Positions 1 through 27,910 of a stretch of DNA of 27,910 bases are shown here, in pieces. The DNA is taken from the IMG/VR virus record IMGVR_UViG_3300043464_002133, positions 1 to 27,910 of that record; one strand, written 5' to 3'. Source of the stretch: a virus. Positions within the stretch are counted from its first letter, which is position 1. Each line of letters starts with the position of its first letter. A program made the translations under genes and the position numbers. The notes below the pieces were generated by a model. That model saw only the letters and a list, made by a program, of their open reading frames with translations, did not search any database and was not told the origin of the DNA.

Positions 1-2
1 AT

Positions 3-1157
3 GTGAAGCCCGGGTCGGCCGGGTACTACCGGATGATCGGGGATGTGGACGAGATGGTGAGCGCAACGCAGTTCGGCGGCAACACGCTGAACACGCCGCT
101 GGCGTTCCAGGGGGCAGGCCCCTTCGGGCGGTTGGCAAACAACCCGCTGTTCCGCCAGTTCCTCAGCTTCCCGCTGCGGTCGGTGACGACGCTGGCGTAC
201 GACAGCCCGAGGCTCGGTGGCCGTGGTGTGTTCAAGGGAATCGGGCAGGACTTCCTGCGGGGCATGGGCATCAGCGCGGTCTTCTACGAGCTGGGGAAGA
301 ACACCTTCGGCGTGGACCTGAGCCCCGGTTTGTTCGGGGCCAGCTTGACGCAGGCGGTCGGCGGCGACCGGTTCTTCCAGGACGGGAACGAGTACGTGCC
401 GATCCCGCCGGTGGTGGACATCCCGATGAACCTGATCCGGGGTGTGCTGGATCCTGGGCAGCGCGACCTGATCCAGAACAACCTGCCGAGGTTGGTGCCG
501 GGCGGGATTGCGGCGGCCCGGGTGATGGGCATGATGCCGAACCTGATGGAGGGTCCGCTGTTCGGGCTGCCGGGCTCCCTGCAGAAGACCTACGTGGACT
601 TCAAGACGAAGACAGAGGATGGGCGGGTGCCGGTGTACAAGGCGGACGGAACCCTGATCGATTACCAGGGCATGGGCCAGATCTTTGCGAAGGCGCTGGG
701 TGTCGACTTCGGCACGTTCAAGCAGACGGCGGACTTCGATGCGTTCCTGCTGAAGAACCGGGACCAGATCGTGGAGTACCGGCGACGGGCGATTGCGGCG
801 CTGCTGGCGAACGAGATCCCGAAGATGCAGGGGATCAAGCAGGAGTTCAAGCGGCGGTTCGGGATAGAGCTGACCATCAGCAAGGACCAGCTGGATGAGG
901 CGATGAAGAACCGGCTGGTGCCCAGGACGGAGCGCATCCTTGAGCGGATCCCCCCGGAGCTCCGAGGTCAGTTCCAGCAGCTGGCGGCCAGCAGGGCACC
1001 GGAGTTGGGTGTGTCGGCGGAGGCCATCATGGGGGCGGACACGGCCCGCCAGCGGATGCAGTCTCGTCAGATCGGGACGCTGCCGCTGACGGCAGAGCAG
1101 CAGGCTGTGATGGCGCAGGAGACGGGGAAGCCGTTCGAGAGCTTCGGCTCGTTCTAG
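3..1157 (+). CDS. C-terminal part of a large, probably virion-internal protein (5' partial)
   Basis: The frame is open from the left edge to TAG at 1155-1157, so the first visible GTG is probably not the true start. The 384 visible residues begin with a Gly/Ala/Phe-rich stretch containing an NNPLFRQFLSFPLRS segment (about residues 47-61). A helical, charged tail (about 255-384) follows. Segments of this kind occur at the ends of the very large multi-domain (polyvalent or internal virion) proteins of podovirus-like phages; that link is from memory of the family and is not proven here. No catalytic motif is visible. The gene meets the convergent gene at 1154-1693 in a shared CTAG, in which both strands read TAG. 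It probably ends the plus-strand structural arm. Confidence 0.6.
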   Translation: MKPGSAGYYRMIGDVDEMVSATQFGGNTLNTPLAFQGAGPFGRLANNPLFRQFLSFPLRSVTTLAYDSPRLGGRGVFKGIGQDFLRGMGISAVFYELGKNTFGVDLSPGLFGASLTQAVGGDRFFQDGNEYVPIPPVVDIPMNLIRGVLDPGQRDLIQNNLPRLVPGGIAAARVMGMMPNLMEGPLFGLPGSLQKTYVDFKTKTEDGRVPVYKADGTLIDYQGMGQIFAKALGVDFGTFKQTADFDAFLLKNRDQIVEYRRRAIAALLANEIPKMQGIKQEFKRRFGIELTISKDQLDEAMKNRLVPRTERILERIPPELRGQFQQLAASRAPELGVSAEAIMGADTARQRMQSRQIGTLPLTAEQQAVMAQETGKPFESFGSF

Positions 1158-1693
1158 ATGGCGGCCCAGAACTGAAGGCAGCCCTGCTGGCGGTACCACC
1201 GGACGGCGCCCAGGCAGAAGCGGGGGAGCAGGCGCACCAGGATCCTGGACTCGGGCTCACGATCCAGGACCCTGGCGGCCATGCCCTTCAGGGTGGCCCT
1301 GGTGATATCGACGTTGATCATGTAGGCCTTCCCCGCAGAGGAGAAGGTCATGTGCCCCTTGCAGAGGGCCCCATCCACGCGAGTGTGGGGCGGCTCATTG
1401 GCAAACGGATCGTCGGGGAGGGATCCGTCCGGCAGGGCCAACGTCGTAACCAGCCAGTGGCGTCCACCTGGGTAGGTCAGCAGGTGGGGTGTTCCCAGTA
1501 ACGGGAGGGTGAAACACCCAGGGTGGGTGGTGGGGGGAACGGGTGCTGTCACCCCCATCTCCTTGAACCCCGAGTGTCTCACCCTCAGCGGCACTGGAAG
1601 ACTCCAGAGGCGGGGTGTCGACACCTGATCCGTCAATCGGGCGTTGGTTGTGTGTTCCTCGTAGTTGGCCGGGGGCTCGTGCGAACGATCCAT
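1154..1693 (-). CDS. Hypothetical protein
   Basis: This 179-residue frame is the last gene of the minus-strand block. I recognise no family. The C-terminal half (from about residue 120) looks protein-like, with ordered hydrophobic residues and an Arg-rich end (VLDREPESRILVRLLPRF). The first 60 residues are Pro/Thr-rich and less convincing. No good Shine-Dalgarno sequence precedes the ATG at 1693, so the true start could be further in. It lies 138 bases beyond the SSB-like gene and past a strong hairpin (1782-1813), so it probably needs its own promoter or readthrough. It ends in a CTAG shared with the convergent gene. Confidence 0.5.
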   Translation of the reverse strand: MDRSHEPPANYEEHTTNARLTDQVSTPRLWSLPVPLRVRHSGFKEMGVTAPVPPTTHPGCFTLPLLGTPHLLTYPGGRHWLVTTLALPDGSLPDDPFANEPPHTRVDGALCKGHMTFSSAGKAYMINVDITRATLKGMAARVLDREPESRILVRLLPRFCLGAVRWYRQQGCLQFWAAI

Positions 1694-1781
1694 CGCTGCG
1701 CTTTCAAGTGGAGACAGTCACACTTGCCCGGTAAGGGAGGCGCGGATGCACCCCCGGCCACTACGTGAGGAGGACTGTGAG

Positions 1782-1813
1782 GAGGGGGTGGAGCTTGTGG
1801 GCCCCACCCCCTC
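1782..1813 (-). terminator. Hairpin after the SSB-like gene
   Basis: GAGGGGGTGG at 1782-1791 pairs with CCACCCCCTC at 1804-1813, a 10-bp GC-rich stem with a 12-base loop. It lies 18 bases past the stop of the gene ending at 1832 on the minus strand. The T-run is poor, so it may slow or process RNA as well as terminate. One CAGTGGGGGT repeat copy sits between it and the stop codon. Confidence 0.5.
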
Positions 1814-1816
1814 GAT

Positions 1817-1826
1817 CAGTGGGGGT
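1817..1826 (+). repeat. Dispersed repeat copy 1 (CAGTGGGGGT)
   Basis: Exact 10-base copy with GATC overlapping its first base. It is intergenic, between the stop of the SSB-like gene (1832) and the hairpin at 1782-1813. Confidence 0.75.
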
Positions 1827-1831
1827 GCGTG

Positions 1832-2395
1832 TTAGGCGGACAGGAGCTTCTGGAGGAACTCGGTCTTGTAGACCTTGGTCGCGGCGTTGCCCTTGCCCTT
1901 GCGGTACTGGCACCGGACGGTGCACACCACCTGCTTGTCCGAGCCGAGGAGGTTGGAGACCTTCTCGATCGCGTCGGCCACGTCGAGACCATCAGCCGTT
2001 CCCACCTTGGTTCCAAGGACGGTGCTGAGATGGCCGCAGAAGCGGTTGCGCTCGATCTGCAGGCCGGTGCGACGGCCCTCTGCGGTGACGGCGCCGGCGT
2101 TGTCCGGGAAGGTGAACGGTGCGCCGCCCCAGACGAGCGGGTTGTCCGGGTTGACCTGGTCGTTCAGGAGCTGGTAGCGGAAGCGGAACTCGGTGGCCGA
2201 GAGCTCGACCTGCTGACCCTGATCGGTGGTGAACCGGTAGGTGGCCTTCTCGTTGATCTCGAGACCGAGCACGTAGCAGTCGTGCTCACCCTCGGTGGGC
2301 CACTCGCCGAGACCGCCGACGCCGGTGTCCGGATTGGCGTCACCGAAGGCCTGCTTCTGGGCTGCGAACATTGCGCTGATCTTGCTGTTTGCCAT
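1832..2395 (-). CDS. Single-stranded DNA-binding-like protein
   Basis: This 187-residue protein resembles phage SSB-like (DUF669-type) proteins. It has a short N-terminal helix, then a beta-rich core. Aromatic and basic strands lie at about residues 38-80 (HDCYVLGLEINEKATYRF, ELSATEFRFRYQLL), and a C-terminal helix-rich part carries VRCQYRKGKG. It lacks the acidic tail of classical bacterial SSB. It sits just downstream of a RecA-like ATPase, a winged-helix-like protein and a PD-(D/E)XK nuclease, the usual company of a phage single-strand annealing or recombination SSB. The ATG at 2395 follows a CAGGAG about 11 bases upstream. The assignment rests on size, composition and neighbours. Confidence 0.6.
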   Translation of the reverse strand: MANSKISAMFAAQKQAFGDANPDTGVGGLGEWPTEGEHDCYVLGLEINEKATYRFTTDQGQQVELSATEFRFRYQLLNDQVNPDNPLVWGGAPFTFPDNAGAVTAEGRRTGLQIERNRFCGHLSTVLGTKVGTADGLDVADAIEKVSNLLGSDKQVVCTVRCQYRKGKGNAATKVYKTEFLQKLLSA

Positions 2396-2427
2396 GACTC
2401 TGACACTCCTGAAAGGGTTGACTGGGG

Positions 2428-3324
2428 TTACGCCCCAGCATTGGTGTTGTACTTGCGAACGAACTCGGCCCAGCCGTACGACTCGGGCAACTCGAACTCT
2501 GCCTCCATCTTGACCCGGTGCTTCGTGATCCCCGAGAGGGTCTCGGAGTCGACGGAGAACAGGTGGCGCTTGCGCTTCTCGGTCACCACCTTGGGCTTGA
2601 GCTGAACGGTCTTGCCGTCCTTGACGATGGCAGGCTGCTGGATCTCACGCTGCTCGGTGACCCACTCCGAGGACACGGCAGCGACCAACTCGAACAGCGG
2701 GTAGAGCCGCTTGTAGAAGCCGTCGGTGATCGTGAGCTCGGGCTTGAAGACGTACCGGTCGTCGCCCAGGGGGATCTTGGCGTTGACCACGTGACACACA
2801 ATGTACACGCCGTAACCGTACCGGCGCAAGGTGAGGCACGAATCGATCACCATGTCGTAGAGCTGGTCCCACGAGCGGCGGCCGTCCATCTCGCGCCAGT
2901 CCTTCTTGTCGTTGGACCGGGTGATCCAGTCCTTGAGGACGGGGATCCACGTGCCGAGCGAGTCGAAGAACACGGTGGCCGGCCGGGGCTGGTTGTTCTT
3001 GGCGAGGTTGCAGAGCAGGTCGATCTTCGTCTGGATGGCTTCCCACGTGAGGACGAGGGGCTCTCCATTCACGTCGATCGGCTGACCCTGCGGGTTGATG
3101 CCCGGCCACACGCATGCCTGGGGATCCCCGAGCGTGGACGTGCAGTCCATGTTGCACACCCATGCGTCCGGGTGGCTCTGGATGAACTGCGACTTGCCCT
3201 CGCCGGGCAGGCCACAGATCAGGCCGAAGAGCTTCTCCGGCGGATGGACCATCTTGATGCCTTGGAATCCAAGGCCCGAGTACCGCTGCTGCGGTAGCTT
3301 TCCTGCTGCTGTCGTGACTGACAT
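2428..3324 (-). CDS. RecA-like ATPase, Sak4-type recombination protein
   Basis: This 298-residue protein has a Walker A motif, GLPGEGKS, at residues 38-45 and a Walker B strand, TVFFDSL, at 117-123. A conserved IVCHVV strand (about 175-180) and a basic C-terminal segment (KPKVVTEKRKRH) follow. This is the layout of the AAA_24/Sak4 group, shortened Rad51/RecA-like ATPases that phages use for single-strand annealing with a partner SSB. The SSB-like gene lies 32 bases downstream, which fits. An upstream GAGGAG precedes the ATG at 3324. It could instead be a general phage NTP-binding protein, but the context favours recombination. Confidence 0.75.
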   Translation of the reverse strand: MSVTTAAGKLPQQRYSGLGFQGIKMVHPPEKLFGLICGLPGEGKSQFIQSHPDAWVCNMDCTSTLGDPQACVWPGINPQGQPIDVNGEPLVLTWEAIQTKIDLLCNLAKNNQPRPATVFFDSLGTWIPVLKDWITRSNDKKDWREMDGRRSWDQLYDMVIDSCLTLRRYGYGVYIVCHVVNAKIPLGDDRYVFKPELTITDGFYKRLYPLFELVAAVSSEWVTEQREIQQPAIVKDGKTVQLKPKVVTEKRKRHLFSVDSETLSGITKHRVKMEAEFELPESYGWAEFVRKYNTNAGA

Positions 3325-3327
3325 GGC

Positions 3328-3681
3328 TTACTCCTCGAAGCCCGGCATGCGTACGTTGCTAAAGACAGACGTAGGTGCCGGGAAGTTGAATGACTGCTGG
3401 CGGTGCACGGTCTCGAACGTGTCGTACTCGCTGCGCTGCGCGGGCACAGGTGCGGGCGCGGGCGCGGGCGGGCGCTTCATGTTCGGCCGGTCGATCTGCA
3501 CGGTGCGGGTCACCCGGTAGCCGATGGCCTTGAGCCACTCGGTGATGCGGGACTTCGACACCTTGCACTCGAACACCTTGTTGAACTTGGCGGTGAGATC
3601 CCCGATGGACTCGACGCCGTCCTCCAGGACCAAGTCGATTTTCGGCTTGATCACGAGGCGGACGTACTCGTCCTCGAACAT
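3328..3681 (-). CDS. Winged-helix/HTH-like DNA-binding protein
   Basis: The start is the ATG at 3681, which overlaps the nuclease stop as TGATG; the frame extends further upstream inside the nuclease gene but need not be used. The product is 117 residues. Residues about 24-60 (SIGDLTAKFNKVF, then VSKSRITEWLKAIGYRV) look like a helix-turn-helix with a possible wing. A Pro/Ala linker (PAPAPAPVPA) and an unstructured tail ending in MPGFEE follow. Short aromatic/acidic tails of this type can be docking peptides, but that is a guess. It lies between the nuclease and the RecA-like ATPase, so it may regulate that operon or help load the proteins. Confidence 0.6.
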   Translation of the reverse strand: MFEDEYVRLVIKPKIDLVLEDGVESIGDLTAKFNKVFECKVSKSRITEWLKAIGYRVTRTVQIDRPNMKRPPAPAPAPVPAQRSEYDTFETVHRQQSFNFPAPTSVFSNVRMPGFEE

Positions 3682-5105
3682 CACGTGAGGTGTTCGGGTT
3701 CGAGGCTCTCGATCATCCCGTCGAACTCGTGCGGTTCCGGTTCGCTTGGCAGTTCGCCCGCGTCCCGATGGGCGACGAGGAACTGCTGCGTCTGGACCAG
3801 CGCCGGCCAGTCCTTCGGCTCGGTCAGGTAGAACGGGCTGTAGTTCGCCAGCTTCGACCCCATCCGGATTGCGTCGATGTTCTTCAGGAAGTTGCATGGG
3901 TTCGCCTCTTGGGTTGCCAGGTTGTAGATCATGGCAACACGGGAAAGGTAGTCGATGCGCCAATCCTTGTCAAGCATCACCGACGAATGAGTGTACGAAA
4001 TATTGATCGGGGGGTCGTTCACGAAATCCGGGGCCTTGTCAAGGTATTCAAGTTCACCCCGGTACCAGCGCATGCACCTGGCCATGTAGTTCGTGAGCGA
4101 CGGTTCGCCCTGGTAGATCTTCTCAGGCTTCTTGCCGGTGACCTGGTGCAGCACGTTGAGGCACTCTTCCATCGTGCCGCAGCACGGCTCCGGGCTGGGC
4201 TGGTTCTTGGTCCACTTGATCACGTACTCGCCGAACTCCTGCAGGTGGACGGGGGACCGCATGATGCGGCCGGAGACACCGGTGCGCTTGCCGTCGGACT
4301 CCCAGTGGAAGTCGCGGTCGGACTGCCCGAACTGGATCGACGGCTTGAGGATGGCCATGTGCATCATGCCACCGAGCTGCACGTCCGGTGCCAGGTCGTA
4401 CTGCTTGTGAAGCAGACCCCGGGCAAAGAACCACTCGAGGGCGTGGAGGTAGTGCATGGTCTGGAACTCCTCCTTCACCGTCGACAACCGGATCAGTGGG
4501 GGTGACGCGGTCGTCTTCGCGTCCACGATCCACAGCTTGTTGGTCTTGCGGTTGAGCAGGAGCAGGTCGAACTGCGCGACCTGGCGGGTCTTCGGGAACC
4601 GCTCGTCGATCCACGTGAGCCGGACCTCGGCGCCGAGCTTGACGAAGTTGTCGGAGAGGGTGTCGAGCGCGCTCTGGTTGTTGATGCAGGGCAGGTTCTC
4701 GAAGGCGTTGTACCAGGCGGAGGCGTAGGCCTGGTCGATCTGCTCGTTCTGGATCGCGTCGGCCCGGTGAGATTCGGCGATCCGCAGCTCCTTGCAGATG
4801 TTGTTGATCTCGGCAAGGCGGGCAGAGCACTGGCGCTTGAAGATCTGCCAGCGATCATCGCGGTCGTAGAGGGCGAACAGGGTGTGGAAGTAGGAGCCCC
4901 GCGACAGGGCCTCGGAGTAGGAGAGCGCGGGGATCAGGCCGAGCCGGCGGCGGATGTAGTAGCCGAAGGGATCGGAGAGGGCGGAGCTGTAGTCGGATGA
5001 GCGGATGGAGGGAATCCGGGGCACGAGGCCTTCGGACTCGAGGTACTGCCGGGCGCTTCTGGCACGGTCAGTCGGGAGGGGGAGCGGTGTCGTTTCGGGT
5101 GGCAT
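3681..5105 (-). CDS. PD-(D/E)XK nuclease, RecB/Cas4-like exonuclease family
   Basis: This 474-residue protein carries the ordered motifs of the RecB/Cas4/AddB nuclease fold: GSYFHTL with His73, Asp180 in VAQFDLLLL, the catalytic Asp195-x-Lys197 in WIVDAKTT, and a following Gln215...Tyr219 (QTMHYL). It probably degrades DNA ends or trims recombination intermediates next to the Sak4-like ATPase and SSB-like protein. The C-terminal 230 residues have several Cys (PCCGTMEEC, ARCM, NPCN), but I cannot show an Fe-S site. The ATG at 5105 lies inside the end of the sigma-like gene (38-base overlap). One dispersed repeat copy encodes SPPL at 4494-4503. Confidence 0.8.
   Translation of the reverse strand: MPPETTPLPLPTDRARSARQYLESEGLVPRIPSIRSSDYSSALSDPFGYYIRRRLGLIPALSYSEALSRGSYFHTLFALYDRDDRWQIFKRQCSARLAEINNICKELRIAESHRADAIQNEQIDQAYASAWYNAFENLPCINNQSALDTLSDNFVKLGAEVRLTWIDERFPKTRQVAQFDLLLLNRKTNKLWIVDAKTTASPPLIRLSTVKEEFQTMHYLHALEWFFARGLLHKQYDLAPDVQLGGMMHMAILKPSIQFGQSDRDFHWESDGKRTGVSGRIMRSPVHLQEFGEYVIKWTKNQPSPEPCCGTMEECLNVLHQVTGKKPEKIYQGEPSLTNYMARCMRWYRGELEYLDKAPDFVNDPPINISYTHSSVMLDKDWRIDYLSRVAMIYNLATQEANPCNFLKNIDAIRMGSKLANYSPFYLTEPKDWPALVQTQQFLVAHRDAGELPSEPEPHEFDGMIESLEPEHLT
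4494..4503 (+). repeat. Dispersed repeat copy 2 (CAGTGGGGGT)
   Basis: Exact copy inside the PD-(D/E)XK gene, read on the coding strand as xxA CCC CCA CTG. It is preceded by GGAT, giving the longer GATCAGTGGGGG. Confidence 0.75.
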
Positions 5106-5604
5106 CTTGTTCCTGTCCTGTGAACTTGTCCCTGATCTTGACGAGTCGGTTGTACACGGATTGCGGGGACTTCAATCCGAGGACCGATGCAATGCGGGTC
5201 ATGGTGTACCCGTCATGGCGTAGACGTATGATGGTCCATTCCTCCTCGGTCAGGTCGGGGATCTCCAGACGGTGCATCCGAACCTCGACCGAGATGTCTT
5301 CACAAAGTGTATCAGTTGTCACGGGGATCTTCAAGCGAGGTCCCGACGACGTGAACCGGAATCCGTTCGAGGTCCAGTAGCTGTAGTGGACGGCGCCCCA
5401 GAGGAACGACTTGAGGAAGGTGACGACCGTGGATTTGGATGGGTCGTAGACCGTGGCCAGGAGCCGGTCGGTATGGAGGTAGGCTTCGCTCAGGATCTCG
5501 TGCTTGTCCCAGAGGGGGAAGCGCTTCTTGCGATGGGCGTCGTAGGCCCACATCGTGAGGAAGCCCATGTGGTCCCGCGCATCCCGGCTCCGGTTGATCT
5601 CCAC
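5068..5604 (-). CDS. Phage sigma-70-family-like transcription factor
   Basis: This 178-residue protein has a two-domain shape like a small sigma factor. Residues about 34-78 resemble region 2 (KHEILSEAYLHTDRLL, then YDPSKSTVVTFLKSFLWGAV). Residues about 117-161 resemble the region 4 helix-turn-helix (LTEEEWTIIRLRHDGYT, then IASVLGLKSPQSVYNRL). A short linker joins them. If real, it would direct host RNA polymerase to phage promoters. The start is GTG at 5604 after an AGGGGGG sequence; an ATG five bases upstream is out of frame. The tail overlaps the nuclease start by 38 bases. An unrelated HTH replication factor is the main alternative. Confidence 0.65.
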   Translation of the reverse strand: MEINRSRDARDHMGFLTMWAYDAHRKKRFPLWDKHEILSEAYLHTDRLLATVYDPSKSTVVTFLKSFLWGAVHYSYWTSNGFRFTSSGPRLKIPVTTDTLCEDISVEVRMHRLEIPDLTEEEWTIIRLRHDGYTMTRIASVLGLKSPQSVYNRLVKIRDKFTGQEQDATRNDTAPPPD

Positions 5605-5614
5605 GCCATCCCCC

Positions 5615-5839
5615 CTACTCCTTCACGAAGCTTGGAGGAACAAGGTACCAACCTTCTGGAATCGTGATCCGGTTCTCGGACAAGGTCCACTCACCGTTGA
5701 CCCGGTGGTACACCCTGATCGCGCTGTTGGGTCCCGTCCGCATCGGAGACTCTTCCGGCACGAAGACGGTCCTGCTGCTGCATCCAGTCACGAATGCGCT
5801 GACCGCCACGAGCAAGAGTGTCCCGGTCAGGATCAGCAT
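5615..5839 (-). CDS. Small outer-membrane-type lipoprotein (o-spanin candidate)
   Basis: From the ATG at 5839 the frame encodes 74 residues. A hydrophobic signal peptide (residues 3-17) is followed by a lipobox, VTGC, with Cys20. The mature part is short and polar (about 54 residues). The reading frame stays open upstream to a GTG at 5965 (116 residues), but that extension is Ser/Arg-rich and would bury the signal peptide, so the internal start is preferred; GTG 5848 is also possible. It overlaps the gene at 5691-5924 in another frame, like Rz1 inside Rz. A membrane-anchored coiled-coil gene lies upstream. A lysis role is inferred from this arrangement. Confidence 0.6.
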   Translation of the reverse strand: MLILTGTLLLVAVSAFVTGCSSRTVFVPEESPMRTGPNSAIRVYHRVNGEWTLSENRITIPEGWYLVPPSFVKE

Positions 5840-5924
5840 CAACCGCACTGTTGCCAGCTTGGATTCGACGGTCCAGCCACGAGATAAGGGCAAGCGTGAT
5901 CTGCGCGACGATGCGTTCGAGCAC
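5691..5924 (-). CDS. Small lysis-cassette protein overlapping the lipoprotein gene
   Basis: This 77-residue frame starts at GTG 5924 with GGAG eight bases upstream, a better initiation site than that of the longer overlapping frame. The N-terminus is a hydrophobic, possibly amphipathic helix (IVAQITLALISWL). A charged segment with DPDRD and RIRDWMQQQDR follows. Small phage proteins with a hydrophobic start and a DxDR...RxRxW pattern are often found beside holin or lipoprotein genes; I cannot name the family. It shares 149 bases out of frame with the lipoprotein gene. Either frame alone, or both, could be used. Confidence 0.5.
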   Translation of the reverse strand: MLERIVAQITLALISWLDRRIQAGNSAVDADPDRDTLARGGQRIRDWMQQQDRLRAGRVSDADGTQQRDQGVPPGQR

Positions 5925-5961
5925 GGGGCGTTCTCCGAGTACCAGTCGTCGTAACCCTGGG

Positions 5962-6162
5962 TCACTTGGCCCCCGCCGCCTCGCTGCTCACGTTGTTGTC
6001 CCGGGCGAAGAACCCGATGCCGGCCACGCCGAGCGCAGCGAAGACAGCCTGCAGGTTGAACACGGTCTCGGGATCGGTGTCAAGCAGGTACGAGACCTGG
6101 GTCGCGATGATGCCGATGGCGGTGAGGATTCCGACGGCGGTGGTCTTCCAGCTGCCCTTCAT
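5962..6162 (-). CDS. Small two-helix membrane protein, holin-like
   Basis: The 66 residues comprise a short basic start (MKGSWK), two hydrophobic helices at about residues 7-26 and 36-53, and a charged tail (FARDNNVSSEAAGAK). Proteins with this opening and an ARDN ending are widespread in phage lysis/tail regions and are usually called holin-like; the function is not shown. The ATG at 6162 overlaps the previous stop as ATGA. Small size, two membrane spans and neighbours (coiled-coil membrane protein upstream, lipoprotein downstream) support a membrane role at lysis. Confidence 0.65.
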   Translation of the reverse strand: MKGSWKTTAVGILTAIGIIATQVSYLLDTDPETVFNLQAVFAALGVAGIGFFARDNNVSSEAAGAK

Positions 6163-6428
6163 TGCTTGCTCCGTTCGAGGCGGTCAAGACGGGCGGCGAG
6201 GTCACGCAACCTTTCGTCCGTCTGTTGGTCCTTCATGGTACTCACGACCTGGGCCTTGGCCAAGTCCGAGACGATGTTGCTCAGCTCCTTGACCTGCTCT
6301 GTGGTTGTCTCGAGCTGCTGGTCCTTCTTCCCCATGTGGAGGAGGATGGTCCCGATGCCGATGCAGATCGCGACGAACTGTGCCCATGAGGCGACCAGTT
6401 GCGAGGATTGCTTCGTCTCCGGTGTCAT
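6159..6428 (-). CDS. Membrane-anchored coiled-coil protein (XhlA- or i-spanin-like)
   Basis: The start is ATG 6428, overlapping the previous stop as ATGA; the open frame upstream of it lies inside the preceding gene and is Arg/Pro-rich. The 89-residue product has one membrane helix at about residues 10-31. A heptad-like coiled coil follows (about 35-88: LETTTEQVKELSNIVSDLAK, then RLRDLAARLDRLERSKQ). One membrane span plus a periplasmic or cytoplasmic coiled coil is typical of hemolysin XhlA-type proteins and of inner-membrane spanins. The lipoprotein gene 320 bases downstream would be the outer partner. Topology is not proven. Confidence 0.6.
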   Translation of the reverse strand: MTPETKQSSQLVASWAQFVAICIGIGTILLHMGKKDQQLETTTEQVKELSNIVSDLAKAQVVSTMKDQQTDERLRDLAARLDRLERSKQ

Positions 6429-6823
6429 CCGAGGATCTCCCCCTTGCGCTGCTCGGTGAGGAGACCGGCGGACACGAGGTAGTCCATGCCGGCCACGGTC
6501 TGCGGGTCGTTGCTCACGATCTCCTGTGCGGCCGTCGCCAGCGTGAGGAACCGCCAGGTGAGGGGGTCCGTGGTCGCTGCCGTTCGGATCCCAAGGAGCT
6601 CGGCCTCGGTGAACCGTAGCAGGAACTGGTACGCAGTCCACACGCGGGGAACGACGGGCGGCTTGAATCGGGGAGTCTCACCGGGCGCGTAGGTCCAGCC
6701 CTTGTCCGGGAACTCGTCGGCCTGAAGCTCGATCTTGTGCGGAGCCGGAGTCGGGGGGACATCGTGTTCTCGAACAACAAGAACGACGTTCTCAGCCAGG
6801 TTGACGTATGCGTACCAACTCAT
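6425..6823 (-). CDS. Conserved phage protein of the tail-fibre region
   Basis: This 132-residue protein has an N-terminal beta-rich part (MSWYAYVNLAENVVLVV) and a helical C-terminal domain. The pattern FLLRFTEAELLGIRTAA followed by DPQTVAGMDYLVSAGLL is familiar from many phages, where such a protein follows the tail fibre. Its role is unknown; assembly or chaperoning of the fibre is possible. The start at 6823 overlaps the fibre stop by 4 bases, and its stop overlaps the next start by 4 bases, so the genes are probably translationally coupled. Confidence 0.65.
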   Translation of the reverse strand: MSWYAYVNLAENVVLVVREHDVPPTPAPHKIELQADEFPDKGWTYAPGETPRFKPPVVPRVWTAYQFLLRFTEAELLGIRTAATTDPLTWRFLTLATAAQEIVSNDPQTVAGMDYLVSAGLLTEQRKGEILG

Positions 6824-7863
6824 CGCGTGACCTCCGTCAGGATGCTGAGATGATCGACTTCGACTCGTCCTGCGCCACCGTTGCCGCCGGAACGGATGCA
6901 GACATGGGGCGCGAAGAAGCTAGAGGAGCTCATGTCGATGTTGTAGGTCGTGATGAGGGTTACGGTCGTAATGGTGTGTACCGTTGCCCCACCGATCTTG
7001 ATGGTGTAGGTAATCACACCCGCATTGTTTTGCGTGAGGATCTGGATCGTGCGCCACGCCGCGTTCTTGGAAACACCAGTGCTGAAGTCAACGAGACTGA
7101 TGGTTCCCATCTCGGCATCAACCCCTGTGTATCGAACGGTCCAGTTGGCAAGATCCTTGGTCATGTAGACCGCGATGCCTGTAACTCCGTACCCAAAGAC
7201 CTGACTGTGAAAGTCGGCGCCATCTCCGAAGCAGACACCTACTTCAAATGGGTTTCCTGCCGTAGGGAGGGTAGGCACACGAACCACGGCAGTGACGGTG
7301 TTTGCCAACTGCTGCGAAGCGGCGCATCGGTAGTTCATACCGTCGATGCGCGTGAAGCCACCGAGGCTGGCGGTGTTGGTGGATGAGATTCCAACTCCAC
7401 CGATAGCCGTGGCGGTAAGCCCAACGTCCAGAGCTCCGGCGCGATCAACGAACGCCCCGTAAGTCTGAGAGGTCACGGGGCGTACGTATGCAGATCCTTG
7501 GATGTAGCTTTGGAAATCGCCGAGACCGTAGCCTTCGGTAACTGCGTATGCCTGAGTGATCAGCGGAACCGTGCCGTCCGATCCACCACCACCGCCGCCA
7601 GCTGGAACAGCCCATGTGCCATCACCCCGAAGGAAAGTCGTGTTGTCCGCTGTTCCTGTGCCAAGACGAGCAACACCTAGAACTCCGCTTGTGATGTCCC
7701 CGGCTGCGTGGGTGTGGACAGCAGGAGCCACGCCGATTCCACCAGCCGTGGTGCCGTCGCCGATGTAGAGCTGCTTGGTGTCGGTGGCGAAGATCGGCTC
7801 GCCCTGTAAGGGAGTAAGCGCGAGTCGATCGTTGTTGTTTCCACGGCGGATCTGTAGAGGCAT
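6820..7863 (-). CDS. Tail fibre / receptor-binding protein with Mtd-type N-terminal domain
   Basis: The product is 347 residues. The first about 45 residues (MPLQIRRGNNNDRLALTPLQ, then GEPIFATDTKQLYIGDGTTA) match the N-terminal domain shared by Bordetella phage Mtd and many tail fibres. A fibre-like linker with HTHAAGDITSGVLG and FLRGDGTWAVPAG and a run of Gly follow. The C-terminal 240 residues look beta-rich, as in a receptor-binding or lectin-like jelly roll (FEVGVCFGDGADFHSQVFGY). It probably sits at the tail tip and recognises the host surface. A clear AAGGA precedes ATG 7863. No variable-repeat copy or reverse transcriptase is visible. Confidence 0.8.
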   Translation of the reverse strand: MPLQIRRGNNNDRLALTPLQGEPIFATDTKQLYIGDGTTAGGIGVAPAVHTHAAGDITSGVLGVARLGTGTADNTTFLRGDGTWAVPAGGGGGGSDGTVPLITQAYAVTEGYGLGDFQSYIQGSAYVRPVTSQTYGAFVDRAGALDVGLTATAIGGVGISSTNTASLGGFTRIDGMNYRCAASQQLANTVTAVVRVPTLPTAGNPFEVGVCFGDGADFHSQVFGYGVTGIAVYMTKDLANWTVRYTGVDAEMGTISLVDFSTGVSKNAAWRTIQILTQNNAGVITYTIKIGGATVHTITTVTLITTYNIDMSSSSFFAPHVCIRSGGNGGAGRVEVDHLSILTEVTR

Positions 7864-7872
7864 GGTCGGTCC

Positions 7873-8448
7873 TTAGATGACGTTGAAGTCTTCGTTGAAG
7901 GCGGCCGGAGAAGTGAAAGTTCCGTAATCTCGGTTGGTCCCAAGAGGATAGTAGATAAGTCCGTAGTCCCAGCCCGCATCCAACATCTGCAGCGTGAACG
8001 TGTTGAGCACGATGTTGGCATCGGAGACGTTCTGGATCTGGTAGACGTTCGCGCCAACGACGGAAAGGTCGGCCGCGAACCCTAAGTTGTAGTTGTTCTG
8101 GACCGTGATGCTCGCGCTTGCGTTCAGCGTGAAGTTGAGAACAGTCCACGAACCAGGGTTGACCGAGTAATCCCCTGGGTTCAAGCGGCCCGAGGTGACC
8201 TTGTAGTACACCGTTGCCGCAACACCAGAGGTCTGCACCAACCGGATGTCGATCGACGGATCAACACCCGTGATCCTCATCGTGTTGCTGGTCGGGTCAG
8301 TTCCCTGGTAGTAGGAGAGCGTCGAGTCGGAGTAGATAGAGAACGGATCGGGTGTAAAGTCACCGTCCGGAAGAGACGGCACAATCTTGAGGCGGTAGCT
8401 CCGCGCCGTGATCCACGCCATGGGCTGTGCTCGAGATCGTCGCCTCAT
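7873..8448 (-). CDS. Probable virion (tail/baseplate) protein
   Basis: The 191 residues are rich in Ser, Thr, Asn and Tyr with beta-strand periodicity, typical of tail proteins. I recognise no named family. The N-terminus is basic (MRRRSRAQP); an inner ATG at 8421 (MAWITARSYRLKI) is an alternative start. The start at 8448 lies three bases after the previous stop, with GGGGTG six bases upstream. Position between a 300-residue structural-looking protein and the tail fibre supports a virion role. Confidence 0.6.
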   Translation of the reverse strand: MRRRSRAQPMAWITARSYRLKIVPSLPDGDFTPDPFSIYSDSTLSYYQGTDPTSNTMRITGVDPSIDIRLVQTSGVAATVYYKVTSGRLNPGDYSVNPGSWTVLNFTLNASASITVQNNYNLGFAADLSVVGANVYQIQNVSDANIVLNTFTLQMLDAGWDYGLIYYPLGTNRDYGTFTSPAAFNEDFNVI

Positions 8449-8451
8449 GAT

Positions 8452-9354
8452 TCACCCCAGGAACATGCCCATCAGGAAGAGCTCGATCCGCCGCGCAACA
8501 CCTTGATCCGCGTTGTCGGAGATCGTGATGCCGGTCGGGACAGAGCCAAGCGGACAGATGATCTCCTGGCAACCGTGAGTCTGGAACTCAAGACCCATGC
8601 CGATCAGTATGTCGGCAGTGCCGCCGTCAATCTGACCATTGGCCAAGGCAAGTCCCGTAGTGGTGGCCTTCGAGATCGAGAGGTCCTTCGGCAGGTGGTA
8701 GGCCGTGCCGGTTCCGATGCCAGGACTGCGGCCGAAACTGCGGGGATCATTGTTCGCCGCCACGCCCATGGTGCCGTTGCTCGTGAGCGCGTTCGTGGCG
8801 TACGAGGACAGCGGGATCCACAGACCGTGGGTCCTGATGTTGTACGACCCAGACATGCGCTCGTAGTTCAAGGCCGTCGGGATGTCGTCCGGGAACCGGT
8901 ACAGCTTGGGGTTCAGCTTGTTCACGTCCGTGAACCCACGGGTCTGTGGAGTCAGGCCCATCGGCAGGATGAACGGCGGCACGTAAGACCCGAGAGTGCC
9001 GAAGGTGAAGTTGTTAGGCAAGGTGGGCCAAGCGGCGGACCTAACCAGCCGGTACATCGGGAAGATGAGGATCCGGTCGTAGGCGTTGGGGACAGCGACG
9101 GGGTAGTAGGCACCCGTGGTAGTGGAGTTGTCGAAGTCGCGGGCCAGCCACGGGATGAACCGATTCGCGTTAAGAGCTCCGGTGCTAGTGTCGGTGTTGA
9201 AGGTCATCGCCTGGTTCGCAGCGTTGGCGTTGACGTGGGTGGTAGAGCTGAAGTGGCCCAGGACGAAGGGCTGGGAGGCGGTGGTCGCAATGGACCCGAA
9301 GTGGAATCCGACGGGATCAACCGCACGGTACGTCTGAAGTGGTTCGTTCGGCAT
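8452..9354 (-). CDS. Probable virion structural protein
   Basis: This 300-residue protein is beta-rich, with many Asn, Thr, Gly and aromatic residues and few charges, as in tail or decoration proteins. Recognisable blocks such as RFIPWLARDFDNSTTTGAYY and ILPMGLTPQTRGFTDVNKL do not lead me to a family. It starts a group of three structural genes that ends in the tail fibre. The ATG at 9354 lies inside the ERCC4 nuclease gene (38-base overlap), so a structural gene is joined to the replication genes in one transcript direction. Confidence 0.6.
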   Translation of the reverse strand: MPNEPLQTYRAVDPVGFHFGSIATTASQPFVLGHFSSTTHVNANAANQAMTFNTDTSTGALNANRFIPWLARDFDNSTTTGAYYPVAVPNAYDRILIFPMYRLVRSAAWPTLPNNFTFGTLGSYVPPFILPMGLTPQTRGFTDVNKLNPKLYRFPDDIPTALNYERMSGSYNIRTHGLWIPLSSYATNALTSNGTMGVAANNDPRSFGRSPGIGTGTAYHLPKDLSISKATTTGLALANGQIDGGTADILIGMGLEFQTHGCQEIICPLGSVPTGITISDNADQGVARRIELFLMGMFLG

Positions 9355-9865
9355 GGGTGATGGCTCCGTTGATCAGGAGTCTTGCGACTTCTTCCCCCAC
9401 TGATCTGCGCTGTTCGGGGGTGGCGGCTGGAAGGTAGAGGATCTGGATGTGGCGTTCAAGACAGATGCGGTGAAGGGCGTCGACCACCAGCCATGGGTCC
9501 ACATCGAGCTGGCTTCTGGCCGTCCTGACCAGGTGGCCGATCGTCCCTTCAAGGATGAGTATCGGATGGGCGCACTCGGATCGCAGCCGGTCACAGGCCT
9601 TGACGAATCGCTCGCGACCAGTGGGGGTGAGCAGGTTCGAGAAGAGCTCGGGCAGGTGCTTCTTGCGCTCGATCAGGACCTTGGACTCGAAGCCTTCTAG
9701 GGCGTAGTCGCCGGTCTGTAATCGTTTCTTGACGACCGTAAGTGAAACGGTGCAGGACCGCTTGTCCGTAGGGACATGGGCATCGTCGAGCATGACGATG
9801 TTGGCCGGGAAGATGAGGGGCGTCTTCTCCCGGTCGTCCTGGAGGATGGTCCAGCTGCGCTTCAA
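9317..9865 (-). CDS. ERCC4-domain nuclease
   Basis: Starting at TTG 9865, which overlaps the previous stop as TTGA, the product is 182 residues. The ERCC4 (XPF/Mus81-like) signature is present in order: DDREK at residues 10-14, GDY at 52-54, and the metal-binding IERK at 65-68 with HLPEL after it. A helical remainder follows (FVKACDRLRSECAHPILILEG). Family members cut branched or flap DNA and in phages probably resolve replication or recombination intermediates. No helix-hairpin-helix domain is attached. Upstream in-frame starts inside the HTH gene are possible. Two dispersed repeat copies in opposite orientation lie in it. Confidence 0.8.
   Translation of the reverse strand: MKRSWTILQDDREKTPLIFPANIVMLDDAHVPTDKRSCTVSLTVVKKRLQTGDYALEGFESKVLIERKKHLPELFSNLLTPTGRERFVKACDRLRSECAHPILILEGTIGHLVRTARSQLDVDPWLVVDALHRICLERHIQILYLPAATPEQRRSVGEEVARLLINGAITHAERTTSDVPCG
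9394..9402 (-). repeat. Dispersed repeat copy 3 (CAGTGGGGG)
   Basis: On the minus strand the word reads GATCAGTGGGGG followed by AA, so the final T of the 10-base form is missing. It is coding in the ERCC4 gene as TCA GTG GGG G. Confidence 0.7.
9619..9628 (+). repeat. Dispersed repeat copy 4 (CAGTGGGGGT)
   Basis: Exact copy inside the ERCC4 gene, read there as ACC CCC ACT G. It is in the opposite orientation to copy 3. Confidence 0.75.
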
Positions 9866-10152
9866 CCGACGACAGCCTTGGTCTCCCGGTCCACCCGGGA
9901 CAGGATCTCCTTGATCCGGCACTCGGCGATGCGGAAGGCGGACGCGATCTCCGGGATGGTGAGGACCCGGGAAGCACGGACGATCTGCTTCTCGATGCGA
10001 CCGCCGGGAGTGACGATCGGGTTGGTGGGTACACCGTGGCGGCGGGCCAGGTCGAAGACCCGCTTGCGGGAGAGGCCGACCTCATCGGCTACCTCTGCTG
10101 CGTTGACTCCACGGTTGAGAAGGGCGACGACCTTGCGATGGTTGGCTTGCAT
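9862..10152 (-). CDS. Small helix-turn-helix DNA-binding protein
   Basis: The 96 residues carry two helix-turn-helix-like segments. The first is at about residues 17-38 (NAAEVADEVGLSRKRVFDLA); the second is at about 63-86 (LTIPEIASAFRIAECRIKEI). The pair resembles resolvase/Myb-like or Trp-repressor-like HTH repeats. It lies between the DNA polymerase and the ERCC4 nuclease with 3- and 4-base junctions, so it is part of the replication transcript. It could regulate that transcript or guide the nuclease. It would be one candidate to bind the dispersed CAGTGGGGG sites, but nothing in the sequence shows this. Confidence 0.65.
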   Translation of the reverse strand: MQANHRKVVALLNRGVNAAEVADEVGLSRKRVFDLARRHGVPTNPIVTPGGRIEKQIVRASRVLTIPEIASAFRIAECRIKEILSRVDRETKAVVG

Positions 10153-10155
10153 GGT

Positions 10156-12219
10156 TCAGGTGTAGATGGTGCGTTCGTAGCGGATCGGAACAGATCGACC
10201 CAGCAGCTGGCACAGTCTAGCCCAATATCCCTGGGTTGTCACGTAGGTGAAGGCGTCACGGAACAGGGTGTCGAGGCGGTCAACAGCGGTGTCGCTACGG
10301 CAATCGAAGTAGATGGCGTCGTACACGTTGAGGAACATGAGGATGTCAGGGGCTGGTGCGTTGATGGAGGGGAGGGTGCGGTGCAGCTGGTGCTGGATGC
10401 GGAGCAGGACGTTGCCGGCCGTGCATTGGATGGGCATGTTCACGATCTCCGAGATGTCGTAGGCATCGCCGCCCATGAAGCGGCGGGACTGCCCGATGAG
10501 GGGGAGCGCCACGTACCCACGGGCACGGGTCTCCCGGATCAAGGTCTCTTGCCAGTGCCACAGGCCGGGGCGGGAGGCAGAGCGGGTCTTCACGATGTTC
10601 TCGCAGATGGACATCGGGACCACGACGCCGGTCATCTTGAAGACTTGGGTCTGGAGGGTGGGCGCGCCGGCACGGAAGAGGTCACCGAAGTTGGCACCCT
10701 TGGCGGCCTGGCGGTACACCTTCTTGAAGTCAGGGTTCTCCTTGATGTCGGGCCCGAAGACCTGGACGGCACGGCTGGTGTGCAGGTCGAGGGGTGGGTC
10801 GGCACGGAAGGCAGCGAGGAGGTCGGCGTCGCCGGAGAGGAGGCCGGCCACGACCATCTCGATCTGAGACAGGTCGTACCCGACGATGTGGCCCCGGGTC
10901 CAGCGGCTCCGGTAGAACTTCTTGATCTCGTCGGGGTCGGTCTGATGCCGGAAGTTCTTGCAGGTGATGCGGCCCTGCAGGGTACCGCCCTCGCCGCCGG
11001 CTCCGTCCTTGGATGCAGTGGGGGTGACGAACCACGTGGGATAGGAGACCCCCACTGAACTGTTAGGCCGGGCCACGAGGCGGGAGGATTTGTTGGTGGG
11101 GTCCATCCGCTGGTGGTGGAGCAGCGGGTAGAGGTAGGAGGAGAGGAGCTTCTGGTGGGAGGAGTAGGTGCCGAGCAGGTTGAGCTGGTCGGCGAGATCA
11201 GTGGGGGGCTGGAAGGAAAGGAAGAGCTGGCGGTTCACGTCGTTGACCGCGATCTCCTTCTTGGTTTCGGTGAGCTGGAACAGGGGGTGGGATCGGATGG
11301 CCGGGTCACGGTTGTGCTCGATCCAGGTGCAGGCCGATTGCATCAGGGCCAGTTTGGACTTGGCACTTCCTGGCCCGGTGAGTACGAGTCCGAGGGAGGC
11401 AGCGGCATCTTCAGCATCCCGCATCCGGGACACCACGGATTGCTCGAGTTCGGATAGGCCCGCCCGGTCCATAGGCACTCCTGATTCCGACATGCGGACC
11501 ACTGTCCAGATGGTGTCGGAGTAGTGGGTGATGCACTCGGGCGAGAGCTTGTCGGTGTCGGGGTAGTCGGTGCGGATCCGGCGGGCGAGTTCGGTGCAGG
11601 CAAGCAGGGTGTTGTGGGTGTCGGCTGCGTTGTACCGGTGGAGTTCGGGGTCACGGGCGTCGTGGTATTTCTTGTCACGGTCGAGTTGCTCCTTGGGATA
11701 GGCGTGGGTTCCGAGGATGGGACCAAGGGCTTTGAGTGAGCGCTCGGGTCGGAGCTCGGAGTGCAGGTAGTTGAGGACCGAGAGGTCGATCAGGGTTTGG
11801 TGTTCGAGGTGGAAGCGGAGGTCGGGCTGGGAGCGGAGGTACAGGAGGTCGAACTGCAGGTTCATTCCGAGGATGGTTCGGGAGTGGGCGAGCCATCGGG
11901 CGAGGTGCTTGCGGTGGGCGGGGATGTGAAGCTGGAAGACGAAGGTGGGACCGGGACGGAGGTGGGCCAGGTCACCATCACGATCGGCAACGGTGACGGA
12001 AACGGTTTGAACCAGATCGCGGATGGGGCATCCGTCCACGTCGACGGATCGAGCGGGGTGGAAGACGGACTGGGTGGGCAGGAGTCGGCCGGCTGCGGTG
12101 AATCGGGTGATGCCATAGGTCTCGATGTCCAGGCTAATGGTGCGGGGGTCGGGGCGGCTGGATGTCGGGGTCGGTGGGGACAGGGGCGCAGCCACGGATG
12201 GTGGAGGAGAGGAGTTCAA
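10156..12219 (-). CDS. Family A DNA polymerase with 3'-5' exonuclease domain
   Basis: The product is 687 residues. Exonuclease motifs: SLDIET with Asp31 and Glu33, GMNLQFDLLYL, and YNAADTHNT. Polymerase motifs: A, GYDLSQIEMVVAG; B, RQAAKGANFGDLFRAG; C, LNVYDAIYFD. It would copy the phage genome together with the SF3 helicase and SSB-like protein. Motif C has YDA where most family A enzymes have HDE, and motif B has Phe in place of the usual Tyr after the NFG turn. The start is TTG 12219, chosen because GAGG lies six bases upstream; a GTG at 12195 is the alternative. The first about 27 residues are Pro/Ser-rich. Three repeat copies lie inside. Confidence 0.9.
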   Translation of the reverse strand: MNSSPPPSVAAPLSPPTPTSSRPDPRTISLDIETYGITRFTAAGRLLPTQSVFHPARSVDVDGCPIRDLVQTVSVTVADRDGDLAHLRPGPTFVFQLHIPAHRKHLARWLAHSRTILGMNLQFDLLYLRSQPDLRFHLEHQTLIDLSVLNYLHSELRPERSLKALGPILGTHAYPKEQLDRDKKYHDARDPELHRYNAADTHNTLLACTELARRIRTDYPDTDKLSPECITHYSDTIWTVVRMSESGVPMDRAGLSELEQSVVSRMRDAEDAAASLGLVLTGPGSAKSKLALMQSACTWIEHNRDPAIRSHPLFQLTETKKEIAVNDVNRQLFLSFQPPTDLADQLNLLGTYSSHQKLLSSYLYPLLHHQRMDPTNKSSRLVARPNSSVGVSYPTWFVTPTASKDGAGGEGGTLQGRITCKNFRHQTDPDEIKKFYRSRWTRGHIVGYDLSQIEMVVAGLLSGDADLLAAFRADPPLDLHTSRAVQVFGPDIKENPDFKKVYRQAAKGANFGDLFRAGAPTLQTQVFKMTGVVVPMSICENIVKTRSASRPGLWHWQETLIRETRARGYVALPLIGQSRRFMGGDAYDISEIVNMPIQCTAGNVLLRIQHQLHRTLPSINAPAPDILMFLNVYDAIYFDCRSDTAVDRLDTLFRDAFTYVTTQGYWARLCQLLGRSVPIRYERTIYT
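11016..11025 (+). repeat. Dispersed repeat copy 5 (CAGTGGGGGT)
   Basis: Exact copy inside the DNA polymerase gene, read as ACC CCC ACT G. Copy 6 lies 22 bases away in the opposite orientation. Confidence 0.75.
11048..11057 (-). repeat. Dispersed repeat copy 6 (CAGTGGGGGT)
   Basis: Exact minus-strand copy inside the DNA polymerase gene, read as xCA GTG GGG GT. It forms an inverted pair with copy 5. Confidence 0.75.
11199..11207 (+). repeat. Dispersed repeat copy 7 (CAGTGGGGG)
   Basis: Copy with GATC overlap and a sixth G in place of the final T. It lies inside the DNA polymerase gene, where it encodes PPT of QPPTDLA. Confidence 0.7.
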
Positions 12220-12784
12220 TGTGGTCCTCGACGGTATAGATCAGGGAGTTGTTGCGGAGGATGGCGGCCGGGTGCAGGGTGGTGAAGACCGGGATGGTGC
12301 GGCCCGCGATTTGGTGTGGCTTCCCGTTGCGGGCGATCGCGTCTTTGTGAGAGCAACGGGAGCCCAGGTGCAGACGATGGAACTGGGCAGCAGCGTCGGC
12401 CCCAAGCAGTAGCACATGGATTTGGGAACCCGTGTGGGCGTCGAGGATGGAGCGGAAGTCGGAGTCATGAAAAGAAAAGCAGGCCTTGTAGTCGCGCGCC
12501 TTGGCGTCGGGCTCAGGTCCGCAGCGGGCGAGGTACGTACCGTAGATGGTACACAGAGTGGAGAGGTCGGCAAGCAGGATGTCACGGAGCAGGCGGCCGG
12601 GCTTGCCGACGAACGGCTCGGAGTGGACGTGCTCGTGGTAGCCCGGGGTCGGGCCGATCACGATGAGGACGGGGGCATCCGGTCCCGGCAATCCCCACCT
12701 GGTGGTGGGGACGCCGGGGTTCCGGGGCGCCTGCTCCCAGCGGAGGCAGGCACGGCAGTCAGGTTGCGGGGGTAGGAGGTTCAT
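12134..12784 (-). CDS. Uracil-DNA glycosylase superfamily protein (family 4-like)
   Basis: The 216-residue product has the UDG motif 1 region GPTPGYHE (44-51) with the following SEPFVGKPGRLL (55-66) and the C-terminal HPAAIL (171-176). Cys10, Cys13, Cys88 and Cys102 have the CxxC...C...C spacing expected of an Fe-S cluster in family 4 enzymes; Cys78 is extra. Such enzymes remove uracil from DNA. The usual GE of motif 1 is GP here, so activity or specificity may differ. GAGG lies six bases before ATG 12784. The 3' end overlaps the polymerase start by 86 bases, which links repair and synthesis in one transcript. Confidence 0.75.
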   Translation of the reverse strand: MNLLPPQPDCRACLRWEQAPRNPGVPTTRWGLPGPDAPVLIVIGPTPGYHEHVHSEPFVGKPGRLLRDILLADLSTLCTIYGTYLARCGPEPDAKARDYKACFSFHDSDFRSILDAHTGSQIHVLLLGADAAAQFHRLHLGSRCSHKDAIARNGKPHQIAGRTIPVFTTLHPAAILRNNSLIYTVEDHIELLSSTIRGCAPVPTDPDIQPPRPPHH

Positions 12785-13022
12785 CGTCTTCCTCTTCCTC
12801 TTCCTCGATCTCGGCGGTGTAGTGGTTGGTCGCTCGGTTGAACGCCGTCTGCATGGTGTCGTGGCCGAAGAGGTGCATCAGGTCGGCGACGATGTCGGAG
12901 GCGCAGGCTTCGTCGGGTTCGTCGAGCGGGACTCGGTCGCCGCTGACGAGTCCGATGTAGAAGCACAGCGTCTTGTAGGCACGGTCGGCACGGTCAGCGT
13001 TGGTCAGGTTGGGCTGGGTCAT
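12759..13022 (-). CDS. Small acidic hypothetical protein
   Basis: ATG 13022 is preceded by GAGG at six bases, giving 87 residues; the open frame upstream of it is Ser/Arg/Thr-rich and lies over the next gene. The middle is helical (ADRAYKTLCFYIGLVSGDRV, then ASDIVADLMHLFGHDTMQTA). The C-terminus has a run of Glu and Asp and a PPTPAT end. I recognise no family. It overlaps its upstream neighbour by 29 bases and the UDG by 26 bases, consistent with translational coupling in the replication operon. Confidence 0.6.
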   Translation of the reverse strand: MTQPNLTNADRADRAYKTLCFYIGLVSGDRVPLDEPDEACASDIVADLMHLFGHDTMQTAFNRATNHYTAEIEEEEEEDDEPPTPAT

Positions 13023-13359
13023 GGGAGTCCTCGTGGTGCGGGTTGTCGATCTCGTAGGCTTGGATCTGCTTGCCGACGGCCTCGCCGAGGAGTCGGTCGA
13101 TGTCCTCGTACTTGCCCTCGATGCGGCAGAGCCATGCGTCACCGACCACCATGTCGATGTGCCAGTCGATGATGCCTTCGAGTTCCTCGATGCGGACTCG
13201 GAGCTTCTGGTTCTGCTCCTCGAGTTCGACGGTGGTACGGCGCAGGGTGTTGAGTTCCTCAATGGCGAGGCTGATGGAGTGGCGGACGCTGGGATTGTGG
13301 TTGCTCCGGTGCGCCTTGTAGAGGTCGTTGATGTCGGTGCGTGGGGTGTCAGGGTTCAT
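12994..13359 (-). CDS. Coiled-coil hypothetical protein
   Basis: With ATG 13359 the product is 121 residues. A coiled coil spans about residues 28-63 (SLAIEELNTLRRTTVELEEQ, then KLRVRIEELEGIIDWHI). A short globular part and a His/Asp-rich tail follow. I cannot assign a function. It overlaps the upstream gene by 11 bases and the downstream gene by 29 bases. The upstream extension of the frame is Ser/Pro/Thr-rich and is not needed. Confidence 0.6.
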   Translation of the reverse strand: MNPDTPRTDINDLYKAHRSNHNPSVRHSISLAIEELNTLRRTTVELEEQNQKLRVRIEELEGIIDWHIDMVVGDAWLCRIEGKYEDIDRLLGEAVGKQIQAYEIDNPHHEDSHDPAQPDQR

Positions 13360-13651
13360 TGTCGAGTTCCGGGGTGCGGGCGCCACGGTTGGCGCAGTTG
13401 ATGCAGGCGGTGGGCGTGTCGATGTTGTCCCAGTCGGAGTTCGCTCGGTAGAACCCGATGTACGAGGGCTCCGAGGGGAGGTCGTGCTTGGCGAGAAGGG
13501 CGCGGAGGTCCTTGTCGAATGCGACGAGGGCTGCATGGTGACGCTCGTCGGTGGATGGGGGGAAGGCGAAGCGGACAAGCTGGACGTTGTGCGACCAGCG
13601 GGGCATGTCCTTGCGCCACGGGTGGTTCTTTGCGGGTCGGTTGACGGTCAT
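13349..13651 (-). CDS. Hypothetical protein
   Basis: ATG 13651 has GGAG six bases upstream and gives 100 residues. Features include a basic N-terminus (MTVNRPAKNHPWRKDMPRW), a helical middle (HHAALVAFDKDLRALLAKH) and a CINC motif near residue 86 (TACINCANRG). Two Cys alone do not make a zinc finger, although a dimer could bind metal. The start overlaps the previous stop by 4 bases. Confidence 0.6.
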   Translation of the reverse strand: MTVNRPAKNHPWRKDMPRWSHNVQLVRFAFPPSTDERHHAALVAFDKDLRALLAKHDLPSEPSYIGFYRANSDWDNIDTPTACINCANRGARTPELDNEP

Positions 13652-13767
13652 GCTGCACTCCCAAGAAGAAAGCCGAGGAGGAAGAACGAGAGCACCCATC
13701 CGAGGACGGACAGAACGATGAGCGCCTCGTAACGGAGGCGAGAGACGGAGACGTTGTCGGTGTTCAT
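13648..13767 (-). CDS. 39-residue single-span membrane protein
   Basis: The frame MNTDNVSVSRLRYEALIVLS continues into VLGWVLSFFLLGFLLGSAA, a short polar start with one long hydrophobic helix (about residues 15-37). The stop overlaps the next gene by 4 bases, which supports it being translated. No Shine-Dalgarno sequence precedes ATG 13767; the bases just upstream are repeat copy 8, and a hairpin lies only 19 bases away. No function can be given. Confidence 0.5.
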   Translation of the reverse strand: MNTDNVSVSRLRYEALIVLSVLGWVLSFFLLGFLLGSAA

Positions 13768-13772
13768 GGGAT

Positions 13773-13782
13773 CAGTGGGGGT
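13773..13782 (+). repeat. Dispersed repeat copy 8 (CAGTGGGGGT)
   Basis: Exact copy, extended to GATCAGTGGGGG. It occupies the place where the ribosome-binding site of the gene starting at 13767 would be expected. Confidence 0.75.
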
Positions 13783-13786
13783 GGGA

Positions 13787-13810
13787 GAGGGGCGGTCGCA
13801 TCGCCCCCTC
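13787..13810 (-). terminator. Hairpin after the gene ending at 13818
   Basis: GAGGGGCG at 13787-13794 pairs with CGCCCCCTC at 13802-13810 (one bulged C) around the loop GTCGCAT. On the minus strand it is followed by TCTCCC, a weak T-tract. The 11-base core CGGTCGCATCG is identical to that of the hairpin at 16028-16050. Confidence 0.55.
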
Positions 13811-13817
13811 GGTGCGG

Positions 13818-14360
13818 TCATCGGGACGGGGTGATGGAGATGGAGATGGAATCGATGACGCGCTTGGTCACCGAGCGGAGGTTGTCGTCGTCGTCGAAGT
13901 AGTCGGACACCTTGTCGGCGATGTCGGTGTCGAGGTCGAGGTTGTCGGAGACACGGTCCTTGACGGTGTCGACGATGGAGTCGGTGTCGATGTGGCAATC
14001 GACGGCGCGCTCGACGGCCATGCGGAAGTAGCGGGGCTCGGACTCGAGCTCCTCGCGGATGAAGTCCCGGGCGCTGTCCTCGTTGAGGAGGTACTTGGTG
14101 GACTCCTCGATGTCCTTGCGGATCACGTCGCCGAGGATGTCGGAGAGACGGGACTGGGCGTCGGTGTACGGGTGCGTGAGGGCGGAGGAGACGGTGCTGA
14201 GGATGTGGTCGGGGGACATGACGCGCTTGACCTCGGCGTTGGCGGCTTCGGTGACGCAGGCCCGGATCATGGAGATGATGGCGGGCGAGGTGAGGAAGGT
14301 GCGGAGTGCGGAGGCGATGGCGATGTCGTCGGTGAGATCGTTGTTGATGTGGTCGGACAT
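13818..14360 (-). CDS. Acidic helical hypothetical protein
   Basis: ATG 14360 follows a GAGACA element and gives 180 residues; an in-frame ATG at 14372 is possible. The sequence is strongly acidic and helical, with repeated Asp/Ser patterns (DTDSIVDTVKDRVSDNLDLD, then DIADKVSDYFDDDDNLRSVT). There is no membrane helix, Cys or known motif. The charge would suit a DNA-mimic or protein-binding role, but that is speculation. A terminator-like hairpin follows its stop. Confidence 0.6.
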   Translation of the reverse strand: MSDHINNDLTDDIAIASALRTFLTSPAIISMIRACVTEAANAEVKRVMSPDHILSTVSSALTHPYTDAQSRLSDILGDVIRKDIEESTKYLLNEDSARDFIREELESEPRYFRMAVERAVDCHIDTDSIVDTVKDRVSDNLDLDTDIADKVSDYFDDDDNLRSVTKRVIDSISISITPSR

Positions 14361-14381
14361 GGTCTGTCTCAATGGGTGGTG

Positions 14382-14480
14382 TCACGATGCGAGGATCGTG
14401 ACGAGGAGGTAGAGGATGAGGAAGATGTAGAACGTGGTTGGGTTGATGTAGCGGGTGGGGTCGGGGTCACGGTCGGACAA
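14382..14480 (-). CDS. 32-residue membrane microprotein, TTG start
   Basis: A TTG at 14480 directly follows the TGA of the previous gene, and an AAAGGAGG sequence lies nine bases upstream. The peptide has a polar start (SDRDPDPTRYINP) and one hydrophobic helix (FYIFLILYLLVTIL). It fills a gap between two genes that otherwise has no content. A similar very short membrane gene lies at 13648-13767. The strong ribosome-binding site and tight packing support it, but the length makes it uncertain. Confidence 0.5.
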   Translation of the reverse strand: MSDRDPDPTRYINPTTFYIFLILYLLVTILAS

Positions 14481-14840
14481 TCAAAGGTCCCTCCTTTCGT
14501 CCTGGCGTTCCTTCCACTCCTTCACGCCGTCGTCATCGAGGAGGAGAGGACGGCGGTCGGGATCGTCCTTGAGCCAGTGCTCGGTGACGTAGATGAGTTG
14601 GAAGTCGACCTTGAGACGGCGAACGATGACGGCGTAGATGGTGGACGGGAGCATGGACTCGAGGTCGTTGCCTTCCCGGTCGGTGATGGAGTCAACGTCG
14701 ATGACGATGTCGTTGTAGTTGTCGCGCTCGAAGCCGACGGTGACGAAGAGGGGGGCGGGATCGAGGAGGTACTCGCAGCGGAACACGACGTGCTCCTTGT
14801 TGGTCCAGTCCTCGATGACAAGCGGGAGAGGGTCAGGCAT
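14481..14840 (-). CDS. Hypothetical protein
   Basis: ATG 14840 has GGAG six bases upstream and gives 119 residues. The core is beta-rich and acidic (NKEHVVFRCEYLLDPAPLFV, then GFERDNYNDIVIDVDSITDR). It ends in a charged helix (KEWKERQDERRDL) whose codons contain the AAAGGAGG used by the next, very small gene. No family is recognised. It overlaps the GP88-like gene by 8 bases. Confidence 0.6.
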   Translation of the reverse strand: MPDPLPLVIEDWTNKEHVVFRCEYLLDPAPLFVTVGFERDNYNDIVIDVDSITDREGNDLESMLPSTIYAVIVRRLKVDFQLIYVTEHWLKDDPDRRPLLLDDDGVKEWKERQDERRDL

Positions 14841-15543
14841 TGGTGGCTCCGATGGTGAGGAGGACACGGCGCTCTGCGTCAGAGACAGCGTGTCCGTGGG
14901 GCAGGTAGTTGACGTAGTCGGTGTCGTCCCAGCAGGTGCGGCAATCGTGATCGGCACAGGAGCCACCGGATACGGTCTTGGGGCAGGTGCGAATGCCGGG
15001 CAGGGACTGGTGCATGGAGACGGTGCCGTGCCCGAGACCGGGGATCACGGGTGGTTCGTCGCCGAAGGAGAGGGCGGACGGACGGACACAAGCGTTGGGT
15101 TTGCGATGGAGCTTGCGAAGGGCGGGCCTCCAGTTGGGGAAGAGGTAGGTGCGAGTGGGAAACCAGAAGCGGGTGGCAGGGCAGCGGTCCACGATGGACT
15201 GCCACAGGTGGATGGCGGACAGAGAGTGGAAGTCGCCGCTGTCGTGGACACGGAAGTAGAGGGGCGACTCCAGGTGGAGGAAGCGGACGAGCATGTCGGC
15301 GAAGGCGGTGGGCTGTGACTTGAGGAAGTCGAAGCGGGCCCACTGGGTGTCGCGGACATTGCGGAACAGGTAGTTGCCCTGCTGGGCGTAGCAGGAGGAG
15401 CAGATGGAGTTGGGTGCACGGTGCTCGGCGGGGCAGGCAGCGTGCTTGCCGGCTGGCAGGGACCAGGACCAGCACGACATGGCCGATGTCCATGTGAGCA
15501 GGGCGTAGGACTTGCCGTTGTGGTTGAAGCGGGGTGAGTTCAT
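14833..15543 (-). CDS. Phage GP88-like protein
   Basis: The 236 residues show the pattern of the phage 'gene product 88' family as I remember it. A Cys cluster (C37, then CSSCYAQQG at 48-56) is followed by FRVHDSGDF at 97-105, a FWFPTRT strand, and a late Cys-rich segment (TCPKTVSGGSCADHDCRTC). The family's function is not established. The Cys pattern and CYA motif suggest a metal or Fe-S site. GAGG lies eight bases before ATG 15543, and the gene is three bases from its upstream neighbour, so both are in one transcript. Confidence 0.65.
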   Translation of the reverse strand: MNSPRFNHNGKSYALLTWTSAMSCWSWSLPAGKHAACPAEHRAPNSICSSCYAQQGNYLFRNVRDTQWARFDFLKSQPTAFADMLVRFLHLESPLYFRVHDSGDFHSLSAIHLWQSIVDRCPATRFWFPTRTYLFPNWRPALRKLHRKPNACVRPSALSFGDEPPVIPGLGHGTVSMHQSLPGIRTCPKTVSGGSCADHDCRTCWDDTDYVNYLPHGHAVSDAERRVLLTIGATNA

Positions 15544-15546
15544 GGG

Positions 15547-15996
15547 TTAGTCCTCGGGGTAGGTGATGACGGCGTCGATGACACGGAGCTCGCCGTTCTT
15601 GATGAGCCACTTCCACTGGGCGCCGCACTCGCCGGACCAGTAGAGTTCGGTGGTGCCCGTCATGGCGGGGGCCATGGCGTCGAAGAGTTCCTCCTCGTTG
15701 CCGGTCTTGCTGTCGTAGCAGAGGTCGACGATGGCACCGTCGTTGTCGTGCATCACGTCGAAGTCGAAGTCCTCGAGCACAGCGGAGAGGTCGTTGGACT
15801 TGAGGTGCTTCTCGAGTGCGGCCATGTCGACCCACGAGTACCACCGCTTACCGTCGTCGGGACCACCGTAACAACCACCGCTCATGGAGTCGGTGTTGGT
15901 GAGGAACCCGGTGGTGAGGAGGTGCTGGCAGATGCGGGGGAAGTCGGACTCGGGGATGCGGATCTTGCAGGAGTTGAGAGTGACGTAGTAACCCAT
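15547..15996 (-). CDS. Conserved phage protein of unknown function
   Basis: The product is 149 residues. The start MGYYVTLNSCKIRIPESDF and the later RWYSWVD (51-57) recall a small phage and plasmid family that begins MGYYV and carries a WFSWM-like motif. The rest is an alternating helix/strand acidic protein (DFDFDVMHDNDGAIVDLCYD). No enzymatic residues are evident. A GAGACAGC element precedes ATG 15996, just after the terminator at 16028-16050, so a new transcript may start here. Confidence 0.6.
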   Translation of the reverse strand: MGYYVTLNSCKIRIPESDFPRICQHLLTTGFLTNTDSMSGGCYGGPDDGKRWYSWVDMAALEKHLKSNDLSAVLEDFDFDVMHDNDGAIVDLCYDSKTGNEEELFDAMAPAMTGTTELYWSGECGAQWKWLIKNGELRVIDAVITYPED

Positions 15997-16027
15997 GTGC
16001 TGTCTCGTGAAGGGGGTGAGAAAGAAA

Positions 16028-16050
16028 CCCCGCCGGTCGCATCGGCGGGG
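16028..16050 (-). terminator. Rho-independent terminator after the DUF932-like gene
   Basis: CCCCGCCG at 16028-16035 and CGGCGGGG at 16043-16050 make a perfect 8-bp stem with loop GTCGCAT. On the minus strand TTTCTTT follows. The gene ending at 16076 is upstream, and repeat copy 9 lies between the two. Confidence 0.75.
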
Positions 16051-16060
16051 AGCGAGTGAT

Positions 16061-16070
16061 CAGTGGGGGT
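16061..16070 (+). repeat. Dispersed repeat copy 9 (CAGTGGGGGT)
   Basis: Exact copy extended to GATCAGTGGGGG. It is intergenic, between the stop at 16076 and the terminator. Confidence 0.75.
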
Positions 16071-16075
16071 GCAGG

Positions 16076-16939
16076 TCAGGAGTTGAGGTAGCGCTCGTAG
16101 GACTCGTCGTTGATGAGTTCGCCCGTGCCGCTCCAGTAGCGGTCCTCGATCTCGTCCTCGCGGGCATCGTCGATGGCATGGCAGATGCCGTCGAGCATGG
16201 TGGAGAGACGGGCGGTGCGACGCTGCGACTCGGCGGGAGAGTCGGTGGTCTTCTCGACCTCGGTGAAGGCGTTGAAGAGGGACCACAGGTTGCTGCCCTT
16301 GAGGGAGTTGTGTCCGCCGGGTCCGTCCTCACGGTTGAACTCGTGCCAGACACGGGGCAGGAGACGACCGTTGGTGGCGCCCTTGGTGAGGGCGGTCATG
16401 CACAGGTCGGCAGCGGTACGGCGGACCTCGACGGAGTCGGTGCCGAGGATCGTGGTCTTCCACCGATCGATCTGCCGCTCGGTGTCGGCGAAGTAGCCGG
16501 GCAGCTCGGCGACCTTGTCGATGCACAGGCGGGGGAAGTCACGGAGGATGAAGGTGGTGTGCTTGCGGGAGAACTTGACCACGGCATCGGAAGCACGGAA
16601 GGCCAGGTTGTCGCAGACGAAGACGCGGGAACCGAGGGCGGCTTGGGCTGCGAAGCGGTGGCGGTGCGAGTTGCGGAGACCGAGGACGTGGGTGAAGTCA
16701 CCGGTGGGGGAGACGCGGTCGAGGGTGATGACACCGAAGTAGTCCTCTCCGGCCCGGCCCATGAGACCGTGCTTCTGGTCGGTCACGGTGTACCCGTGGT
16801 AGGCCAGGGCCTCGAGCACCTGCTCGAGGAAGTAGCGGTGCGAGATGGGCACGTGGGTGGCGGTGGGCTTGGGGGTCACGACGTTGGTGATGTCGGCGAG
16901 AGAGGCGGAGTAACCGCCGGCGTGGAGCATGAGGCTCAT
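16076..16939 (-). CDS. DUF932-like phage/plasmid protein
   Basis: The 287 residues contain the blocks I associate with the DUF932 family: LGLRNSHRHRFAAQ (86-99), GSRVFVCDNLAF (103-114) and SRKHT (124-128). A helical C-terminal domain (RLCIDKVAELPGYFADTERQ onward) follows. The family is common on phages and plasmids and its function is unknown. It shares an ATGA junction with the gene upstream and has a GAGACAGC element before the start. Its own terminator follows, so it ends a two-gene unit. Confidence 0.65.
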   Translation of the reverse strand: MSLMLHAGGYSASLADITNVVTPKPTATHVPISHRYFLEQVLEALAYHGYTVTDQKHGLMGRAGEDYFGVITLDRVSPTGDFTHVLGLRNSHRHRFAAQAALGSRVFVCDNLAFRASDAVVKFSRKHTTFILRDFPRLCIDKVAELPGYFADTERQIDRWKTTILGTDSVEVRRTAADLCMTALTKGATNGRLLPRVWHEFNREDGPGGHNSLKGSNLWSLFNAFTEVEKTTDSPAESQRRTARLSTMLDGICHAIDDAREDEIEDRYWSGTGELINDESYERYLNS

Positions 16940-17190
16940 GAGTTGCTGTCTCCGAAGGGCGATTCGTTGGGAAGCCAGACCCGCTGCCCCTTCTTTGCAG
17001 CGGAGATGGCGATGGCCTCGCAGAGAGCGCGAGAACCAGAGAGGAGGATCTCGAAGTCGAAGTTGTCACCCTTGTCCTCGAGAATAGAGACAAGGTAGAA
17101 GGCGGTCGGTGGCATGTCCGGGTCACGGAGCAGCCCCGCCTTGTGCGGGGTGAAGATGACGAAGTCGGTTGGATTGAACGACGGTTGCAC
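16936..17190 (-). CDS. Small hypothetical protein
   Basis: The preferred start is GTG 17190, giving 84 residues; the frame is open further upstream but crosses the gap after the terminator. GGAGG lies only three bases before the GTG, which is tight. The protein reads as a small alpha/beta domain (FVIFTPHKAGLLRDPDMPPT, then FYLVSILEDKGDNFDFEIL) with a basic helix (AIAISAAKKGQRVW). No function is recognised. It is coupled to the DUF932-like gene by a 4-base overlap. A TACAAT box lies about 30 bases before the start. Confidence 0.55.
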   Translation of the reverse strand: MQPSFNPTDFVIFTPHKAGLLRDPDMPPTAFYLVSILEDKGDNFDFEILLSGSRALCEAIAISAAKKGQRVWLPNESPFGDSNS

Positions 17191-17216
17191 TGTCCTCCAT
17201 GGTATACGGGTTGGAG

Positions 17217-17225
17217 AGATTGTAA
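17217..17225 (-). promoter_or_regulatory. Candidate -10 region (TTACAATCT)
   Basis: On the minus strand TTTACAATCT lies about 30 bases before GTG 17190 and just past the hairpin at 17227-17248. TACAAT matches five of six bases of a sigma-70 -10 box, but no good -35 box is visible at the right distance. The same nine bases occur on the plus strand at 25155-25163 in a similar leader position. Confidence 0.3.
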
Positions 17226-17226
17226 A

Positions 17227-17248
17227 GCCTGACTCGGGGGAATCAGGC
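17227..17248 (-). terminator. Weak terminator hairpin
   Basis: GCCTGA at 17227-17232 and TCAGGC at 17243-17248 pair over a 10-base loop and are followed on the minus strand by TTTACA. It overlaps the stop codon of the gene ending at 17243. Confidence 0.45.
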
Positions 17249-17578
17249 GGGAAGATGGAGCGGACCCCAGCGGCGGGACCACCAGTCGGGGATGACACGG
17301 ACGATCTCGTCGCGGTCATTGAGGGTGTCCGAGGAGAAGCGGGAATCGCGGCGGGGCAGGAGGATGAAGACGGGGTGATGGCCGGCGGTGATGCCGATGC
17401 GACCACGCCGAGTGTGGGTGGTGCCGTCGGGGTAGGTGGTGCGGACCTCAACGCGGGGTCCGTTGTAGTAGGGTCGGAACTGCGGGGCAAGTCCGACCTC
17501 GGAGAGGCGGTCTCCGTGGATTACACGGAGCAGACGGAGCGATCCGTCGAGGGTCACTTGATTGGTTCTGCGGTCCAT
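17243..17578 (-). CDS. Small basic hypothetical protein
   Basis: The product is 111 residues from ATG 17578, which lies inside the end of the upstream gene (25-base overlap). It looks like a small beta-barrel: short strands separated by Gly and Asp (GPRVEVRTTYPDGTTHTRRG, then RIGITAGHHPVFILL) and many Arg. It is followed by a PDWWSRRWGPLH tail. The composition would suit nucleic-acid binding, but I cannot name a family. Its stop is part of the hairpin that ends the unit. Confidence 0.55.
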   Translation of the reverse strand: MDRRTNQVTLDGSLRLLRVIHGDRLSEVGLAPQFRPYYNGPRVEVRTTYPDGTTHTRRGRIGITAGHHPVFILLPRRDSRFSSDTLNDRDEIVRVIPDWWSRRWGPLHLPA

Positions 17579-17934
17579 GTGTCCTCCCTTTCGGTGCCGA
17601 GGAACTCGTCGGTGATGGGTTCGATGATGAGGTCGGTGGTTGAGTCGTAGCGCTGGGCAGCGAAGTCGATGGCCTGCCGCTCGTTCTCAGCGTCGACCTC
17701 GAAGACGAGGCGACGGTGCTCAGTCGAGACGCAGGTGACACGGTAGGTGATGGCGAGAGGTGCGTCGAGGTTGAGAAGGGTGAAGGTCCCGAGGTTCCAG
17801 TTGTCGGCGAAGACTCTTGGTTTCCCATCGCCAGGATCCAGGCCTGTGCGGATGGAGATGTTTGCCTTGGCACAGAGCGAGTGGATGACGGTGATGAGTT
17901 GGGGTTTGTCGAGTTGGAGGAGGATGTGGTTCAT
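17554..17934 (-). CDS. Hypothetical protein
   Basis: ATG 17934 gives 126 residues; the long open frame above it is a Ser/Pro/Arg-rich shadow of the gene at 18002-18652. The protein begins with a helix (LLQLDKPQLITVIHSLCAKA) and continues with strands (TYRVTCVSTEHRRLVFEVDA). A helix (ERQAIDFAAQRYDS) and a beta end (TTDLIIEPITDEFLG) follow. It resembles a small alpha/beta phage protein of unknown role. It starts 18 bases after the terminator of the previous gene, with no GAGACA leader. Confidence 0.55.
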   Translation of the reverse strand: MNHILLQLDKPQLITVIHSLCAKANISIRTGLDPGDGKPRVFADNWNLGTFTLLNLDAPLAITYRVTCVSTEHRRLVFEVDAENERQAIDFAAQRYDSTTDLIIEPITDEFLGTEREDTWTAEPIK

Positions 17935-17952
17935 GGTGGGTCCAAAGAGAAA

Positions 17953-17983
17953 CCCCCTGCACCAAACGACTCGGTGCAGGGGG
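17953..17983 (-). terminator. Rho-independent terminator
   Basis: CCCCCTGCACC and GGTGCAGGGGG form a perfect 11-bp stem with a 9-base loop. On the minus strand TTTCTCTTT follows. It ends the gene whose stop is at 18002. Confidence 0.8.
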
Positions 17984-18001
17984 CGGAGACAAATGGCGGG
18001 G

Positions 18002-18652
18002 TCAGTTGTTGTCGGCGGGCGGGAAGAGGCCGTTGAGTTGGGCGACGAAGGCGTCCACGTTGCACTCCTGGATCTTGAGGATGTCGCCGCCGCTGCTGCT
18101 GAAGTTCTTGTTGCGGTCAGGCGTGGGCAGGAGCCGAGTGGTGATGGGGGTACCGTCGCAGTTGAGGTCGATGAACTCCGACATGTCGGGGTTGGGGGGC
18201 AGGTCGTGGATCTTGTCCTGGAGGACACGGTTGACGAGGCGAAGCAGGAATTCGCGGTCGGTGTAGGTGTCGGTGTTGGTGAGGAAGATGCCGAGGCGAG
18301 CGAGCCCGTAGATGATGTTCCACAGGCGGACGGTGCACCAGTCGTCGGTGCGCTTAGAGATCTCGGAGGGGGAGGGCACCATGATGTTGAGCTCCTCGAG
18401 CTGCTTGCGATTGGTGGTGAGTGGCGACACGCTGGCGTCGTAGGTGATGGCTGCGACGAAGCGATCGCAGTTGTGCAGAGCGATGTAGGAGGCGATGTAG
18501 GCCTCGCGCTTCTCGGTCTTCGCGGCGAACACCTTGGCGGCGTGGTCGGGGTCGACCACGTCGAAGATGGCGGGAGAGGGGCAGTCCTCGGCCAGGTACG
18601 GATACCCAGAGGTGAAGTGGGCGAGGAGTTCGGTGCTGTTCTTCTGTTCCAT
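18002..18652 (-). CDS. Hypothetical protein, single-gene unit
   Basis: ATG 18652 with a GGAGACAGC element upstream gives 216 residues. The protein is mostly helical: KRE AYIASYIALHNCDRFVAAI in the first third, and LWNIIYGLARLGIFL and REFLLRLVNRVLQDKIHDLP in the middle. A Ser/Gly linker (NFSSSGGD) leads to a final helix (QECNVDAFVAQLNGLF). No known motif is visible. It is bounded by terminators on both sides, so it is transcribed alone or from a promoter near 18690. Confidence 0.6.
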   Translation of the reverse strand: MEQKNSTELLAHFTSGYPYLAEDCPSPAIFDVVDPDHAAKVFAAKTEKREAYIASYIALHNCDRFVAAITYDASVSPLTTNRKQLEELNIMVPSPSEISKRTDDWCTVRLWNIIYGLARLGIFLTNTDTYTDREFLLRLVNRVLQDKIHDLPPNPDMSEFIDLNCDGTPITTRLLPTPDRNKNFSSSGGDILKIQECNVDAFVAQLNGLFPPADNN

Positions 18653-18732
18653 TGTCGGCTGTCTCCGCAGGGATGATTTGGATGGTGTGTCATGCTCCCT
18701 GCAAGGACACGGCACACCGAGTGAAAGAGAAA

Positions 18733-18763
18733 CCCTCCGCTCCCCCGTTAAGGGGAGGGAGGG
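18733..18763 (-). terminator. Rho-independent terminator
   Basis: CCCTCC and TCCCC (18733-18745) pair with GGGGA and GGAGGG (18752-18763), with a small internal loop. The minus-strand tail is TTTCTCTTTC. It ends the gene whose stop is at 18785. Confidence 0.7.
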
Positions 18764-18784
18764 CGTTGGGGAAAAGATGCGGGG

Positions 18785-18976
18785 TCAGCGGCGGCTGCGC
18801 TCGATGAGCGCAAGACGTTCGTCCTGCTCGGCGTCCTTGGCGAGCTTGTCCTCGCGGGCCTTGCTGCGGCGGTAGCTCCAGTCCTGGATGGACTGGATGC
18901 CGAACCCGATGGCGAAGACCAAACCGGTGGCGAGGATGGCGGAGCAGACGATGATGATCGCGGTGTGCTTGTCCAT
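18785..18976 (-). CDS. 63-residue membrane-anchored charged protein
   Basis: ATG 18976 follows a GAGACA element. One hydrophobic helix spans about residues 5-26 (AIIIVCSAILATGLVFAIGF). A strongly charged helical tail follows (RRSKAREDKLAKDAEQDERL). The layout suggests a membrane protein with a cytoplasmic coiled or helical tail. No family is recognised. It is a single-gene unit with a strong hairpin on the upstream side and a terminator downstream. Confidence 0.6.
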   Translation of the reverse strand: MDKHTAIIIVCSAILATGLVFAIGFGIQSIQDWSYRRSKAREDKLAKDAEQDERLALIERSRR

Positions 18977-19005
18977 TGTTTGTCTCTGCACGGGTTTGAT
19001 TGTGG

Positions 19006-19035
19006 GTTGGGCTGACACCGTGCAGTCAGCCCAAC
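19006..19035 (-). other. Leader hairpin upstream of the 63-residue gene
   Basis: GTTGGGCTGAC at 19006-19016 pairs perfectly with GTCAGCCCAAC at 19025-19035 across an 8-base loop. It lies between the terminator at 19052-19082 and the start at 18976, so it would be in the 5' leader if transcription starts just upstream. It has no T-run. It might be a second terminator, an RNA-processing site or an operator. Confidence 0.5.
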
Positions 19036-19051
19036 GTGGGTCGCAAAGAAA

Positions 19052-19082
19052 CCCCTCACCCCGCCGTCAAGCGGGGGAGGGG
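19052..19082 (-). terminator. Rho-independent terminator
   Basis: CCCCTC-A-CCCCGC pairs with GCGGGG-GAGGGG (one bulge) over the loop CGTCAA. TTTCTTT follows on the minus strand. It ends the gene whose stop is at 19103; repeat copy 10 touches its base. Confidence 0.75.
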
Positions 19083-19091
19083 CAGTGGGGG
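19083..19091 (+). repeat. Dispersed repeat copy 10 (CAGTGGGGG)
   Basis: Nine-base copy followed by A. It is intergenic, between the stop at 19103 and the terminator stem. Confidence 0.65.
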
Positions 19092-19102
19092 AAAAGATGC
19101 TG

Positions 19103-19540
19103 TCAGACGGAGCCCGTGTCAGCGGGGACGCCGTCGTAGTCTTCGGGTTCTTCGGGGTCGCGGTAGTAGCAGAGGTCGCACTGGCAGTTCCACTCCTCGT
19201 CGGGGCTATCGGGAGCCCACGACTTGCAGTTCCGCTCCTTGAACAGGTTCGGCACGGCATGGAGGATGACTTGGCCGATGGGGCTGTTGGAGATGACGCC
19301 GTGGCTGCGGACGGTGTCGCCGCCGTAGACCCACGGCGCCTTGATGGCGTAGCGGATCTCGCAGAGGATGATGTCCTCCTCGTCCTGGGTGAGGACGATC
19401 TCCTCGAGGGGGGTCGTGATGGTGATGCGGGTCGGCTCGGTGGTGTTCCACCGAAGGACGGGGTCAGCGCCCTCCTTCCACTCGAGGGGGCTGTAGACGG
19501 CGATGCGGATGTCCTTGAGGGTCTTGAGCTTGATGTCCAT
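19103..19540 (-). CDS. Hypothetical protein with C-terminal Cys cluster
   Basis: ATG 19540 has GGAGACACC directly upstream and gives 145 residues. The first two thirds are beta-rich and acidic (LKTLKDIRIAVYSPLEW, then ITITTPLEEIVLTQDEEDII). The end has NCKSW, then WNCQCDLCYY, four Cys that could bind zinc, and an acidic EEPEDYDG tail. No named family is recognised. It is a single-gene unit between two terminators. Confidence 0.6.
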   Translation of the reverse strand: MDIKLKTLKDIRIAVYSPLEWKEGADPVLRWNTTEPTRITITTPLEEIVLTQDEEDIILCEIRYAIKAPWVYGGDTVRSHGVISNSPIGQVILHAVPNLFKERNCKSWAPDSPDEEWNCQCDLCYYRDPEEPEDYDGVPADTGSV

Positions 19541-19630
19541 GGTGTCTCCGTAGGTCGTGCCGCACCACGATGGTGGGTTGTTTGGGGGATGACGGGGTGC
19601 GGTTCCGTCACCGTTTGGAGGGAACAAAAA

Positions 19631-19662
19631 AAGGGACACGGCTCCGTAGAACCGTGTCCCTT
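19631..19662 (-). terminator. Rho-independent terminator with seven-T tail
   Basis: AAGGGACACGG and CCGTGTCCCTT form an 11-bp stem with a 10-base loop. On the minus strand a run of seven T (19626-19632) overlaps the stem end. It is the clearest terminator in the window and ends the gene whose stop is at 19681. Confidence 0.85.
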
Positions 19663-19680
19663 CTGGGTCACTCGTGGCTG

Positions 19681-19944
19681 TCACTTCTTCAGGTCGGCGA
19701 GCGCCTTCGCCACTGCTGCCGCCACGATGGCGGACAGGTCGGCGGTCATGTCGCCCTTGGGCGCCGACTTGCTGTTGCGATCCACGATCGCAAAAGCACG
19801 AGCGTCACCCGTCAGCTCCTTGGCGACCTCGCTGGGCAGCTGCTCCGCAGCGAAGCCCTCAGGCATCTGGATGATGGCGCAGATGCGGCTGCCGCTCTTG
19901 GTGCGGCGGGTCGTCTCAACGGTCTTGATCGTGAACTGGTCCAT
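19681..19944 (-). CDS. Small hypothetical protein, first gene after the candidate origin
   Basis: ATG 19944 is preceded by GGAGAGACAGC and gives 87 residues. A beta-rich first half (FTIKTVETTRRTKSGSRICA, then IIQMPEGFAAEQLP) is followed by a Lys/Ser segment and a C-terminal helix (TADLSAIVAAAVAKALADL). It is the first gene transcribed leftward from the 455-base non-coding region, so a promoter there would make it an early product. Function unknown. Confidence 0.6.
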   Translation of the reverse strand: MDQFTIKTVETTRRTKSGSRICAIIQMPEGFAAEQLPSEVAKELTGDARAFAIVDRNSKSAPKGDMTADLSAIVAAAVAKALADLKK

Positions 19945-20399
19945 GTGCTGTCTCTCCAATTTCTCAGCCGTCCCTATCTCAGGGGAACTCCCCCTGACGA
20001 CAGGACTCCCTCACCCCATGCAGCAACCGACCCGCCCCGAAACAGCGGGAAAGCCGCCCACTTCCCGCGCACTACCCGCGCTGTAACCCGCCGTACCGTA
20101 CCGTACAGACACCTAACAGACCCCCCCAAGCCCCCGCGCGGGCGTGTCACTCGACGGGGGAAAGACCATTTTTGTCTGGCAATTTGTGGTCAAATCCCCC
20201 CACTGACAGGTCCAAGCCAAGTGGACTGACAGGTTCCCGAAACCTCCCCGGGAACCCGATCCCGCGCCACGAGCTCCAAACGGCCCTTTCTCTCTCTTCT
20301 TCCTCCTACTGACAAGACTGACAGATATAGAGAGAGAGATAGGGGTAAGAGATATATAGAGAGATAGTTGTGGCCGAAAGCTGTCAGTCCGGTTTCCTG
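19945..20399. other. 455-base non-coding region beside the helicase gene
   Basis: No gene is supported here. The part next to 19944 holds small hairpins: CAGGGG with CCCCTG near 19978-19994, and CGGGAA with TTCCCG near 20046-20068. It also has three tandem CCGTA units at about 20091-20105. GGTTCCCG pairs with CGGGAACC near 20232-20257. A minus-strand TTGACC at 20188-20193 could be a -35 box, but the matching -10 (AATGGT, 17-base spacing) is poor. The right half carries the ACTGACAG repeats and purine tracts described separately. Confidence 0.6.
20197..20205 (-). repeat. Dispersed repeat copy 11 (CAGTGGGGG)
   Basis: Minus-strand copy with a sixth G. It is fused to an ACTGACAGG unit (together CCCCCACTGACAGG on the plus strand) and lies three bases before a minus-strand TTGACC. 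Confidence 0.7.
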
Positions 20400-20404
20400 T
20401 CAGC
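20202..20404. other. Candidate replication origin with ACTGACAG iterons
   Basis: Six copies of (A)CTGACA(G/A) occur in about 200 bases. On the plus strand they are at 20202, 20225, 20308 and 20317, the last two in direct tandem; on the minus strand they are at 20381-20388 and 20396-20404. Between them is a pyrimidine tract (about 20286-20307), then two AT/purine direct repeats, GATATAGAGAGAGAGATAG (20324-20342) and GATATATAGAGAGATAG (20351-20367). The TCTCTCT and AGAGAGA tracts could pair around the tandem iterons. Clustered short repeats, AT-rich DNA and the adjacent helicase gene are typical of an origin, but a regulatory region is also possible. Confidence 0.5.
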
Positions 20405-21827
20405 CCAGATCGTCCTCTTGGTCCTTCTTCAGCGAAAGGCCCCCCAACGCCCGCGTACCTTCGGCACCTTTCCTGATCCTGCTGAGATCCCAGCTGCTCT
20501 CCGCCACAATTTTCATCATCAGCTGGTTGTCAGCCACGTGCATCTTCACGTTATTGGCCCTGCACCAGTCCTTCCACTCCCGCCGCACCAGGTCGTTCGC
20601 GACCGCCCCCTCCTTGTTCCGGACGAACCGGGCCTCCAGGAAGTAATCGAACGGGTTGTTCGCCAGGTGGTAGTCCTTGACCACCCGCATCCCGCCATCA
20701 GTGGGGGTGAACTTCTCTCCGTCCGGAGCCGCCTCCAGCTTGATCGCCCCCCGGAGGGCCCAGTACGCGATCCCGGGCAGCTCACCCTTCAGCACGTCCA
20801 TCAGGTTGTGCTGCTCCTTGCCCTCGAAGCTCCGGTCGAACGGCAGCACCAGCATCTTCCCGCTCAACCCACGACCCTTGTTCGGCAGCTGCGGGATCTC
20901 GTTCGACTGGACCCACGGCGCCGCGTTCACGACCACGTTCCGCATCTGCCGCTTGTACTTCGCATTGATTGAGATCGGGTCCCTTCCGAGCACGTTCTTC
21001 AGGACCCGCACCGCCACCTCGCCCTCTCGGGAATCGAGTTCACTGACCTCCGAGATGCACAACACCCTCGCGAACTCTAGCCCATCCAGCCCGAAGTTCC
21101 CCGCGATCTCGTCCAAGCTCGTGCCCACGAACCCGGTCCCGCCCACCAACCACCGCATCACCGTGCTGATCGTTCCCTTGCCGGCCCTGATCTTCCCGTG
21201 GAACAGCATCCACTTCGCGTACCTTCGATGACTCATCATCGAGTAGCCCATCCACCGCTGCAGCAACTCCTTCCAGAGCGTATCTCCGCCGCTCCACTCC
21301 TCTACGCACTTTGTCCACCGCGGACACTCCACAAACGGATCGAGATCCACGTCCACGACGCACGGATCAAACCACTCCGGCGTCCGGGGCACACACACCA
21401 AAGCCCCCGTCTCCGCACTCGCCTTCACGTCCACGATCACGTCCCGGAACGACACGGAACAGTGGGGGTCGCTCAGCCGATCCCGGTAATCCGGGCACAG
21501 CCACTGCGGAACCTCCGCCCCCGCGACCCGGCACAAGGCCTGCATCGCCCGCACGATCCCGTTCACCTTGAACTCCGTCGGACCATACCGCTCCACCACG
21601 AGCCCGTTCGGGTCATCGCTCACGTGCAGGTCCTCGGTCCAGCGCCAGACCGCGTCCTCTAGCCACTGCTGGTCCCGCTGCACCCACTTGCCGCCGTACC
21701 ACTCGAACAGCCGGCCCTGCACCTCCTTCAGCCCCATGCCGTCCTCGAAGCACACCTTGAGCATCGCCCTCGCGACCTTCATTGGTTCCGTCGTTCTCAA
21801 CGGGTTTTGTTGTGTACCCAGTGTCAT
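20400..21827 (-). CDS. SF3 (D5/P4-like) replicative helicase, possible primase-helicase
   Basis: The product is 475 residues. Walker A, GKIRAGKGTI, is at 211-220; a Walker B-like strand, RVLCISE, is at 254-260; an SF3 motif C-like NAAPWVQSNEIPQL is at 301-314. KGRGLSGKMLVLPFDRSF follows. A D5_N-like helical segment with WKELLQRWMGYSMM precedes the ATPase. No clear primase active site is visible in the first 150 residues, so it may be a helicase only. It would unwind phage DNA for the family A polymerase. AAGGA lies before ATG 21827. The divergent gene starts only 27 bases beyond. Two repeat copies lie inside. Confidence 0.85.
   Translation of the reverse strand: MTLGTQQNPLRTTEPMKVARAMLKVCFEDGMGLKEVQGRLFEWYGGKWVQRDQQWLEDAVWRWTEDLHVSDDPNGLVVERYGPTEFKVNGIVRAMQALCRVAGAEVPQWLCPDYRDRLSDPHCSVSFRDVIVDVKASAETGALVCVPRTPEWFDPCVVDVDLDPFVECPRWTKCVEEWSGGDTLWKELLQRWMGYSMMSHRRYAKWMLFHGKIRAGKGTISTVMRWLVGGTGFVGTSLDEIAGNFGLDGLEFARVLCISEVSELDSREGEVAVRVLKNVLGRDPISINAKYKRQMRNVVVNAAPWVQSNEIPQLPNKGRGLSGKMLVLPFDRSFEGKEQHNLMDVLKGELPGIAYWALRGAIKLEAAPDGEKFTPTDGGMRVVKDYHLANNPFDYFLEARFVRNKEGAVANDLVRREWKDWCRANNVKMHVADNQLMMKIVAESSWDLSRIRKGAEGTRALGGLSLKKDQEDDLG
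20699..20708 (+). repeat. Dispersed repeat copy 12 (CAGTGGGGGT)
   Basis: Exact copy in the helicase gene, read there as ACC CCC ACT G (Thr-Pro-Thr). Confidence 0.75.
21460..21469 (+). repeat. Dispersed repeat copy 13 (CAGTGGGGGT)
   Basis: Exact copy in the helicase gene, read as xAC CCC CAC TG (Asp-Pro-His-Cys), a different codon phase from copy 12. Confidence 0.75.
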
Positions 21828-21854
21828 CTGATTATCCTTCCAGCAGGAGATACC

Positions 21855-24128
21855 ATGGCCCAGCCGCTTCGCAGCATGAACCCTTCCACTCCCTTTGGTC
21901 GCGAGAAGAACGCTCTTCTTCAGACCGACCTCCGGGATCCGAACGCCTTCCTGGGCCAGTTGATCGCCCGGAACGCCGCTGTTTCCGCGCCGGCAGCCAC
22001 GAAGCCCGAGAAGGCCAAGCCCCAGCCGCAGGCACAGCCTGCCACGCCACCTGCGACTCCTACTTCTCCGACTCCGCAGCCTCCCCAGTCGCGCCCGACC
22101 CCTCAGCTCGCCACGTCTTTCGACGCTCAGCGCAAGGCGGCCCGCGACGCATACGACGCCGAACTGGCCGGCTTCTCGCAGCGTTCACAACAAGGCAACC
22201 AAGTCACCCCGCTCGAGCAGAAGCGCGCACTGGAGCGCTACAACAACCAGCTCGGCCGGATCAATGCCATCGAAAACAAGGGGATCAGGAAGAAGCGCGG
22301 CGAACAGCTGCGGAGCGAACGACTTGCACGTGAGAACTACGCCGACGAACGAGCTGGTGCGATCTTAGACGAATCGACAAAGCGCTTGACTTCGTTGTTC
22401 GATTCTACACCAAAGCCTCCGGCTGTCAACATCCCGGGCCCCGCAGATCGCGCCGCGATGGCCGAACAAATGGCCGCGAACGACGCACAGCGCGCAGCCG
22501 CCGACCGTCTTCCGACTCCCGCCACTCCAGCCCCTACCCAGCCTAGCTGGCTGGACACCGCCATCTCGCGCACGATCAACCTGCTTCAGGCGGGGATGGC
22601 GCGTACCCCCACTGCTCGGTTGTCCGATGTCGCCGCCCCAGCCGCCCCAGCTGCAGCACCCCAGACCAGTGGGGGTGGCATGCCAGAACCGGCCCAGCGC
22701 TACGGTCTGGATCCAGGCGTCAACAAGGTCATCTCCAACCTCTACTCCGGCAACGTCGCCCCGGGCAACCTGGGCATCGACCAGCTCGGGGAGCTCATGC
22801 GCGGCGCGACCCCGCAGCAGCTTGCTTCGCTTTACGACGGGCTGCAGGCTCTTCCGCCCGAGCAGCAGAAGGCTGCGCTCCGGCAGATGATCGAGCAGAA
22901 CCAGCAGCTGAACGTCAATCTGGGTCAGCCCCCGAAGGTCACTCCGGAACAGGCTGCGGAGATCGACCGGCTGAATCCTCCGGCGTCGTTCTTCTCCATG
23001 GACGGCTTCAACAACCTGGCCCAGGGATTCACCGACCTGACCCAGAACCCAGTGCTTCAGACGATCGCTGGCCCCGGCGGTCTTCTCGGTACCAGCCTGC
23101 CGGCCGACGCCATCGCCCGCGAGCGAGCCATGGCAACCACTCCGGAACAGCTCCGTGCGATCCAGGCCCGCGAGGCCCAGGCCGGGATGCAGGGCGCGCT
23201 CCTCGACGCCCTTGGTGCTGGCGCCGCCATGCGGGGCAGTGCCGCCCCCAACATGACGGCCCCCGGCACCCGCGTCATCGACAACCCCACCCTCCGCGGA
23301 GGTACACCTACCAGAGCCACCCTCCCAACATCGAATCAAGGTAATGTTCGTATTACCCCTGGCAATCCTGGCCAGGTCGTCGACATGCCGGCACCCCAGG
23401 CCATGCCGGGCGTCACGCCCCGCGATCTGCCGACAAACACCGGTGGACCCCGCCAGGGACCAATGCGCCCCATCGGCCCTGTGCAGACGGCCGACGAAAG
23501 CTTCACGGCTCCGACCGTCAGGGTCAAGAATGTTCCGGGGGACATCAACAATCCCACGGCCCAGCGCCGCACTGAGCAAGGCGGTCGTGTTCCGGCGTCT
23601 CCCACCGGAAGAGAGCAGGGCCCAGGCACTGCCGCAGCCGAGGGCCAGATGCGTGTCCGTAGGTCGGACGCCCGTGTTCGCGAGCTCCGGGAACAGGATC
23701 GAGTCGCCGACATCATCAACAACCTGATCGATCGCGGTGTTCTCCAGCCCAACCAGCCTGCCACCAGCACCCCCGAAGCCAAGCCCGCCCCCGCCCCGGC
23801 TCCGGCCACCGAAACGGCTCTTGCTGAAATTGCCAAGCCGGCAACACCGGCCCCAGCAGCTGAAGCTCCGATCCCGCTCGCTGAACCCAGCGGCACCACG
23901 GTCGGCCGCAACACAGTCCAGGCCACCACGGTCGAACCACGCTCCACCCCGGCTCCTGGCCAGAAGGCCCAGTCCCGCAAGTCCGTCACCGAAGGCCTCA
24001 AGGCCTACGGAACCAAGGTCGTCGAGGATACCCGTGCACTCCTTGCCAAGGATCGCAAGGGCCAGGTCACCGACTCCGACGTTCTTGAGTACCTGCAGGG
24101 CCTGCTCCCCACCAAGGAATCCAAGTGA
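21855..24128 (+). CDS. Large Pro/Ala/Gln-rich probable virion protein
   Basis: ATG 21855 has GGAG five bases upstream and gives 757 residues; the open frame further upstream would overlap the divergent helicase start. The protein has low complexity: Pro/Ala/Gln/Thr stretches (residues about 55-90, 220-270 and 600-680) alternate with helical segments (RYNNQLGRINAIENKGIRK, then QLASLYDGLQALPPEQQ). Such composition is common in phage scaffold-like or internal proteins. No enzyme motif is seen. It begins the plus-strand block and overlaps the next gene by 4 bases. Two repeat copies in opposite orientation lie 52 bases apart in it. Confidence 0.65.
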   Translation: MAQPLRSMNPSTPFGREKNALLQTDLRDPNAFLGQLIARNAAVSAPAATKPEKAKPQPQAQPATPPATPTSPTPQPPQSRPTPQLATSFDAQRKAARDAYDAELAGFSQRSQQGNQVTPLEQKRALERYNNQLGRINAIENKGIRKKRGEQLRSERLARENYADERAGAILDESTKRLTSLFDSTPKPPAVNIPGPADRAAMAEQMAANDAQRAAADRLPTPATPAPTQPSWLDTAISRTINLLQAGMARTPTARLSDVAAPAAPAAAPQTSGGGMPEPAQRYGLDPGVNKVISNLYSGNVAPGNLGIDQLGELMRGATPQQLASLYDGLQALPPEQQKAALRQMIEQNQQLNVNLGQPPKVTPEQAAEIDRLNPPASFFSMDGFNNLAQGFTDLTQNPVLQTIAGPGGLLGTSLPADAIARERAMATTPEQLRAIQAREAQAGMQGALLDALGAGAAMRGSAAPNMTAPGTRVIDNPTLRGGTPTRATLPTSNQGNVRITPGNPGQVVDMPAPQAMPGVTPRDLPTNTGGPRQGPMRPIGPVQTADESFTAPTVRVKNVPGDINNPTAQRRTEQGGRVPASPTGREQGPGTAAAEGQMRVRRSDARVRELREQDRVADIINNLIDRGVLQPNQPATSTPEAKPAPAPAPATETALAEIAKPATPAPAAEAPIPLAEPSGTTVGRNTVQATTVEPRSTPAPGQKAQSRKSVTEGLKAYGTKVVEDTRALLAKDRKGQVTDSDVLEYLQGLLPTKESK
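22605..22614 (-). repeat. Dispersed repeat copy 14 (CAGTGGGGGT)
   Basis: Exact copy; the plus strand reads ACC CCC ACT G (Thr-Pro-Thr) in the Pro-rich gene. It forms an inverted pair with copy 15. Confidence 0.75.
22667..22676 (+). repeat. Dispersed repeat copy 15 (CAGTGGGGGT)
   Basis: Exact copy; the coding strand reads xxC AGT GGG GGT (Ser-Gly-Gly) in the same gene as copy 14. Confidence 0.75.
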
Positions 24129-24568
24129 GCAAGAAGCGCAAGGGCATGTCCTTCAGCCTAGGCGGCGGACTCCGGTGGGTCCACGAGTCTCGGTTCTGTG
24201 ACGAGCTCCAGATGACCCCGAAGGGGTTCCGTCGCCTGTGCCGGCAGCTGGGCGTCCCCATGCTGCACATCCACGAGGACTGGCTCGTCAACCTCCACAT
24301 GTTCCGGATCGGCATGTGGGCCGCTTGCCGCTTTGGCCAACCTGACTTCCTCGTGCCGGGCTGCGAGCAGATCTCGAAGGGTCGAAAGCCCGCTCGTCAC
24401 CAGGCAACTTCCGTGACCCGCGAGTACATCGAGCAGAATCTCCCGATGCTTATCGAGGAGATCAACAAGGCCCGCGTCATGGACGGCATCGAACTCGAAC
24501 AGCGCACGATCGACGAGTCCCGTGACGCCGCCCGCCGTATGCTCAACCTCCTCAACCCCAGGACCTGA
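24125..24568 (+). CDS. Hypothetical protein
   Basis: The start is GTG 24125, overlapping the previous stop as GTGA, with AAGGA six bases upstream; the product is 147 residues. The basic start (MSKKRKGMSF) leads to a helical domain (ELQMTPKGFRRLCRQLGVPM, then HIHEDWLVNLHMFRIGMW), a pattern like a small winged-helix or excisionase fold. A charged C-terminal helical pair follows. It may bind DNA, but this is uncertain. It lies between a large virion-type protein and small basic proteins. Confidence 0.6.
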   Translation: MSKKRKGMSFSLGGGLRWVHESRFCDELQMTPKGFRRLCRQLGVPMLHIHEDWLVNLHMFRIGMWAACRFGQPDFLVPGCEQISKGRKPARHQATSVTREYIEQNLPMLIEEINKARVMDGIELEQRTIDESRDAARRMLNLLNPRT

Positions 24569-24569
24569 C

Positions 24570-24701
24570 ATGCCGTTCAAGTCGAAGGCCCAGCAGGGCT
24601 ACATGTTCGCGAAGATGCCGAAGACCGCCAAGAAGTGGGCGAAGGAAACGCCCGACATGAAGGCGCTCCCCAAGAAGGCCCCCAAGAAGCGGAGCAAGTG
24701 A
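24570..24701 (+). CDS. Small basic conserved phage protein (43 residues)
   Basis: The product begins MPFKSKAQQGYMFAKMPKTA and contains WAKETPDMKALPKK, a form I know from many phage and plasmid genomes as a tiny Lys-rich protein of unknown function. AGGA lies six bases before ATG 24570. Its last codons hold the GGAG for the next gene, and the stop overlaps that start as TGATG. Twelve Lys in 43 residues point to nucleic-acid binding or packaging with DNA. Confidence 0.65.
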   Translation: MPFKSKAQQGYMFAKMPKTAKKWAKETPDMKALPKKAPKKRSK

Positions 24702-24955
24702 TGGCTGCAAAGAAGAAGCGGTTCGACTTCAAGGCGGTCCACAAGAACCCCGAGGGCGGGCTCAGCGAGGCCGGGCGGGCAGCCTACAACAAGGCGACCG
24801 GCGGCAACCTCAAGGCACCTCAGCCCGAGGGCGGTCCCCGGCGCAACAGCTTCTGCGCCCGGATGAAGGGCATGAAGAAGCGACTGACTTCCGCGAAGAC
24901 CGCGAACGATCCGAACTCCCGCATCAACAAGAGCCTTCGGGCCTGGAACTGCTGA
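24701..24955 (+). CDS. DUF6321-like small basic phage protein
   Basis: ATG 24701 overlaps the previous stop as TGATG and has GGAG six bases upstream; the product is 84 residues. The segments GGLSEAGRAAYNKATGGNLK and PQPEGGPRRNSFCARMKGM, then LTSAKTANDPNSRINKSLR, match a widespread, highly conserved phage protein family (DUF6321, as I recall). Its role is unknown. It is basic with two Cys and sits in a cluster of small basic genes, which suits a minor virion or DNA-associated protein. Confidence 0.75.
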   Translation: MAAKKKRFDFKAVHKNPEGGLSEAGRAAYNKATGGNLKAPQPEGGPRRNSFCARMKGMKKRLTSAKTANDPNSRINKSLRAWNC

Positions 24956-24956
24956 C

Positions 24957-25154
24957 ATGCTACCCCCACTGAACTCAAAGCCCAAGAAGCCCTCCAAGTA
25001 CGCGCCCAAGAAGTGCCCTGAGTGCGGCGAGAAGCTGGACGAGGAGGGCGAGTGCGAGGAGTGCGGCTACGGTTGCGAGGAGTGCGAGGCCGAGAAGGAA
25101 GCCGCGAAGCAGATGGAGATCAAGCTGTCGATCTTGCTTCCCGGTGGGGACTAG
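24957..25154 (+). CDS. Small zinc-ribbon-like protein
   Basis: The 65 residues start with a Lys/Pro-rich arm (LNSKPKKPSKYAPKK). Cys20-x2-Cys23 and Cys33-x2-Cys36 follow, with a further Cys40-x2-Cys43. The first two pairs form a plausible zinc ribbon; the third pair is extra. The remainder is an acidic-to-neutral helix. The start codon region contains repeat copy 16. No Shine-Dalgarno sequence is strong. DNA, RNA or protein binding are all possible. Confidence 0.6.
   Translation: MLPPLNSKPKKPSKYAPKKCPECGEKLDEEGECEECGYGCEECEAEKEAAKQMEIKLSILLPGGD
24962..24971 (-). repeat. Dispersed repeat copy 16 (CAGTGGGGGT)
   Basis: Exact copy; the plus strand reads ACCCCCACTG three bases after the zinc-ribbon start codon and encodes Pro-Pro-Leu. 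Confidence 0.75.
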
Positions 25155-25191
25155 TTACAATCTGATCAACATGTTCCGCCCGTCGCGGAAC
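25134..25191 (+). promoter_or_regulatory. Candidate promoter and 5' leader hairpin
   Basis: TTGCTT at 25134-25139 and TACAAT at 25156-25161 are spaced 16 bases, a weak sigma-70-like pair. Twelve bases further on, GTTCCGC at 25173-25179 pairs with GCGGAAC at 25185-25191 over a 5-base loop. A CAGGAG ribosome-binding site and ATG 25208 follow. The hairpin would be at the start of the transcript, where such stems often protect the RNA. Confidence 0.35.
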
Positions 25192-25207
25192 CAACCAGGA
25201 GAGTGTC

Positions 25208-25324
25208 ATGAAGAACAAGATGATGATGAAGGCCGCAGTCAAGGGCAAGACGCCCAAGGGCGCCGCCAAGAAGAACCCGTTCGCCGCCATGCGCGCCAAG
25301 GCGAAGCCCGCCCCCAAGAAGTGA
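25208..25324 (+). CDS. 38-residue Lys/Ala-rich basic peptide
   Basis: The frame begins MKNKMMMKAAVKGKTPKGAA and ends MRAKAKPAPKK, with about twelve Lys and no acidic residue. Lys-Pro-Ala repeats resemble histone H1-like tails. A GGAG sequence precedes ATG 25208. It has its own candidate promoter and leader hairpin, unlike its neighbours, which suggests it is needed in large amounts. A DNA-condensing role is likely from composition only. Confidence 0.6.
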   Translation: MKNKMMMKAAVKGKTPKGAAKKNPFAAMRAKAKPAPKK

Positions 25325-25333
25325 GGGTGACCC

Positions 25334-26857
25334 ATGGCCGAACCGGATGATCTGAATCAGCTATCGCTTGATCGTCCGGTTCGGCCGGGGGAGATGTTCC
25401 TTCCCAAGGAGGGTTTCAAGTACCCCAATCCGCAGCTCCTTCGCAGGCAGGCGCGCACGAAGGCAACCACCTTGCTGCCGGAGCTGGAACAGAACTTCCA
25501 GTACGCCCTGGATGTGACGCCGATGTCCAGGTCCGGTTTCGGACAGGGCACTCGGATCAAGCTTGATCCAGACCTTCCGATCCTCGAATCGCGGATCGTC
25601 CCGTGGTTCGGGCGCGTCGACAGCCCCGAGTACATGGACGAGTTGCGCCGCACTCAGGACAGCCTGGAGAAGGCTCGCGCCGCCATGCCAGCTCTCAAGC
25701 AGCGCCATGCCCGAGAGTTCGAGCGGCAGGTCTCGACCCTGGGTCACGCCCTGCGTCAGTTCGGAACCCAAGGACTCGGCACGACCATTCGGATGGGCCT
25801 GGCAAATCCAAACGTCGCTACCTCAGAGCTCAATGTCCGTGATGCCCACATGATCATGGCTTACCTGATGGGCCGCAATCTGCCGCCGGAATCCGCGTCC
25901 ATGGACCTCACCCGCCAGGTAGCTGACCGTTCCGTCGGTCGCCACGCTGCGCGCCTCGGTCTTCAAGTGGCCCGTCCAGACCCAGCGTACGTGATGGGGG
26001 CCCCACTCTCCGAGCACGTCCGTGGTCTTGAGCTCGGCTTTGGAACCAAGGGCCAGGGTCACTTGCTCGCCGGTCTAGGCCTCAAGAGCGACACCGACAT
26101 CTTCGGGGTCCAGTTCGAGGAGCAGTTCATCAACAAGGGTCAGCCTCTCAACCCGTTCAGCCGCAAGCTGGTCGAGGGGGTGATGGCTGACCGCGAGCGT
26201 GTCGCCCAATCAGAGCGGCAACTGGCCAATGCGGTGGCCTCCAAGGCCAAGTTCCGTGAAGCATCGGCGGCCTACCGCAACGCGCTTGAAAGCTTCCTCG
26301 ACGATGTCTTCAATCAGGATCCTCCGAGCCAGACCCCTGGGCTCAAGATGTCCAAGATCAATGTGCCCAAGGACTTGATCCAGGAGGTCGTGAACGATTC
26401 CTTTAGGAAGACGTTCCGCCAGGGTATGGAGCCGTTCGGAACTCGGCATCTGGACGCAGTTCGCAAGGACATTCGCGAAACAGCTCTCAATGCAATTAAG
26501 GACAACCATCCTCGGGCGGAGTACGTTCGTCTGCGTTTCCAAGACATGAGGCGAGGTGTCGACGAATACCTGATCCAGTGGGCCCGGAGCCAGAAGACTT
26601 TCCAGGCCCCGAGACGGGCATCGAAGGCGACGCTGGCTGCGGAGGGTGGAGTCAAGAGCGTAGTCAATCCTGCGACCAAGACCATGAGCGAGGGAGTGCC
26701 CGCGCGCGCGACGAACCTCAAGCGGCTGGAGCAGGGAACCGCTCAAGTGTTGAAGCAGCTGGGACGCACTGCACCCAATATTCCGATGTTCCTGGTAACG
26801 GCACTGGCCGCCGGCCTTGCAGTCACTGGGTTCACGAGAGAGGATTCAGATGTCTAA
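25334..26857 (+). CDS. Large hypothetical protein, probable virion component
   Basis: ATG 25334 has GAGG seven bases upstream; the product is 507 residues. It is mostly helical with many Arg and Gln (DELRRTQDSLEKARAAMPAL, then KQRHAREFERQVSTLGHALR). A Gly-rich central part is followed by another helical region (ERVAQSERQLANAVASKAKF). A hydrophobic stretch near the C-terminus (FLVTALAAGLAVTGF, about 487-501) could be a membrane helix. I recognise no family. A structural or DNA-injection role is inferred from size, composition and strand. Confidence 0.6.
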   Translation: MAEPDDLNQLSLDRPVRPGEMFLPKEGFKYPNPQLLRRQARTKATTLLPELEQNFQYALDVTPMSRSGFGQGTRIKLDPDLPILESRIVPWFGRVDSPEYMDELRRTQDSLEKARAAMPALKQRHAREFERQVSTLGHALRQFGTQGLGTTIRMGLANPNVATSELNVRDAHMIMAYLMGRNLPPESASMDLTRQVADRSVGRHAARLGLQVARPDPAYVMGAPLSEHVRGLELGFGTKGQGHLLAGLGLKSDTDIFGVQFEEQFINKGQPLNPFSRKLVEGVMADRERVAQSERQLANAVASKAKFREASAAYRNALESFLDDVFNQDPPSQTPGLKMSKINVPKDLIQEVVNDSFRKTFRQGMEPFGTRHLDAVRKDIRETALNAIKDNHPRAEYVRLRFQDMRRGVDEYLIQWARSQKTFQAPRRASKATLAAEGGVKSVVNPATKTMSEGVPARATNLKRLEQGTAQVLKQLGRTAPNIPMFLVTALAAGLAVTGFTREDSDV

Positions 26858-27266
26858 GCCCAAGGAACAGATCGAGAACGGCGAGGACGTGATCCGTTCG
26901 ATGTTCTCGATCGACGGGGCGGCTGCGGCCATCAGGCGATCGGGATTCGACATCGAGGAGGAGTTCGCGATGTACATCGACATCGCCCGCAACTCGCTCG
27001 AGGACAACACGAGGCTTGCCGCCCTGCAAAGATTGCATAGGCGTACACGAGAAATTGCGGAAGTGAACGGCATGATCTCGACCGGATCGGTTAGAATGGT
27101 ATCCCATGAAGAAGACGGAACCCTCATCGAGCAGACCCGCTCAGAATCCCGGCTCCTCTCCCAGGTCCGAGGATTCAACCTCCCCGGCAATTCGGGGATC
27201 GCGAAACGGGTCCTTCCACCCGCAGACCCTGGATCATCTGGAGCAGCGCCTGCAGCAGATGCGTAA
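26850..27266 (+). CDS. Small helical hypothetical protein
   Basis: ATG 26850 lies 8 bases inside the previous gene and has GAGAGAGG upstream; the product is 138 residues. The core (DVIRSMFSIDGAAAAIRRSG, then DIARNSLEDNTRLAALQRLH) is helical and resembles small terminase-like or DNA-packaging proteins in style, but I cannot claim that family. The last about 45 codons overlap the next gene in another frame and become poor in third-position G/C, so the end may carry little function. Confidence 0.55.
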   Translation: MSKPKEQIENGEDVIRSMFSIDGAAAAIRRSGFDIEEEFAMYIDIARNSLEDNTRLAALQRLHRRTREIAEVNGMISTGSVRMVSHEEDGTLIEQTRSESRLLSQVRGFNLPGNSGIAKRVLPPADPGSSGAAPAADA

Positions 27267-27549
27267 CGAGGACTTCGCTTCGTGGGGAGCGATTCCGCTG
27301 GAGGACATCGGCATCATCGAGCTCGACCGCGTGGTTGGACGGGCTTCCGACTTCGGACGCGAGATCCGCAACGAACTCTGCGTCTCCGACGGGTCCCGGC
27401 TCAAGGAGAAGTGGCGCGAGGTGGCTTCCCGCCTCTGGGTCCATTCCCCCGCCGCCGTCAACCCCACCAACATGTTTGCGGCACTCTGCTTCCTGGCGTC
27501 ATCGCAGCTCTACGCAGAGGGGGCCATCCGTGCCTCGGGCCCCCAGTAG
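27106..27549 (+). CDS. Hypothetical protein overlapping its neighbour
   Basis: The start is ATG 27106, giving 147 residues; an inner ATG at 27259 would give 96. The segment HPQTLDHLEQRLQQMRNEDF has good coding character (third positions almost all G/C) and lies before the inner ATG, so the longer form is favoured. A helical body follows (IGIIELDRVVGRASDFGREI, then AAVNPTNMFAALCFLASSQL). TAGAAT lies eight bases before the ATG, so a leaderless transcript is conceivable. Function unknown. It overlaps the previous gene by 161 bases. Confidence 0.55.
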   Translation: MKKTEPSSSRPAQNPGSSPRSEDSTSPAIRGSRNGSFHPQTLDHLEQRLQQMRNEDFASWGAIPLEDIGIIELDRVVGRASDFGREIRNELCVSDGSRLKEKWREVASRLWVHSPAAVNPTNMFAALCFLASSQLYAEGAIRASGPQ

Positions 27550-27754
27550 GACCCTGAGGGTCGACGAGCAGACCCATCGGGATCTGCGGTCGCTCTGCGC
27601 CAAGTACACCGATTCCACCGGTCGTTACCACAGTCTCGCCGACATGGTCCGCATCGGGCTGACACTATCAACCATCGATCTCGAGAGGAGGGAACATGCC
27701 CGTGGGAGACATCGAACACCGCCTGGAAGTGATGAGGGAGTACTACCCGTCTGA
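27530..27754 (+). CDS. Small ribbon-helix-helix-like protein
   Basis: GTG 27530 has a GAGG nine bases upstream and gives 74 residues. After a short basic strand (RTLRVDEQTHRDLRSLCAKY) comes a loop and a helix (HSLADMVRIGLTLSTIDLER), the order expected of a ribbon-helix-helix DNA-binding domain. The last about 20 residues overlap the next gene and are probably not conserved. It could regulate the plus-strand block. Confidence 0.55.
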   Translation: MPRAPSRTLRVDEQTHRDLRSLCAKYTDSTGRYHSLADMVRIGLTLSTIDLERREHARGRHRTPPGSDEGVLPV

Positions 27755-27910
27755 CGACCATTCGACCATCGACGAGGCCATCGAGACGATCAAGCGTCTC
27801 CGCCAGATGATCCGGAAGGTCTCGTACGTTCCCGCCATCAAGGAAGAGATCGAGAACATCAACCCGGCCGCGATGTTCATCGACGGCATGGACGACGCCA
27901 TCATCGGCTA
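27696..27910 (+). CDS. Conserved phage protein, 3' partial
   Basis: ATG 27696 has a strong GGAGG seven bases upstream. The 71 visible residues begin with a helix (DIEHRLEVMREYYPSDDHST, then IDEAIETIKRLRQMIRKV). They end with AAMFIDGMDDAIIGY at the window edge. A closing FDG-x-DDAIIG motif of this type is familiar from many phage proteins that continue for a few tens of residues; their role is unknown. The gene continues beyond the window. Confidence 0.6.
   Translation, partial: MPVGDIEHRLEVMREYYPSDDHSTIDEAIETIKRLRQMIRKVSYVPAIKEEIENINPAAMFIDGMDDAIIG

Follow-up and report, generated by a model that had tools for sequence, protein, structure and literature searches.

The alpha protein of satellite phage P4 is a helicase of the TIGR01613 family that acts with an iteron origin (ori and crr), and in SaPI origins the iterons flank an AT-rich core on both sides. 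The SF3 hexamers of SV40 T-antigen and papillomavirus E1 sit next to AT-rich DNA, on sites of opposite orientation. The helicases of SaPI and SCC elements bind iterons that lie directly 3' of their own genes, and SCC Cch2 contacts such iterons via its C-terminal domain (PMC7581432). The origin of the archaeal plasmid pRN1 sits downstream of its SF3 replication gene (PMC4234260).

The locus described here lies on a 27,910-base IMG/VR virus contig, analysed at full length (the window), from a tailed uncultured phage. Judged from its sequence, the locus is probably the replication origin of this phage (probability around 0.84), as had been proposed in an earlier note on this DNA; the iterons are kept in relatives, the layout outlasts a change of the iteron word and a P4-family helicase gene lies directly upstream. 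By analogy, the best reading is that the locus works most like a staphylococcal SaPI/SCC origin, with the adjacent helicase binding and melting it. With SaPI Rep-ori and SCCmec Cch/Cch2 it shares a presumed initiator helicase of the P4/D5 family and short iterons immediately past the 3' end of the helicase gene, and the iterons are found on both sides of an AT-rich core, as in SaPIs. It differs from these systems in that it belongs to a full-size phage and has other iteron words, a 2+2 layout with a 9-bp period and an extra conserved element. P4 alpha is of the same helicase family and also has an iteron origin, but it carries a fused N-terminal primase half that the phage helicase lacks, and the iterons differ. 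The likeness to pRN1 concerns the location downstream of an SF3 replication gene and, maybe, the involvement of a stem-loop; pRN1, however, depends on a stem-loop of 100 nt and is without recognised iterons, whereas here the iterons dominate and the stem is weak. Finally, the SV40 and papillomavirus origins share the SF3 helicase and the oppositely oriented sites beside AT-rich DNA, but their sequences are unrelated and the origin-binding domain of T-antigen and E1 is N-terminal rather than C-terminal.

The nature of the phage could be derived in part from its relatives. Most of the window is included, in permuted order, in the near-identical G001 (54,059 bases). The relatives G005 and G009 close into circles, the former with a 99-base exact repeat at its ends and the latter with ends that are near-identical over about 245 bases, and the phage genome is therefore considered to be circle-mapping, with a size of about 51-55 kb. 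The minus strand of the window carries replication and recombination genes, including those for a family-A DNA polymerase, a PD-(D/E)XK exonuclease, a Sak4-like AAA protein, an ERCC4 nuclease and a uracil-DNA glycosylase, and the terminase gene in G001 is on the plus strand. Among 50,697 sequenced phage records there was no match to the terminase, and a DNA search of phage records gave no match either. A prophage or host was sought in genome contigs and none was found.

The iterons and their surroundings

Six repeats had been claimed for the region, two of them inverted, and these were indeed recovered (Table 1). The window contains four exact copies of ACTGACAG, all within 20202-20388, where 1.05 would be expected by chance for the whole window, and two 7/8 matches bring the set to six, spanning 20202-20404. 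The pair at 20308/20317, described before as an exact tandem, is a tandem with a 9-bp period, but the exactness is limited to ACTGACA. This pair is followed by an AT-rich core of 56 bp and then by the two inverted copies, which have a period of 16 bp and not 9 bp.

Table 1. Coordinates of the features in and around the candidate origin (window positions; a dot marks features given no strand).
Feature	Position	Strand	Remark
Non-coding region, candidate origin and leader	19960..20399	.	From helicase stop to next leftward gene
Second conserved element: AAATTGCCAGACAAAAATGGTCTTTCCCCC, 20 nt, GGGGGCTT	20128..20185	-	One per genome
CAGTGGGGG copy of genome-wide motif	20197..20205	-	Adjoins iteron at 20202; probably incidental to origin
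Iteron 6, ACTGACAG exact, accessory (proposed)	20202..20209	+	Abuts CAGTGGGGG copy
Iteron 5, ACTGACAG exact, accessory (proposed)	20225..20232	+	
Pyrimidine tract	20284..20307	+	Imperfectly complementary to purine-rich core side (inverted repeat I1)
Iteron 4, ACTGACAA (7/8)	20308..20315	+	First member of tandem pair
Iteron 3, ACTGACAG exact	20317..20324	+	Second member of 9-bp-period tandem pair
AT-rich purine/pyrimidine-asymmetric core, 56 bp, candidate unwinding element	20325..20380	.	Between inverted iteron pairs
Iteron 2, ACTGACAG exact	20381..20388	-	In relatives, GGACTGACAG or near-match just past helicase stop
Iteron 1, GCTGACAG (7/8)	20397..20404	-	Overlaps helicase stop codon
Presumed initiator gene, P4-family/SF3-type helicase, 475 aa	20400..21827	-	Iteron region directly 3'

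The core is the AT-richest part of the window, the 55-mers highest in AT having their starts at 20304-20325. Of the features reported before, the pyrimidine tract was found, as were direct repeats of purines at 20323-20342 and 20348-20367, which are 85% alike. The tract and the purine-rich side of the core could pair into a stem that encloses the tandem iterons; compared to shuffled sequences, the pairing was slightly above in most cases (combined z -4.3 for ten genomes) and it was absent in G007. The claim that this is the only long non-coding stretch of the window was too strong, because conserved ORFs are also separated by gaps at 13700-14832 and 17491-18001. The segment 20230-20367 is the sole stretch above 20 bp that is free of ORFs of at least 60 aa on both strands. 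An antisense ORF (19570-20229) was discarded, as its codon-position GC (0.74/0.55/0.59) lacks the high third position of supported genes here. Within the region we found neither a consensus sigma-70 promoter nor a terminator, and a search against Rfam returned no family, also at a permissive threshold.

The region directly follows the stop codon of the SF3 helicase gene named in the earlier note, whose product scores 112.4 bits against TIGR01613 (curated cut-off 108.7) and also matches PF19263. The matches to PHROG DNA primases begin mid-profile (position 331 of 772), and the N-terminal primase half is missing. The only meaningful sequence match to a solved structure was to a DNA primase chain, 7ola (E 3.6e-8), which we take to be SaPI5 Rep. 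For the C-terminal domain, which shows a conserved pattern, Pox_D5 recurs as a match, always below the cut-off. Structure models of the whole helicase and of the C-terminal domain separately were of poor quality. A large plus-strand ORF (21807-24128) that overlaps the start of the helicase gene is poorly conserved and has no family match.

The abutment of the leftmost iteron and a CAGTGGGGG copy is real, but the meeting of two motif systems read into it is probably incidental: few close relatives share the arrangement, and a meaningful fusion was rejected because it is common only to G001, G002 and G014. No other 9-mer is as over-represented in the window clade as CAGTGGGGG(T), which has 154 copies in five genomes and 16 in the window (e.g. 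at 1817, 4494, 11016, 20699 and 21460). The copies are mainly intragenic and have a strand bias of about 2:1 around the whole circle, and two of them, within the helicase gene, hold the same places in the divergent G005. In distant relatives other G-rich words are over-represented (GAGTGGGGG in G019 and G017, CTGGTGGGG in G024 and TTCTGGGGG in G022). The motif resembles a Chi-like or DNA-processing signal, with a word that changes between clades.

Conservation of the layout and turnover of the iteron word

The close relatives comprised thirteen loci with helicases that are 84-100% identical. Recurrent features in the alignment of their 3' regions are a GGACTGACAG-like box just past the stop, a pyrimidine/AT-rich stretch, a purine tract and, as an inverted tandem pair, TGTCAGTC(T)TGTCAGT; more iterons lie beyond. 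Conservation of the iterons had been put forward as a check by the earlier note itself, and most copies are kept, persisting amid DNA that otherwise aligns poorly, with few retained in G007. In seven related contigs of 41-54 kb (G001-G006 and G009), 16 of the 17 exact copies of ACTGACAG are located in the non-coding region, no more than about 250 bp past the 3' end of the helicase gene. The lone outlier lies inside the helicase gene of G006, a contig that ends about 70 bases past the helicase stop. The six-base core CTGACA was encountered 41 times in 11 related regions, against 1.2 expected and at most 6 in 2000 shuffles.

Distant relatives were found by a portal-protein search (portal identity 51-58%), and ten non-redundant loci, of 36 to 59% GC and with helicases 46-52% identical to that of the window, were examined for two tandem 7-mers, a spacer of 30-75 and two inverted 7-mers. 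With the lags left free at 8-10, both proved to be exactly 9 in seven of the ten loci (L140, L141, L142, L143, L146, L147 and L148). The same 9/9 plan is present in G005 of the window clade, with a perfect score of 42/42, and no shuffle out of 60 attained even one of the eight scores. The search revealed no clear 9-bp plan in L144, L149 and L150. In loci with the plan the spacer measures 51-59 bp, but 67 in L142, and the core is AT-rich except in L143 (0.49). A genome-wide scan at lag 9 ranked the locus best in its contig for G005, G022, G025, G017 and G018, and tied for G019. In the nearest relatives the rigid 2+2 search did not single out the region, since the period of one pair is 16 bp there or a copy has been lost from it. 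The plan stands downstream of the helicase gene; between the two, distant relatives may have one small ORF.

The layout persists where the word has changed. The word is ACTGACAG in the window clade and TGGTAC, CCCGGCA or CGGTTCA in distant relatives, and it broadly matches the helicase tree, with the exception of L141, which has a TGGTAC-type word, yet a helicase that groups with that of L142. Distant homologues occur in two cultured phages, Vibrio phage 1.055.O and Streptomyces phage Yara, where no non-coding stretch lies 3' of the gene; the iteron arrangement is therefore not shared by the whole helicase family.

A second element is conserved on the helicase strand. In the window clade it is found about 180-230 bp past the stop and consists of AAATTGCCAGACAAAAATGGTCTTTCCCCC, exactly 20 nt and GGGGGC; apart from the repeated ends of G009 it is single in each genome. 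Five distant loci contain a cognate (roughly AAAT(T)CCTAGAC-GGATCGGTGTTTC, about 24 nt, GGGG(G)C), and the shared form is AAAT-CCTAGAC-GGT-TTTC, about 24 nt, GGGGGC. The element matched no Rfam family. Considering that the pairs never vary within the clade and that distant relatives no longer have the C5 run, a C5/G5 hairpin is unlikely. It is possible that the element is a promoter, leader or priming site. Ahead of the first leftward gene, most relatives (L003, L004, L006, L008, L012 and L057) have the leader motif GTAAGTCC...CAAGGGTTTACG, for which a 10-bp RNA hairpin is possible in L003. The motif is missing in the window and G001, and is replaced by the inverted repeat TCAGGGG-GAGTT-CCCCTGA (19979-19997).

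Alternative explanations and GC skew

The repeats might be operators, with a phage repressor or activator on ACTGACAG controlling the promoter of the leftward replication operon. This operon must start in or near the region, which is situated ahead of the leftward genes, and the second element could be the promoter or leader; small helix-turn-helix proteins are encoded by the phage as well (e.g. 9862-10152). The iterons, however, crowd the helicase stop codon, more than 200 bp away from the next gene, and other promoters lack these sites. As the 2+2 plan, with its inverted pairs on either side of a core of about 51-59 bp, resembles an origin and the word changes along the helicase tree, we regard control of the operon as an improbable role, although one protein could use the iterons both as operator and as origin sites.

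The cumulative GC skew of five near-complete contigs of the window clade has its maximum at the region's left edge, 0.5-1.1 kb leftward of the helicase stop, and in each of them the skew range exceeds that of all block shuffles. In the AT-rich relatives G019, G022 and G025 the same locus is near the cumulative minimum. In the large contigs examined the skew turns at or near the locus with varying polarity, and the sign of the extremum is opposite in GC-rich (G001-G005) and AT-rich (G019, G022, G025) members of one phage family. The skew check of the earlier note was therefore borne out as to the turning point and not as to the expected minimum, which is what a conventional bidirectional origin would show. 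Given that there is a maximum here and a minimum in the AT-rich relatives, the skew is weak evidence, and it was dropped as proof of an origin; the turning point is consistent with one, its sign being uninformative. Coding strand alone fails to explain the skew, because the helicase gene has a skew opposite to that of the left-hand genes, though it is on the same strand. The reversed polarity here, as compared to the normal one in the AT-rich relatives, may be due to coding bias.

A cumulative GC-skew maximum usually marks a terminus, and several contigs end near the locus, but a replication terminus or other DNA-processing site (partition, recombination, packaging) is very improbable considering the near-minimum at the same locus in AT-rich relatives, the iterons around an AT-rich core beside an initiator gene, which are not normal for termini, and the circles formed by G005 and G009, whose ends are at different places.

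Proposed initiation and its implications

For the locus as an origin, we propose that the helicase encoded immediately upstream would bind the iterons, probably via its C-terminal domain. The inverted pairs 20308/20317 and 20381/20397 would serve as assembly sites for two oppositely facing hexamers, which would melt the AT-rich core between the pairs. Two forks would then start, leading to bidirectional replication, and would be extended by the family-A DNA polymerase of the phage, while the iterons at 20202 and 20225 may serve as accessory sites. A more far-reaching suggestion, which we put forward tentatively and consider rather doubtful, is that of a phage family with a single origin blueprint. 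A tandem and an inverted pair of iterons would enclose a core of about 51-59 bp, with a bipartite element, its halves about 24 nt apart, further downstream; the word would have been replaced repeatedly alongside the DNA-reading domain of the helicase, and the bipartite element would be a new essential part of initiation, e.g. a strand-specific priming or polymerase-loading site.

The locus represents a concrete candidate origin for a phage family that has no terminase match in the 50,697 sequenced phage records. Furthermore, the relatives provide initiator-origin pairs that form a natural series, with fixed spacing and a changing recognised word, so that origin recognition by a self-loading helicase and the evolution of such specificities become accessible to study.
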